A stretch of 54,719 nucleotides of DNA from Myxococcales bacterium. GTDB taxonomy: Bacteria; Lernaellota; Lernaellaia; Lernaellales; Lernaellaceae. Under the pieces are notes generated by a model. It searched no databases and was not told where the DNA came from. It saw only the letters and a list, made by a program, of their open reading frames with translations. The translations under genes were made by a program, and so were the position numbers. This document shows positions 1-54,719 of the stretch, in pieces. The stretch spans positions 1-54,719 of the forward strand of contig JAAYVF010000116.1 of assembly GCA_012517325.1 (NCBI GenBank). The letters are read 5' to 3'. Each line of letters starts with the position of its first letter. Within the stretch, counting starts at the first letter, position 1.

Positions 1-89
1 CAAAGCCCGATGCAAAACGGAAAATCGAAAGGGAACAACCAACTGGACGTGGGTCTATCAGGCCTCGGCTCCGAACTCTACGTAACCAA

Positions 90-122
90 GGGGACATTTT
101 TGCTGCACAGTTGAGGGGACAT
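90..122. repeat. Two GGGGACAT repeats, possible end of a mobile element
   Basis: The octamer GGGGACAT occurs at 90-97 and again at 115-122, 25 bases apart, in a gene-free stretch before lemA. Closely spaced copies of a GGGGACA-type motif are seen near the ends of some insertion sequences, so this may be the tail of an element lying left of the window. No transposase reading frame is present inside the window to confirm it. Bases 1-221 hold no gene that I can support. Confidence 0.3.
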
Positions 123-221
123 ATTGCCTAAGTATAAACAATCCGCGAAGCTTGACATCCCGGCCTCCGGCTTTATAGATGAAGAGAGATTTTCCCCTTC
201 TTCACGGAAAGGTGAACGCGC

Positions 222-818
222 ATGAGCATTTATTCGCGCCTGATCATCCTGGTCGCCGGCCTGTTCGTTCTCGCCGCGGTTCCCGGCTGCGGCTACAACC
301 GCCTCCAGGGAATGGACGAGGAAGTCAACGCCGCCTGGGCGGAAGTCCAGAACCAATACCAGCGCCGCTTCGACCTGATTCCCAACCTGGTCGAGACCGT
401 CAAGGGGTACGCGGCGCACGAGGCCGACACCCTGAAAGCCGTCACCGAGGCCCGCGCCAAGGTCGGCCAGACCCAGATCACTCCGGAAATGCTTTCGGAC
501 CCGGCGAAATTCCAGGAATTTCAAGCCGCGCAATCCGGCCTCACCCAGGCCCTCAGCCGCCTCATGGTCGTGGTCGAAAAATATCCCGACCTCAAGGCCA
601 ACACCAACTTCCTCGATCTGCAATCCCAGCTCGAGGGCACCGAAAACCGCATCACCGTCGCCCGCAAGCGCTACATCGACGCGGTCAAGGAATACAACAA
701 GATGGTCCGCTACTTCCCGACCAACCTGACGGCGAAATTCATTCTGCATCTGAAGACGAAAGAAACCTTCACCGTCGAGAACGAAGCGGCCAAGCAAGCC
801 CCGAAAGTCCAGTTCTGA
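222..818 (+). CDS. lemA: LemA family lipoprotein
   Basis: LemA family protein of 198 aa, the usual length. The N-terminus is a hydrophobic signal segment ending in VPGCGYN, the lipobox and Gly-Tyr-Asn context typical of LemA. It is followed by the family's conserved block with AWAEVQNQYQRRFDLIPNLV (about residues 38-57) and a long helical body. AAAGGTGA lies 7 bases before the ATG. It is the first gene of a lemA-TPM-TPM set, an arrangement found in many bacteria. LemA proteins are membrane or envelope anchored with the helical part outside the cytoplasm; the biochemical role is unknown. Confidence 0.93.
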   Translation: MSIYSRLIILVAGLFVLAAVPGCGYNRLQGMDEEVNAAWAEVQNQYQRRFDLIPNLVETVKGYAAHEADTLKAVTEARAKVGQTQITPEMLSDPAKFQEFQAAQSGLTQALSRLMVVVEKYPDLKANTNFLDLQSQLEGTENRITVARKRYIDAVKEYNKMVRYFPTNLTAKFILHLKTKETFTVENEAAKQAPKVQF

Positions 819-826
819 GGCCCGCC

Positions 827-1555
827 TTGCGCCGGCGCTTTTCCGTTTCGGCCTTCGCGCTGCTGGCCGGTCTGGCCCTGCTGTCGGGCGCGGCAATCGC
901 CCTGGCACAGGCAGCCGTGCCGGCGTTGCAAGGGCGCATCAACGATTACGCCGGCCTGCTGGAGGCCGGCCAACGCGAACAACTCGAACAAACCCTCGCC
1001 GCGTTCGAGCGCGACACCACCACCCAAATCGTGCTGCTGACGGTGCCTTCGCTGGAAGGCGAGGACATCGAAGGCTTTTCGATGCGCGTCGCCGAAGCGT
1101 GGAAGATCGGCCAAAAAAGCAAGAACAACGGGGTATTGCTGATCGTCGCGCCCAACGATCACCGGGTGCGTATCGAGGTCGGCTACGGCCTGGAAGGCCC
1201 GCTGACCGACGCGCAGTCGGCGCGGATCGTTCGCGAAGTGATCACTCCCGCTTTCCGCGACGGCAATTATTACGCGGGCATCGCCGGCGGCTTGAACGCC
1301 ATCATGCGGGCCACCCGCGGCGAGTTCGCCACGCCGACCGGAGCCGTCGGCCCGGGCGGCGTCAAGGAACTGACCTGCCGCCAGATGCTGAGCCTGCTGG
1401 CCGGATTGATCGTTCTGATCCTGCTGCTGTCCACCCGCACCGGCCGGTTCCTGCTGTTTGCGATGATGCTTTCCGGCCGCTCCTCGGGTAGCCGCGGCGG
1501 TTTCTCGGGCGGCGGAGGCGGCTTCGGAGGCGGCGGCGCCTCGGGTAGCTGGTAA
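827..1555 (+). CDS. TPM-domain (YgcG-type) membrane protein
   Basis: 242 aa starting at TTG 827, chosen because it lies 8 bases after the lemA stop and opens directly into an Arg-rich n-region and a hydrophobic signal segment (RRRFSVSAFALLAGLALL). The TPM domain covers about residues 35-170 and contains the family's motifs (INDYAGLL, TTQIVLLTVPSLEGEDIEGF, NNGVLLIVAPNDHRVRIEVGYG). A membrane helix (LLAGLIVLILLLS) and a Gly/Ser-rich tail ending in GGGGASGSW follow, as in YgcG-like proteins. The open frame continues upstream through lemA, but that part is out-of-frame shadow. TPM domains have been linked to phosphatase activity and to photosystem repair in plants; the bacterial role is open. Confidence 0.9.
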   Translation: MRRRFSVSAFALLAGLALLSGAAIALAQAAVPALQGRINDYAGLLEAGQREQLEQTLAAFERDTTTQIVLLTVPSLEGEDIEGFSMRVAEAWKIGQKSKNNGVLLIVAPNDHRVRIEVGYGLEGPLTDAQSARIVREVITPAFRDGNYYAGIAGGLNAIMRATRGEFATPTGAVGPGGVKELTCRQMLSLLAGLIVLILLLSTRTGRFLLFAMMLSGRSSGSRGGFSGGGGGFGGGGASGSW

Positions 1556-1570
1556 TCCAGGGGGAGGATG

Positions 1571-2197
1571 ATGAAGCGACTGACACCTGCCGAACAGGAA
1601 CGGATCACGGCGACCGTTCGCCGGGCGGAGCAATGGACCTCGGGCGAGATCGTTCCCCTGATCGTCGACGCGGCCGACCCATATCCCTCGGCCGATCTGC
1701 TCGGCGGGCTGGCCGGCCTGTTTCTCGTTTTGATCGTCTGGCTGTGGCTGCCGATCGCCTGGCAACCGTTGCCGGTGACCATCACCCTGCTAGCCGGCTT
1801 GCTGGCCGGCTGGTCCCTGACACATTTCACGCCGCCGCTCAAACGCGCCATTCTCGGCCCGCGCCTGGCAACCCAGGAAGTGTACCAGCGCGCGGTGCAG
1901 GCGTTTTTCGAACACGGCCTGATCAACACGCGCGATCGCACGGGAATCTTGATTCTAGTCGCATTGCTCGAACGGCGCGTGCAGGTGCTGGCCGACGCGG
2001 GAATTCATGCCAAAGTGCCGGACGGCACCTGGGACGAAGTGGTGCGGCTGGTGCTCGACGGCATTAAACGCGGCTCGCTGGCCGACGGTATGGCCGCGGC
2101 CATCGAACGGTGCGGCCAAATTCTAGCCAAGGATTTTCCCCGCCAACCCGACGATACGAACGAATTGCCCGACGAACCGATCCTCGAAAATCGCTGA
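1571..2197 (+). CDS. TPM-domain membrane protein
   Basis: Second TPM-like protein, 208 aa. Two ATG codons sit side by side at 1568 and 1571; GGGGAGG ends at 1567, so the second has the more workable spacing. The first part contains ASGEIV-like residues (TSGEIVPLIVDAA) of the TPM fold, interrupted by two membrane helices at about residues 45-63 and 67-85. The C-terminal half (TRDRTGILILVALLERRVQV, then VLADAGIHAKV) is the typical second half of this family, in which a LERRV-x-VLAD pattern recurs. It lies 15 bases after the first TPM gene and is surely co-transcribed with it. The function is likely tied to LemA in the envelope, by context only. Confidence 0.88.
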   Translation: MKRLTPAEQERITATVRRAEQWTSGEIVPLIVDAADPYPSADLLGGLAGLFLVLIVWLWLPIAWQPLPVTITLLAGLLAGWSLTHFTPPLKRAILGPRLATQEVYQRAVQAFFEHGLINTRDRTGILILVALLERRVQVLADAGIHAKVPDGTWDEVVRLVLDGIKRGSLADGMAAAIERCGQILAKDFPRQPDDTNELPDEPILENR

Positions 2198-2211
2198 CTT
2201 CATCGCCTCGG

Positions 2212-2245
2212 CAAAAAAAAAACAGAGCGGAAAAACCGCTCTGTT
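2212..2245 (-). terminator. Rho-independent terminator of the HU gene
   Basis: A perfect 10-bp stem, AACAGAGCGG (2221-2230) with CCGCTCTGTT (2236-2245), encloses a 5-base loop. Read on the minus strand it is followed by nine U (complement of the A run at 2212-2220). It lies 66 bases past the HU stop and in the convergent gap with the second TPM gene. Confidence 0.9.
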
Positions 2246-2310
2246 TCCTGGCAATCGCCTTTCCGGAAACCGCCACGGCCCGCTGGGCCGGAGGCGGCGA
2301 TCCGAAGCGC

Positions 2311-2613
2311 TTACTTCGCCGGCGGAATCACGGCATCTTTGAAGGCTTTGGACAAACGAGCCTTCGCCACGATCTTGGCGGGGATTTTAATCGTTTCGCC
2401 GGTTGCCGGGTTGCGGCCTTTGCGTGCCTTCCGCTTGGCTTTGGTCAGTTTGCCGATGCCGGGAAGGATGAATGCGCCGACTTTTTTGGTTTCGCCGGCG
2501 GCCAGTTTGGCCAGTTCATCGAAGAACAAATTGATGGTCTTCTTCGGCAGTTGGAACTTTTCGGCGAAGTACGTCGTCAATTGCGCCTTCGTCATGGGTT
2601 TCTTGTCCGCCAT
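2311..2613 (-). CDS. hup: HU/IHF family DNA-binding protein
   Basis: 100 aa histone-like DNA-bending protein. The opening helices (MTKAQLTTYFAEKFQLPKKT) and the DNA-binding arm are recognisable; the arm holds GRNPATGE, matching the strongly conserved GRNPxTG of HU, followed by IKIPAKIVAKARLSKAFKDAV. A short Lys/Arg-rich insertion (KLTKAKRKARKGR) before the arm adds positive charge. It is a single gene: a terminator follows it and a purine-rich ribosome site (AAAGGAGAAG on the minus strand, 2618-2627) precedes its ATG. The HU or IHF subunit cannot be told from sequence alone. It should coat and bend the chromosome. Confidence 0.95.
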   Translation of the reverse strand: MADKKPMTKAQLTTYFAEKFQLPKKTINLFFDELAKLAAGETKKVGAFILPGIGKLTKAKRKARKGRNPATGETIKIPAKIVAKARLSKAFKDAVIPPAK

Positions 2614-2937
2614 GTCTCTTCTCCTTTTTACTTGGGGGGTTAATTTTCGGATATCATTTTTCCCGCGCGCAGGTCAAGGAAAATCTTCATCGTCAATGCG
2701 ATTTTCCCTTGTCTGATGGGGCGTCGAGCGTTTTCGTCGCCGCGAAGCCCCGTCAAACAAGGCTTTTGGCGTCGCCCAAATCGCCGCCAAACCGGCCGGC
2801 CGCCGCCAAGCCCCACCGCTGGGGCGTCCTCGCGAGTTGGCTTACCGCGTCCGACCGGCGGGCAAAGCCGGAGCGCGCAACGCATCGGTCTGACGAATGA
2901 TCGAGGGAAATGCGGGCTGGACGGCGGAGGGCGCGGC
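2614..2937. other. Gene-free stretch between HU and the TetR gene
   Basis: 324 bases. The part near 2640-2700 must hold the HU promoter but I see no clear -35/-10 pair. The rest is GC-rich, with only short overlapping frames that lack ribosome sites or recognisable protein character. Confidence 0.5.
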
Positions 2938-3585
2938 CTAGTTCGCGCTGTACAGCCACTTGAGGCTGATCAGCAGGCGCTTGATGAGCCGCCGGTCGCC
3001 GTCGTCGTCCATGGGAATCTCGGGGTAGTAATTTTTGGATCGCGCCTTGAACATCGGGTGATAGCGCCGCGCCAGCAGGAAGCGCGTGAACAACTGAAAA
3101 TGCAGGGCCATGGTGGAAACATCGACGTCGTCGCGCAGCGCGCCTTCCTGCACGCCGGAAAGCACCAGGTTCTGGAAGAACAGGGCGGCCCGGCCCTCGA
3201 AGCGATCGAAGGTCGCCTGCGTCAGGTCGGCCAAACCGCTGGCGCTGAGGCTTTTGTAAACCTCGAAAAACGCCTGGTATTGAAAACCGCGGCGCGTCGC
3301 GACATCCAACAGATACTCGACCCGATCCCAAAACGGCTGGTCCATTTTACCGACTTCGATGTAGGTCTGGCTGAAATACTGAATCGCCCGGCCGAGCACC
3401 GCCGCGATCAGATCCTTCTCGTCGTCGAAATACCGCTCGACCATCTCGGCGCCGATATTCAACCGTTCCGCGACTTCCTTGAGCGTGGCATAGCGCAAGC
3501 CATGATCGCGCAACGTCTCGGCCGCCGCCATTAAAATCTTGTCCTGGGCGACTTCCGGCAGTTGAAAAAATATGTCTTTCGGCAC
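2938..3585 (-). CDS. TetR/AcrR family transcriptional regulator
   Basis: 215 aa from GTG 3585, preferred over an ATG 42 bases upstream because AGAGGAG lies 6 bases before it and the protein then begins at a normal TetR position. The N-terminal helix-turn-helix is at about residues 10-60 (DKILMAAAETLRDHGLRYAT, then LKEVAERLNIGAEMVERYF-DDEKDLI), matching the family pattern in which the recognition helix is followed by a Tyr-Phe and a charged turn. The rest is a helical ligand or dimer domain that I cannot assign to a ligand. It is monocistronic on the minus strand. TetR proteins usually repress a neighbour, but no obvious partner is divergent to it here. Confidence 0.88.
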   Translation of the reverse strand: MPKDIFFQLPEVAQDKILMAAAETLRDHGLRYATLKEVAERLNIGAEMVERYFDDEKDLIAAVLGRAIQYFSQTYIEVGKMDQPFWDRVEYLLDVATRRGFQYQAFFEVYKSLSASGLADLTQATFDRFEGRAALFFQNLVLSGVQEGALRDDVDVSTMALHFQLFTRFLLARRYHPMFKARSKNYYPEIPMDDDGDRRLIKRLLISLKWLYSAN

Positions 3586-3686
3586 GATCCGCTCCTCTGT
3601 CGCGCGGGCAGCCGTCGCCCGCTTCATCCATCAACTTCCCGTCCGTCCTCCCCGGTATCCGCTGGCGGATTTTTTTCTGCCGCCGC

Positions 3687-4355
3687 TCACTCGGCCGGCG
3701 GTTCCTCCACCGCCGCCGTAGCGGGTTCCGCTTCGTTTTGCTGTGCTGCGGGCAACTCGCGCGGATGATCCTTGATCGTCGCCAACAGAATCAATTCCCA
3801 CAGATTGTTGTCTTCCAAAGGCGCCTCGGTCGGCGTCAGGGCGACCCGCTGGCTTTGCGCCAGCAGGTGTCCGGCCAGTACGGCCCGATATTCCTTTTTG
3901 AAGCCTTTTTTGGTGAGAATCAGCTTTTTAAAAACGCGTTCGCAGCGATCCTGAAATTCCTCGGTGACCAGATCCTTGAGGATGGCGCGCCGTTTATCGC
4001 GCCAGAAATCGGCGTGTTTCTCGTCGTACGCCGGATAATCGTCGGCTTTCGCGTAGGCATCGGCAAGCGGTTCGCGTTCGGCCGCCAGATCGAATTTGGC
4101 GTAAACCTCGTCGGGATTGTATCGCAGGGCTTTGAGGTCTTCCTCGACCCGCATGAGCCCGGCGAGCGCCACGATGTTCTTGACGAAGTTCTGCATGTTG
4201 CCGAACTCGCTGAGCATCTGGTGTTGGACGGCATTCTCGGACAGCGCGACGCCCGACTTGGTCGCGGCCTTGTGCCGTTCCCGACTTTTCGCGTGCGCTT
4301 TCATTGCCTTGCGCGCCCGCTTCTGCGCCGCTTGTTTCGTGGTTTTTTTCGCCAT
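3687..4355 (-). CDS. Unknown protein with lysine-rich N-terminus
   Basis: 222 aa, not recognised. GAGG sits 6 bases before the ATG. The first 35 residues are strongly basic (repeated KK, KR and KAHAKSRERHK), as in a nucleic-acid-binding tail. Residues about 40-200 look helical and soluble, with two acidic-aromatic stretches (DAYAKADDYPAYDEKHADFW and EDNNLWELILLATIKDHP). The last 25 residues are Ala/Glu/Pro-rich. There is no signal peptide or membrane helix. It lies between the TetR gene and the FG-GAP lipoprotein gene, all on the minus strand but separated by about 80-100 bases. The basic tail suggests a cytoplasmic nucleic-acid-associated role, by inference only. Confidence 0.7.
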   Translation of the reverse strand: MAKKTTKQAAQKRARKAMKAHAKSRERHKAATKSGVALSENAVQHQMLSEFGNMQNFVKNIVALAGLMRVEEDLKALRYNPDEVYAKFDLAAEREPLADAYAKADDYPAYDEKHADFWRDKRRAILKDLVTEEFQDRCERVFKKLILTKKGFKKEYRAVLAGHLLAQSQRVALTPTEAPLEDNNLWELILLATIKDHPRELPAAQQNEAEPATAAVEEPPAE

Positions 4356-4435
4356 GAATCGCCTCGTTTTTCACCTGATAGACAGAGAATATCTATCACA
4401 ACCGACAATTTTTCGAAAGCGGGACCGACTTCGCG

Positions 4436-6727
4436 TTACTGAACGTCGGGACTGCCTTCCGTTAAAACAATTAATTGATCGGCATTTACTCCGGTCCAGG
4501 TCTCGGTTTCGCCGCCCGGCCATTGCACTTCAATCGTATCCGCCACCGCTTCCTGGGCCAACCCGAAGTGCTGGGTGAACATCGGCGTGGCGCCGAAATG
4601 GCCGCGCGGACCCTGCACGTAGCGCACCTGCGTCAGGTCGCCGGCGGTGACCGTGATTCGAGCGCCGATGGCGTCGTGGTTGGCGTTGACGCCCACCAGC
4701 TTGACTTCCAACCAGTTGTTCTGATTGCCGATCTCGTTGCGGAACAGCCGGACGCCGCCGCCGTCGCCGTTGAAGGATTCCAGCAGATCCATGTCGCCGT
4801 CGCCGTCGAAATCGCCCCAGGCGTTGCCGGTGCCGGCGTGGACTTCGACGCCGGCCCAGTAGGTGATGTCCGCCAGCGTGCCGTCGGCCTGTTGCTCGTA
4901 CAACCGCGGATAGTGGCCGGAATAAAGGCTCGACATGAACAGGTCGAGCCGCCCGTCGTTGTTGTAGTCGACAAAGCTCGGGTCGACGTCGCCCTCGTCG
5001 GGCACGTAACCCGCGGCGTCGGTCTTGTCCTCGTAAACGTAGTCCGGCGCGCCGCCGCTGATCTTGAAGGCCGAGGTGCCGGTGGACGGCTGGTAGCGCG
5101 GATGGGCGATCGCCGACTGGATGTAGTCGAGGTTGCCGTCGTTGTTGTAATCGCCGAAATCGGCGCCGAAGTTGATCGCGCCGCCGTACGGATAGGACCG
5201 CTGCAGGTTCTTGTCGCGGGCCACGTCCTTGAAGGTGCCGTCGCCCTGGTTTTCCCAGACGTAGTTGTCGTTGCCGCCGTAATTGCACGACATCACGTCA
5301 TACCGGCCGTCGTTGTTGAAGTCGACCCAGGTCACCCCGTAGCTCGGCAGCGGGATCTCGTCGTTGATGCCGGCGGCATCCGTCACGTCGGCATAAGTGC
5401 CGTCGCCTTCGTTGTGGAACAGGTGGTCCGGGTAATAGGGCCCGTAAGGATAGTTGGTCATCCAGCAGGCGACGTAGAGGTCGAGGTTGCCGTCGTTGTC
5501 GTAGTCGCCGAAGCCGCCGGAGCTGTAGTACGACAGCTCCTCCAGACCCGTCGTCGTGGTCACCTCGGTGAACACGCCGTCGCCGTCGTTCAGGAAGAGG
5601 GCGTTGTGCGTATCGTCGTCGGCTTTCACCGATTCCGTCAACGCGAGGGTATCGTTATCGTCGTCGTTGTCGTCGTCGTCGTCGTCATCGTCGTCGCTCG
5701 CCCAGACGTCGATCGTCACCATGGAGATCAAATCCTTGTCGCCGTCGTTGTCGTAGTCGGCCAGGAGGGTCACGCCGCTCTTCGACACCTGATTCAAGCC
5801 GGATTCGACGGTCAGGTTGGAGAAAGTGCCGTCGCCGTTGTTGCGGTAATAGAACACGTTGTTCGGCGTGTTGGTGGTATCGAGCTTGGTCAGCACGATG
5901 TCCTGCAGGCCGTCGCCGTCCACGTCGACCCAGGCGGTGCGGTGCTGGCCGGTCACGTCGATGCCGGCGGCGGTGGTGACGTCGGTGAAGTACGGATCGC
6001 CCTCGCGCTCGCAGAAATGCCGGCCTTCGAGGCGGATCATGTAGTAGCGGCCGATGGCGCCCCAGCGGTCGCCGTACTGCGCGTAAAAGTCGGGCGTGTA
6101 ATACCGGCATTGATAGTAAGGATCGTCGGCGTAGCTGTAGTACAGCAGGGGCAGGCCGTCGTCCGATAGGTGTTCGTAAGCGACCCAGACCTTGGTGCCG
6201 GGCATGAACAGCAGGTTCTGATCGGTGACGTCCACCGTCACCCACCCGCCGTCCTTTTTCACCTCGACCTCGACAGGCGTCATCAGTTCGACCGTGGGGA
6301 TGAAATCGGTCCAGGGAATGTACTTCGGCACCGAACCCAGGTAATCGGCATACAGGTGGATGCGCGCCGTGCCCTTGCCTTCCTTGAAGTGCAGCTTGAT
6401 TTTCTGCAGGTGGTAGGGCGCCTGGAACTTGAACTGCATGGCTTCGACGTCGCCGGTCACAAAATCGCGTTTGGCGAGAAACGGCTCGTCGTCCTTGCGG
6501 TACTCGAAGTCCGTCCCGACGCAGCGATTCTGATTCTCCGGGCATTGAGCGGCATACAGATCCTTGATCGGGTCGCCGCAGGCGCTCGACGAATCGTCAT
6601 CGTCGGTCGGGCTGCCGTCGTCATCGTTGTCGTTGTCGTTGTTGTCGTCGTCGTCGCCTTGGTCGCAAGCCGCCAAAAACGCCGCCGACACCAGGATCAT
6701 CAGGACCAACCAACCCCATTTCGGCAT
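4436..6727 (-). CDS. FG-GAP/VCBS repeat lipoprotein with ASPIC/UnbV C-terminal domain (CRTAC1-like)
   Basis: 763 aa surface or periplasmic lipoprotein; GGAGG lies 6 bases before ATG. The signal peptide ends in LAAC. The mature protein begins with an Asp/Asn run (about residues 22-47), then a beta-rich domain with conserved Cys and Tyr (50-245). FG-GAP/VCBS repeats follow, each with a Ca-binding type motif such as DVDGDGLQD, DYDNDGDKD, DYDNDGNLD, DFNNDGRYD, DYNNDGNLD, DYNNDGRLD and DFDGDGDMD (about 265-670). The ASPIC/UnbV domain at the end holds GARITV, the RGHFGATPMFTQHFGL region and IEVQWPGG. A second Asp run interrupts the repeats at about residues 344-360. The fold is a beta-propeller; the role is probably adhesion or extracellular binding, which is inference. 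Confidence 0.92.
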   Translation of the reverse strand: MPKWGWLVLMILVSAAFLAACDQGDDDDNNDNDNDDDGSPTDDDDSSSACGDPIKDLYAAQCPENQNRCVGTDFEYRKDDEPFLAKRDFVTGDVEAMQFKFQAPYHLQKIKLHFKEGKGTARIHLYADYLGSVPKYIPWTDFIPTVELMTPVEVEVKKDGGWVTVDVTDQNLLFMPGTKVWVAYEHLSDDGLPLLYYSYADDPYYQCRYYTPDFYAQYGDRWGAIGRYYMIRLEGRHFCEREGDPYFTDVTTAAGIDVTGQHRTAWVDVDGDGLQDIVLTKLDTTNTPNNVFYYRNNGDGTFSNLTVESGLNQVSKSGVTLLADYDNDGDKDLISMVTIDVWASDDDDDDDDDNDDDNDTLALTESVKADDDTHNALFLNDGDGVFTEVTTTTGLEELSYYSSGGFGDYDNDGNLDLYVACWMTNYPYGPYYPDHLFHNEGDGTYADVTDAAGINDEIPLPSYGVTWVDFNNDGRYDVMSCNYGGNDNYVWENQGDGTFKDVARDKNLQRSYPYGGAINFGADFGDYNNDGNLDYIQSAIAHPRYQPSTGTSAFKISGGAPDYVYEDKTDAAGYVPDEGDVDPSFVDYNNDGRLDLFMSSLYSGHYPRLYEQQADGTLADITYWAGVEVHAGTGNAWGDFDGDGDMDLLESFNGDGGGVRLFRNEIGNQNNWLEVKLVGVNANHDAIGARITVTAGDLTQVRYVQGPRGHFGATPMFTQHFGLAQEAVADTIEVQWPGGETETWTGVNADQLIVLTEGSPDVQ

Positions 6728-6850
6728 GAGAAACCTCCGTCGGAAAAAACCGTCGCCAGATTAGCATGAACAACGCTTTTCACAAGCCTCCGCTCGTTCT
6801 ATCTTGGGTCGACCGCCATTCGTCGCGCACCGCATTAAGGAGACGAAAAC

Positions 6851-7846
6851 ATGAAAGCGATCCGCTTGCCTCAAACGGGCGACGCCGAACTGTTGGAACT
6901 GATCGACCGGCCGATCCCCGACCCGGGACCGCACGATCTACGCCTGCGCGTCATGGCCGCCGGCGTCAATTACGCCGACGTCCTGGTGCGGCGCGGCCTC
7001 TACCAACCGATGCCGGACATGCCCGCCTACCCGGGCCTCGAGGTCGCGGGAACGGTCGATGCCGTCGGCGACCGGGTGACGCGCTTTCGCCCCGGCGACC
7101 GCGTGGTCGCCAACGTCCCGGCCGGCGGCTATGCGCAATACGCCCTGACCCGGGAGGCGATGGCCGCCGCGCTACCGGACGATATCGACTTCGACCTCGC
7201 GGCCGGCCTGCCGGTCGCCGGCATGACCGCCTATCACCTGACGCACACCGTGGCGGCGCCGGAGCCGGGACAGTTCGTCGTCGATTATGCCGCCGCCGGC
7301 GCGGTGGGCAGCGTGGTGATCGGCCTGGCCAAAACGCGCGGCGCCCGGGTGATCGCCTTGGTCGGATCGGCGGAAAAAGCGGCGCGGGCCCTGGAACTGG
7401 GCGCCGACTGGGCGATCGATTATCGCGCCGAGACCGACGTGCCGGCGCGGGTACGCGAGTTGACCGCCGGGCACGGCGCGGACGTGATCTACGATTCGGT
7501 TTTCGGCGCGGCGGCCCACGACGACCTGGCGATGGCGGCGCCCCGCGCGCGGATCGTCTGGTACGGCATCGCCGGTGGTTTGCCCAACTCGAAAAAGCTG
7601 CTGGCCGCGATGCTGCGCCGCTTTACGGATTCACCGACGATGTCGCTCTATCATTTGATTTCCTCGCTGCGCTTCGACGCCGCCCGCCACGCCGCGGGCT
7701 GGCCGGAACTCTTCGCCGCCCTGCGGTCCGGGCGGGCGCGCCTGCCGCTCGCCGGCGTCTATCCGCTGGCCGAGGCGGCGCGCGCCCATCGCAAGTTGGA
7801 AAGCCGGGCGACGATGGGCAAACTGGTGCTGCGGCCGTGGGACTGA
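6851..7846 (+). CDS. NADPH:quinone oxidoreductase family protein (MDR superfamily)
   Basis: 331 aa medium-chain dehydrogenase/reductase with no structural or catalytic zinc cysteines, hence the quinone-oxidoreductase (zeta-crystallin-like) branch. The GroES-like domain (about 1-120) carries AAGVNYADVLVRRGLY and PYPG-type residues (MPAYPGLEVAGTVDAVG). The Rossmann domain begins around 140 with a modified glycine motif (AAAGAVGSVVIGLAK), then ELGADWAIDYR and the GHGADVIYDSVFG stretch typical of the family. AAGGAGA precedes the ATG by 7 bases. It would reduce quinones or enones with NADPH in the cytoplasm. The last line of the protein (GKLVLRPWD) also matches the family. Confidence 0.92.
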   Translation: MKAIRLPQTGDAELLELIDRPIPDPGPHDLRLRVMAAGVNYADVLVRRGLYQPMPDMPAYPGLEVAGTVDAVGDRVTRFRPGDRVVANVPAGGYAQYALTREAMAAALPDDIDFDLAAGLPVAGMTAYHLTHTVAAPEPGQFVVDYAAAGAVGSVVIGLAKTRGARVIALVGSAEKAARALELGADWAIDYRAETDVPARVRELTAGHGADVIYDSVFGAAAHDDLAMAAPRARIVWYGIAGGLPNSKKLLAAMLRRFTDSPTMSLYHLISSLRFDAARHAAGWPELFAALRSGRARLPLAGVYPLAEAARAHRKLESRATMGKLVLRPWD

Positions 7847-7975
7847 TCGGGAGACAATTGTTTCAATTGTTGTTCCGGCTGACCGACCAGCGAAAGGAAC
7901 AACAGCTAAAAACCCTTTTAATTACCGGCATTCCAAGCGGTCGAGGCGCTCCCGGGGAAATGCTCCAATTTTTGT

Positions 7976-7981
7976 TATAAT
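7976..7981 (+). promoter_or_regulatory. Candidate -10 box (TATAAT)
   Basis: A consensus TATAAT lies 95 bases upstream of the SCP2-like gene in an AT-richer gap (7847-8075). I see no convincing TTGACA 16-18 bases before it. The same gap holds a 7-bp stem ACAATTG/CAATTGT at 7854-7870 and GTTGTTCC/GGAACAAC arms just after it, which may end the preceding transcript. Confidence 0.35.
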
Positions 7982-8075
7982 CCGGCTGGAAAGCCGCCGC
8001 GTTGTTTGCTAGTATAGGGGCACTTTGGCTCAGGCTAGTTCCGTCGATTACCCTCTAGACAAGGAGAAGGCGCGC

Positions 8076-8843
8076 ATGGACCGACAAGAGATTTTGGCCC
8101 GGCTGCACTTGCATGCGGTGCTGCCGGTACTCGCCAAAGTGGTTGAGTTCGACCGCGAGGCGCGGGAAATCACGCAGGGGTGGCAGGCCACGTTGCAGTT
8201 CGGCTACATCACCGGACCGGTGGTGCAGTTGCAGTTCGCCGACGGCAATTGCCGGGTGTTTCGCCAGGCGGTGGCCAAGGCCGACGTCGCTTTTTGGTTC
8301 CCCACTCCGGCGATGCTCAACAACCTGTTCCTCGGGCAGGGTTTCACGTTGCCGCTCATCTACGGCTTCTGGAACATCAAACTGGTCAAGGGGTTCATGG
8401 CCCTGGCCAAACGCATGGAACACTACCTGAAGGGTTTGGACGGCAAGGAACTCGACGCCGAAACGACCCGCCAGGTATTGACCTGCAAGCTGGCGCTCGC
8501 CACCTGGGGCACCGCCGTGCTCGCCGAATGCGATCCGAAACTGGAAGCGTTTTCGAGCCACATTCCGGCCGGCGCCACCCTCAATTTCGTCATCAAACCC
8601 GACGGTCCCAACTTCTACCTGAAAAAGACCAACGCCGGCTCGTTCGTGGCCGGTGATGGCAGCGTGTCGGAGCCGACGGCCGAGCTGACTTTCGCCAGCC
8701 AGGCGATCGCCTCCCAGTTGCTGGAGGGCAAGTTGGATACTTTCGCCGCGTTGGGCTCGCAAGAAGTGGTCGTCCGTGGTCTGGTACCGATGGTCGACGA
8801 TGTGAGTGCCATTCTGGCGAAACTCGAAAAATACCTGGGATAG
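8076..8843 (+). CDS. SCP2-like (sterol carrier/lipid-binding type) protein, copy 1
   Basis: 255 aa from ATG 8076, supported by AAGGAGAAGG at 8061-8070; an upstream in-frame ATG at 8025 has no ribosome site. The N-terminal third reads as an SCP2-like fold (WQATLQFGYITGPVVQLQF, then CRVFRQAVAKADVAFWFPTP), in which a hydrophobic beta sheet binds lipid. The middle is helical, and the C-terminus repeats a similar beta pattern (LNFVIKPDG, TAELTFASQAIASQLLEGKL). It shares length and layout with the gene at 22815-23582. It is followed after 13 bases by a class III aminotransferase gene, so the two are co-expressed. Lipid binding is inferred from fold resemblance only. Confidence 0.65.
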   Translation: MDRQEILARLHLHAVLPVLAKVVEFDREAREITQGWQATLQFGYITGPVVQLQFADGNCRVFRQAVAKADVAFWFPTPAMLNNLFLGQGFTLPLIYGFWNIKLVKGFMALAKRMEHYLKGLDGKELDAETTRQVLTCKLALATWGTAVLAECDPKLEAFSSHIPAGATLNFVIKPDGPNFYLKKTNAGSFVAGDGSVSEPTAELTFASQAIASQLLEGKLDTFAALGSQEVVVRGLVPMVDDVSAILAKLEKYLG

Positions 8844-8856
8844 AGAGGGAAAAGCC

Positions 8857-10134
8857 ATGGCAACCAAAAAGACCAAAACGACGGCGGCCGGCCAGCGCCC
8901 GGCGCCGAGCTTCGAAAAAAGCCGCGAATATTTCCTGCGGGCGGCCAAAGTGATTCCGGGCGCGATTTACGGCCACCAGAGCCCGGCCCTGACCGTCCCC
9001 GGTTCGTATCCGTTTTACGCCACCCACGGCCAAGGCTGCTATTATTGGGATCCGGACGGCAACAAATACATCGACTACATGTGCGCCTACGGCCCGATGG
9101 TCAACGGCTATGCCAACCCCGTGGTCGAAAAAGCCGCCCACGAGCAGCTCAATAACGGCAATTGCTTCAATCACCCCAGCCCCGTCATGGTGGAACTGGC
9201 CGAGTTCCTGGTCGACTTGATTCCCTTCGCCGATTGGGCCGTGTTCGCCAAAAACGGCAGCGACGTCACCACCTGGGCGACGCTCGTCGCCCGCGAGGTC
9301 ACCGGCCGCAAGAAGATCGTCGCCTGCCGCGGCGAGTATCACGGCGCCCATGCCTGGTGCACCCCCGGCCACGGCGGCATCATCGAGGAAGACCGGGTCA
9401 ACATGCTGTATTACACCTGGAACAACCTCGAGGAACTGCGCCAGCTGTTCGAAAACAACAAGGATCAGATCGCCGGCGTGATCATGACGCCCTTCCACCA
9501 CCCGGCCTTCGGCGACCTGGAATTGCCTGCCCCCGGCTTCTGGGAAGGCGTCCGCAAATTGTGCGACCAGAACGGCACCGTGCTGATTCTCGACGACGTG
9601 CGTTGCGGTTTCCGCCTCGACGTGCGCGGCAGCAACTATTACTTCGGCTTCGAGCCGGATATCGCCTGCTATTGCAAGGCGATCGCCAACGGCTATCCGC
9701 TCTCGGCCGCCGTCGGCCGCAATTTCCTGAAAAACGCCGCGGCCAACGTCTTTTTGACCGGCTCCTACTGGGCCAGTTCCGCCCCGATGGCCGCCGCGCT
9801 GGCCAACGTGGCGTTGCTCAAGAAAATCGACGGCCCGAAAAAAATGCTGCACCTGGGCGATCTGCTGATGAAGGGCCTGGTCGAACGCGGCAAGACCTTC
9901 GGTTACGAAATGGTCGCCACCGGCCCGGGCTCGATCCCATTCATTCGCTTCGGCAACGAAAGCAATTTCATGCGCCAGCAGGTCTTCTGCGCCGAAATGA
10001 CCAAGCGCGGTCATTTCTTCCACCCGCATCACAACTGGTTCCTGTCCACCGCCCACGAGGAAAGCGACATCGAGGAAACCCTCGCGGCCGCGGAGGAAGT
10101 GTTCCCGCTGGTGAAGAAACAGTTCAACGATTAG
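8857..10134 (+). CDS. Class III PLP-dependent aminotransferase (glutamate-1-semialdehyde aminomutase-like)
   Basis: 425 aa. ATG 8857 is chosen because AGAGGGA ends 6 bases before it; an earlier in-frame ATG lies inside the SCP2-like gene. Class III features: WDPDGNKYIDYMCAYGPMVN near residue 64, NGSDVTTWATLVAR (about 133-146, as in GSA aminotransferases), RGEYHGAHAW near 158, the cofactor aspartate in LILDDVRCGFRLD (Asp246, followed by Asp247 where most relatives have Glu), and the PLP lysine Lys274 in CKAIANGYPLSAAVG. Glutamate-1-semialdehyde aminomutase activity itself is unlikely to be its only possible role, because the family also includes aminosugar and polyketide aminotransferases. Substrate is not predictable here. 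A strong terminator follows. Confidence 0.9.
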   Translation: MATKKTKTTAAGQRPAPSFEKSREYFLRAAKVIPGAIYGHQSPALTVPGSYPFYATHGQGCYYWDPDGNKYIDYMCAYGPMVNGYANPVVEKAAHEQLNNGNCFNHPSPVMVELAEFLVDLIPFADWAVFAKNGSDVTTWATLVAREVTGRKKIVACRGEYHGAHAWCTPGHGGIIEEDRVNMLYYTWNNLEELRQLFENNKDQIAGVIMTPFHHPAFGDLELPAPGFWEGVRKLCDQNGTVLILDDVRCGFRLDVRGSNYYFGFEPDIACYCKAIANGYPLSAAVGRNFLKNAAANVFLTGSYWASSAPMAAALANVALLKKIDGPKKMLHLGDLLMKGLVERGKTFGYEMVATGPGSIPFIRFGNESNFMRQQVFCAEMTKRGHFFHPHHNWFLSTAHEESDIEETLAAAEEVFPLVKKQFND

Positions 10135-10164
10135 GTTTCGTCATCCGGCGAAACGCGCTCGTCT

Positions 10165-10199
10165 CGCCGCCCCGGGGGATGCTCCGGGGCGGCGTTTTT
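10165..10199 (+). terminator. Rho-independent terminator after the aminotransferase gene
   Basis: An 11-bp stem CGCCGCCCCGG (10165-10175) with CCGGGGCGGCG (10184-10194), 8-base loop, followed by TTTTT. It ends the SCP2-like/aminotransferase operon. Confidence 0.92.
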
Positions 10200-10257
10200 C
10201 ATTTATTAATTCCCCGAAAACGGCCGCGGGGATTGCGAGGCGGCGCGGCTTTGTGTT

Positions 10258-11445
10258 GTGATACCGATTGCCAACAACGAACAGGATAAAACGGCGCAGC
10301 GCATGGCGGAAATAAAAGCGACACCCGAAAACAAAAGCCCGGATCTGCTGGATTCCCTGGACGTCACCGGCCGTTTTCGCGTCCGGTCGGAAACCGACTG
10401 GGAGCAGCGGCCCAACAGCTTGCTGGAACGACATCCGTTCGCCTTCGGCTACCTGGCGTTCGCCGGACTGATGGTGCTGATCTTCGCGACCCACCTGACG
10501 ACCTTCGTCGGCGCCCTGCTTTTTCTCTACCTGATCTCCGATTTTCTGACCAACGATGTGCGCCGGTATGCGCGTTTTCTGCCCAAGGCGTTGCTGTTTT
10601 CCCTGTTGTATTTCGCGGTGATCGCGGTTTTCACCGTACTTTCCTACAAGGTGATCCCGGGATTCGTGCGGCAGTTGCCCCAACTGGCGGAAGAACTGCA
10701 ACAGCAGGCCATCAGCCAGTTCGACTACGCCAACTCGCGGTGGAACCTGACCGATTACGTCGATCCCCAGGAAGTGCAAGGTGCCATCGTCACCGGCACC
10801 ACCAAGACCCTCGGCTGGCTCGGCAAGTATTTTTCATCGTTTTATAAAGGCTTTATCTTTTTTATCTTCGCCCTGGTGATCAACCTGCTGCTCTATCACC
10901 AGATCGAGAAGATCGACGAGGTTTTCGATCGCAAACCCGGCAGCCTGATGAACTTCTTCTACAATTTCATCAAGGCGCGGGTACGGGTGTTTTACTTCTA
11001 TTTCAAGCGCGTCATGGGCGGGCAGATCATCATTTCGGCGATCAACACCTGCATCTCGGCGGTCGTCATTTTCAGCCTCGCCCTGCCGCACCCGATCGTA
11101 TTGTTGACCTTGGTCTTTTTCTTCGGGCTGTTTCCGGTGGTCGGTAATCTGGTTTCCAATACGATTTTAACGATCACCGCCTTTGTGACGATTGGCCTCT
11201 GGGGAGCTCTGGTCTGCCTGGGTCTCCTGGTGGGCATCCACAAGCTGGAATACTTCCTGAATTCCAAGATCATCGGCGAGATCGTCCACCTGCCGATGGT
11301 CATCACCCTGACGGCGCTGGTGGTCTGCGAGGTACTGCTGGGCATCATCGGCCTGATCCTGGCTATTCCGATCGTCCTCTTCATCCGCCACGAAATGGAA
11401 CGCATTCCGGGAGTGCCGCCGATCACCCGGATAGATCCGCGTTGA
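10258..11445 (+). CDS. AI-2E family transporter (PerM-like permease)
   Basis: 395 aa from GTG 10258; ATG 10303 is an equally possible start, and neither has a clear ribosome site. After about 60 cytoplasmic residues come membrane helices (AFAGLMVLIFATHLTTFVGA, LLFSLLYFAVIAVFTVLSYK), a long amphipathic stretch with ELQQQAISQ, and then the usual C-terminal block: FYNFIKARVRVFYFYFKRVMGGQ, GLFPVVGNLVSNTIL (the conserved P-x-x-G region of the family), and closing helices up to IPIVLFIRHE. About eight helices in total. Members export or exchange small molecules or ions (AI-2, Na+/H+); substrate unknown here. It is monocistronic. Confidence 0.88.
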   Translation: MIPIANNEQDKTAQRMAEIKATPENKSPDLLDSLDVTGRFRVRSETDWEQRPNSLLERHPFAFGYLAFAGLMVLIFATHLTTFVGALLFLYLISDFLTNDVRRYARFLPKALLFSLLYFAVIAVFTVLSYKVIPGFVRQLPQLAEELQQQAISQFDYANSRWNLTDYVDPQEVQGAIVTGTTKTLGWLGKYFSSFYKGFIFFIFALVINLLLYHQIEKIDEVFDRKPGSLMNFFYNFIKARVRVFYFYFKRVMGGQIIISAINTCISAVVIFSLALPHPIVLLTLVFFFGLFPVVGNLVSNTILTITAFVTIGLWGALVCLGLLVGIHKLEYFLNSKIIGEIVHLPMVITLTALVVCEVLLGIIGLILAIPIVLFIRHEMERIPGVPPITRIDPR

Positions 11446-11652
11446 GTTCAGGCTCTATATTTTAAAATGATCCATTAGTGTGTTGCTTAATACCTTTAAA
11501 AGAGAAGTGAGGCTACATCCCCATTCGTTATTGATCTTGATTTTCATTTACTTCCCAAGCCGATCGGAAAAATATGATATATTCAGTAAATACAGACACT
11601 TATACAATGCAACCGACCACTGAAATGTGGTGTATAATACTTCAACAGCCGT

Positions 11653-11672
11653 GTTGAGTATATTTACACAAC
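11653..11672. promoter_or_regulatory. Operator-like palindrome, copy 1
   Basis: GTTGAGTATATTTACACAAC is a 20-base near-palindrome (16 of 20 positions symmetric, core GTTGnGTAnATnTACnCAAC). It matches copy 2 at 17 of 20 positions. The copy distance of 106 bases is close to ten helical turns, which would put both sites on the same DNA face. Binding protein unknown. Confidence 0.45.
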
Positions 11673-11758
11673 TCAAAATCTGCGTATTTTTAGATACTTA
11701 TCAAGCAATCGCTTCTTGTTCCAGAAACGACCGTTGATAAATTATACAGCCATGATTG

Positions 11759-11778
11759 GCTGTGTATATTTTCACAAC
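11759..11778. promoter_or_regulatory. Operator-like palindrome, copy 2
   Basis: GCTGTGTATATTTTCACAAC matches copy 1 (11653-11672) at 17 of 20 positions and lies 140 bases before the first start codon of the operon. Together the two copies suggest cooperative binding or looping by a dimeric regulator. Confidence 0.45.
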
Positions 11779-11918
11779 AAACCTAATTGAATCACCATTC
11801 ATTCTATCTCATTGTTTTCACTTATTAATAGGCAGTTACAAAACTTTTTTCAAAGCAAGGCCGGACTTGGCAAGCTATTTGTAATAGTCCAAAGCGGAAC
11901 TGAATGGAGGGTACGAAG

Positions 11919-11984
11919 ATGGTAGCGATCCTGGTGGCAATCACGGTGGCAGTGGCAATGATCACTGGTTCCCACATCGAATAG
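11919..11984 (+). CDS. 21-residue hydrophobic membrane microprotein
   Basis: A short frame encoding MVAILVAITVAVAMITGSHI plus a final Glu. The ribosome site is excellent: TGGAGG ends 8 bases before the ATG. The product is one transmembrane helix and almost nothing else. It lies 19 bases before the first GcvH-like gene, whose own N-terminal helix (MVFALVIATFLVAVAIDAF) resembles it at both protein and DNA level, so it may have arisen from a partial duplication. Small single-helix subunits are common in membrane respiratory complexes, which makes a structural subunit of the NrfD complex the best guess. Too short for most gene callers. Confidence 0.6.
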   Translation: MVAILVAITVAVAMITGSHIE

Positions 11985-12003
11985 GCAGAAGGGGGGTAAG
12001 ATC

Positions 12004-12663
12004 ATGGTATTCGCATTGGTAATCGCGACGTTCCTGGTGGCAGTGGCGATCGACGCCTTTGTCATCAAACGGCTCGTTCATAAAAAGGCAAAGGAATTGG
12101 CGAAGCGGGAAGCTATCGACCAATACCTCGCTCCCCAGGTTGAAGAAGCGCAAGACATGTTGTTTCACCAAGGTCACACCTGGGTGCGGGTTCTGCGGGC
12201 GGTGGTGGAAGTCGGTTTGGACGATTTCACCAGCCGGTTGGTCGGCGAAATCACCAAAATCGAGACCCCGGAAGCGGGCACCAAGCTGCAGAAGGGCAAG
12301 AAAGCCTGGACGATCCATTTCGGCGACCGGAGCCTGACCCAGTTGGCGCCGATCACCGGACGGATCATCGAAGTGAACCAGGAACTGCTCAGCGACCCCA
12401 AGTCGCTCAACGACTCGCCCTACAAAAACGCCTGGATCATCAAAATCCTGCCGGACGCATTGACGAGCGAGGTTCCCGATCTGTACACTCCGTCGCGTTT
12501 CTACAAATGGGTCGATATGCAGAAAGCCCGGTTGGTACAGGAAAGCTTCCCGGAAATGGGCATGGCCTACGGCGACGGCGCGACGATGATCAACGGCGCG
12601 GCGCGGTCGATCGACTCCGAGAAGTGGCAGCAAATCGCGAAGAAATTATTCGGCACCAACTAG
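12004..12663 (+). CDS. Membrane-anchored GcvH-like (lipoyl-domain) protein lacking the lipoyl lysine, copy 1
   Basis: 219 aa; GGGGGG lies a few bases before ATG. Residues 3-20 form a membrane helix, followed by a basic coiled segment. The GcvH-like domain spans about 55-155: GHTWVRV, LVGEITKIETPEAGT, LAPITGRIIEVN, and a closing PYKNAWIIKI, all in GcvH order. A gapless 34-residue comparison with my memory of E. coli GcvH places Asp108 where GcvH has its lipoylated lysine. No GcvT or GcvP gene is near, so glycine cleavage is not its job. The C-terminus (RSIDSEKWQQIAKKLFG) recurs in copy 2. Its operon partners are cytochrome, ferredoxin and NrfD genes, so a structural or regulatory role at that membrane complex is likely. 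Confidence 0.8.
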   Translation: MVFALVIATFLVAVAIDAFVIKRLVHKKAKELAKREAIDQYLAPQVEEAQDMLFHQGHTWVRVLRAVVEVGLDDFTSRLVGEITKIETPEAGTKLQKGKKAWTIHFGDRSLTQLAPITGRIIEVNQELLSDPKSLNDSPYKNAWIIKILPDALTSEVPDLYTPSRFYKWVDMQKARLVQESFPEMGMAYGDGATMINGAARSIDSEKWQQIAKKLFGTN

Positions 12664-12682
12664 AACAACAGAGGGTAGGACG

Positions 12683-13384
12683 ATGCACGAATACTTTTAC
12701 TTTGTAGACTTTGTCCGGAATGTAAAAATCATGGAATACGGCGTGGCCTTCCTGTTCATCGGGCTGTTCGCGCTGTATTACCGCTTCATGATGAAGCCCG
12801 AGGCCGCGCCGGCCATGGCGCTGCATAAGGCCGTGGGGCAGGCGATGGATCGCATCCGCGGCTTGTTGGCTCCCGAGGGCCTGGCCTATCACCGCGGCCA
12901 TGCGTGGGTGAAGGTCGAGGGTCCGCAAATGGCGCTGGCCGGCATCGACGACTTCGCCTCCAAGCTGGTCGGCAAAATCCAGAGTGTGAAGCTGCCGGAA
13001 GTCGGCGCGGTGCTCAAGCAGGGCGAGAAAGCCTGGTCCCTGCAGATCGACGGCAAGACGGTCGACATGCTCTCGCCGCTGGACGGCAAGGTCGTGGCGG
13101 TCAACCCGGCGGCCGCCGCCGCGCTCGCCGACGATCCGTACGGCAAGGGCTGGCTGGTCAAGCTGGAATCGCCCAAGCTGACGGCGAGCCTGAAAAACCT
13201 GCTGACCGGTTCGCTGGCCAAGGTCTTCACCGAACAGTCGCTTGACGCGCTGTTCTCGCGCGCCGGCGGCAACCTGGGCGCGATGGCCGCCGACGGCGGT
13301 ACGCCGGTCCAGGGCATGGCGAAGAACATCGACCCGCAACACTGGGAGCGGATCGCGAAGGATTTCTTCCTGACGAACGATTAA
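12683..13384 (+). CDS. Membrane-anchored GcvH-like protein lacking the canonical lipoyl lysine, copy 2
   Basis: 233 aa; GAGGGTAGGA precedes ATG. One N-terminal membrane helix (about 19-33, YGVAFLFIGLFALYY), then a GcvH-like domain (about 68-165): GLAYHRGHAWVKVEG, ASKLVGKIQSVKLPEVGA, SPLDGKVVAVN, and PYGKGWLVKL. In the same gapless alignment Gly124 replaces the lipoyl lysine; Lys125 is one residue out of place. The end (KNIDPQHWERIAKDFF) matches the end of copy 1, showing that the two are tandem paralogues that have diverged. The 19-base gap to copy 1 shows co-transcription. A 13-bp hairpin separates it from the cytochrome gene. Confidence 0.8.
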   Translation: MHEYFYFVDFVRNVKIMEYGVAFLFIGLFALYYRFMMKPEAAPAMALHKAVGQAMDRIRGLLAPEGLAYHRGHAWVKVEGPQMALAGIDDFASKLVGKIQSVKLPEVGAVLKQGEKAWSLQIDGKTVDMLSPLDGKVVAVNPAAAAALADDPYGKGWLVKLESPKLTASLKNLLTGSLAKVFTEQSLDALFSRAGGNLGAMAADGGTPVQGMAKNIDPQHWERIAKDFFLTND

Positions 13385-13454
13385 CGGTGCAACCGCCGCG
13401 GGGCCGTCCGTCCCCGCCGACGAGCCGGTCCGCGCGGCACATCCGAGAAGCCTG

Positions 13455-13493
13455 CTTCATTCGCCGGAGTTTTTTCCCCGGCGAATGAAGTTT
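13455..13493 (+). terminator. Strong hairpin inside the respiratory operon (attenuator or processing site)
   Basis: A perfect 13-bp stem CTTCATTCGCCGG (13455-13467) with CCGGCGAATGAAG (13478-13490), 10-base U-rich loop, followed by TTTATTAAAA. The trailing U run is short, so partial termination or an RNA-stability element between the GcvH-like and cytochrome genes is as likely as full termination. Confidence 0.6.
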
Positions 13494-13528
13494 ATTAAAA
13501 TCCAATAGCGCGGGAGGCAGTCGGTCAC

Positions 13529-13981
13529 ATGAAACCATTCATCCAGAAATTGACGCCATTTTTGTTGTTAAGCAGCTTGCTGCTGCTCGCGGCGGTCGTG
13601 GTCGCCTTCGCGGCGGAGACCAAACCGCAAGCGACCCCCGACCCGGCCGGGTTTGCCCCGGAAACGGTGACCATTGAAGGCATTAAAAAATTATTCGGTC
13701 CGGTCATGTTCACGCATAAGGCCCACCTGGGCTATGCCGGCAAGTGCGAGGAGTGCCATCACCACGCGACGCCCGGCGATTATCCGGCCTGCGGGCAATG
13801 CCACAAAAAAGACGAGATCAAAACCAAAAACGACAACCAGATCGGCCTGAAGGGCGCCTACCATACGCAATGCATGGGCTGCCACAAGGCGTCAGGCAGC
13901 GGCCCGCTGGGTTGCACCGATTGCCATGAAAAGCTCAAGGAACCGGTAGCGCAACCCAAACCGGCCGCGCCGGCGAAATAA
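13529..13981 (+). CDS. Tetrahaem c-type cytochrome (class III/c7-like)
   Basis: 150 aa. A Sec signal peptide covers about residues 1-29 (hydrophobic core LLLSSLLLLAAVVVAFA, then AE). The mature part has four CxxCH haem sites: CEECH, CGQCH, CMGCH and CTDCH, with extra histidines (FTHKAHLGY, CHHH, GAYHTQC) to act as distal ligands. This spacing fits small bis-His multihaem cytochromes of the c3/c7 type. A purine-rich ribosome site (GGGAGG) precedes ATG. It is followed after 42 bases by the HybA-like gene. It should accept electrons in the periplasm from the ferredoxin/NrfD pair, as in Cbc4-type or related menaquinol-cytochrome complexes (recalled comparison, not searched). Confidence 0.92.
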   Translation: MKPFIQKLTPFLLLSSLLLLAAVVVAFAAETKPQATPDPAGFAPETVTIEGIKKLFGPVMFTHKAHLGYAGKCEECHHHATPGDYPACGQCHKKDEIKTKNDNQIGLKGAYHTQCMGCHKASGSGPLGCTDCHEKLKEPVAQPKPAAPAK

Positions 13982-14023
13982 TCCGTCGGTTGACGACCAA
14001 TCCAACAAAGGGAGCATTCAAAA

Positions 14024-14938
14024 ATGACTATCAGTCGCAGAGGTTTTTTGAAGCTCATGGCCGGAGCGGGCGTTGCCGGCGCGGCGGCCACGGTCGGCGT
14101 GTCCCAACCGCAAGCCGCCGAACATGAGTTTTACGGAAATCCGGACCGCTTCGGCGTGCTTTTCGACAGCAGTCGGTGCATCGGCTGCCGGAGCTGCGAA
14201 GCGGCCTGTAACGCCACCCACGATTTGCCTAAGCCGCCGGCGCAGCCGTTCGACGATCCGAAGGTGCTGAACGAAAAACGGCGGCTCGACCAGTCGCGGT
14301 TCACCCTGGTCAACAAATTCACCAAGGAAGAGACCGGGGGCGCGGAAACGTTCGTGAAGATCCAGTGCATGCACTGCGACGAGCCGGCCTGCTTCTCGGC
14401 CTGCCTGGCCAAGGCGTTTACCAAGACGCCGGAAGGTCCGGTGGTTTACAACTCGAAGCAATGCATCGGTTGCCGGTACTGCATGCAGGCCTGCCCGTTC
14501 TACGTGCCGACCTACGAGTACCAGAACGCCTTCACGCCGCGGGTCCGCAAGTGCACGATGTGCCACGAGCGGATCATCCAGGGCGGCATCCCGGCTTGCG
14601 TCGAGACCTGCCCGCAGGAAGCGTTGATCTTCGGCAAGCGCGCCGACCTGATCAAGATCGCGCGCCGGCGCATCGACGACGAAAAAGCCGGTTACGTCGA
14701 CCACATCTACGGCGAGCAGGAAGTCGGCGGCACCTGCTGGATGTACATCACCAAGACGCCGTTCGAGAAACTGCAATTCCGAATGGACGTGGGCATCACC
14801 CCGATGCCGAAGCTCACTTACGGCTACCTGGCAACCATCCCGGTGCTGCACACGGGCCTGCCCATCCTGCTGGCCGGCTTCTACGTCATCACCAAGAACA
14901 TGAACCTGAAAAAGAAGGAACAGGGAGGTCACCAATGA
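14024..14938 (+). CDS. HybA/NrfC-like periplasmic 4x[4Fe-4S] ferredoxin subunit
   Basis: 304 aa. The N-terminus SRRGFLKLMAGAGVAGAAAT is a twin-arginine signal. Four cysteine groups follow as in HybA/NrfC/DmsB: CIGCRSCEAAC (about 47-57), CMHCDEPACFSAC, CIGCRYCMQAC and CTMCHERIIQG-x-x-PACVETC. A C-terminal membrane helix (ATIPVLHTGLPILLAGFYVI) is present, a HybA-like trait that anchors the protein at the outer face of the cytoplasmic membrane. The stop codon overlaps the start of the NrfD gene (ATGA), indicating translational coupling and a tight complex. GGGAG lies upstream of ATG. It passes electrons between the NrfD quinone site and the tetrahaem cytochrome. Confidence 0.93.
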   Translation: MTISRRGFLKLMAGAGVAGAAATVGVSQPQAAEHEFYGNPDRFGVLFDSSRCIGCRSCEAACNATHDLPKPPAQPFDDPKVLNEKRRLDQSRFTLVNKFTKEETGGAETFVKIQCMHCDEPACFSACLAKAFTKTPEGPVVYNSKQCIGCRYCMQACPFYVPTYEYQNAFTPRVRKCTMCHERIIQGGIPACVETCPQEALIFGKRADLIKIARRRIDDEKAGYVDHIYGEQEVGGTCWMYITKTPFEKLQFRMDVGITPMPKLTYGYLATIPVLHTGLPILLAGFYVITKNMNLKKKEQGGHQ

Positions 14939-16167
14939 GCCAGCAAACCGTTGCCGTGCAAAACGTCAAAGCCTCCTGGTTCCGCGAAAAAATCCTGATG
15001 GGCAAAACCGTCGGGGAATACATCCGCGGCTTTTTCACGCCGCTCAACCTGGTCGCCGGCCTGATCCTGGCCGTCGGCCTCCCGGTCATGGCCTACCGCC
15101 TGCTCAAGGGCCTGGGCGCCTCGACCAACCTGAGCGACATCAATCCGTGGGGCCTCTGGCTGGCCTTCGACATGTTCTTCGGCGTCGCCGTGGCGACCGG
15201 CGGTTTCTGCATGGTCGTCGGCGTCTACCTCTTCGGCCGCAAGGACTACAAACCGATGGTCCGGCCCGCCATTCTCACCGGCTTCCTGGGCTACTTCTTC
15301 GCGATCGTCGGCCTCGCGTTCGACCTGGGCCGTTACTGGGCGCTGCCCCTGCCGTTTTACTACCTGGGCACCGCCTCGGTCCTGTTCCTGGTCGCCGAAC
15401 ACCTGGCGCTGTATCTGACGATCCAGTTCGTCGAGTTCCTGCCCGCCGTGGTGGAATGGTTGAACCTGCGGCGGATCCGCCTCTGGCTCGACAAGATCCA
15501 CATCGGCGCGGTCATTCTCGGCTCGGTGCTGGTGATGGGCCACCAATCGGCCCTGGGCGCGATGTTCCTGCTGATGCCCACCCGCCTGCACCCGCTGTGG
15601 TACACGACGTTCATTCCGTACCTGTTCTTCACTTCCTGCCTGGCCGGCGGCCTGTCCATGCTGGTGCTGGAAAGCATGATCTCGCACAAGGTCTTCGGCT
15701 ATCAGGTGAAGGAAACCGACCATGAACTGATGGACCGCCTGACCCTCGGCCTGGGCAAGGCCGCGGCGTTCTGCCTGTTCAGCTACTTCGCCCTGATGGT
15801 CCTGTCGCTGATCCGCGGCATGCAATGGCAGATGCTGTTCCACACCGGCTGGGGCTACTGGAAGCTGTTTGAAATCGCCTTCAGCACCCTGCTGCCGATG
15901 TACCTTTACGCCATGGCGGTTCGCCACCAGAAAGCTTCGCTGGTCCGGTGGGCGAGCGGCATCACGGTGCTGGGCATCATGCTCAACCGGTTCAACGTCG
16001 TGATCGTCGCCCTGAACTGGAACGCGCCGGTCCGCTACTATCCGAGCTGGATGGAAGTGATGCTTTCGCTGACCCTGGCCACCCTGCTGGTCCTGGTTTT
16101 CAAGTGGGTCGTCAACCGCATGCCGGTCCTCTACCGCCTGCCCGACTTCCCCGACGAGGATCATTAG
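14935..16167 (+). CDS. NrfD/HybB-like quinone-interacting membrane subunit
   Basis: 410 aa, start ATG 14935 overlapping the ferredoxin stop and preceded by CAGGGAGG. An amphipathic N-terminus is followed by about ten membrane helices; the first, GFFTPLNLVAGLILAVGLPV, and the NPWGLWLAFDMFFGVAVATG segment are characteristic of the HybB branch of the NrfD/PsrC family. Conserved polar residues in helices (for example the FDLGRYW and GHQSALGAM regions) would line the quinone site. It oxidises or reduces menaquinone and exchanges electrons with the HybA-like subunit outside the membrane. A strong terminator follows, so it closes the operon. Confidence 0.93.
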   Translation: MSQQTVAVQNVKASWFREKILMGKTVGEYIRGFFTPLNLVAGLILAVGLPVMAYRLLKGLGASTNLSDINPWGLWLAFDMFFGVAVATGGFCMVVGVYLFGRKDYKPMVRPAILTGFLGYFFAIVGLAFDLGRYWALPLPFYYLGTASVLFLVAEHLALYLTIQFVEFLPAVVEWLNLRRIRLWLDKIHIGAVILGSVLVMGHQSALGAMFLLMPTRLHPLWYTTFIPYLFFTSCLAGGLSMLVLESMISHKVFGYQVKETDHELMDRLTLGLGKAAAFCLFSYFALMVLSLIRGMQWQMLFHTGWGYWKLFEIAFSTLLPMYLYAMAVRHQKASLVRWASGITVLGIMLNRFNVVIVALNWNAPVRYYPSWMEVMLSLTLATLLVLVFKWVVNRMPVLYRLPDFPDEDH

Positions 16168-16190
16168 TCTCGTTTTTTTAACACTGACCG

Positions 16191-16229
16191 GAAAAGCCGC
16201 GCCCCTTGCCAGGCGCGGCTTTTCTTTTT
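16191..16229 (+). terminator. Rho-independent terminator of the respiratory operon
   Basis: A 13-bp stem GAAAAGCCGCGCC (16191-16203) with GGCGCGGCTTTTC (16212-16224), 8-base loop, followed by TTTTTC. Confidence 0.92.
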
Positions 16230-16278
16230 CAACCGAACTGAATATGGTTAAAAAAACCATCTATCACGGAATCAACCG

Positions 16279-17463
16279 ATGAAAGCCGACGAACTGCGAA
16301 ACTTGATAGCCGGCGGCGAGAGCGACCGCGTCGAATTCAAGAAATCGATCGCCAATCCTGACCGCATCCGGCAAACGGTGTGCGCACTGGCGAACGATCT
16401 CCCGCGGAATGAAAAAACCGGTGTGGTATTCGTTGGCTTGACCGACCAAGGCACTCCTTCCGGTTTGACCATCGATGATAAACTCCTAAAAATACTCGCT
16501 GACATTCGCCAGGAAATTTTGCCGTTTCCGGTGATCGCCATCGAACGGCTTTCCCTGCCGAACGGCGAATGTGCCTACCTCGCCGTCGAGCCGGCCATCG
16601 ATCCGCCGGTCCGGTATAAAAACACCGTCTTCGTGCGCGTCGGGCCCACAACCCGGCAAGCCAATTCGGCCGAGGAATTACGGCTCATTGACAAACGCCG
16701 CGCGCATGAACTTCCATGGGACATTCGGGAAGCGCCATCGCTGACCTTGGACGATCTGAACATTGATTTCTTCCAACGCGAATATCTGCCGATCGCCGTT
16801 GCGCCGGAAGTATTGGCGGAAAATCAGCGTACGATCGATCAGCAATTGCAATCCCTGCACCTGGCCAATCCCGGTAATCCGCCCAAACCGACCCACCTCG
16901 GAATTCTGACCGTCGGCAAGGATCCGCGACAGCACATCCCCGGCGCCTATATCCAATTTATAAGGATCGACGGCGACAACATGGGTGATGCGATCATCGA
17001 CCAAAAGGAAATCGACGGCCCGCTTTCCGAGTTGTTGCGCCGCTTGGACGATCTGCTGGAAATCAATATCCGCAACGCCCTGCAAATTGCCGGCGGGCCG
17101 ACCGACACGCCACGCCCCGATTACCCGCTGCTTGCCCTGCAACAATTGGCGCGCAACGCCGTGATGCATCGCCGCTATGAGGGAACCCACGCGCCCGTCC
17201 GCATCTACTGGTTTCGCAATCGCGTGGAAATCACCAATCCCGGCGGACCATTCGGCATGGTAACACGGGAGAATTTCGGGTCGCCCGGCCTGACCGACTA
17301 CCGCAACCCGCACCTGACCGAGGCGATGAAAAATCTTGGCTTCGTGCAGAAATTCGGCGTCGGCATTCCCATTGCCCAGCAACAACTCGAAAGAAATGGA
17401 AATCCGCCCTTGGAATTTCAAATTGAGGACAATTTTCTCTCGGTGATTCTTAGGAGCCGATAA
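16279..17463 (+). CDS. AlbA_2 (Schlafen-like) plus HATPase_c_4 protein
   Basis: 394 aa. The N-terminal AlbA_2 domain (about 1-135) opens with GESDRVEFKKSI, then a helix ending in ANDLP and FVGLTDQGTPSGL, the usual E-x-x-x-E-F-K and V-G-x-x-D-x-G pattern. The C-terminal ATPase-like domain has QQLARNAVMHRRYEG (about 288-302) and RNRVEITNPGGPFG, matching the N-A-x-x-H-R-x-Y and I-x-N-P-G motifs of HATPase_c_4. Such proteins were long annotated as transcriptional regulators or RecG-like and occur often in mobile or defence islands. The ribosome site is weak. The stop overlaps the next start by one base. A+T content is higher than in the flanks, hinting at acquisition. Confidence 0.88.
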   Translation: MKADELRNLIAGGESDRVEFKKSIANPDRIRQTVCALANDLPRNEKTGVVFVGLTDQGTPSGLTIDDKLLKILADIRQEILPFPVIAIERLSLPNGECAYLAVEPAIDPPVRYKNTVFVRVGPTTRQANSAEELRLIDKRRAHELPWDIREAPSLTLDDLNIDFFQREYLPIAVAPEVLAENQRTIDQQLQSLHLANPGNPPKPTHLGILTVGKDPRQHIPGAYIQFIRIDGDNMGDAIIDQKEIDGPLSELLRRLDDLLEINIRNALQIAGGPTDTPRPDYPLLALQQLARNAVMHRRYEGTHAPVRIYWFRNRVEITNPGGPFGMVTRENFGSPGLTDYRNPHLTEAMKNLGFVQKFGVGIPIAQQQLERNGNPPLEFQIEDNFLSVILRSR

Positions 17464-18473
17464 TGAGTATCCCGGTCATCACTTTTTTCAACAACAAAGG
17501 CGGGGTCGGTAAAACATCTCTGGTCTATCATTTGGCCTGGATGTACTCCGAATTGGGCTATCGGGTCCTCGCCGCCGACTTGGACCCGCAGGCCAATTTG
17601 TCGGCGGCTTTTCTGGACGAGGAGGAGTTGCTCGAATTCTGGCCGGAAGGCAATCATCCGAAAACAATCTTTGGCTTCCTTGAACCATTGATCAAGGGAA
17701 CTGGCGATATCGGCGACCCTTTTCTCAAGCCGATCAATGACAAATTGGCCATCATTATCGGCGATCTTTTGCTTTCCACTTTCGAGGATCAATTGTCCGA
17801 GGTATGGCCAAAATGTCTCGACCGTGATGAGCGCGCTTTTCGCGTCACCTCCGCTCTTTGGCGTATCCTTCAAAAGGGCGGCGAACAGTTCGAAGCCGAT
17901 CTGATTCTGATGGATTTGGGCCCGAATCTTGGCGCCATCAACCGCACCGCGCTGATTTCCTCCGATTTTGTCGTGGTTCCTCTTTCGCCCGACTTGTTTT
18001 CCCTGCAAGGGTTGCGAAATCTAGGTCCCACCTTGCGGAAGTGGCGAAGCGCTTGGAAGGAGCGATTGGAAAGAAATCCAGCCATGGATATTCATTTGCC
18101 ATCAGGATTGATGAAACCCATCGGTTACATCCTTTTGCAACATTCCGTGCGTCTCGACAGACCGGTCAAAGCTTACGAACGGTGGATCGAACAAATTCCC
18201 GATACTTATCATCGAGAACTTTTGGAAGAACGCGAAAGCCTCATTACCGTGTCCTCGGCGGATGATCATTGTTTAGCGCTACTCAAACACTATCGAAGCT
18301 TGATGCCACTTGCCCAGGAAGCCCGGAAACCCATGTTCGCGCTCAAATCGGCGGACGGCGCCATCGGCTCGCATTTGCAAGCCGTGCAGCGGGCGCAAGA
18401 AGATTTCGCTAAATTGGCCCGTAGTATCGCCGAACGAACCGGCATCACTCAACAAACGTTTCAACTTTTATAA
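17463..18473 (+). CDS. ParA/MinD-type ATPase
   Basis: 336 aa. The deviant Walker A motif KGGVGKT (residues 12-18) follows ITFFNN, and LAADLDPQANLSAAF is the A-prime region of ParA. Walker B-like LILMDLGPNLGAINRTAL and DFVVVPLSPDLFSLQGLRNL complete the ParA pattern. The central and C-terminal parts (about 200-336) are longer than in typical plasmid ParA and contain no recognisable helix-turn-helix. No ParB gene follows. AGGAG lies 7 bases before the ATG and the start overlaps the AlbA_2 gene stop, so the two products are probably made in fixed ratio. Likely part of a two-protein system with the upstream gene rather than a partition locus. Confidence 0.87.
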   Translation: MSIPVITFFNNKGGVGKTSLVYHLAWMYSELGYRVLAADLDPQANLSAAFLDEEELLEFWPEGNHPKTIFGFLEPLIKGTGDIGDPFLKPINDKLAIIIGDLLLSTFEDQLSEVWPKCLDRDERAFRVTSALWRILQKGGEQFEADLILMDLGPNLGAINRTALISSDFVVVPLSPDLFSLQGLRNLGPTLRKWRSAWKERLERNPAMDIHLPSGLMKPIGYILLQHSVRLDRPVKAYERWIEQIPDTYHRELLEERESLITVSSADDHCLALLKHYRSLMPLAQEARKPMFALKSADGAIGSHLQAVQRAQEDFAKLARSIAERTGITQQTFQLL

Positions 18474-19031
18474 TCACCACGGAAAAATCCGCTTCTTGCG
18501 CGGCAGCTTTTCGTTGAGCCGGGTGCGGCAGGGCAGGCAGAACTCGGCGGATTTGAAATCCACGTCCTCGACGTAGGTGGACGAGCGCATCACGCAGACC
18601 GGGTCCACGCAGTGCAGCAGGCCGAAGGTGTGGCCCATTTCGTGGATCGCCTCCTTGGCGACGCGCTCGGCCAGGCGCGCCGGATTTTTCGGCAGGCCGT
18701 AAAACTCGCTACGCAGGCGGAAGGTGGAGAGGATCGAGCCGACGCCGTTCAACTGGGCCTCGCCGAAGAGAAAAGTAAAGATGGGGAGAAAGAGGTCGAC
18801 CTCGGCGATACCCTGGATGCGAAACGCGTCCGGCGGCGGGTGGCGGAGCAGGTCGCCCAGCAGCTTGGACACGTGATACTGCTTGCGCACGGCGTCGTAG
18901 GCGTACTGGATGTCGGCGAGGCCGTCGCCGACGCGCACTTCGAGCAGAAAGGTCTCGCCCAGGGCGTTGGTCGCCGCCTCCAACACGGCGGGTTCGACCT
19001 TGCCCAGCGGCATGAGGTAGACGAGCGACAT
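18474..19031 (-). CDS. amzA: Archaemetzincin family zinc protease
   Basis: 185 aa. The signature is complete: HEMGHTFGLLHC, zinc ligands His130, His134 and His140, catalytic Glu131, then Cys146, Met148 in CVM, and a second pair CLPC, which fits the archaemetzincin pattern with a structural zinc. No signal peptide, so cytoplasmic. Length is normal. It lies 6 bases after the sigma-54 regulator gene and is co-transcribed with it. Its stop abuts the stop of the ParA gene from the other strand with no spacer at all and no visible terminator. Substrates of bacterial archaemetzincins are unknown. Confidence 0.94.
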   Translation of the reverse strand: MSLVYLMPLGKVEPAVLEAATNALGETFLLEVRVGDGLADIQYAYDAVRKQYHVSKLLGDLLRHPPPDAFRIQGIAEVDLFLPIFTFLFGEAQLNGVGSILSTFRLRSEFYGLPKNPARLAERVAKEAIHEMGHTFGLLHCVDPVCVMRSSTYVEDVDFKSAEFCLPCRTRLNEKLPRKKRIFPW

Positions 19032-19037
19032 CCCGGA

Positions 19038-20407
<1,370 letters not shown>

Positions 20408-20408
<1 letters not shown>

Positions 20409-22105
20409 CAGACCGGCTCTCCTTTCGCGTTGGCGTCGGACGGCGGCTCCCCGGCGGGCGCCGGCCGTTCGCGCGGCAATACGATGGTGAACGTGGTGCC
20501 CTGGCCCACTTGCGAGGTCACTTGAACGGTGCCGCCGTGCGACTGCACGATCCCGTAAACCACCGACAAACCCATGCCGATGCTTTTCTTGCTTTCCTTG
20601 AGCGAAAAGAACGGCTCGAAAATGCGCGGCAGGATCTCCTCGGGAATGCCCTTGCCCGTGTCGATCACCTTGATCGTCACCTCTTTTTCGGCGGCGCAGT
20701 CCGTCCAGACCCAGAGTTTGCCGCCCTTTTCCATCGCGTCCAGCGCATTGACCATCAGCGCGACGAGCATCTGCTGGATGCCGCTGGAATCGCAGTAGAG
20801 GCGGTCGCTGCCCTCGCCGCCGCTCTGCTTGCCCAGTTCGACGTTCTTCATGTCGGCGCTGTGCTTGATCAGGGCGATGCTCTTGTCGACGATCGAAGTG
20901 AGGTTGTCCCACTTGAACTCGCCGAACGACTGCTTGGAAAACATCAGCAGATTTTTCACGATGTCGCCGACGCGCTTGACCTCGCCGGCCGACAGCTCGA
21001 GGTACTGGTTGATCTTGTCGCCGCTCTGCGGCGGCGGCGTCTCGCGGCCGAGCAGCTTCATCGTCAGCTTGAGGTAGCTCAGCACGCCCGACAACGGGTT
21101 GTTGATTTCGTGGGCGACCATCGCCGACAGCTTGCCGAGCGAGGCCATCTTTTCCTGCATCAGCACGCGGTCGTGCGCCTTCTCCAACTCCGTGGTGCGC
21201 TCGTGAACCTTTTGCTCGAGCGTCCGGCTCCACTCCACCAGGTCGGCGTGCGCCTCGCCCAGCCGGCGGGTCATGACGCCGAACGACTCGGCCATCGCGC
21301 CGATCTCGTCGTTGCCGGCCGGCGGCAGCTTGACGCCGAAATCGCCGTGGGCCAGCGCCGTCGACGCGCGCGTCAACTGGACGATCGGCCGCATCAGGTA
21401 GCGCGAAACCAGCAGCGCCAGCAGCACCGTCGCCACCAGGGTCAGCGCCAGGAAGCCCAGCAGGAACTTGACGTCGGTGTAGTACGGCTCGAGCGCCTCG
21501 TCCTCGAACAGCGCGACGATGATGATCCAGTCGTAGGGCTTGAAGTAACCGACCTTGGCCAGTTTGGTCTTGAGCTTGCCGGAATCGCCGGGCCACGGGT
21601 AATGGATCGTCTTCACCTCGCCGGGCGCCAGGTGAATGGCATCGCGGCGGATCTGTTTGAGTTCCTCGCCGCCGATCATGTTAATGGCGAACAGGTTCTG
21701 CTTTTCGAGGTGGGGATGGACCTGGAACGTGCCGCTGGAATCCAGTACGTAGCAGTAGCCCGTCCGGCCGACGTGGATGCCGCGGATCAATTCGCGCAAG
21801 GTCAGGAAGCGATCGCCCGTCTGCCAGGCCGGCGAGGCGCCGGAAACCTGATCGACCTCGTTGTGGCCTTCCTGCCGGATGCGGTCCAGCGCCTCCTGGG
21901 CCTCGCACAACAGGGTGATCATCTTGACGATGCCGTCCAGCTCGTGCTCGGCGGAGCGCAGATTGAATTGCCGCAGGTTTTGCAGGCTGGCGAAGCCGTA
22001 GCCGACCAGCGGCACCAGGGAAATGGCGAGGAACATCAGCAGCAGTTTGCGGCCGAAGAGACCGAGCGACGGAAACCGCGAGTTTTTCGGCTTTTTTTCA
22101 CCCAT
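20408..22105 (-). CDS. Cache-HAMP sensor histidine kinase (NtrB-like output)
   Basis: 565 aa from ATG 22105; a TTG 45 bases upstream is possible, and neither has a clear ribosome site. TM1 at 21-41, a periplasmic single-Cache-type domain at about 42-210 (GRTGYCYVLDSSGTFQVHP, then YFKPYDWIIIVALFEDE), TM2 at 214-236, HAMP at 237-290, a coiled linker, HisKA with phospho-accepting His332 in AHEINNPLSG, and a HATPase domain with N (MVNALDAM), G1 (DTGKGIPEEI) and G2 (GMGLSVVYGIVQSHGG) boxes. Cache domains bind small carboxylates or amino acids outside the cell; ligand unknown. It signals to the NtrC-type regulator encoded next. Confidence 0.94.
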
Positions 22106-22246
22106 GTTCGTTACATCGCCGCACCGTTGGAAATGACGGATCGAAAACAAACTACCACATATAAACGATTGGTAACACAGTTGTCGCGGCTTGGGTAGGC
22201 GGTTCGTGGCCGAGAAAACGATTCGTGAGGGAAGGCATTATAAAGC

Positions 22247-22290
22247 AAAAAAAACCTTTCCCTGCTTCGTTGGGACGAAGCAGGGAAAGG
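22247..22290 (-). terminator. Rho-independent terminator of the DUF3052-like gene
   Basis: A perfect 15-bp stem, CCTTTCCCTGCTTCG (22255-22269) with CGAAGCAGGGAAAGG (22276-22290), 6-base loop. On the minus strand it is followed by eight U (A run 22247-22254). Confidence 0.93.
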
Positions 22291-22317
22291 TCGGTGTCTC
22301 GCGTTCGTCGTCGCCGC

Positions 22318-22713
22318 CTAGAGCGGCAGGACAAACCCCATGGCCTGGGTGTCGGCGTCGATCGAGCAGATCTTGGTCATTTCCAGGTTGGCCTGGCAAA
22401 CGTCCTGCTGCACGGTTTCGCGCGTGACGGTCAGTTGATTGGCGCGCATGGTTTCTTTTTTGGGAAAGAAGAACCAGAGCTGACCCGTGCCGTCCAGCAG
22501 CGTTTTGTATTTGTTGGCGAGCGCCGTGGCGTCGTCTCCCTCGCGCAACCAGATCAGCACCATGGGCACCTTGGCGCCGGCCGGCACTTCGTAAACCAGC
22601 GAGGCGTGACCGTGCTGTTCGGCTTGGATTCGATCGACGACCTTCGGATCGGGACTCACCATCAACAAACGATCATTCGGCCAAATTCCCAACTTGGCGG
22701 AGATAGATTTCAA
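22318..22713 (-). CDS. DUF3052-like protein
   Basis: 131 aa from TTG 22713, preferred because AAGGAGG on the minus strand lies 9 bases before it; the longer frame starts without a ribosome site. The sequence follows what I recall of DUF3052 proteins: SAKLGIWPNDRLLMVSPDP at the start, a hydrophobic strand (MVLIWLREG), the block GQLWFFFPKKE, and a closing strand KICSIDADTQAMGFV that parallels the family's V-C-A-I-D-x-x-W-S-G-L-K-F. It is a small soluble alpha/beta protein, cytoplasmic, of unknown function. Single gene with a strong terminator. Confidence 0.72.
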   Translation of the reverse strand: MKSISAKLGIWPNDRLLMVSPDPKVVDRIQAEQHGHASLVYEVPAGAKVPMVLIWLREGDDATALANKYKTLLDGTGQLWFFFPKKETMRANQLTVTRETVQQDVCQANLEMTKICSIDADTQAMGFVLPL

Positions 22714-22814
22714 GCGACATCGCCTCCTTGACCAACACTCCCCCCACACAGCTCTTCCATCGCCCCCCGGGAGGTTGCGTCAATTTAATTTTCCGCTACG
22801 ATCCATCGCGAAAA

Positions 22815-23582
22815 TTATCGCGTTAGTATTTCCTCAACACGCTGCATTTGCAAGCCGATCTCTTTTTGGTATTCCATCGCTCCTTCGAGATGCAAATAAC
22901 CTTTCGAGACGGCCTCCACCATCTGGACCTTGGCGGTCAGCACCTGATATGCGGCGTCAAAATCCGGAAACTCGAACAGCACGAACGGACGCCGGCGCGT
23001 GTAGATGCCGCGGCCGGATTTGGTCTTGCCGGCCTTCATGCGCAAGTAGGCCGCCGGGCCGTTTTTCACGGCAAACTGAAAGATGCGGTCCGGGCTGATC
23101 TTCGTCATGTCGGTCATTTCCGGATCGCCGGCCTTGTTGAGCTGCGACATGGCGGTCGTCACCATGTAGAGCAGCAGCTTGACCTTGAGCGCGCGCTTGG
23201 CCGGATCCTTCGGGTCGGCGTCGGGCATAAGGATCTTCAGGCTCAGCAGCAGCGGCACGACGCGCACGATCACGTCGAGCCGGTACAAGCCCTTCACCGC
23301 CGGCAGCGCCAGGCGGCCGGCGAAGAAATCGTTGAGCGACTTGAGATCCTTGAAAACGAACGCCACCGTCGGCTTCTCGTGCCGGCCCTGCACCACCTCG
23401 AGCGTGTCCTCGGCGAAGACCAGGTGGGCGGCGGTGTCGGTGTCCTTGACCTCGAACTGCACCACGCCGGTCAGCTTCTTGGTGAGCAGGCGGATCCATT
23501 TTTCATCCTCGCGCACCACCTTGGTCAGCGGCAGCGCGGCGCGCAAAAACAGTCGGGCCTGGATTTCGTCGGGCGTCGGCAT
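22815..23582 (-). CDS. SCP2-like (lipid-binding type) protein, copy 2
   Basis: 255 aa, exactly the length of the gene at 8076-8843. Shared features: a start of the form (E)IQARLFLRAALPLTKVV against (E)ILARLHLHAVLPVLAKVV, a beta stretch (GVVQFEVKDTDTAAHLVF), a segment KPTVAFVFKDLKSLNDFFAG against KADVAFWFPTPAMLNNLFLG, and a similar helical middle. These show true paralogy. It lies 2 bases after the transketolase C-terminal subunit gene and so is the last gene of that operon. Lipid or hydrophobic ligand binding is inferred from the SCP2-like pattern only. Confidence 0.65.
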   Translation of the reverse strand: MPTPDEIQARLFLRAALPLTKVVREDEKWIRLLTKKLTGVVQFEVKDTDTAAHLVFAEDTLEVVQGRHEKPTVAFVFKDLKSLNDFFAGRLALPAVKGLYRLDVIVRVVPLLLSLKILMPDADPKDPAKRALKVKLLLYMVTTAMSQLNKAGDPEMTDMTKISPDRIFQFAVKNGPAAYLRMKAGKTKSGRGIYTRRRPFVLFEFPDFDAAYQVLTAKVQMVEAVSKGYLHLEGAMEYQKEIGLQMQRVEEILTR

Positions 23583-23584
23583 GG

Positions 23585-24610
23585 CTACACCTCGTCTTCC
23601 CAGTTTTCGTCCGCCTCGAAGTCCATTTTCAGGACGGCCTGAATGGCCTCGATGATGCCGTCGGCGTCCATCTTGTAATAGTGCAGCAGATCGTCCGGGT
23701 AACCGACGATCGAAAACTCGTCCTGCAGGCCGAGTTTGCGCAGCACGCAGCCCTTGCCGGAGGCGGCGATGACGTCGGCCACCGCGCTGCCGAGGCCGGC
23801 GAACACGTTGTGGTCCTCGACGGTGATGACGCGCCGGGTTTCCAGCACCGCTTCCAACACCGCCTGTTCGTCGATCGGCTTGATGGTGTGCATGTCCAGC
23901 ACCTTCACCGAGATGCCCTGCGCCTTGGCCATTTCCGCCGCTTCCACCGCGCCGGCCACCGTGCGGCCCGTGGCGATGACGGTGACGTCGGTGCCCTCGT
24001 GCAATTTAATCGCCTTGCCGATCTCGAAGGGGAAATCGCGCTTCTTGTGCACGGGCGGCTCGAAGCTGCGGCCGATGCGGATGTACACCGGGCCGTCGTA
24101 GGCGATCGCCGCTTCCATCGCCTTGGCGGTTTCGAAGGCGTCGGCGGGGGCGATGACGACCATGTGCGGCATGGCGCGCATCACCGAGAAGTCCTCGGTG
24201 CAGTGGTGCGTCGTGCCGGCCTGGCCGAACGAGGTGCCGCTGTGGGTGGCGATGATCTTCACGTTGCGCTTCTGGTAGGAGATGTCGGTGCGGACGAATT
24301 CCGCGCCGCGCAGCGCGGCAAAGGCGGCGAAGGTGGAGATGACCGGAATCAGGCCGGTGGCGGCCATGCCGGAGGCCATGGCGATCATGTTGATTTCGGC
24401 GATGCCGACGTTGAAGAACCGGTCGGGGTGATCCTTGCTGAAGCGGCCGATCTTGGTGGAGCCGGCCAGGTCGGCGGTCAGGGCGACGATTTTTTTGTTT
24501 TCGTGGCCGAGCTTGGTCAGGACTTCGCCGTAAATTTCGGCTTGGGTCATATGGTCGGCGTCTTCGACCGTCCAGGTGAGGCCTTTCACGGTTTGTTTTG
24601 CCATGGTCAT
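23585..24610 (-). CDS. Transketolase, C-terminal subunit (Pyr and C-terminal domains)
   Basis: 341 aa. Start ATG 24610 overlaps the stop of the N-terminal subunit gene (ATGA). The pyrimidine-binding domain has the catalytic region LTADLAGSTKIGRF and RFFNVGIAEINMIAMASGMA (the conserved Glu that activates thiamine diphosphate lies in GIAE). The THCTEDFSVMRAMPHM and YIRIGRSFEPP stretches are typical of split transketolases. The C-terminal domain has ATGRTVAGAVEAAEMAKAQGISVKV. It needs the subunit encoded next for activity and transfers two-carbon units between sugar phosphates (pentose phosphate pathway), or feeds a specialised sugar pathway. Confidence 0.94.
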   Translation of the reverse strand: MTMAKQTVKGLTWTVEDADHMTQAEIYGEVLTKLGHENKKIVALTADLAGSTKIGRFSKDHPDRFFNVGIAEINMIAMASGMAATGLIPVISTFAAFAALRGAEFVRTDISYQKRNVKIIATHSGTSFGQAGTTHHCTEDFSVMRAMPHMVVIAPADAFETAKAMEAAIAYDGPVYIRIGRSFEPPVHKKRDFPFEIGKAIKLHEGTDVTVIATGRTVAGAVEAAEMAKAQGISVKVLDMHTIKPIDEQAVLEAVLETRRVITVEDHNVFAGLGSAVADVIAASGKGCVLRKLGLQDEFSIVGYPDDLLHYYKMDADGIIEAIQAVLKMDFEADENWEDEV

Positions 24611-25449
24611 TTCCCCTTATAATTCCGGCGGAGCGATTCGAGGGCCTGTTTCGCTTTCGCCTCGTCCAACCCGGCGTAGTGCCAGCCGGCCTGGTTTTCC
24701 ATGAAGTCCACGCCCTTACCCTTGACCGTATTGGCGAGGATGAGCACCGGTTTTTCGGTTTCGGCATGGGCGGTTTCGATCGCGTCGCAGATCTGGTCGA
24801 AGTCGTGGCCGTCGATCTCGATCACCCGCCAGCCGAAGGCTTCCCATTTGGCCTTCAGCGGTTCGAGGGCCATGATTTTCTCGGTTGGGCCGTCGATGCA
24901 CAGGCCGTTGCGGTCGACGAAGGCCGTCAGGTTGGTGACCTTGAAGTGCGCGGCCGACATCGCCGCTTCCCACACCGGGCCGGCATCGAGTTCGCCGTCG
25001 CCCATCACGACGTAGGTGTGCCACTTCTTGCCCTGCAACCGGGCGCCCATGGCCATGCCGATGCCGATCGACAGGCCGTGGCCCAGCGAACCGGTCGAGG
25101 CGTCCACGCCGGCGACCTTCAGGCAGTCCAGGTGCATGCCGAAGGGCGAGCCGGTCTTGTTGAATTTCTTTAGGTCTTTCTTGTCGAAGTAGCCCAGGTC
25201 ACCCAGGATGACCGCGTGGCCGACGCCGCCGTGGCCTTTGCTGAGAATGAAGCGGTCGCGCTGATCCCATTGCGGTTTCTTGGGATCGATCTTCATCACC
25301 CGATAGTAAAGCGCGACCAGAATGTCCGTCTGGCTGAACGCGCCGCCGATGTGGCTGCCGCCGCAGGCCAGCGTGGTGTCGACGATGCCCTCGCGGATCC
25401 GCAGGGCGATCTCCTCCAGCTTCTTCCGTTCTGCAGGTTTTAGCGCCAT
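24607..25449 (-). CDS. Transketolase, N-terminal (thiamine-binding) subunit
   Basis: 280 aa from ATG 25449, with GAGGGA 7 bases upstream; a longer frame upstream lacks support. Hallmarks: GGSHIGGAFSQTDILVALYY, RFILSKGHGGVGHAV, STGSLGHGLSIGIGMAMGARL, and the thiamine diphosphate motif GDGELDAGPVWEAAM ending in DRNG. Split transketolases of this type are frequent in archaea and many bacteria. It is the first gene of a three-gene operon with the C-terminal subunit and the SCP2-like protein. Confidence 0.95.
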   Translation of the reverse strand: MALKPAERKKLEEIALRIREGIVDTTLACGGSHIGGAFSQTDILVALYYRVMKIDPKKPQWDQRDRFILSKGHGGVGHAVILGDLGYFDKKDLKKFNKTGSPFGMHLDCLKVAGVDASTGSLGHGLSIGIGMAMGARLQGKKWHTYVVMGDGELDAGPVWEAAMSAAHFKVTNLTAFVDRNGLCIDGPTEKIMALEPLKAKWEAFGWRVIEIDGHDFDQICDAIETAHAETEKPVLILANTVKGKGVDFMENQAGWHYAGLDEAKAKQALESLRRNYKGK

Positions 25450-25685
25450 GGTGTGTCCCTCATTCCAAACTTTGAAACAATTTTTGGGGTGTTCGTGGCC
25501 CGGCGAAAGGCCAACCTTCAAACGCACGTCAGAAAACGAAAATTTTCGTATTGTCCTTATCAGAATGTGTTTTAGCTCACCGCGGCCGCCGCGCGCCCGG
25601 CCGCGTTCGACGCGGCGCGCCAACGGCCGAGTGTGCATTTTTACACAAACCTTGGAACGATTTCAACGCGGGGGTCCGCCCCGGT
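25450..25685. promoter_or_regulatory. Upstream region of the transketolase operon with a 14-bp palindrome
   Basis: Contains the perfect palindrome ACGAAAATTTTCGT at 25536-25549, 87 bases upstream of the transketolase start codon, in an A/T-rich pocket of an otherwise GC-rich gap. It could be an operator. No clear -35/-10 pair is visible. Confidence 0.4.
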
Positions 25686-26840
25686 TCAACCGGCGAAATA
25701 GCGCTCCAGCCGCTGCAGTCCCTCGGCCAGGTTTTCGTACGAGTTGGCGTAGCTCAGGCGCAGGTACCCCTCGCCGCCCGGGCCGAAATCGGTGCCCGGC
25801 GTCACCGCCACGCCCGCCCGTTCGAGGATGTCGAACGCCAGCTCGTAGCTGTTCAGGCCGCGCTTGGCGCACTGGGCCTTGGCGTTGCCGAAGACGTAGA
25901 ACGCGCCGGTCGGCGCGACGGTCACGCCCAGGCCGATCTCGCGGCAGCGCGCCAGCAACAGCCGGCGGCGGCGGTCGTAGGCCAGACGCATGGCCTCGAT
26001 TTCAGCGGCGCAACCTTGCAAGGCGGTGACGGCGGCGGCCTGGACGAAATCGCCGGCGGAGATGAAAAAGTTCTGCTGCATTTTCTGGATCGGCCGCGCC
26101 AGTTCGGGCGGCACGATCAGGTAGCCCAGGCGCCAGCCGGTCATCGCGAAGCATTTCGAGAAGCCGTTGACGATCACCGTCCGCTCGCTGAATTCGCGGG
26201 CGCTGGCCGCGCGGCCCTCGTAAACCAGGCCGTGGTAGATTTCGTCGCTGACCACCACCGGGCCCAGATCGCAGATGGCCGCCAGGCGCTCGCGGTCCAG
26301 CAGGTTGCCGGTCGGGTTGGACGGGCTGTTGACGAGGATCGCCTTGGTGCGGGGGGTGATTTTCGCGGCGATCGCCTCGGGCCGGTACTGAAAGCCGTCT
26401 TCCTCGTACACGTCGACGAACACCGGCGTGCCGCCGCCGAAAGCGACGATTTGCGGATAGCAGGCGTAGCCGGGATTGGCGAGGATGACCTCGTCGCCCG
26501 GATCGCACAGCGCCTGAAAGGCCAGCAGCAGGGCCGGGCTGGAACCGGTGGTGACGATGATCGCGTCGGGGTCGATGGTGGTGCCGTACTGCTCGGCGTG
26601 CCAGCGGGCGATGGCCGCGCGCAGTTCGCGGCGCCCCATGCTGTGCGTGTAGTGGGTGCGGCCGGCGCGCAGCGCCTCGGCGGCCGCGTCGATGACGCAG
26701 GCGGGCGAATCGAAATCGGGTTCGCCGACCTCCAGGTGGATGACGTGCCGGCCGGCGGCTTCCATCGCCTGCGCCTTTTCCAACACTTCCATCACCAGAA
26801 ACGGCGGAATCGAAACGCTTTTTTCGCTGGGCTTGATCAT
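25686..26840 (-). CDS. Class I/II PLP-dependent aminotransferase (fold type I)
   Basis: 384 aa. Family motifs are in order: HVIHLEVGEPDFDSP near 32, THYTHSMGRRELRAAIA, TTGSSPALLLAFQAL (phosphate-contacting), NPGYACYPQ, VNSPSNPTGN near 170, VVSDEIYHGLVYEG (Asp and Tyr contacting PLP), and NGFSKCFAMTGWRLGYL with the PLP lysine. The substrate carboxylate-binding Arg lies in GYLRLSYANS near the end. It resembles aspartate or aromatic aminotransferases of the 1-gamma branch. Single gene; exact amino acid not predictable. Confidence 0.94.
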   Translation of the reverse strand: MIKPSEKSVSIPPFLVMEVLEKAQAMEAAGRHVIHLEVGEPDFDSPACVIDAAAEALRAGRTHYTHSMGRRELRAAIARWHAEQYGTTIDPDAIIVTTGSSPALLLAFQALCDPGDEVILANPGYACYPQIVAFGGGTPVFVDVYEEDGFQYRPEAIAAKITPRTKAILVNSPSNPTGNLLDRERLAAICDLGPVVVSDEIYHGLVYEGRAASAREFSERTVIVNGFSKCFAMTGWRLGYLIVPPELARPIQKMQQNFFISAGDFVQAAAVTALQGCAAEIEAMRLAYDRRRRLLLARCREIGLGVTVAPTGAFYVFGNAKAQCAKRGLNSYELAFDILERAGVAVTPGTDFGPGGEGYLRLSYANSYENLAEGLQRLERYFAG

Positions 26841-26978
26841 GGTCGCGGTCCTCGGTTGCTGGGGATTTTTGTAGCATTTGCCCGCTGTCTTGGAAAGCGC
26901 CCGCCGGGTTTTCCCGGTTGACCGCGGGCCGGCGGCAACCCATTATTTAGCCAAGATCAGCAACCGGGAGCGGACGCG

Positions 26979-27335
26979 ATGCCGATTTACGAATACCGCT
27001 GCGAAAAGTGCGGCAAGGTCAGCAGCTTCATGGAGAAAATGTTCGAGCCGCCGCGCCTGTTCGGTCGCCGCAAGAAGTGCGCCCACTGCGGGTCGAAAAA
27101 ACTGACGAAAATCCCCAGCGGCTTCGGCATCAGCGTCGAACGGACGCGCAACGAAACGCTCAACGAGCTCAAATCGCTGGGCAACGTGCAGTTCGTGCCC
27201 CAGACGACGCCCCCCGCCCCCGCCGGCCCGCCCCCGGGCGGCTGCCCCTACGAAAAACAATTCAAGGAAGAGCAAGCCAAGGCCGACGCCGCCGAGCACG
27301 AACGCAAGGCGCGCGAACCGATCGTCGTTTCGTGA
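26979..27335 (+). CDS. FmdB-type zinc ribbon protein
   Basis: 118 aa. It begins MPIYEYRCEKCGK and has a second pair CAHCGSKKL, giving the C-x2-C plus C-x2-C zinc ribbon of the FmdB regulatory family; the middle carries TKIPSGFGI. A Pro-rich linker (about 72-88) leads to a charged helical tail. Length is a little over the usual 70-110. It is small and cytoplasmic. FmdB itself has been linked to amide-hydrolase expression, but most members have unknown function. Upstream purines GGGAGCGGACGCG precede the start. Confidence 0.85.
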   Translation: MPIYEYRCEKCGKVSSFMEKMFEPPRLFGRRKKCAHCGSKKLTKIPSGFGISVERTRNETLNELKSLGNVQFVPQTTPPAPAGPPPGGCPYEKQFKEEQAKADAAEHERKAREPIVVS

Positions 27336-27401
27336 TCTTCCCTACCGATTGAAAGCCCGACCAGCGACACCCGGGGAACCGGCGCCGGCGGCGCCGAGAT
27401 C

Positions 27402-28316
27402 TCAGTTGGACTGTTCCAGCGTCTGCACCAGCAGCATCAGGGTGCGGTTGACCGGCGCGTCCAGCCCCAGGCTTTCGGCCAGTTTGACCACCGCCCCGTT
27501 GAGGGCTTCGATCTCGGTGCGCCGCTTTTTGAACAGGTCTTGCAGCATGGTGGGCAGGTGATCCGCGGTGTGGGCGAGATACTGCTCCACCTGGGTGACG
27601 GGGCTGTTGTAGGTCAGTTTGATGTTCGCCGCTTGCAGGATGCGTGCGGTTTCCTCGACCGCCAGGCGCATCAGTCGCCGGGCCGGATCCAGGTTGAGCA
27701 CGTTGCCGTGCCGCACCCGCGTCAGCGAGGCGATGGCGCCGACGCCGATCTGCACCAGCACGCGGCTCCAGCGCAACGACCGCAGGTCGTCGGCGACGGT
27801 GGTCTTGATGCCGTGCCGCGACAGGAAGGCCGCGGCCGCCGCCGTGCGTTCGGCGGCGAGCGGATCGAACGGGGCGATCGCGGTGTCGCCCCAGGCGGTG
27901 TGCAGCAGGTGCCCGGGGGCGAGCAGGGCCGCGCCGAGGTTCGTGGCGCCGCCGGCGACGCGTTCGGCGCCGAAGGTTGCGGCGAGGATTTCCTCGTTGC
28001 CGATGCCGTTTTGCAGCGACAGGACGAGGGTGCGCGCGTCGGCGAACGGCGCGGCGGCCTGGGCGGCGTCGGCGGTATCGTGGCATTTGACGAGGATGAC
28101 GATCAGCTCGGGCGGCGTGCGGGTCGTCGGCCGGTCGCCAATCGGCACCGGCAGGATTTCCGTGCCGCTGATGCCTTCCACGCGCAGCCCGCCGCGGCCG
28201 ACGGCCTGCACAAGGCGCGGATCCTTGTCGACGAGCATCACCGAGGCGCCGGAGCGATGGAGCAGGTAGGCCACGAGGCCGCCCATCGCGCCCGCGCCGA
28301 CGATCAAGGTATTCAT
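27402..28316 (-). CDS. Ketopantoate reductase family protein (PanE/ApbA)
   Basis: 304 aa from ATG 28316, where the Rossmann motif begins at once (MNTLIVGAGAMGGLVAYLL) and GAGGGGGGAG precedes it; the longer frame adds an unlikely N-terminus. Further PanE features: VILVKCHDTADAA (the conserved Lys region), LSLQNGIGNEEIL, and the C-terminal helical domain ending in QDLFKKRRTEIEALNGAVV and APVNRTLMLLV, which matches the family's D-x-x-x-x-R-x-T-E-I-D-x-L-N-G pattern. Ketopantoate to pantoate reduction with NADPH (coenzyme A synthesis) is the default; related 2-keto acid reductases look the same. Confidence 0.9.
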   Translation of the reverse strand: MNTLIVGAGAMGGLVAYLLHRSGASVMLVDKDPRLVQAVGRGGLRVEGISGTEILPVPIGDRPTTRTPPELIVILVKCHDTADAAQAAAPFADARTLVLSLQNGIGNEEILAATFGAERVAGGATNLGAALLAPGHLLHTAWGDTAIAPFDPLAAERTAAAAAFLSRHGIKTTVADDLRSLRWSRVLVQIGVGAIASLTRVRHGNVLNLDPARRLMRLAVEETARILQAANIKLTYNSPVTQVEQYLAHTADHLPTMLQDLFKKRRTEIEALNGAVVKLAESLGLDAPVNRTLMLLVQTLEQSN

Positions 28317-28430
28317 CTCCCCCCTCGAATCCAACGGCCGGCGAGCGAAGCCGGCCAACACCATCAATCCGCACGCCGCAGCCCTTCCCGCGATCCGGAA
28401 AGGGCTACGGGCGGATCCATTCGGTCCGGT

Positions 28431-28459
28431 AAAAAAAGGACCAGCCCGGGGCCGGTCCT
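28431..28459 (-). terminator. Rho-independent terminator after the zinc-knuckle membrane protein gene
   Basis: Stem AGGACC/GGTCCT (28437-28442 with 28454-28459) continued by GCCC/GGGC across a single-base bulge; on the minus strand seven U follow (A run 28431-28437). Confidence 0.82.
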
Positions 28460-28483
28460 GGCGATCAAACGAATCGCAACCGC

Positions 28484-29095
28484 TTAGAGCGGCTTGTTTT
28501 CGGGAGCTTTTTTCTCTTCGCCCTTTTTCTCGGGAGCCGCGGGAGCCGGAGCCGGCACCGCCACGCCTTCCAGCTTCGCCTTGATCAGCACGAGCTGCTT
28601 GGAGAGCACTTCGAGATCGGGCATCACGTCCGGGCCCGCCACGACTTTCATCGAGTTGACCGCGGATTGGAAGCTGTCGACGCTGCGCAGGAACATGACG
28701 CGATCGATGCGCTTATCGACCAATTCGCCGTTTTTCACGGCGGTCACGATGGATTCGTTCATCGCGTTGACTTTCAGATCCATCGCTTTTTCGAATTCCT
28801 CGAGATTCGGCGTATCGCGACGGGCATTGATGGCCACCAGCGCCAGCGCCAAAACGGCCAGGATCAAAGCCAGGCCCGGGATAAAGCCGATATGTTTCTT
28901 TTCGTCCACCTTCGTATCCTCCTTTTTACCAAGTTGCTGATTGTGTCCGGGATCCTTTGTCGCGAACGCCGGCGGAATTCCTTCCGGCGTTTCTTTTCGT
29001 TCCTGCAAAGTCCGATGAGTGGCGCAGTAGTCGGAACCAGCGACCGCGTTGGCCGGGCAGGCATTTCCCGTGCTGGTGACCGCACGACACTGCAT
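28484..29095 (-). CDS. Single-helix membrane protein with N-terminal CxxC/H zinc-knuckle-like motif
   Basis: 203 aa from ATG 29095. Residues 1-27 contain a cysteine/histidine pattern (CRAVTSTGNACPANAVAGSD, then YCATH) known from small zinc-binding modules of unknown function. After a 35-residue hydrophilic linker comes one membrane helix (IGFIPGLALILAVLALALVAI), then a helical domain (NLEEFEKAMDLKVNAMNES and beyond) and an Ala/Pro/Glu/Lys-rich tail. An internal GTG at 28909 with AAGGAGG 8 bases upstream would give a 141 aa form that starts just before the membrane helix, so a short form is likely made, perhaps as the main product. Function unknown. It carries its own terminator. Confidence 0.6.
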   Translation of the reverse strand: MQCRAVTSTGNACPANAVAGSDYCATHRTLQERKETPEGIPPAFATKDPGHNQQLGKKEDTKVDEKKHIGFIPGLALILAVLALALVAINARRDTPNLEEFEKAMDLKVNAMNESIVTAVKNGELVDKRIDRVMFLRSVDSFQSAVNSMKVVAGPDVMPDLEVLSKQLVLIKAKLEGVAVPAPAPAAPEKKGEEKKAPENKPL

Positions 29096-29235
29096 TCGGA
29101 TGGGAAACCCCGATTTCAAGAAAACAAAAAGTTTTCTATATGCTTCACCATAACAATCACGCCGAAGGGGTGTCAAGGCAATCCTTGTCCATCCCCGGCG
29201 CGGCCCAAGCGAGAAAAAAACAAAATCCTTTGTTT

Positions 29236-30102
29236 TTACTTCGCTTTTTCCTTGAGCTTGGCGCGCAGCAATTCCAAACCGAACCGTTTCATCAGCATCC
29301 GGTCGAGCATCCCTTCGGGCATCAGGCGCTTGAGCAGCGGAAAACGGGTCGAACCCTCGCCCAGGCGGATCAGGCGCGGCGGCACCGGCTGCGTCAGCAG
29401 ATCGACCAACGTCCGCGAAAATTCGTCGGTCGGCGTGGCGTTTTCCTGCGAGGTCTGGGCGCGTTTGATCAGGAACTCGGCGATCGGATGGTAAAGCGAC
29501 CCGGGCCCGCCGAACTGGCCGGTCAGCGAGGCGGCGTTGTCGCCGAAGCGCGATTGGATCGCGCCGGGCTGCACCGCGACGACGTCCACGCCCAGCGGCG
29601 CCAGTTCCATGCGCAAGGCCTCGGAAAACGACTGCATCGCCGCCTTCGAGGCGCAGTAGGCGCCGGCGAACGGGGTGGTCAGCACGGCCGAGACGCTGGT
29701 GACGTTGACGATTCGCCCGAAGCCGTGCTTGACCATGTGCGGCACGACGGCCTGGATCAGGGCCAGCGCGCCGACGACGTTGGTTTCGAACTGCCGGCGG
29801 ATTTCGGGCAGCGGTAGTTCGATCGTCGGGCCGAACAGGCCGAAGCCGGCGTTGTTGATCAGCATATCGATCCGGCCTGCCGCCGCGAGGACCTCGTCCA
29901 CGGCGTGTTGGATCGAAGCGGGGTCGGTGACGTCGAGGGCCACGATGTCGAAATTTTCCGCCTTCAACTCGGTCAGCGATTCGGGGCGGCGCGCCGAGGC
30001 GAAAACGCGGTGCCGGCGTTGCCGGAAGTCGCGGGCCAGCGAATACCCGATGCCGGAAGAACAACCGGTGATCAATACATTCATTTGTTCGGGCATGGTC
30101 AT
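29236..30102 (-). CDS. Short-chain dehydrogenase/reductase (classical SDR)
   Basis: 288 aa. The nucleotide motif TGCSSGIG (about 12-19), ASARRPESL, the LDVTDPAS acidic turn, NNAGFGLFGP and the catalytic Ser-Tyr-Lys in NVTSVSAV and YCASK are all present. Arg residues after the second strand (ARRP) favour NADP(H). GAGGGA lies 6 bases before the ATG. The C-terminal 60 residues are helical and basic, longer than minimal SDRs. A substrate in lipid or steroid-type metabolism is possible, but nothing here decides it. Confidence 0.93.
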   Translation of the reverse strand: MTMPEQMNVLITGCSSGIGYSLARDFRQRRHRVFASARRPESLTELKAENFDIVALDVTDPASIQHAVDEVLAAAGRIDMLINNAGFGLFGPTIELPLPEIRRQFETNVVGALALIQAVVPHMVKHGFGRIVNVTSVSAVLTTPFAGAYCASKAAMQSFSEALRMELAPLGVDVVAVQPGAIQSRFGDNAASLTGQFGGPGSLYHPIAEFLIKRAQTSQENATPTDEFSRTLVDLLTQPVPPRLIRLGEGSTRFPLLKRLMPEGMLDRMLMKRFGLELLRAKLKEKAK

Positions 30103-30126
30103 GATCGGTCCCTCCCTCGCCGCGAC

Positions 30127-31053
30127 TCAATCGGCGGCGACGATCCAGTGTCCGGGCTCCACCTCCCGCCAGTCACCGACCGACGGAAACCGGTCAGGAG
30201 CCTCCGCTTCCGGCGCGCTCCCGTCCCGCATTAATATCCGACGCACCTCGGGATGCAAAGCGGGGATCGAGGCGATCAGCGATTGCGTATACGGGTGGCG
30301 CGGCCGCGCGATGACGGTCTCGGTCGGCCCCATTTCGACCGGCCGGCCGCGATACAGCACCAGCACCCGTTCGGTCAGCGCCCGCACCACGCGCAAATCG
30401 TGCGAAATGAACACCAGGGCGACGCGCGTCTCGCGGACCAGATCGGCGAGCAGCCGCAGAATCTGGGTCTGGATGGAGACGTCGAGGCTGGCGACCGGTT
30501 CGTCGGCCACCAGCAGGTCGGGCGAGACGATGAGCGCCCGCGCGATGCCGACGCGCTGGCGCTGGCCGCCCGACAGTTCGTGCGGCCGGCGGTTGAGCAG
30601 CGAGCGGTCGAGGCCGACCTTTTCCAGCCAGGCCGCGACCAGGGCGCGGCGCGCGGCGTCGTTTTCGCCCAGGCCATGCACCTTGAGCGGCTCGGCGATC
30701 GCGGCGCCGATGCGCAGGCGCGGATCCAGCGCGCCGGCGTTGTCCTGAAAGATCATCTGCACCCGGCGCCGCACGCGCCGGCGCGCCTCGCCGGTCACAC
30801 GGTGCACGTCCGCGCCGTCGAGCAGCACGCGCCCCGCGTCCGGCGTCACCAGGCCGACGATGATCCGGCCCAACGTGGTTTTGCCGGAGCCGGATTCGCC
30901 GACCACGCCCAGCTTCTCGCCGGGCCCCAGCGTCAAGCCGACTTCGCGCAGAGCCGCCACCGGCCGCCCGCGCCGGTTCATCAGGCCGCCGGCGGCGTGA
31001 AACGTCTTGCTCACGCCTTCCACGACCAGCCATTGCTTTGCAACGTCAGACAT
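30127..31053 (-). CDS. Oligopeptide-type ABC transporter ATP-binding protein (OppF/DppF-like), without permease nearby
   Basis: 308 aa. Walker A GESGSGKTTLG, Q-loop QMIFQDNAGALDPRL (the S/A-L-D/N-P-R variant of OppF), signature LSGGQRQRVGIARAL, Walker B LLVADEPVASLDVS and the H-loop FISHDLRVV are intact. The tail RHPYTQSLIASIP is the oligopeptide/dipeptide transporter extension. Start ATG 31053 overlaps the archease gene by 8 bases, so it is the last gene of the HDAC-archease operon. No Opp permease or binding protein lies in the window, so partner subunits must be elsewhere. Confidence 0.93.
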   Translation of the reverse strand: MSDVAKQWLVVEGVSKTFHAAGGLMNRRGRPVAALREVGLTLGPGEKLGVVGESGSGKTTLGRIIVGLVTPDAGRVLLDGADVHRVTGEARRRVRRRVQMIFQDNAGALDPRLRIGAAIAEPLKVHGLGENDAARRALVAAWLEKVGLDRSLLNRRPHELSGGQRQRVGIARALIVSPDLLVADEPVASLDVSIQTQILRLLADLVRETRVALVFISHDLRVVRALTERVLVLYRGRPVEMGPTETVIARPRHPYTQSLIASIPALHPEVRRILMRDGSAPEAEAPDRFPSVGDWREVEPGHWIVAAD

Positions 31054-31453
31054 CGAAAACGATCCGCACCCGCCAGCCGTCCGCCGCGGCGACGACCGCC
31101 AGATTGTGATAAGTCACCGCCTTGATCGCCCCCGCCGGCGCGACCAGCGGCAAAAAGTCGACCTCGCCGGCCAGTTCGCGGTTGGTCGCCGTCGTCAGGC
31201 GCACCGCCACCGGCGCTCGTTTTTCCACTTCCGACAGATACAACAGTTCCGCCAGCCACCGGACCAGCAGTTCCTCGCGATCCGGGCCCGAGAGCGCCAG
31301 CCGCCGTGCCTTGCCCGGCGCCCGTTCGTCGACCCCGCCAAGTCGGGCGGCCAGCGCCCGCGTGGCTTCGACGACCAGCGCCGGCCAATCCGGCGCGGTG
31401 ATTTCGAGGCAGAGATCGGCGGTGTGCGGCAGTTCCCGCCACGGCATGGTCAT
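31046..31453 (-). CDS. Archease (RtcB RNA-ligase activator)
   Basis: 135 aa. Archease features: ELPHTADLCLEI at the start (the H-T-A-D acid/His metal site), REELLVRWLAELLYLSEVE, GEVDF and the closing IKAVTYHNLAV, where the Asp/His/Asn site of the family sits. It overlaps the HDAC-like gene by 4 bases (ATGA). Archease speeds guanylylation and multiple turnover of the RNA ligase RtcB; no rtcB gene is in the window. Its presence beside a deacetylase and an ABC ATPase is unusual. Cytoplasmic. Confidence 0.92.
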   Translation of the reverse strand: MTMPWRELPHTADLCLEITAPDWPALVVEATRALAARLGGVDERAPGKARRLALSGPDREELLVRWLAELLYLSEVEKRAPVAVRLTTATNRELAGEVDFLPLVAPAGAIKAVTYHNLAVVAAADGWRVRIVFDV

Positions 31454-32502
31454 TCGCCCGCGCGCAACGACTTCCAGAACGGCCGTTGGTTTTCGAGCAC
31501 CTTGCGAATCACCATTTCAGTCATTTCCTCGCGGAGCAGAGGCGGATTCGCCCAGGCCGCCGGGGCGCGGTCATCGAGCAGCACCTGCAGCGTTTTGCGC
31601 ACGCCGTCGGTCAGGCCGCCGAGGTGGTAGCCGCCCTCCAGCGCGAACAGGAGCCGGCCGTGGGCGCATTGCCGGGCGATCTCGATCAGGCGTTCGGTCA
31701 ACACGCCGTAGGCTTCGGTGGTGAGTTTCATCGCGCCGAGCGGATCGTTCTCGTAGGTGTCGTAGCCCGCGCTGACGATGACCAGATCGGGCTCGTATTC
31801 CAGGGCGATCGGCTTGATGATCCGGTCCATGAAGGCCAGATAATCGCCGCCCCCGAACCCGCCCGACAGCGGAATGTTGACCGTGTAACCCTCGCCCTCG
31901 CCGAATCCGACTTCGTTGAAGTTGCCGGTGCCCGGGTAATAGGGGAACTGATGGGTGGAGACGTACAGCACGCGGTGCGAGCGCTCGAAGCAATGCTGCG
32001 TGCCGTTGCCGTGGTGCAAATCCCAGTCGTAGATCAGCACCCGGCGCGCCTGGTGTTTCTTGAGCGCGTATTCGGCGGCGATCGCCACGTTGTTGAACAG
32101 GCAGAAACCCATCGAATGATTCGCCTCGGCGTGGTGGCCCGGCGGCCGCACCGCCGCAAAGACGTGCTCGACCTCGCCGGCGTACAGGGCGTCGACCGCC
32201 GTCAACAGGCCGCCAGCGGCCAGCAGCGAAGCGCGATACGTCTGCGGGCAGGTGCCGGTATCCGGATCGAGCCGCACGTAGCGCCCCTCGGTGCGCGCCA
32301 CCATATCGACATAATTCCGGTCGTGGACCCAGGTCAGTTCCTCGAGCGAGGCCTCGCGGGGCGCGATCATCGTCAGGCGGTCGGCGAACTCACGGGCGAC
32401 CATATCGTAAATGGAGATCAGTCGATCGGGGCTTTCCGGATGGTAATCGTCGATCACGTGCTCGAGATAGAGCGGGTGCTGCACGAAACCGGTCTTGGCC
32501 AT
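31450..32502 (-). CDS. Histone deacetylase family hydrolase (class II-like, acetylpolyamine/acetoin type)
   Basis: 350 aa. The zinc amidohydrolase motifs are intact: HPLYLEHVIDDYHPESPDRL near the start, RPPGHHAEANHSMGFCLFNN with the catalytic His pair, IYDWDLHHGNGTQH (metal-binding Asp and His), SAGYDTYENDPLG (metal Asp) and LEGGYHLGGL (transition-state Tyr). GGAGG precedes the ATG. Prokaryotic relatives deacetylate polyamines, acetoin-related enzymes or other small substrates. First gene of a three-gene, overlapping operon with archease and the OppF-like ATPase. Confidence 0.94.
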   Translation of the reverse strand: MAKTGFVQHPLYLEHVIDDYHPESPDRLISIYDMVAREFADRLTMIAPREASLEELTWVHDRNYVDMVARTEGRYVRLDPDTGTCPQTYRASLLAAGGLLTAVDALYAGEVEHVFAAVRPPGHHAEANHSMGFCLFNNVAIAAEYALKKHQARRVLIYDWDLHHGNGTQHCFERSHRVLYVSTHQFPYYPGTGNFNEVGFGEGEGYTVNIPLSGGFGGGDYLAFMDRIIKPIALEYEPDLVIVSAGYDTYENDPLGAMKLTTEAYGVLTERLIEIARQCAHGRLLFALEGGYHLGGLTDGVRKTLQVLLDDRAPAAWANPPLLREEMTEMVIRKVLENQRPFWKSLRAGE

Positions 32503-32557
32503 GACGAACGTCCTCCGGACGAGATGCCCGCCAATTATCCGGCATTAACCCGGGTTG

Positions 32558-34504
32558 TCAATCAATGCCGCCGCTCGCCGGCGGCTGTGGAGCCGGGCGC
32601 AAATAACGTTCCAGAAACGCGGCGAGTATCGGATAAGCGGCGAGTTTGTTCGTCATTTTGCGCAGACCGTGGCCCTCGTCGTCATAGATCAGCAGTTCGA
32701 CCGGGTTGCCGCGCTGCCGGAGCGCCTGGACGATCTGCTCGGCTTCGCCCAGCGGCACGCGCGGATCGTTGCGACCGTGGATGACCAGTAGCGGCGCGCG
32801 GATCTGATCGGCGCGATGCAGCGGGCTGAGCCGGCGCAGCAATTCCCGGTCGGCGGCCAGCGAGCCGTATTCGGCCTCGCGCTGCGCCCGCCGCCACGGT
32901 CCGGTCTGCTCGAGGAACGTCTCGAAATTGGCGATCCCCACGATGTCCACTCCGGCCGCGAACAAATCCGGATATTCCACCAACCCGGCCAGCACGAGAT
33001 AGCCGCCGTACGATCCGCCCAGCAGCGCCAGGCGGCCGGCGTCGATCTGCGGCAGGTTCTTTTTGATGAACACCGCCGCGTCGGCCACGTCGCGGACCGC
33101 GTCCACACGCTTTTCCTTGTCGTCCAGGTGCAGATACGTCTTGCCGTAACCGCTGCTGCCGCGGATGTTCGGCGCGACGACCGCGTAGCCGCGACTGAGA
33201 AAATATTGAAACAGCCAATTGAACCCCGGCCGTTCCTGCGATTCCGGCCCGCCGTGCAAATAGAGAACGGCCGGCGCCTTGTCGGCGGCGGACCGGTTGC
33301 CGGGCAGATAAACGAAAGCCGGCACCCCTTTTTCGTCGCGCGTCGGATAAAACGCCAGCTTGGGCGCGATGAACGATTCGGCCGGAATTCCCGCCAGGTC
33401 GGAAAAGGTCAGTCGCTTCGTCTCGCCGTCGGCCAGATTCTCGACGTAGACCTCCGCCGGGACCGTGGGGCTGGTGTACACCAGCAACAGGCGGTCGCCC
33501 TGCGGTGAAAGATCGAGATCGACCAGGACGCCCTCGGGCAATCGCGGCGGCGGCAGCAATACGTTCCGGCTGATGTCGGTGATCACGATCCGGGAAAATC
33601 CCTGGTTATTGAGGGTATAGGCCTGGACGACGCCGTTGCGCGAAAAAACGAGTTGCTCGGCTTCCAGACGGCCGCGATCCTGATAATTGAGCGTCAGGTT
33701 TTCCACGTCCATGAACGCCGGTTGCGACCATTCGATGCCGAGGTTCGAAATCAGTTGAAAACCCTTGGCCGACTTCGGGCCGACCGGCCAGACGACCGGT
33801 TGATAAGTCGCCCAACCCGAATGCTTGGTCAGTAGCATCGGCGCGGTATCCGGCTTGACCAGATCGACCAGGTACAAATTGTTGTTGAACGACGATTCCC
33901 ACTCCGCTACCACCAACCGCTCGCCGCTGGGGCTGAATGCCTTGGCTTCGAGATTCGCGTCCCTCTGCAGAACGCGGCGGCTTGTCCGGGTCGCCGGATC
34001 CATCACGTAAACGTCGAAGAACGCCGCCTGCCGCTCGTTGGAGGTATAGGCGAATTGCCGGCCGTCGCGCGACCAGGCGCCGAAATGAAAAATGGCCTTT
34101 TCGTCGGCGGTCAACGCTTCGGTCTTGCCGGTCAGCGGATCGGTCAGAAAAAGCTGGGTGCGTTCGTCGCCGGCCTTGGCCAGCTCGAACACCAGAACGT
34201 GCGGATCGGCCGGCGACGGCGCGAACGCGTCGACGGGATCGTCATACGCGGTGATTTGTATCGGCTCGCCTCCCGAGGTATCCAACCGCCAAAGCTGATA
34301 GGTGCCGCTGACGTTAGTCCGATAGACCACCGTTTTGCCGTCGGCCAGCCAACGCGCGCCGACGGCCTGCTTGATCTGTAAATAGGACTCCACCGAATGG
34401 AGCGGTTGAGCGGCTGTTTCCGGTTCGGCGAAAACCGCCATTGTCGGCCCCACCGCCGCCAAAAAGAGGATAAAGAAGAATAAAATCCAACACTTTTTAC
34501 CCAT
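32558..34504 (-). CDS. Prolyl oligopeptidase family serine peptidase (S9), exported
   Basis: 648 aa. A signal peptide (about 1-26, hydrophobic ILFFFILFLAAVGPTMAVFA) is followed by a seven-bladed-type beta-propeller half (repeats such as YTSNERQAAFFDVYVMD and FSPSGERLVVAEWE). The C-terminal alpha/beta hydrolase starts near 400 with LYLHGGPESQ, and contains the nucleophile in LLGGSYGGYLVL, the acid in HGRNDPRVPLGEAEQI and the base in YDDEGHGL. It is probably periplasmic and cuts short peptides. Transcribed away from the MoxR-cluster gene at 34758, with a 250-base divergent gap. Confidence 0.94.
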   Translation of the reverse strand: MGKKCWILFFFILFLAAVGPTMAVFAEPETAAQPLHSVESYLQIKQAVGARWLADGKTVVYRTNVSGTYQLWRLDTSGGEPIQITAYDDPVDAFAPSPADPHVLVFELAKAGDERTQLFLTDPLTGKTEALTADEKAIFHFGAWSRDGRQFAYTSNERQAAFFDVYVMDPATRTSRRVLQRDANLEAKAFSPSGERLVVAEWESSFNNNLYLVDLVKPDTAPMLLTKHSGWATYQPVVWPVGPKSAKGFQLISNLGIEWSQPAFMDVENLTLNYQDRGRLEAEQLVFSRNGVVQAYTLNNQGFSRIVITDISRNVLLPPPRLPEGVLVDLDLSPQGDRLLLVYTSPTVPAEVYVENLADGETKRLTFSDLAGIPAESFIAPKLAFYPTRDEKGVPAFVYLPGNRSAADKAPAVLYLHGGPESQERPGFNWLFQYFLSRGYAVVAPNIRGSSGYGKTYLHLDDKEKRVDAVRDVADAAVFIKKNLPQIDAGRLALLGGSYGGYLVLAGLVEYPDLFAAGVDIVGIANFETFLEQTGPWRRAQREAEYGSLAADRELLRRLSPLHRADQIRAPLLVIHGRNDPRVPLGEAEQIVQALRQRGNPVELLIYDDEGHGLRKMTNKLAAYPILAAFLERYLRPAPQPPASGGID

Positions 34505-34757
34505 TCGTCAAAAACTCCGTTCCGCTTTACCGTCGTTTCGCCTCAACCTTGCCGAGGAAAAATGGGAAATGCAATCGACTATCTTTTTTTGTTTGATTGC
34601 TGAGAACCAATCCTTATAATGATTTTGACGGGTGCCCCTTGCAAAAGGTGGAGAAAAAGAAAAAAATCGCACCCCAGGTCGGCCGAGTGCGTACATTGAA
34701 AACCGACACCTTCTTTCCCGCGGAAGGCTTCGGTTGCTGGAAGGCAGAAAAAAGAGA

Positions 34758-36392
34758 ATGAAACCAGTTGGTCTTCATCTGGTGATCTCACGCGTTCGCC
34801 GGCGGGTCCTGCTGACACGTTTGATTCACGCCCTCTCCTACGCGATTCCGGCGGCGGTCTTCGCTTCCACGATCGTGGTGTTGTTGCATTCGCTCAACCT
34901 GGTGGGTGCGGATACACTGCTGACCGTCGTCTTCTCGCTGGCCGCTGCGGTATTGGCCGGCGGCGCGACCTTCGCCGCGCTCGGGGCCTCGACGCGTCGC
35001 CTAGCCTGGGATCTGGACCAGCGCGCGGCCCTGCAGGATCGACTGACCAACGCCTTGTATTTTTCCGGCTTGCCCACGCGCCATCCCTTGATGGATCTGG
35101 CGATCGCCGATGCCGAGACCGTTGCTCCGACCTTGCCCCTCGAGACGTTGGTCCCCGTCTGGCAACCCGGCTACAGCCGCCGGTTGGCGACCCTGTTGTT
35201 GGCGATTCCGCTGGTGTACGCGGCGGCGGCGATCAATTGGCTCTCGCTGCTGCGCGAACCGGCGAAGTCCGACATCCAAGGCATCGCTCAACCGTTGCCG
35301 AGCGAATTGGCCGAGGAAGGGTTCCGCGATCTGCCGGCGGCGGCGCAGTTTCTGCCCGCGCTGACCGGGTTGCGCGGCCTGGTGGGCGATTGGCGGGCGC
35401 GCCTGACCGAGCTGCGCGAGAACGCGCGGCAACTGGCCATGCAGGCGCCGGCGGAACCGACGCTTCCCGAAACCATCTATAAAGAAGACATGGCCGAGAA
35501 GTCCGAGAAACGGCCGATGGGCGCCGGGGCGGTGCTGGCGGCGGACGGCCTGCCCGCGGTGCGTCCCAACGATCGCCTCAACCCGACCGACCTGCGGGCG
35601 CTGGGCGAAGTGGATGCGAACATCGATTCCTCGATGCGCAAGGCCTTCGAGCAACTCGACTCGACCCTGCTGGACAAAGACCCGCGCCTGGCGTCGGTGC
35701 AAGCCTACGTCGACAACATGCGCGACAATTCGAACAAGGGAATGGACGCCGCCTCGAACCTGATGATGCAGTCGTTGTTCGGCCAGAACCAGGGCCACGA
35801 AGGCGACCCGATGGGCTCGTTCCGCAACAAGACCCAGGGCGCCCAGCAGCAATCATTCAGCGAATTTCTGCAGGAATATTCCAAGCACCTGGGCCGCATG
35901 GTGGATGCCAAGCAGGATGTCAACGACAAGCGCGCCGCCAACCAAAAGAGCAACCCGACGCCGCAAAATCCGGTGCTGGTTTCCGATCAAGGGCAGCCGC
36001 TGCCGCCCAACGGCGAGATGCGGATGGTCAAAATGGATCCCAACCAGGTCCAAGGGGTCAAGTTGAACACCGAGATCGGCCAGCAGATCAATCCGAACAA
36101 TGGCCCGTCGAAGGCCGGGCGCGGCGGCGGCACCTACCGCGGCGCGATCAAGATGAAACACGAGGACGTCACGGGAACCGGGCGCCAGGAAACCCTGCAG
36201 GGCCAGGTCGGCGAGGGCCGCTCCTCGGTGCAGATCCTGGAAGACCTCGAAGGAGCCGACAAAGCCTCCTACGACAAGATCATGGCGACCTACCAATCGG
36301 AGGCCAAGGAGTTGCTGCAGGATCCGACGATTCCCATGTCGATTCGCGCTTACGTACAACGCTATCTCAGTTCCATCAGTAGCGGTCAATAA
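34758..36392 (+). CDS. Large two-helix membrane protein of the MoxR cluster (possibly DUF4175-like)
   Basis: 544 aa from ATG 34758; an upstream in-frame ATG at 34632 lies in non-coding-looking DNA. Three membrane helices occur near the N-terminus (LIHALSYAIPAAVFASTIVV, TVVFSLAAAVLAGGATFAAL and, near 145-165, ATLLLAIPLVYAAAAINWL), with a conserved WDLDQRAALQDRLTNALYF between. The long remainder is hydrophilic, Gln/Asn-rich in the last third. This layout resembles DUF4175-type proteins sometimes found next to MoxR/DUF58 genes, but I am not sure of the family. It is the first of five genes of the cluster. A scaffold or client of the MoxR chaperone is a reasonable inference. Confidence 0.7.
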   Translation: MKPVGLHLVISRVRRRVLLTRLIHALSYAIPAAVFASTIVVLLHSLNLVGADTLLTVVFSLAAAVLAGGATFAALGASTRRLAWDLDQRAALQDRLTNALYFSGLPTRHPLMDLAIADAETVAPTLPLETLVPVWQPGYSRRLATLLLAIPLVYAAAAINWLSLLREPAKSDIQGIAQPLPSELAEEGFRDLPAAAQFLPALTGLRGLVGDWRARLTELRENARQLAMQAPAEPTLPETIYKEDMAEKSEKRPMGAGAVLAADGLPAVRPNDRLNPTDLRALGEVDANIDSSMRKAFEQLDSTLLDKDPRLASVQAYVDNMRDNSNKGMDAASNLMMQSLFGQNQGHEGDPMGSFRNKTQGAQQQSFSEFLQEYSKHLGRMVDAKQDVNDKRAANQKSNPTPQNPVLVSDQGQPLPPNGEMRMVKMDPNQVQGVKLNTEIGQQINPNNGPSKAGRGGGTYRGAIKMKHEDVTGTGRQETLQGQVGEGRSSVQILEDLEGADKASYDKIMATYQSEAKELLQDPTIPMSIRAYVQRYLSSISSGQ

Positions 36393-36460
36393 CCGCGGAT
36401 CGCCGCCCGTTGCAATGAGTTGCCCGGGTTGTCGCCGATCCGTCCGTTAGGGAGAGTTGC

Positions 36461-37339
36461 TTGGGCCGTTTGTTTGACGACGAGTTTTTGAAAAAGCTCG
36501 ATTACCTGTACCTGCTCTCGAAAAAGCTGTTCGCGGGCAAGGATACGGCGCAAACGCGCTCGAAAAAAACCGGTTGGGGCATGGAATTCGCCGATTACCG
36601 CGATTACAACGCCGGCGACGACCCGCGCTACCTCGACTGGAACCTCTACGCCCGCATCGGCCACCTGGTGACCAAGCTGTTCCACGAGGAAGAAAACCTT
36701 AACGTCTATTTTCTGCTCGACGCCAGCCGCTCGATGGATTACGGGCACCCGAGCAAATTCGATTACGGCCGCAAGGTCGTCGCCGCCCTGGCCTACATCG
36801 CGCTGGCGAACCTCGACATGGTGTCGATCCAACCCTTCGGCGCCGAGTTGCTGCCCGAAATGTCGCTGGTGCGCGGCAAGGGCCAGATCCTGAAAATCTT
36901 CGAGTACCTCGAAAACCTCGAGCCGGCCCCGCAGACCGACATGGAAAAGGCGTTCCGCGCCTTCGCCAACCGCACGAAGAACAAGGGCCTGCTGGTGGCG
37001 GTGTCCGATTTCTGGGACGAAGCGGGCTACGAACGCGCCCTGAAGATCGCCTTCGCCGGCGGCTTCGACCTGTCGGCCATCTGCCTCCACCACGAATACG
37101 AAGCCGATCCGAAGTGGCGCGGCACGATGACCCTCAACGACAGCGAAACCAATCGCCGGCTGCAGGTCACCATCAGCCCCCGCACCCTGAAGAAATACCG
37201 GGTCGAATACGAAGCCTATCTGGAAAAACTGAAAACGGTCTGCAACGCCCTGCGTTGCCATTACCTGTACGCGCGCACCTCGATCCCGTTCGAGGACATG
37301 ATCCTGCGCGTCTTTCGCGAGGGGCAATTCATCAAATGA
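36461..37339 (+). CDS. DUF58 domain protein
   Basis: 292 aa starting at TTG 36461, supported by AGGGAGAG a few bases upstream. Family blocks: GMEFADYRDYNAGDDPRYLDWNLYARIGHLVTKLF (seen at about 40-75) is the DUF58 signature, and a von Willebrand-like MIDAS follows (FLLDASRSMDYG). The rest follows the vWA fold (GLLVAVSDFWDEAGYERAL). No signal peptide. The stop overlaps the next start (ATGA). DUF58 proteins accompany MoxR ATPases and are thought to help load or adapt substrates. Confidence 0.93.
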   Translation: MGRLFDDEFLKKLDYLYLLSKKLFAGKDTAQTRSKKTGWGMEFADYRDYNAGDDPRYLDWNLYARIGHLVTKLFHEEENLNVYFLLDASRSMDYGHPSKFDYGRKVVAALAYIALANLDMVSIQPFGAELLPEMSLVRGKGQILKIFEYLENLEPAPQTDMEKAFRAFANRTKNKGLLVAVSDFWDEAGYERALKIAFAGGFDLSAICLHHEYEADPKWRGTMTLNDSETNRRLQVTISPRTLKKYRVEYEAYLEKLKTVCNALRCHYLYARTSIPFEDMILRVFREGQFIK

Positions 37340-39195
37340 TCGCCCACGGCATCGGCTGGATCACTTTCGCCATCCTTTACGGCTCGCTGGCCGCCGCGGT
37401 GATCGTGGTCTTTCTGCTGCGCCTGACGCGCCGCGGCCGGGCGGTCAGCTCGACGCTCATCTGGCAGAAGGTCATGGGCACCACCCGCTCGTTCTGGCAG
37501 GAACTGGCCAGCCTGCTCGTGCAACTGCTCCTCTTCCTGCTGATCTGCCTGGCGCTGGTCGATCCGCGGCCGCCCGCCGCCGAAATCAACCGCCGCTGGA
37601 TCGCCCTGGTCTTCGACACCTCCGAAAGCATGGCCGCCGTCGACGGCGACGCCTCGCGGCTGCGGCAGGCCGGCCGTCACGCCTGGCAGACCATCGAAAC
37701 CCTGGCGCCCGTCGACCGCGTGATGATCGTCGCCGCCGGGTCCACCGTCGAGGCGCTGACGCCCTTCACCTCCGACCGCGAGGAAATCAAAAAAGCGCTC
37801 GGCGCCCTGTCGGCCGGCGGCGGCGCGCCCCGGATGGACGACGCGCTCGCCTACGTCGCGGCCGCTTTTTCCTACGCCGGCGTCGGCGAAAAAGACATCA
37901 AGCAGCTGATCGTGATCACCGACCGGCCCGATCGCGTCACGCCGCCGCAGTGGCCCGACACCGCAACGACCGTCGTCGGCGCCGGGTCGCCGGCGCCCAA
38001 CGTCGCCATCACCTCTTTCGCCGTGCGGCAGACCGCGAACCTGTCGGATTCCTACGACGCGCTGGTGGAAGTGATGAATTACGCCGACGCGCCGGCGAAA
38101 ACCGAATTGGCGGTCTACACGCCGACCCAGACGCTGGGCGTGCAGACCCTGCAACTGGCGCCGGGCGGCCGCTACTCGCAGGTCGTCGGCCTGCCGGTCG
38201 GCGCGGCGGGCAAGCTGACGGCGCTGCTGCGCAAGACGGAGTTCGCCGACGGCGGCAAGGACGCGCTGCCCAGCGACGACGCCGCGTTCGCCTTTTTGCC
38301 GGCGACGCCCAAAGCGCGCGTGCTGCTCGTCGGCGGCCAGAACCTGTTTTTGCGCAACGCGCTGGGGCTGGACCAGACGATCGACCTGACGACGATCCCG
38401 AACGGCGATTACCATCCGGGCCTGACGGCCCGCTTCGACGTGGTCGTCTTCGATAAATTCGCCCCGGCCCAGCCGCCGGCCGGCAGCGCGATCTACTTCG
38501 CGCCGCCGCCGGGCGGCCCCTTCGTGGTCAAGGCCAACAAGAAAAATCCGGCGACGACCGGCTGGGCGGACGGCAACCCGCTGTTGCAGCACGTCACGAT
38601 GAGCGAACTGCACATCGAGGAAGCCCGCGTGCTGCAGCCGCAGGACAAGGACATCGTCCTGATGGGCCACTACGACGGCGCCCTGATGCTGCTGCGCGAA
38701 AACGGCGGGCGCTACCTGCTGGGTGTTGCCTTCGACCTGGTAAAGAGCGATTTTCCGATCCAGCCGGCGTTTCCGATCTTCCTGCACAACGCCGTGCAGC
38801 TCTTCAGCCGCAAACCGGAAGGCGAAATCCGCACCGGCAACCGGCTGGGCGAAAAGGTCGAACTGGCCGTGACCCCCGGCCGGCAGCAGGTGATCGTGCA
38901 GGACCCGCTCGACCAGAAAATCTCCGTTCCGGTGCGGAGCGGGCGCGCCCTGTTCCGCCCGACCGTCCCGGGCTTCTACACCTACGCCGACGCCGACGCC
39001 CTGCGCGTCCTGGCCGTCAGCCTGACCGATCCGGAGGAATCCGACCTTCACCCGACGCCGGGGGCGGCGCTGCCGACCTTCCCGCGGTCGCTGGAAGGCG
39101 AAACGCGCGAAATTTTCTGGCCGTGGCTGGTGCTGGCGGCCTTGGTATTAATCGTTCTGGACTTGGTGTTGTTCTATCATGGGCGACTGGCTTAA
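37336..39195 (+). CDS. BatA-like von Willebrand A domain membrane protein
   Basis: 619 aa from ATG 37336, overlapping the DUF58 stop. Two N-terminal membrane helices (ILYGSLAAAVIVVFLLRL and LASLLVQLLLFLLICLALVD) frame a basic loop, as in BatA. The vWA domain (about 88-230) has a modified MIDAS, VFDTSESMAAVDG. Beta-rich domains follow, and a C-terminal helix (WPWLVLAALVLIVLDLVLFY) anchors the end. It overlaps the next gene by 17 bases. Its place after DUF58 is typical. Expected to be an inner-membrane protein with most mass in the periplasm. Confidence 0.92.
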   Translation: MIAHGIGWITFAILYGSLAAAVIVVFLLRLTRRGRAVSSTLIWQKVMGTTRSFWQELASLLVQLLLFLLICLALVDPRPPAAEINRRWIALVFDTSESMAAVDGDASRLRQAGRHAWQTIETLAPVDRVMIVAAGSTVEALTPFTSDREEIKKALGALSAGGGAPRMDDALAYVAAAFSYAGVGEKDIKQLIVITDRPDRVTPPQWPDTATTVVGAGSPAPNVAITSFAVRQTANLSDSYDALVEVMNYADAPAKTELAVYTPTQTLGVQTLQLAPGGRYSQVVGLPVGAAGKLTALLRKTEFADGGKDALPSDDAAFAFLPATPKARVLLVGGQNLFLRNALGLDQTIDLTTIPNGDYHPGLTARFDVVVFDKFAPAQPPAGSAIYFAPPPGGPFVVKANKKNPATTGWADGNPLLQHVTMSELHIEEARVLQPQDKDIVLMGHYDGALMLLRENGGRYLLGVAFDLVKSDFPIQPAFPIFLHNAVQLFSRKPEGEIRTGNRLGEKVELAVTPGRQQVIVQDPLDQKISVPVRSGRALFRPTVPGFYTYADADALRVLAVSLTDPEESDLHPTPGAALPTFPRSLEGETREIFWPWLVLAALVLIVLDLVLFYHGRLA

Positions 39196-41776
39196 TTACC
39201 TGCGCGGGCTCTCGCTGGGAGTCTCGACCGGAACGACGATCCTGCTGGTCCTCGGCCTGGCGGGCGCGATCGCCTCGCTGGCGTTCTTTTCGCGCCGTAG
39301 CCGGCTGATGCTGCAACAATGGCTGCGGATTCTGCTGGTGGCCTCGACCGGCGTGTCGCTGCTGCTGGGCGTCCTGGCTTACGCCCAACTGTCGCACACC
39401 AAAAAGGAAAAACAACTGGCGGTCATGTTCCTGGCCGACGGTTCGGCGTCGATTCCCGACGGCGAATGGGACCGGGCGCGCGACTGGATCCGCCAGGCCG
39501 AACAATCGGGGGGCGACACCTGGACGCGCCGCCTGATCTTCGCCGGCGATCCCCGCTTGTTGTCGCCCGAGCAGGCGAAAAACGACGACGCCTTCCGGCG
39601 GCCGGATGACCCGTACGGCACCAACATCGCCCGCGCCTTGCAGCACTCGTTCGATCTGTTCCCCGAAAATTGCACGCGTCGCGCGATCCTGTTGACCGAC
39701 GGCAACCAGACCGAGGGCGATCTGCTCACCGCCGCGACCCAGGCGGCCGCCCACGGCATCGAACTGGACGCCGTCGTCCTCGACACCCGCACCGACCGCG
39801 ACCTGTACGTCGAATCGATCTCCGTCCCCGCGGCGGCCCGGCCGGGCGAGCGCGTCAAGGTCGGCGTCGCCGTCGTCACCAACTACGCCACCGCCGCCAA
39901 GCTGACGATCATTCTCGGCGGCAAGACGATCCTCAACCAGACCGTCAACGTCGAACCGGGGCGCAACAATTTCAGCGCCGAGGCCGCGGTCGGCGAACAA
40001 GCCGCCGCCACCGCGAGCGCCCGCCTCGACGCGCCCGACGACCTGCATCCCGAAAACAACGCCATGTCGGCGTCGCTGCGCATCGCCGCCCGCCCCAAGG
40101 TGGCCTTTTTCTCCTCGCGCCTCGACGCCGATCTGCCGCTCGTCGAGGCCCTCGACGGCTCGCGCATCCAGGTGCAGCCCGCCTCGTCCGAACAACTGCC
40201 GTCGCAGCCGGGCGCGCTGTACCCCTACGACGTGGTCGTCCTGGCCGATCCGAATTACCAGACGATGACGGCGGCGCAGCAGGGCGCGCTGTTGCAATAC
40301 GTCAAGGAAGGCGGGGGCGGCGTGCTGGTCATCGGCGGCGAAAACACCGGCGAGCTGGGCAAGAAAGACAACCGGGCGCCGATCAAAAAGATGATGCCGG
40401 TCGAATTCAAGGAAAAGAAAAAGACCGAGCCCAATCCGGTGACCCTGGTGCTGGTCATCGACAAGTCGGCGTCGATGGCCCGGCAGCGCAAGTTCTCGAT
40501 GGCCGTGCAGGCGGCCAACGAAACGATCAACGAACTCGACGAACGCAGCCGCATCGGCGTCATCCTCTTCGACGATTATCCGCGCTGGGCCATTCCGTTG
40601 CAGAAGGTCGGCAAGGAAGACAACAAGAAGAAGATGGAAGAGGAGCTCAAGACCTACGGCGTGGACGGCGGCACCTCGATCTATCCGGCGATCAGCGAGG
40701 CCTACAAACTGCTCAAGGACGACACCGCCAAGGTCAAGCACATCATTCTGCTCTCCGACGGCATCTCGCTGACCACCTTCCAGCAGTGGGGCCACCTCGT
40801 CGAATGGATGGGCAGCAAGAAGATCACCATCTCCTCGGTGGCGCTGGGTTCGGAATCGGACCAGGAGCACCTGAAGAAGATCGCTTCGGTCGGCAAGGGC
40901 CGCTACTACTACACCGAGGACTTCTCGCAGATCCCCCGCATTTTCCTGGAGGAAGCCAAGCAGATCACCAAAACCGGCACGGTCGAAAAGAAGTTCAAAC
41001 CGGCCGTGCTGAAAAAAGGCGACCTGCTCGAAGGCATCGACGCCGCGGCGTTGCCCGAATTGACCGGCTACAATCCGGCCGCGACCAAGCCCACCAGCGA
41101 GGTCTACCTCACCGCCGATCGCGAGGAACCGCTGCTCGCCCGCTGGCGCTACGGCCTGGGTCGCGTCACCGCGCTGGCCACCGACACGGGCGGCAAATGG
41201 GCGGCCGACTGGCGGACCTGGCCCGGCTACGGCAATCTGATGGCCCGTCTGGTGCGCGGCACCCTGGCCGACATGGCCCTGCGCAACTACCGCATCGAGG
41301 CCGTCACCGCCGACCGGCAAGCCGCCACCCGGATCGACGTCACCGATCAGTTCGGCAATTTCGTCAACGACCTCGACCTCGCGCTGAAGATCACCGGCCC
41401 CGACGGGACGCCGCAAGAGGCGACGCTCAAGCAGACTCAGCCGGGCGGCTACGAAGGCCGGTTCCCGGTGCCTGAATACGGCGCGTATTCGCTCCTGGTC
41501 GAGCCGCGCGGCGGCGGCCTGCAGCGCAGCCAGGGCGTCGGCCAGGTGAATCTGGCGCCGCCGCCCGAATTCGTCGCGGTGCAACCCGACCGCGCTCTCC
41601 TGACCCGGGCCGTCGCCATCGGCGGCGGCAAGCTCAATCCGGCGCCGGCCGAGGTGTTCGCCGCGCCCGAGGTCGAATACCCGCGCCGCGAACCCCTGTG
41701 GCAGTATATGCTTTACGCCGCGTTGGCCAGCATGTTGCTCTCGCTGCTGATCCGCCGCGGCCTGTTTGGAGGATAA
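39179..41776 (+). CDS. Large von Willebrand A / glutamine-amidotransferase-like membrane protein
   Basis: 865 aa. Two N-terminal helices (TTILLVLGLAGAIASLAFF; WLRILLVASTGVSLLLGVLAYA) precede a degenerate vWA domain (LADGSASIPDGEWDRA, about 84-230). A Rossmann-like/amidotransferase-like segment with GGGGVLVIGGENTGELG lies near 380. A second vWA domain follows with a good MIDAS, VIDKSASMARQRKF (about 425-590). A C-terminal helix closes it (QYMLYAALASMLLSLLI). This 850-900 aa architecture is common next to MoxR in delta-type bacteria. Start ATG overlaps the previous gene. Envelope-located. Confidence 0.9.
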   Translation: MGDWLNYLRGLSLGVSTGTTILLVLGLAGAIASLAFFSRRSRLMLQQWLRILLVASTGVSLLLGVLAYAQLSHTKKEKQLAVMFLADGSASIPDGEWDRARDWIRQAEQSGGDTWTRRLIFAGDPRLLSPEQAKNDDAFRRPDDPYGTNIARALQHSFDLFPENCTRRAILLTDGNQTEGDLLTAATQAAAHGIELDAVVLDTRTDRDLYVESISVPAAARPGERVKVGVAVVTNYATAAKLTIILGGKTILNQTVNVEPGRNNFSAEAAVGEQAAATASARLDAPDDLHPENNAMSASLRIAARPKVAFFSSRLDADLPLVEALDGSRIQVQPASSEQLPSQPGALYPYDVVVLADPNYQTMTAAQQGALLQYVKEGGGGVLVIGGENTGELGKKDNRAPIKKMMPVEFKEKKKTEPNPVTLVLVIDKSASMARQRKFSMAVQAANETINELDERSRIGVILFDDYPRWAIPLQKVGKEDNKKKMEEELKTYGVDGGTSIYPAISEAYKLLKDDTAKVKHIILLSDGISLTTFQQWGHLVEWMGSKKITISSVALGSESDQEHLKKIASVGKGRYYYTEDFSQIPRIFLEEAKQITKTGTVEKKFKPAVLKKGDLLEGIDAAALPELTGYNPAATKPTSEVYLTADREEPLLARWRYGLGRVTALATDTGGKWAADWRTWPGYGNLMARLVRGTLADMALRNYRIEAVTADRQAATRIDVTDQFGNFVNDLDLALKITGPDGTPQEATLKQTQPGGYEGRFPVPEYGAYSLLVEPRGGGLQRSQGVGQVNLAPPPEFVAVQPDRALLTRAVAIGGGKLNPAPAEVFAAPEVEYPRREPLWQYMLYAALASMLLSLLIRRGLFGG

Positions 41777-41779
41777 ACC

Positions 41780-42763
41780 ATGAGCGATTATCAAGCCCGC
41801 GTCGCCGAATTTTCCGCCTTGCTGCGCGAAGTGCGCAACCAGATCGGCCAGGTCATCGTCGGCCAGCAGACCGTCGTGACCGAACTCCTCAAAACCATCT
41901 TCGCCAACGGCCACGCGTTGATCGAAGGCGTCCCGGGCTTGGGCAAAACCCTGCTCGTCTCGACCCTCGGCCAGGTGTTCCGCCTCGGCAGCCGCCGCAT
42001 CCAGTTCACGCCCGATCTGATGCCGGCCGACATCCTGGGCACCAACCTGATCGTCGAGGACGCGGCCGGCCGCAAGCGATTCGAATTCCAGAAAGGCCCG
42101 GTCTTCACGCAGATCGTCCTCGCCGACGAAATCAACCGCGCCACGCCCAAAACTCAGTCGGCCCTTCTGCAGGCGATGCAGGAACGGTCGGTCACCGTCG
42201 CCGGCGTCACCTACGAGCTGGACAAGCCGTTCTTCGTGCTCGCTACGCAAAACCCGATCGAAATGGAAGGCACCTATCCGCTGCCCGAGGCGCAGGTCGA
42301 CCGCTTCCTGACCAAGATCCTCATCCAGTACCCGAACCAGCAGGAACTGATGGCGATCCTCGACCGCACCACCGGCGCCGCGCCCCTCGAGGTGAAGACC
42401 GTCATGGACAGCGCGAAGATCCTCGCCGCCCAGAAGCTCGCCGCCGAGGTGCCCGTGCCCGACCACGTGCGCGACGCCGTCACCCGCCTGGTGCTGGCCA
42501 CCCATCCCGAAAGCGACCTGGCCTCCGACATGGTGAAAAAGTACGTGCGTTACGGCGCCAGCCCGCGCGGCGGCCAGGCCATGTTGATGACGGCGAAGGT
42601 CACCTCCCTGATGGACAACCGCTACTCGGTGAGCCTCGACGACGTCAAATCGGTGTTGCACATCTGCATGCGCCACCGCCTGCTGCTGTCGTTCGAAGGC
42701 GAGGCGGAAGGCGTCAAGACCGACGACATTCTCGCCGATCTCGAAAAGCGGCTGCTGAAGTAG
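41780..42763 (+). CDS. MoxR family AAA+ ATPase
   Basis: 327 aa; GGAGGATAAACC precedes ATG. Walker A GVPGLGKT (residues 50-57), Walker B IVLADEINRATPKTQSALLQAM, sensor 1 FVLATQNPIEMEGTYPLPEAQ and sensor 2 GASPRGGQAML are all intact and typical of MoxR. It is the final gene of the five-gene cluster, whereas MoxR more often comes first. MoxR ATPases act as chaperones for assembly or metal insertion of partner proteins, usually through the vWA proteins encoded beside them. A terminator follows. Confidence 0.96.
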   Translation: MSDYQARVAEFSALLREVRNQIGQVIVGQQTVVTELLKTIFANGHALIEGVPGLGKTLLVSTLGQVFRLGSRRIQFTPDLMPADILGTNLIVEDAAGRKRFEFQKGPVFTQIVLADEINRATPKTQSALLQAMQERSVTVAGVTYELDKPFFVLATQNPIEMEGTYPLPEAQVDRFLTKILIQYPNQQELMAILDRTTGAAPLEVKTVMDSAKILAAQKLAAEVPVPDHVRDAVTRLVLATHPESDLASDMVKKYVRYGASPRGGQAMLMTAKVTSLMDNRYSVSLDDVKSVLHICMRHRLLLSFEGEAEGVKTDDILADLEKRLLK

Positions 42764-42780
42764 CCCGTCCGATTAAAGCG

Positions 42781-42812
42781 AAACGGCCGACGGATCGCCG
42801 CCGGCCGTTTTT
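42781..42812 (+). terminator. Rho-independent terminator after moxR
   Basis: 9-bp stem AAACGGCCG (42781-42789) with CGGCCGTTT (42802-42810), 12-base loop, then TTATTTA. It lies 18 bases after the moxR stop and just before the DUF3795 gene end on the other strand. Confidence 0.8.
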
Positions 42813-42830
42813 ATTTAATTCACCGGTTCT

Positions 42831-43274
42831 TTATTTGGTCTTCGGCAACTGTGGGCCCGCGCCGAGCATCAGCTTGCCCTGAAAATAGCGGCTCATGATC
42901 ATCGGGTACTGCTCGGCCCACAGTTCCAGGCCGTCGCGACGGATCGACAGCAGGTTGAAGATTTTCGTGTTGTGCGGCAGGAAATTCGCCAGGTCGGCCG
43001 TCGGCGCAAATCGCGGGCAGGGAAACGAGGCGCACTCGCCGCAGAGAAACAAGCTTTTCTCCTTGGCGCAATAATAAGTCTCGCAGACCTTGCCTTGCAG
43101 CGGCGTCGGCGAACCGGCGGCCGGTCGGCAACCGGGACATTTGGCGCGATCGGGCGTGGTCTTCATCTGCTCGGCGAGCGATTGGGCCAGGGCTTCGTTC
43201 ACGTTGGCCAAGTACAACGGACACTTCCCACAATACAATCCGCAGGGCGCCACCAGGTTCTCTTGCACCGGCAT
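42831..43274 (-). CDS. DUF3795 cysteine-rich protein
   Basis: 147 aa. The family pattern is clear: APCGLYCGKCPLYLA near the start, CPGC at about 46, CETYYCAKEK, and CGECASFPCPRF at about 78-89. Together these give ten or more cysteines in CxxC pairs, fit for zinc or Fe-S binding. A conserved C-terminal helical part follows (IRRDGLELWAEQY). Small soluble cytoplasmic protein, function unknown. Single gene on the minus strand. Confidence 0.9.
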   Translation of the reverse strand: MPVQENLVAPCGLYCGKCPLYLANVNEALAQSLAEQMKTTPDRAKCPGCRPAAGSPTPLQGKVCETYYCAKEKSLFLCGECASFPCPRFAPTADLANFLPHNTKIFNLLSIRRDGLELWAEQYPMIMSRYFQGKLMLGAGPQLPKTK

Positions 43275-43360
43275 TGCTTCAATTCCTTTCCGCTGGCATT
43301 GAGTGACATTTCCACTGTAGCACTTTGACCGGGGGCAAGAAACCGACTCGCGGAATTTTT

Positions 43361-44143
43361 TTACTCGCGGGGGAGACTGAATCGCAAGCGCGTGTCGCCG
43401 ACCAGAATGGTATCGAGGTTCGGCGTCAACCGATGCCGCTGCACCTTCTGATTGTTGACGAACAGGCCGTTGCGGCTGCCGAGGTCCTCGATCACGTAGC
43501 CCTCGGCCGTGTGCCGGATGACGGCGTGATGGCCGGAAACGAGTTTGTCGACCAGGGCCAGGTGGTTGTCGGGAGCGCGGCCGATGGTGAACGCGGCCTG
43601 CCGCATCAGGAACCGGCGGGCGCCGGCGCTTTCGCCGAAAACCTCGATGAACGGAAACCGCGCCAGCCGCTGCCGGCGGCCGGGCTCGAGGGCGACCTCC
43701 TCCGGGCGCAGCAGGCGGGTTTCGTCCAGTTCAGCGGGGCGCGGCCGGTCCGGTTCGTCGTCCGCGCCGCGCGGCCGGCGGCGCGCTTGCATGGCGTTGA
43801 CCATCGTCGCGCTGTCGTCGACGGGCGGCGCGAACCATTCGAACGTCAGGGCGATGACGCCGACGATCAACTCGTCGCCGGCCGCCGCCGCCTCGTCGGC
43901 GGTTCCCAACGGGTGATGGTTGAGAAAGGTCGCGTTCTCCGAGCCGAGGTCGCGCACGGAAATCCGGCCGTCCGCCACCGTGACCAGCGCGTGCTCGCGC
44001 GAGCACTCGGGATCGTCGAATTGAATCTCGCAATGCGGCGCGCGGCCGATCCGGTTGGGCCCCTCGCGCAGGGGCAGTTCGATCCGGCGGCCTTGGTCGT
44101 CGGCGGCCACCAGGCGGGCCGTCAGGCGTTTACTTTCGCTCAT
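43361..44143 (-). CDS. Twin FHA-domain protein
   Basis: 260 aa from ATG 44143; the longer frame adds a low-likelihood N-terminus. FHA 1 (about 20-100): NRIGRAPHCEIQFDDPECSR, EHALV, DLGSENATFLNHHPL. A variable Arg/Asp/Pro-rich linker (about 112-160) follows. FHA 2 (about 165-258): FTIGRAPDNHLALVDKLVSG, HHAVI, IEDLGSRNGLFVNNQKVQRH. Both keep the G-R, S-x-x-H and N residues that bind phospho-Thr. It probably joins phosphoproteins in a Thr-kinase pathway; the nearest kinase-like gene (48461-50527) seems catalytically dead, so its partner kinase is elsewhere. Confidence 0.93.
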   Translation of the reverse strand: MSESKRLTARLVAADDQGRRIELPLREGPNRIGRAPHCEIQFDDPECSREHALVTVADGRISVRDLGSENATFLNHHPLGTADEAAAAGDELIVGVIALTFEWFAPPVDDSATMVNAMQARRRPRGADDEPDRPRPAELDETRLLRPEEVALEPGRRQRLARFPFIEVFGESAGARRFLMRQAAFTIGRAPDNHLALVDKLVSGHHAVIRHTAEGYVIEDLGSRNGLFVNNQKVQRHRLTPNLDTILVGDTRLRFSLPRE

Positions 44144-44262
44144 GCGGATATTGTCGGGCGGGATTCGCCGCCCGGTCAAGCGAAAAGAAGGCGACGGTTT
44201 GCAGCCGGCCCGAGTCCTGGCATACAATTTATCCACCTTCCGAGGATGCAGTGGGGGCCGCC

Positions 44263-45159
44263 ATGGAAGATCGTTTTTACAAGAACGTGCTCGATCATCT
44301 GCACGACGGCATCTATTTCGTCGACCGCGAGCGCCGCATCACCTATTGGAACCAGGGCGCCGAACGGCTGACGGGTTATTCCGCCGCCGAAATGGTCGGC
44401 CGTTATTGCCACGACAACCTGCTCAACCACGTCGACGACAAGGCGCAGCCGCTTTGCCTCGACCGGTGCCCGCTGGCCCACACCATGGAAGACGGCGAGC
44501 CGCGCGAGGCCGAAGTCTACCTGCATCACAAGCAAGGGCACCGCCTGCCCGTCGAGGTGCGCACGACGCCTCTGCACGACGAGCAGGGCCAGGTGCTCGG
44601 AGGCATCGAAATCTTTTCGGACAACTCGGCCAAGATGGCCATTGTGCAGGAGCGGCGGCAGTTGGAAAAACTGGCGATGCTCGATCCGCTGACCGAGGTC
44701 GGCAACCGCCATTACGCCGAAATTCAGATCAACAACATCATCCAGGAAAACACCCGCTATAGCTGGCCCTTCGGCCTGCTGTTCATCGACATCGACCACT
44801 TCAAGCAGGTCAACGACCGCTTCGGGCATGCCATCGGCGACATGGTGCTGCGCATGACGGCGCGGACGATGACCAACAGCCTGCGCACCTTCGACCAGGT
44901 CTGCCGCTGGGGCGGCGAGGAATTCGTCGCCATCGTCAAGAACGTGGACCGCGAGCAGCTGTCGATCGTGGCCGAGAAGGTGCGGTTCTTCGTCGAAAGC
45001 TCCTACCTGACGATCAAGGACGAATCGCTCAACGTCACCGTCTCCATCGGCGGCGCGATCATCCGCGCCGACGACACCATGCCGCTGCTGATCGAACGCG
45101 CCGACCGCCTGATGTACCGCGCCAAATCCGGCGGCCGCAACGCCGTTGCGTTGGAATAA
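44263..45159 (+). CDS. PAS-GGDEF diguanylate cyclase
   Basis: 298 aa from ATG 44263 (GGGGG 5 bases upstream); GTG 44251 with GAGG before it is an alternative. PAS domain at about 5-125 (FYKNVLDHLHDGIYFVDRER, WNQGAERLTGYSAAEMVG) with two cysteine residues (HDNLLNHVDDKAQPLCLDRC) as in some redox or metal PAS domains. The GGDEF domain at about 140-298 has MLDPLTEVGNRHY, FIDIDHFKQVNDRFGH, active-site RWGGEEFVAIV and the closing YRAKSGGRNAV. The active site is GGEEF, a fully functional variant. It makes cyclic di-GMP from GTP on an unknown cue. Confidence 0.94.
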   Translation: MEDRFYKNVLDHLHDGIYFVDRERRITYWNQGAERLTGYSAAEMVGRYCHDNLLNHVDDKAQPLCLDRCPLAHTMEDGEPREAEVYLHHKQGHRLPVEVRTTPLHDEQGQVLGGIEIFSDNSAKMAIVQERRQLEKLAMLDPLTEVGNRHYAEIQINNIIQENTRYSWPFGLLFIDIDHFKQVNDRFGHAIGDMVLRMTARTMTNSLRTFDQVCRWGGEEFVAIVKNVDREQLSIVAEKVRFFVESSYLTIKDESLNVTVSIGGAIIRADDTMPLLIERADRLMYRAKSGGRNAVALE

Positions 45160-45166
45160 GTCTCCG

Positions 45167-45257
45167 GATCACGATTCACGGATCAACGCGAACGAGGGGC
45201 ACGAAATAAAACAAGATATGTTTTCCCATTCGCGTTCATTCATGTTTATTCGCGGTT
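45167..45257. repeat. 10-base-period repeat in inverted arrangement
   Basis: 45226-45257 reads as three 10-base units (CATTCGCGTT, CATTCATGTT, TATTCGCGGT). The left part (45167-45196) has CACGGATCAACGCGAACGAG, the same type of unit in the other orientation, so AACGCGAA (45185-45192) and TTCGCGTT (45230-45237) can pair. No coding frame. Intergenic repeats of this G-A-A-x-R-x-G-A-A-T type occur in many genomes; function unknown. Confidence 0.5.
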
Positions 45258-45335
45258 CCAATCCTGTTCTTTCTTTATCAAACGGCGTTGGGGTGTCACG
45301 GTCTTCGATCCTTCAAGATCGATGGCCGTGCCCTT

Positions 45336-45357
45336 CGCGAACCCGGGTTCAAGACCG
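45336..45357. repeat. Flanking direct repeat, left copy
   Basis: CGCGAACCCGGGTTCAAGAC followed by CG; it matches the right copy at 46017-46038 in 20 of 22 bases. The left flank also carries ATGGCCGTGC (45322-45331), which recurs inverted at 45999-46008. The repeat pair brackets the AT-rich membrane-protein gene. Confidence 0.55.
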
Positions 45358-45358
45358 A

Positions 45359-45829
45359 CTACGAAGCGCGTTTCTTGAAATGTTCGATGACCTCGTTGAT
45401 CTCGCTGTCGTATTTTTCACCATATGGGAAAATGAGTGGTAAAAACGTCTTTTTGTTGATGACCAGCAACATAGTTCCGAGCAAATTAAATTTCCTGATG
45501 GACACCACTTGCGAAAAGGGAACGTCTTCTTTTTTGCTTTTACCCAATACTTCAAGGCCGTTATCGGAAAATTCGACGATCGATATTTTTCGATAATCCC
45601 AATAAGCCAAGGCAAACAGCAGCGCCGCGCCGATCAAAATGAGCAGGGATATATTACCGAGCAATTCACCATTTAGGTTTTTTAAACCATATCGGATGGG
45701 AAACAGAGCCGGAATAATCACCAAATAAACCAGCGTCAGCAAAATAAAAGTGCTAATAAATGATAAAATGCCGACCGAAAATGAAAGCCGCACCATATCG
45801 CTGTATTTGATCACCAGCGTGTGTTTCAT
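45359..45829 (-). CDS. Unknown AT-rich two-helix membrane protein
   Basis: 156 aa from ATG 45829 with GAGG 9 bases upstream; an open frame upstream of it is not supported. Two membrane helices (VGILSFISTFILLTLVYLVI and NISLLILIGAALLFALAYW) are followed by a PH-like cytoplasmic tail: ISIVEFSDNGLEVLGKSKKE, VPFSQVVSIRKF, LLVINKKTFLPLIFPYGEKY. That pattern resembles bacterial PH-domain (YcxB/YdbT-like) membrane proteins, a tentative link. Base composition is clearly more AT-rich than all neighbours, and repeats flank it, so it may be acquired DNA. Function unknown. Confidence 0.68.
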   Translation of the reverse strand: MKHTLVIKYSDMVRLSFSVGILSFISTFILLTLVYLVIIPALFPIRYGLKNLNGELLGNISLLILIGAALLFALAYWDYRKISIVEFSDNGLEVLGKSKKEDVPFSQVVSIRKFNLLGTMLLVINKKTFLPLIFPYGEKYDSEINEVIEHFKKRAS

Positions 45830-46016
45830 TTGGCTTCCCTCGCGAAATGAATTGTCCGGCTTGTCGTTTTTCCTGGTTGGTGAATTAAAAAATACTACTT
45901 TATGTTCAACGATGTAAAGAGAAGACGAGGCGCCCTCGTTCCGCGATTGAACGTATGACCTGCCATGGCGAGTGACCACTGAAAAGCCGCTTGCCGGAGC
46001 ACGGCCATGAACCCTG

Positions 46017-46038
46017 CGCGGACTCGGGTTCAAGACCG
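46017..46038. repeat. Flanking direct repeat, right copy
   Basis: CGCGGACTCGGGTTCAAGAC followed by CG; 20 of 22 bases match 45336-45357. The gap 45830-46163 that contains it has no supported gene. Confidence 0.55.
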
Positions 46039-46163
46039 TGGCACCCAGGAAATTCTCAATCATGGTGACGGATGTTCATGGGCCAGGGAAACCACCTTGA
46101 TGAGCCACTTCTTTTTCCCGCGAAGCGCAGGAGAAAGTGGATCACTTTTCGACCATCGCTCGA

Positions 46164-46496
46164 TCAATTCAGGCAATAATCGGCGCCGATTTCCAGACAG
46201 GTCGCCTCTGGCAGGAAGTGCGTGGCGAGCAGGTGCGCCGCGTCGTAAAGCACGGCGCAACCGTCGGCGCATTCCTCCTCCGAGTAAGCGTCCCAGCAGT
46301 ACGTGCCGACCTGCGCTTCGGCTTGAAAACAGCAAACGCAAGCGTGATCCGTCGGCGGCGAAGCGTCGTCGTCGGCCGGGGAAGCGTCGTCGTCGCCGGA
46401 ATCGTCGTCCTCGTCGTTGCAGGCGGGAAAAAACAGCAGCGCCGCGAGGCAAGCCCCGAAAAACAAACAGGCCAGCGGCGGCAATAAGTGCTTCAT
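46164..46496 (-). CDS. Small cysteine-rich lipoprotein with Asp-rich linker
   Basis: 110 aa from ATG 46496 (AGGGA about 10 bases upstream). The signal peptide ends in LLFFPAC, a lipobox. The mature protein opens with an acidic linker (NDEDDDSGDDDASPADDDAS), then a compact domain with eight cysteines (CVCC, YC, EC, GC, TC, YC) that should form disulfides in the periplasm or outside. It has the same layout as the larger lipoprotein at 53243-53947. It is the last gene of the DUF3108/TPR/kinase-like cluster. Function unknown. Confidence 0.78.
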   Translation of the reverse strand: MKHLLPPLACLFFGACLAALLFFPACNDEDDDSGDDDASPADDDASPPTDHACVCCFQAEAQVGTYCWDAYSEEECADGCAVLYDAAHLLATHFLPEATCLEIGADYCLN

Positions 46497-46522
46497 GCCC
46501 AATTTCCCTAGTGCGGCGCCGA

Positions 46523-47290
46523 TCAATTCTTCTGAACCAACTCGCCGTAAATATGGCCGACAAACGCCTCGGATTCGAGGCGCAATACGTGGTGCGGCGG
46601 GTTTTTATCGACCCACAAAAAAAGCTGGCGTACTTTTTCGACATCGGAGCCCTGGACATTGCCGGTCGATCGGAGGATGCGCGGTTGCACCTTCCAGGTA
46701 TCGAATTCGCCCAGGCCGATTTTGATCCGTTCCTCGCCGATGACCCGGTAGGTCAGATCGTGGCGGCGTTTGCCGTCGAACGCCTTGAGGTTGTACTGCT
46801 GGCCGATCGACAGCGGCGAACGGCGCAGAAAGAGAATGGCGCTGAGCGGATCGTAGTGATCGAGCGGCGCGTCCTTGGGCGACAACGCCTTGCGGGTGTT
46901 TTTGATGATGCGGGTGCGGGAGCCGATCAGCAGATTGGCGGTCGGATCGCGGCGGATCTCGGTGTCGAGAAAGAAACTGGCTTCGCGCTGCTCGAAGAAG
47001 AACCGCTGGCAGGCGAGCTTGTCGGCGGTGGTTTCGACCGAAATTTTATCGCGCACCCGCCAGATCCAGTCGAGCTTGGGCTTGCCTTGAATCTGCACGA
47101 CCGCCTTGTAGCCGGGCACGCCGGCCACCGTCGCCGGGTCGATGGCGATCGTCGCGGTGGCCGCGCTGATATTCTGCCAGCCGAATTCGTAGACCAGGCG
47201 TTCGGTCCCGAAATCCGCCGCCGGCGAGCCGGCGGCCCACGCCAGCAGAGCGATCAGCGGCAACAGGGCGATCCGCCACCCGCACTTCAT
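46523..47290 (-). CDS. DUF3108 family exported protein
   Basis: 255 aa from ATG 47290 with AGGAGG 9 bases upstream; its start overlaps the TPR lipoprotein stop (ATGA). A signal peptide (about 1-25) ends in SPAAD. The mature part is a beta-rich protein: GTERLVYEFGWQNISAATAT, YKAVVQIQGKPKLDWIWRV, a region with LSPKDAPLDHYDPLSAILFL, and VWVDKNPPHHVLRLE-like ending. These match DUF3108 (lipocalin-like envelope) proteins. Located in the periplasm or outer membrane inner face. Role unknown, but co-transcription with a TPR lipoprotein and a kinase-like protein suggests an envelope assembly. Confidence 0.85.
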   Translation of the reverse strand: MKCGWRIALLPLIALLAWAAGSPAADFGTERLVYEFGWQNISAATATIAIDPATVAGVPGYKAVVQIQGKPKLDWIWRVRDKISVETTADKLACQRFFFEQREASFFLDTEIRRDPTANLLIGSRTRIIKNTRKALSPKDAPLDHYDPLSAILFLRRSPLSIGQQYNLKAFDGKRRHDLTYRVIGEERIKIGLGEFDTWKVQPRILRSTGNVQGSDVEKVRQLFLWVDKNPPHHVLRLESEAFVGHIYGELVQKN

Positions 47291-48384
47291 GGTTTGGGTT
47301 CCTCCTGGCTGGTGAGCCGGCTGAGCAGTTCGTAATGTTCGCGGGTCCATTGCACCCACTGGTTGTTCTGCCCGAGATCGGCCGCGAGCTGCAGATTGCG
47401 GCGATAGGCGGTCAGCGCCTTGTCGAGCACGGGGTACAATTTTTTCTCGAGCTTTTCGCGGTAACCCGCCCGTTCGTCGGCGGGCAGATCGCGCGGCTCG
47501 GGCACCGCCAGCACCGCGCGGTAGAATTCCTCGAAGCCCAGGCCGATCTTGTAAAGCGCCGCCGTGATCCACAGCGGTTCGTAGGTCCGCACCGCCTGCG
47601 TGTAATAATCGCGCGCCGCGATCAGATATTCCGCCTTTTCCCGCAAATCCAACGCCAGCGCGGCTTCCTCGCCGCCCAGCGCGACCGCGGCGAAGCGCCG
47701 GTAATAAATCTCGCCCATGATGAAGTAGCCTTCGGCATAGGCCGCCCGCGCGTGGACGATGCCGCGCTGCAGGTTGCGGTCGTTTTCCGGCAAGGCCATT
47801 TCGAGATGATGTTCGGCCAGCACCTCGTCGCCGGCGTAGTAGGCCGCAATGCCCAGCCGCGCCCGCGCCTCGTTGAAAATCAGCGGTGACACGCCGAATT
47901 GGCTGAGGATGCTTTCGAATTCCTTTTCGGCCTCGGCGTACCGTTCCAACTTGACCAGACAGACACCGGCCCGCATGCGGACTTCCTCGATCAGCACGCC
48001 GCGCCCGGGCGGGTTGGGAAATTCCCGGTAAACCCGCAGGGCCTTTTCCCATTGGCCGGTCTGCTCGTTGACCAGCCCGAGGTTGTAGCGCGCCAGCGGC
48101 GCCACTTCGCTGTCGGGGTATTCCTTGAGGATTTTGTTGTAATTGAGGGTCGCCTTTTCCCACTCGGCGCCGACGTAGGCCTTGTCCCCGCGGTCGAACA
48201 ATTCGTAGGCATCGTAAATGTCGCGATTCCGGCCCGTCGGGTCGCCGACGATGGTGGTCGGCGGCAGCACCAGCGTCGCGCCGATTCGCGTGGAAGCGCA
48301 GCCGAGCGGCCCGCAAAGCAGGCCGATCGCCAACGCCAGCAGGATCCAACCCACTCGTTCGGCGGCAGCGGTTCGCGAAGTCAT
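47287..48384 (-). CDS. Tetratricopeptide-repeat lipoprotein
   Basis: 365 aa from ATG 48384 (GGAG 8 bases upstream); an upstream GTG/ATG frame is not supported. The signal peptide ends in GPLGC, a lipobox. Residues about 65-300 form TPR-type helical repeats (DKAYVGAEWEKATLNYNKIL, ARYNLGLVNEQTGQWEKALR, RAGVCLVKLERYAEAEKEFE, and later ones). The last 70 residues are helical. It has the look of a periplasmic assembly or scaffold lipoprotein. Its end overlaps DUF3108 and its start lies 77 bases after the kinase-like gene. Confidence 0.88.
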   Translation of the reverse strand: MTSRTAAAERVGWILLALAIGLLCGPLGCASTRIGATLVLPPTTIVGDPTGRNRDIYDAYELFDRGDKAYVGAEWEKATLNYNKILKEYPDSEVAPLARYNLGLVNEQTGQWEKALRVYREFPNPPGRGVLIEEVRMRAGVCLVKLERYAEAEKEFESILSQFGVSPLIFNEARARLGIAAYYAGDEVLAEHHLEMALPENDRNLQRGIVHARAAYAEGYFIMGEIYYRRFAAVALGGEEAALALDLREKAEYLIAARDYYTQAVRTYEPLWITAALYKIGLGFEEFYRAVLAVPEPRDLPADERAGYREKLEKKLYPVLDKALTAYRRNLQLAADLGQNNQWVQWTREHYELLSRLTSQEEPKP

Positions 48385-48460
48385 GGCGCCATCTCCGGAT
48401 CTCGTCCGCCCACCAGCATGACCGATCGAGGTTTGGTCGCGCAAGTCCGGGGCGGTCCGG

Positions 48461-50527
48461 CTATTCGTTGAAGCGGAAGGGGAAGGTTACGGTTTTCGGC
48501 GAACCCTCGAAGGCCGGGAAGTTCATCATCATGACCCGGCGCACCAGGCATTGTTCGATTTCGGCGTTGCCGATCGACGAACCGGCGACCACGGCGTTGG
48601 TCACCGCGCCGCTGGGATTGACGACGAACCGCATCTTGACTTCCCCCTTCGCGTCGGGGTTCTTGGCGAAGCAGAACTTCACGCGGCCCATGTACTTGCC
48701 GATGGTCGATTTGATCTGATCGGCGCTGATATTGGCCAACGGCGCGACCATCGGCGTGGGCGTCGTCGGTTTGGCGATGATTTCCTCGGTGCCCTTGGCG
48801 GGCCCGCCGGAAGGCTTTTCCTCGCCCGGTTTGTTGCCGGTATTCGCGGCGACGGTCGTTTCGCTCTTGAGCTTGGTCAATTCGTCCAGCGCGCTTTTGG
48901 CCTCGTCGTTCTTTTCGTTGACGAACAAGACCTTGCGGAAGCTCCATTCGGCCTTGTCGTATTTCTTGTTTTTCAGCAGCCCGCGGCCGAGCGTCAGGTA
49001 ATGGTTCTCGATTTTTTTCATCCCGTCCTGCGCCGCGACGTTTTTCGGGTCGATGTCCATCACGAACGTGTAGATGCCGTAAGCCGATTCGTCGGGCGGA
49101 TCGGTGATGCGATTGATTTTGAAATAGGTGTCGGCCTGGACCAGCAGCGCGTCGACCATTTCCTCGAAGGTCGGACCGCCGGGTTCGGGCATGATCGTCA
49201 CGCCTTCCAGATCGAAGGTGTTGGTGTCAGCGACCGGCGTCGGTTGCGCCGGCGCTCCGGACCACCGATCTTTCAGCGCGTAACCGACGACCGCCAGGAC
49301 GGCCAGGACGACCGCCGTGGCGGCCAGCCAGACCAGCGGCGAACGGCGCGCGGCTGGCCCGGCCGCCGGCGCCGCTTCCTCGGCGACGCGCAACGTCGCT
49401 TTTTCCTCGGCGGCGGGCACCGCGCCCTCCTCGGTGAAAAATTCTTTTTCCACCGCCCGCAACGCGCGATCCATCTCCGGCCCGGCTTTGGTTTCGCGCC
49501 GATCCATTTCGCCGATCGCGACGATGTGCTCCACCGCCTCGGTGAGATCGGATTTGGAAACGCGCTCGGACAACGCTTCCATGGCGCTCTCGGCGGCCTC
49601 GGCCAGTTGATCCTCGGTGGCCAAGGCGGCGCCCGCGAACGCCGTCTCGCGCCCTTCCGGCGGCAAGGCCAGACGGGCGTTTTCGAACGCGCCCAGGAAC
49701 GCTCCCGCCGTCGGCGGCCGCAGATCGGGATCGTGGTCGCCGGCCATCAGCGCCAAATCCAGCAAAGCCGGCGAATGCGGGCCTTTGATCACCGGCGGTT
49801 GGCCGGGAGTGCCGCACTTGCCGAGGGTCAGCAGGTATTCGAGCAACTTGCCGAGCGAATAGACGTCGGCGGAACCCGACAGAATGCCGCTCTGGCGGAA
49901 TTCGGGCGCCCAGAACTCCTGGGCGGACATGATTTGAAAATCGGCTTCGGCCAGCATCGGGCGCAGCGAGCCGGCGACTCCCAGGTCGGCGATCTTGACG
50001 CCGGTCTTGCTCATGAAGATGTTTTGCGGATTCAGGCCGAAATGCGCCTGTTCCGGATGCTCCTCGATGACCCGGCAGACCTGGTGCATGACCTCGGCCA
50101 GTTGGTCGGCGGGAAAGCCGCCCTCGGGAGCGTGCTTGGCGACGGCGCCGACCAGCTTTTCCAGCGTCAGCGCGTTGATGAATTCCTCGACGAAATAGAC
50201 GAGGTGTTGCGAGTGGCCCGTTTCGAAAACGCGGACGAGGTTCGGGTGCGTCGTGAGATGGGTCAGCCGATTGCCCAATTCCACCAGGTGGCCCACGGCG
50301 CCGTTGCGGCCGGTGAACCGCTCGTAAAAGACCTTCACCGCACGGGTCTTGCCGCTCGCTTCTTCCTTGGCTCGATAGACGTAACCGAAATTGCCGCGGC
50401 CGACGACCCGTTCGACCCGGAACCGGTCGTCGATCACCTCGCCCACGCCGAAGGTGCGGACGGTCAACGACTTTTCGATCGCGCCGTCAATGGAATTGAG
50501 AACGTCGTCGGAGAAGATATCTTTCAA
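48461..50527 (-). CDS. Predicted pseudokinase (Hanks-type Ser/Thr kinase fold) with TM helix and AgmX/PglI C-terminal domain
   Basis: 688 aa from TTG 50527, which has AGAGAGG 9 bases upstream; GTG 50557 is the longer option. The N-terminal kinase fold (about 30-300) keeps the glycine loop GRGNFG (43-48) and ATP lysine (Lys65 in AVKVFYE), but the catalytic loop reads HFGLNPQN (162-169) instead of HRDLKPxN: the base Asp is Gly and the Lys is Asn. The metal-site motif reads DLG. One membrane helix (LVWLAATAVVLAVLAVVGYA) follows an Ala/Glu linker. The periplasmic part has TPR-like helices and ends in an AgmX/PglI C-terminal (TonB-like) domain with GKYMGRVKFCFAKNP and VNPSGAVTNAVVAGSS. It probably senses or transmits rather than phosphorylates. 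Confidence 0.88.
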   Translation of the reverse strand: MKDIFSDDVLNSIDGAIEKSLTVRTFGVGEVIDDRFRVERVVGRGNFGYVYRAKEEASGKTRAVKVFYERFTGRNGAVGHLVELGNRLTHLTTHPNLVRVFETGHSQHLVYFVEEFINALTLEKLVGAVAKHAPEGGFPADQLAEVMHQVCRVIEEHPEQAHFGLNPQNIFMSKTGVKIADLGVAGSLRPMLAEADFQIMSAQEFWAPEFRQSGILSGSADVYSLGKLLEYLLTLGKCGTPGQPPVIKGPHSPALLDLALMAGDHDPDLRPPTAGAFLGAFENARLALPPEGRETAFAGAALATEDQLAEAAESAMEALSERVSKSDLTEAVEHIVAIGEMDRRETKAGPEMDRALRAVEKEFFTEEGAVPAAEEKATLRVAEEAAPAAGPAARRSPLVWLAATAVVLAVLAVVGYALKDRWSGAPAQPTPVADTNTFDLEGVTIMPEPGGPTFEEMVDALLVQADTYFKINRITDPPDESAYGIYTFVMDIDPKNVAAQDGMKKIENHYLTLGRGLLKNKKYDKAEWSFRKVLFVNEKNDEAKSALDELTKLKSETTVAANTGNKPGEEKPSGGPAKGTEEIIAKPTTPTPMVAPLANISADQIKSTIGKYMGRVKFCFAKNPDAKGEVKMRFVVNPSGAVTNAVVAGSSIGNAEIEQCLVRRVMMMNFPAFEGSPKTVTFPFRFNE

Positions 50528-50696
50528 AGACTGAGGCCTCTCTTTGTTGCTTCCCACTCGTAACCGGTAATGGATACTCCCACCTTTGCCGACGGCGCGA
50601 CGCCCGCAAATCTAGCGACCGACTGGAACCTCTTCCGTGAAATTATGTTTCACCACCGGGCATCCGTCAAGGCGATTCGCCGCTTTTTCCGGCCGG

Positions 50697-52442
50697 CTAG
50701 AGACGAATGACCACGGTTCGCGACAGTTTGTCGTGCCACCCCTGCTTGTTGGGGTCCAGCGCGATCCAAAAAATCCCCATGCCGAAGAACGCCAAGGCGA
50801 AACAGGCGGCGACGAACCGGAAAAAAGCGGTCAGATAGCCAATCGGTTCGCCGTGCGTGGTGAACACCTGCAACCGCATCAGGCGCTTGCCCAGCGTTTG
50901 TCCGGACGTGCCGTGCAAATAAGTGAAATAGGCCGCCGATAAAAACAAAAACAAAATATAAAACGGCAGACCCAGCATGCGCACCACCTCGGCCGCGTCG
51001 CCCCCCTTGCTGCCGGAGACCAACCGGCCGATCACCAAAAACAAACCCAACACCAGCAACAACAGCAAGAAATCGATCAGCGCCGCCAGACCGCGATACA
51101 CCAGGCCGCCCTTGGGGATCACCTCGGCGCCGGTTGCCTCGTCGGCGTCTTCCTCTTCTTCTTCCGGAAATTCATCCGGTTCGGCCAATGCGCCCGGCTC
51201 TTCCGGGAGTTCCGCGAAGGCGACTTCCTCGGCGGCCTGACGCGGCGGCGCGGCCAGGGCCGGCGGCGTCCATTCGGTTGACTCGACCTTGGGCTTTTCG
51301 CGCGAACGGGGTTGGGCCAGGTGCGCGAGAACGTCTTCCGCCCGCGCCATCGAACGCGGCGCCGGCTCCGCCGATTCCTCGGCCCTCGGTTCGGCGGCGA
51401 TCGTATGGAAATTCAGGGTGGGCAGCGGCGTTTCGGCGGTAGCCGGACTTTCGGCGACCGGCGCGACGATCGGTTCCGGTTCGAGCTCGGGTTTCGGCTG
51501 GGCTTGCTTCGCCTGTTCGATCAATTCCAACGCGTGTTGGCGCGCCTCTGCCGCCTTTTGTTTTTCCCGCTCGACCGTTTCGCGCTCCCGCGAAAGCCGA
51601 TCGCGTTCCTCCTGCATTTTTTCCGCGGCTTCCGAAAGCAATCGCCGCTCTTCCTGAAGGCGGACGACTTCCTCTTGCTGCAGGCGCAGGAGATTGGCCT
51701 TGGCCTCGGCATCCTCGCGGTATTTGTCTTCCTGGGCCCGGCGCATCTCCTCGGCCAGCCGTTCCCGCTCCTTCCGCGCCTCTTCCAGTTCGCGGCGGAT
51801 CTGTTCCTTGGCGCGCTGCGCCTCGGCCAGCTCGTGCTGGATCTTCTTTTGCGCTTCGAGAATCGGCGCCAGATCGACGGTTTTTTCCGCCGGCGGCGCG
51901 GGACGCGGCGGGCTGGCGGCGAACGCCGAAGCGCTACGCTCGGGTCTGTCGTGCTTTTCCACCGGCACCGCAACTTCGGCCGGGCGCGGCTTGACACTTG
52001 CCGCGGCGGCAAGCGGCTCTTTCCAATCGCGGACTTCGCGCCGATCCGCCTCGGCTTTTTCGATCCGCCTGGCCAGGGCCAATTTTTCGCGCTTGAGGGC
52101 GTCCAACCGGCGGCCCAGCCCGGCGGCCTTTTCCTCGGGCGCGTGATTGTATTCCCGCTGGAGCCGGGAGATTTCCTCGCGCAATTGCCGCTCGCGGGCA
52201 ATCAGGTCCGGAAAGTTTTGACCCGCTACGCCCGGTTCGGCCGCTTTCTCATCCGCTCCCGCGTAACGGAAGGAATCTCTGGCCGCCCCCTCTGACGGGG
52301 CTTCCCGCCGCGAGCGCAGGCGATCGAACCAGGACGGTTTGGCCTCGGGTTTGCCTTCGCGAAACGCCACGAGGTCGAAACCGCATTTTTTGCAGTGGTC
52401 CAGGTCGTCGAACGAGACGAAATTGCAGCGCGGGCATCTCAC
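50697..52442 (-). CDS. Zinc-ribbon, coiled-coil and RDD membrane domain protein
   Basis: 581 aa from GTG 52442. Residues 1-21 are a zinc ribbon (CPRCNFVSFDDLDHCKKCGF). A long charged coiled coil (about 75-320) with Glu/Arg/Gln repeats follows, then a Pro/Glu-rich linker. The C-terminus (about 430-581) is an RDD domain: GGLVYRGLAALIDFLLLLLV, a second and third helix, and GTSGQTLGKRLMRLQVFT, a hallmark of RDD proteins. RDD members act in ion exchange or as membrane anchors. It is upstream of the kinase-like gene on the same strand but about 170 bases apart, so it could be a separate transcript. Confidence 0.9.
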   Translation of the reverse strand: MRCPRCNFVSFDDLDHCKKCGFDLVAFREGKPEAKPSWFDRLRSRREAPSEGAARDSFRYAGADEKAAEPGVAGQNFPDLIARERQLREEISRLQREYNHAPEEKAAGLGRRLDALKREKLALARRIEKAEADRREVRDWKEPLAAAASVKPRPAEVAVPVEKHDRPERSASAFAASPPRPAPPAEKTVDLAPILEAQKKIQHELAEAQRAKEQIRRELEEARKERERLAEEMRRAQEDKYREDAEAKANLLRLQQEEVVRLQEERRLLSEAAEKMQEERDRLSRERETVEREKQKAAEARQHALELIEQAKQAQPKPELEPEPIVAPVAESPATAETPLPTLNFHTIAAEPRAEESAEPAPRSMARAEDVLAHLAQPRSREKPKVESTEWTPPALAAPPRQAAEEVAFAELPEEPGALAEPDEFPEEEEEDADEATGAEVIPKGGLVYRGLAALIDFLLLLLVLGLFLVIGRLVSGSKGGDAAEVVRMLGLPFYILFLFLSAAYFTYLHGTSGQTLGKRLMRLQVFTTHGEPIGYLTAFFRFVAACFALAFFGMGIFWIALDPNKQGWHDKLSRTVVIRL

Positions 52443-53242
52443 GGTTCAAACCCCGTTATTCGGAAAGCCAAGGTGCCAGTTCGTAGCACGATCCCGGCCA
52501 GGCCGTCAAGATTGAAAAGGATTACCGGATGGTCGATATTTGTTTTTTCATCAGATGTGTATATAATATACGAAACGCCCCGATTTCTTCCGGGTTCGAC
52601 GAAGGACCTCCTGTTCCTACCGCCCATTCCTTCGTGGGATACCGGAACGGAGCGCGGCCGATCCGGTTAACGGCCGGGAAGTTTTCCGACCGAACTCGTC
52701 GCGCGATAGAAAGTGCGCTTTTTGCCGCGGGACGAAGGGACATAGAGAGGAGTCTCCCGAACAATTCGCGATAAGTTTCGAAAACCATTCCGGTAAACCA
52801 AAAAGAAAATACAAAAGATAACTATTCATTACGTTCGCCGGGAAAACCTTTCCAACCCATCGGCGACCGCTTCGCCGAAGTTCCAAAAAAACTCTTGTAA
52901 TCGCCCAAAAAAACTGCCATTTCGCGCAATCCGCAAGCAAAATAAAAAATTTTTTTATATAAAATTGTAACTATTCGTATTTTTAGGCAATATTTGACAA
53001 ATACCAAAAGCGGTCGATTTTTCTCTTGACCGGATAAAAAGAGGTGTGATAGACGATTCCATGATGCGGTGAGGAATGAGTCGATTCCTCGCAGGGATGT
53101 GATTGTACGTTAATTGTAATTTTGTCCCATTCGCCAGGTTGGGCGTTGCCGATAACCCCGAAGAGATAGACGACTCGGGGGAGCCTATTTGTCTTTCTCG
53201 GGCTATTGGCAGGACAAAGCAACACAAGAAGGAGGACGATAA
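52443..53242. other. Gene-free AT-rich region
   Basis: About 800 bases with no supported gene. The left half holds the upstream region of the RDD gene, including the near-palindrome GTATATAATATAC at 52560-52572. From about 52780 the DNA becomes strongly AT-rich. TTGACA at 52994-52999 and TTGACC at 53026-53031 lie upstream of the lipoprotein gene, but neither has a convincing -10 box. AAGGAGG just before 53243 is that gene's ribosome site. Confidence 0.5.
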
Positions 53243-53947
53243 ATGAACCTGTTGAAGAACAAACTCTTTTTGCTGGCGCTGGTCGCCATGCTCGCGATGG
53301 GCATGGGCGCCTTCGTCGTTGCGTGCAGCAGCGGTGACGATGACGACGACGACGACAACGACGACAACGACGACGACTCCTGGACCGACGATGATTCCGG
53401 CGACGACGACAGCGGCGACGACGACAGCGGCGACGATGACGACGACAACGACGACAACGACGACAACGACGACGTCACCTACACCTGTGACGGCGTTGCC
53501 GACGGCATGGTCAACACCTGCGGCATCACCCTGCTCGACCTCGAAGGCACCCAGCAGGATGTGGCCGGTTTGACCGCCTGGTGCGAAGCCTCCGAAGAGT
53601 TCATGGCGGCGAAGCTTGCTTCTCCGTTCTGGACCTGCATTGGCGACGCGGTATTCGTCGATTTCTGCGACGAAGCCTCCTTCGATGCTTGCTTGGCTCC
53701 GGCTGATCCGGGCAGCGGCTGCGGCTCGGCCGTGCACGGCATCTATGCTTGCGGCGTTGTGTGGACCTTCACCGACACCACCTTCTGGATTCCCGAAATG
53801 GATATGCAGGCGGCTTGCGGCTCCCTGACCGACTGGCCGTGGTCTTGCTACGCTGATTGCGTCTCCAACACCACCTGCTCCGATCCGCCCACCCAGGCGG
53901 AAGCCAATGCGATGATCGCTTGCCTCAACGCTTGCGACGCGAAGTAA
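53243..53947 (+). CDS. Cysteine-rich lipoprotein with long Asp/Asn linker
   Basis: 234 aa; AAGGAGG lies 8 bases before the ATG. The signal peptide ends in FVVAC. Residues about 31-77 are almost pure Asp with Asn, Ser, Gly (a GACGACAAC-type DNA repeat, 53335-53475). The C-terminal 155 residues form a domain with 14 cysteines (for example MVNTCGI, TAWCEAS, CGSAVHGIYACG, CYADCVSNTTC, CLNACDAK), likely all in disulfides. It has no recognised family. Its lipid anchor and acidic tether suggest a domain held away from the outer membrane. Its own terminator follows. Confidence 0.82.
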   Translation: MNLLKNKLFLLALVAMLAMGMGAFVVACSSGDDDDDDDNDDNDDDSWTDDDSGDDDSGDDDSGDDDDDNDDNDDNDDVTYTCDGVADGMVNTCGITLLDLEGTQQDVAGLTAWCEASEEFMAAKLASPFWTCIGDAVFVDFCDEASFDACLAPADPGSGCGSAVHGIYACGVVWTFTDTTFWIPEMDMQAACGSLTDWPWSCYADCVSNTTCSDPPTQAEANAMIACLNACDAK

Positions 53948-53973
53948 ATCCATCGCATCGATTGACAGTGATG

Positions 53974-54004
53974 AGGAGCGGGGTTTCGGCCCCGCTCCTT
54001 TTTT
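53974..54004 (+). terminator. Rho-independent terminator of the Cys-rich lipoprotein gene
   Basis: 10-bp stem AGGAGCGGGG (53974-53983) with CCCCGCTCCT (53990-53999), loop TTTCGG, followed by a run of T. Confidence 0.93.
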
Positions 54005-54165
54005 ATTACCCCGCGAGCGGCCGAACGAAGCGTTTCGGCTCCCTTCTCGGGGCAGATTCAGTCGGAGTGGAGCCTTGACCGCTTTCCCGCGCTCATGGTA
54101 ATCAGACTGAACCTTTGAAAACGACCAGACCGGCGAAGCAATCGCCGCTGGCATGGAGGAATGAA

Positions 54166-54501
54166 ATGTCACGAAATCACAATCAGCGGTTGCAGTGGTT
54201 CTTCCTGGCGGCGTTGCTGTTGACCCTGGCGGCCGGCCTGTTCTTCATCGCCTGCGATGAAGACGAAATCGACACCAAGGAAACCGACACCGGCAATCTG
54301 GCATTGCTCGACGACGACGACGATTCCGGCGACGACGACGACAACGACGACAACGACGACAACGATGACAACGATGACAACGACGACACCAGCGACGACG
54401 ATACCGGCGACGACGATACCGGCGACGACGACGACGACAACGACGACAACGACGACAATGACGACAACGACGATAACGACGACAACGACACGACGCCGTA
54501 A
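54166..54501 (+). CDS. Tail-only Asp/Asn lipoprotein
   Basis: 111 aa from ATG 54166; GGAGGA lies 5 bases upstream, better placed than earlier ATGs. The signal peptide (about 9-31) ends in LFFIAC. The mature part begins DEDEIDTKETDTGNLALL and then is nearly pure Asp/Asn with Ser, Thr, Gly (54309-54491) to its end NDTTP. No folded domain follows the acidic run, unlike the related genes at 53243 and 46164. It could be a bare acidic polymer on the membrane, possibly Ca-binding, or a decayed gene whose domain was lost. It has its own ribosome site and terminator, which argues for expression. Confidence 0.7.
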   Translation: MSRNHNQRLQWFFLAALLLTLAAGLFFIACDEDEIDTKETDTGNLALLDDDDDSGDDDDNDDNDDNDDNDDNDDTSDDDTGDDDTGDDDDDNDDNDDNDDNDDNDDNDTTP

Positions 54502-54520
54502 CGACTTGCCGCAAAAACAA

Positions 54521-54558
54521 AAATAAAACCCCGCGGAAACCCCGCGGGGTTTATTTTT
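54521..54558 (+). terminator. Rho-independent terminator of the tail-only lipoprotein gene
   Basis: Stem CCCCGCGG (54529-54536) with CCGCGGGG (54542-54549), extended by AAA/TTT pairs, followed by TTTATTTTTT. Confidence 0.92.
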
Positions 54559-54633
54559 TCCGAATAACTACCTGTTCCCGCACCCTTCGAGACGGCCAAG
54601 GGCCTCCTCAGATAATGGAAAGGACTGACCCCC

Positions 54634-54661
54634 GATGCATGTCTGTTAGACAAGCGGCATC
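54634..54661. repeat. Interrupted inverted repeat near the right edge
   Basis: GATGC (54634-54638) pairs with GCATC (54657-54661), and TGTCT (54640-54644) with AGACA (54648-54652) inside it. It precedes the partial frame at 54703 and may be a leader structure or the end of a mobile element. Confidence 0.3.
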
Positions 54662-54702
54662 ATTGGGTGATTCACAACCTTACCCAACAGGAGGACAGTC
54701 CC

Positions 54703-54719
54703 ATGGCTATCGTAACCTA
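54703..54719 (+). CDS. Start of a gene cut by the window end
   Basis: ATG 54703 is preceded by AGGAGGA with 7 bases spacing, an excellent ribosome site. Only five codons are visible (Met-Ala-Ile-Val-Thr), so the product cannot be named. Confidence 0.4.

Follow-up and report, generated by a model that had tools for sequence, protein, structure and literature searches.

Lysine-free, membrane-anchored GcvH-like proteins as a candidate cytoplasmic part of an Hmc-like redox module linked to two-component signalling

The window, by which we mean the whole 54,719-nucleotide stretch of DNA that was analysed, encodes two adjacent proteins with similarity to the glycine cleavage protein GcvH, which we refer to as H1 and H2 (Table 1). 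They precede genes that a preliminary description of this DNA had named as cytochrome, ferredoxin and NrfD genes, and which can now be specified as encoding a tetrahaem c3-type cytochrome, an HmcB/HybA-like protein and an HmcC/HybB-like protein. Beyond these, on the minus strand, a trio consisting of a sensor kinase, an NtrC-type regulator and an archaemetzincin (peptidase M54, a rare metalloprotease) spans 18474-22150; these three genes, which the preliminary description missed, are part of the same system. The space between the Hmc genes and the trio is filled by a Schlafen-AlbA/RecG-like gene and then a ParA-like ATPase (KGGVGKT in the open reading frame), at 16279-18473 on the plus strand; neither forms a recurrent family in other loci and we treat them as an insertion. 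The system is flanked at some distance by a protein with a weak SCP2 sterol-transfer match (8025-8843, plus strand) and by one that resembles it by eye (22815-23582, minus strand). Elsewhere in the window, at 4436-6727 on the minus strand, there is a secreted protein with a lipoprotein-like signal, a long Asp/Asn-rich low-complexity linker and many DxDxDG repeats of the calcium-binding type.

Table 1. Positions of the features of the GcvH-like/Hmc/two-component system in the window.
Feature	Position	Strand	Evidence and remarks
Sigma-54-like -24/-12 box TGGCAAGCTATTTGTA	11868..11883	+	Consensus match only; imperfect, GT for GC at -12
Small ORF, 21-aa hydrophobic membrane peptide MVAILVAITVAVAMITGSHIE	11919..11984	+	Between the sigma-54-like box and H1
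H1, membrane-anchored lysine-free GcvH-like protein	12004..12663	+	Asp108 at lipoyl site
H2, membrane-anchored lysine-free GcvH-like protein	12683..13384	+	Gly124 at lipoyl site; family with HmcD-like helix
Tetrahaem class III (c3-type) cytochrome c, exported	13529..13981	+	Cytochrom_CIII 1.9e-13; four CxxCH; signal-type N-terminus
HmcB/HybA-like periplasmic iron-sulfur protein	14024..14938	+	NF045715 HmcB 4.6e-121; Tat motif SRRGFLK; C-terminal tail helix
HmcC/HybB-like (NrfD-type) integral membrane quinone-module protein	14938..16167	+	NF045714 HmcC 4.4e-120
Archaemetzincin (peptidase M54), intact zinc motif HEMGHTFGLLHC	18474..19031	-	PF07998 2.6e-21; NF033823 149.6 bits, above cut-off
NtrC-type sigma-54-dependent response regulator	19038..20408	-	Response_reg, Sigma54_activat, HTH_8
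Membrane sensor histidine kinase, periplasmic Cache domain	20408..22150	-	Cache, HAMP, HisKA, HATPase_c

The GcvH-like character first ascribed to the two open reading frames is borne out by their matches to Pfam GCV_H (8.4e-22 for H1, 2.8e-18 for H2) and by AlphaFold models made from family alignments. Modelled singly, as the preliminary description had advised, both proteins keep the H-protein fold, with a pLDDT of 86 and a TM-score of 0.92 against an H-protein crystal structure for H1, and 91 and 0.88, respectively, for H2. Alignment to solved H-proteins places Asp108 of H1 (codon GAC) and Gly124 of H2 (GGC) at the position of the lipoyl lysine, with Lys125 (AAG) directly after Gly124, in agreement with the residues originally named. 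The added N-terminal membrane helices and the common C-terminal motif, here ID..W..IAK..F, were likewise found in both proteins. No gcv genes were present among the window neighbours examined and none recurs across the loci read, so that this earlier observation also held; the genome's single ordinary GcvH, with ESVK present, sits on a different contig. With the NCBIfam gcvH profile, H1 and H2 reach 66.4 and 68.0 bits, both below the cut-off of 115.85, and, lacking both the lipoyl lysine and an equivalog score, they are on sequence grounds not GcvH. They resemble GcvH in fold and in most framework residues, but differ from it in having no lipoyl lysine, no accompanying gcv genes, a membrane helix, a C-terminal helical extension that is absent from GcvH, and a clade of their own. 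Automatic annotation is likely to name such proteins glycine cleavage protein H, and the conserved operon described below would then go unnoticed.

Of seven genomes of the window's phylum that were examined, five have the pair, including the window's own, and one of these five, G004, has it twice. The lysine is absent from every copy within the phylum, H1 reading FG[DE]R or IGER at this site and H2 mostly DG[KR]. A profile search of 145 genomes recovered long family members in 13 of the 138 representative genomes that belong to other lineages. A scan of named genomes, in which an alignment of three sequences succeeded as the query (H1 alone gave no matches, and a nine-sequence H2 alignment held no stretch conserved enough to serve), returned 189 places, 80 loci of which were read. 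Carriers include Gemmatimonadota, Syntrophaceae and other Deltaproteobacteria, Desulfobulbaceae, Nitrospinae, Nitrospirae, Schekmanbacteria, Rokubacteria, KSB1, Ignavibacteria, Bacteroidetes, Chlorobiota, Glassbacteria, Acidobacteria, Caldithrix, Eisenbacteria, Poribacteria, Abyssobacteria, Bdellovibrionales, Planctomycetota and Riflebacteria.

Across 238 aligned sequences the lipoyl column holds Gly in 65, Ser in 43, Asp in 30, Asn in 19 and Lys in 17, the last mostly in GK[RK] turns and never in an ESVK context. In a phylogenetic tree the lysine-free family stands apart from true GcvH (support 0.97), and the window's H1 and H2 fall into separate clades, each spanning several lineages. The absence of the lysine throughout the family, together with this separation, therefore indicates that it was not lost locally and that the H1 and H2 types are old paralogues. 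A family alignment had been proposed at the outset as a check on the lysine, and two contrary outcomes had been named, lysine-bearing relatives that are lipoylated and loci mostly without respiratory neighbours; neither was seen. It might be argued that H1 and H2 are carriers after all, lipoylated or modified on a nearby lysine, given that H2 has Lys125 one residue past the site and that a few relatives have Lys in the exact column. We consider this very improbable and have rejected it, because Gly, Ser, Asp and Asn make up most of the column, no member retains ESVK, and sister copies have Arg or Ser in place of Lys125. That loss of the catalytic lysine marks decaying, functionless gcvH duplicates is less credible still, and this too was rejected, being contradicted by conservation: the family extends over about 20 lineages, its gene order recurs, it has invariant residues, H1 and H2 form distinct clades, and the folds are predicted with confidence.

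The gene order is generally a GcvH-like gene, HmcB, HmcC, then one or two further genes of the GcvH-like kind, the sensor kinase, the NtrC-type regulator and the archaemetzincin; this order, H1-HmcB-HmcC-H2-H3-kinase-regulator-M54, or permutations of it, recurs in about 20 named lineages. Many loci are cut by contig ends; with that proviso, genes for HmcB or HmcC were found at 66 of the 80, a regulator gene at 54, a kinase gene at 49 and M54 at 47. Among the 28 loci in which the GcvH/Hmc cluster is flanked on either side by 5 kb or more, the figures are 25 for Hmc, 23 for the regulator and 21 for M54. Exceptions exist: in several Ignavibacteriales loci (L121, L123) pairs of the H1/H2 type have no Hmc, kinase or M54 gene within flanks of up to 10 kb, and the second pair in G004 (contig C85, L026:5675-7249), likewise of the H1/H2 type, has no Hmc gene nearby, although G004 carries the full operon as well.

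The window's HmcB-like protein scores 403.6 bits against a cut-off of 420 (NF045715), slightly below it, and the HmcC-like protein 401.4 against 550 (NF045714), so that by profile both are close homologues lying under the equivalog cut-offs. In Hmc operons HmcD follows HmcC. H2 comes after HmcC in most loci, including those in G005, G001 and G004 (contig C109); the window, with H2 ahead of the cytochrome, is unusual in this respect. The N-terminal helix of 28 of the 42 H2-type relatives is matched by HmcD (NF045712; best E-value 1e-10). None of the 25 H1-type proteins has such a match, and nor does the window's own H2. This HmcD-like helix and the gene position are the strongest sign that H2 may be one of the subunits of an Hmc-like complex with replacements for HmcE and HmcF. 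With the Hmc complex of Desulfovibrio vulgaris, HmcABCDEF (PMC10924467), the loci have in common the order of their HmcB- and HmcC-like proteins and the resemblance of the H2-type helix to HmcD; unlike it, they also contain GcvH-like modules, a kinase with c-haem, a sigma-54 regulator and an archaemetzincin. Clustering of neighbours found no recurrent HmcE, HmcF or 16-haem HmcA, the window's cytochrome being tetrahaem only. The earlier proposal that a lipoyl fold has been reused in a respiratory complex is thus well supported in one part, that of a non-lipoylated component of a respiratory membrane module, for which the missing lysine, the frequency of Hmc genes and the HmcD helix all speak.

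These data could be accommodated by a plain respiratory electron-transfer complex, in which H1 and H2 are an inert cytoplasmic scaffold and the kinase and sigma-54 regulator control transcription only, as two-component systems do for nitrate and TMAO respiration. HmcB and HmcC genes adjoin in most loci, and when all remaining neighbours are clustered multihaem cytochromes c are the sole others that recur widely. There is also precedent for a structural role, since RnfC and NqrA contain lysine-free lipoyl-like barrels as structural domains of membrane redox complexes, and the family gives weak matches to the RnfC_N and NQRA_N profiles; those barrels, however, are not GcvH and belong to NADH-linked complexes. 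Against such a plain complex, neighbour clustering found no dehydrogenase or terminal reductase recurring in the loci, and the receiver fusions described below place signalling on the GcvH-like protein itself. We regard it as possible but unlikely.

The same respiratory reading is also incomplete as an account of the locus, which adds a kinase, a sigma-54 activator, an archaemetzincin and receiver fusions that point towards signalling; membership of the complex is itself something we infer. The receiver, sigma-54 activator and HTH domains of the regulator, with its partner kinase, identify an NtrC-type two-component pair, and in the window the start of the regulator gene overlaps the stop codon of the kinase gene. 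Exactly one periplasmic CxxCH is found in 59 of 67 kinases, most commonly in the context VDxxAEACYxCHA. Their sensor domain gives weak matches to the Geobacter-type Mcp40H-20_sensor, one just over the cut-off, and none to DUF3365. The c-haem Cache sensors already described (sCache_heme; Geobacter GSU0582 and GSU0935) similarly bind a single c-haem covalently, in a signalling protein whose periplasmic domain is of the Cache type (PMC12889525), but the kinases here differ from them in these profile matches. The window kinase is, by position and score, the counterpart of the one-haem kinases elsewhere; it has no CxxCH, and the Cache domain is a plain one in the kinases of the window's phylum and of L085. 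In most loci with such a kinase, a small cytochrome gene separates a GcvH-like gene from HmcB.

A receiver domain is fused to ten GcvH-like open reading frames in five loci, five of the ten also having a membrane helix (TM-REC-GcvH), and two loci with such fusions, L051 and L052, have no separate regulator. The fusions suggest that the GcvH-like side is cytoplasmic and that phosphorylation may act on it. One could alternatively suppose that the HmcBC complex is the sensor, reading the redox state of quinone or of a periplasmic carrier, and that the GcvH-like modules inform the kinase, as input rather than output. Operon linkage would be the same, and the haem-less kinase of the window and L085, with its extra cytochrome gene between the GcvH-like gene and HmcB, would suit this arrangement. 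A receiver domain on GcvH indicates output, however, and most kinases, having their own c-haem sensor, need no other input; we therefore judge an input role rather improbable. A further formulation, which we put forward tentatively and with somewhat less than even confidence, makes HmcBC an effector or sensor of the two-component pathway, the lysine-less lipoyl fold an output or docking module of the response regulator (as in REC-GcvH) and the archaemetzincin a proteolytic step.

Archaemetzincins have been called scantily characterised (PMC3427221). The window's protein has the zinc site HExxHxxGxxHC and the Cys4 motif that follows it (HEMGHTFGLLHCVDPVCVM), and belongs to the archaemetzincins; HExxHxxGxxHCx4CxM is kept in 56 of 61 M54 homologues. 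CarG of Myxococcus, a proteolytically inactive transcriptional regulator, is itself an M54 homologue and illustrates that such proteins can serve regulation (PMC3427221), but CarG has lost the catalytic Glu, in contrast to the conservation of the zinc motif here. The M54 and regulator genes share a strand in 46 of 46 loci, with a median gap of 3 bp. Among 138 representative genomes, M54 occurs in 10 of the 13 with the GcvH-like family and in 17 of 125 without it (Fisher p 3e-6). Within the window's phylum the trio of kinase, regulator and M54 accompanies H1/H2 in all five genomes that have the pair, and M54 is missing from the two genomes that have no H1/H2. In G001 the trio is directly adjacent, in divergent orientation; in G004 it is nearby, in G006 it lies about 17 kb from the GcvH-like genes and in G005 it is on a separate contig.

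Upstream of H1, a box of the form TGGNNNG-N4-TTG[TGA]A is present in six of six H1 copies of the phylum, and the window's genome encodes sigma-54. Across lineages, a sigma-54-like score of at least 10 was reached by 37.5% of 48 operon-first genes compared with 4.9% of 287 control genes (Mann-Whitney p 2e-7), while the strict sigma-54 pattern gave only chance-level matches in the window. Such boxes also fit the reading in which the kinase and regulator act on transcription alone. Half-sites of the TTCAAC/GTTGAA type upstream of H1 exceed shuffled sequences in four of six copies, the window not being among them, and we propose no enhancer for the window. The small peptide encoded between the box and H1 resembles the helix at the N-terminus of H1-type proteins from other lineages, and similar small peptides precede H1 in G006 and G005, which belong to the same family as the window genome.

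On balance, we think it probable, though with limited confidence, that H1 and H2 are the non-lipoylated, GcvH-fold cytoplasmic face of an Hmc-like redox module that is coupled to two-component signalling. Weighing against this are the loci with GcvH-like pairs but no Hmc genes, the distance of the trio in G006 and, in the window itself, the kinase devoid of a haem motif, the H2 that does not match HmcD and the imperfect promoter box. From the family and its gene content, linkage, fold, loss of lysine, domain fusions and promoter enrichment, we infer an assembly, a topology, a course of electron flow, a direction of signalling and a role for the protease, as follows. HmcB, a tail-anchored periplasmic iron-sulfur protein, and HmcC, an integral protein of the quinone-binding type, would pass electrons between c-type carriers of the periplasm and the quinone pool. 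The permanently non-lipoylated H1 and H2 would each be tethered to the membrane through a helix, which in H2 is of the HmcD type, and would take the cytoplasmic place that HmcE and HmcF have in classical Hmc. The kinase, with its periplasmic c-haem in most lineages, could sense the periplasmic redox state or a haem ligand and phosphorylate the NtrC-type regulator, which would switch the operon on through sigma-54; where the regulator is absent, receiver-GcvH fusions would let phosphorylation act directly on the complex. The archaemetzincin, co-transcribed with the regulator, probably cleaves a component of the circuit.

GcvH-like proteins encoded with redox metabolism have a parallel in LbpA of the sHdr sulfur-oxidation pathway, which was likewise recruited to redox metabolism but strictly keeps the lipoyl lysine (PMC6067878), in contrast to the H1/H2 family, and Hdr-like genes are not among the recurrent neighbours of our loci. 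We found no description of the GcvH-like/Hmc/kinase/regulator/M54 combination in the open-licence literature, and the operon as a whole is apparently undescribed. If the proposed coupling is correct, a cofactor-carrying fold would have been turned into a signalling or assembly part, respiratory electron flow would be tied directly, at the molecular level, to a phosphorelay in about 20 bacterial lineages, and bacterial archaemetzincins, which have no known role, would be placed in a genetic context and in a circuit that can be tested. The main question can be put to a direct test with the receiver-GcvH fusions.

A third type of GcvH-like protein, with Cys-rich N-terminal domains, was observed at L046:7950-9059, L042:10001-10828 and L055:10737-11690, and gave no Pfam match above cut-off except GCV_H. 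Its Cys-rich patterns, C..M.AGVVSYKLCD....C..CPFD or CPFLEEV..YCKAYP..KMIPS..LCLS...C.EY, probably bind metal or Fe-S.
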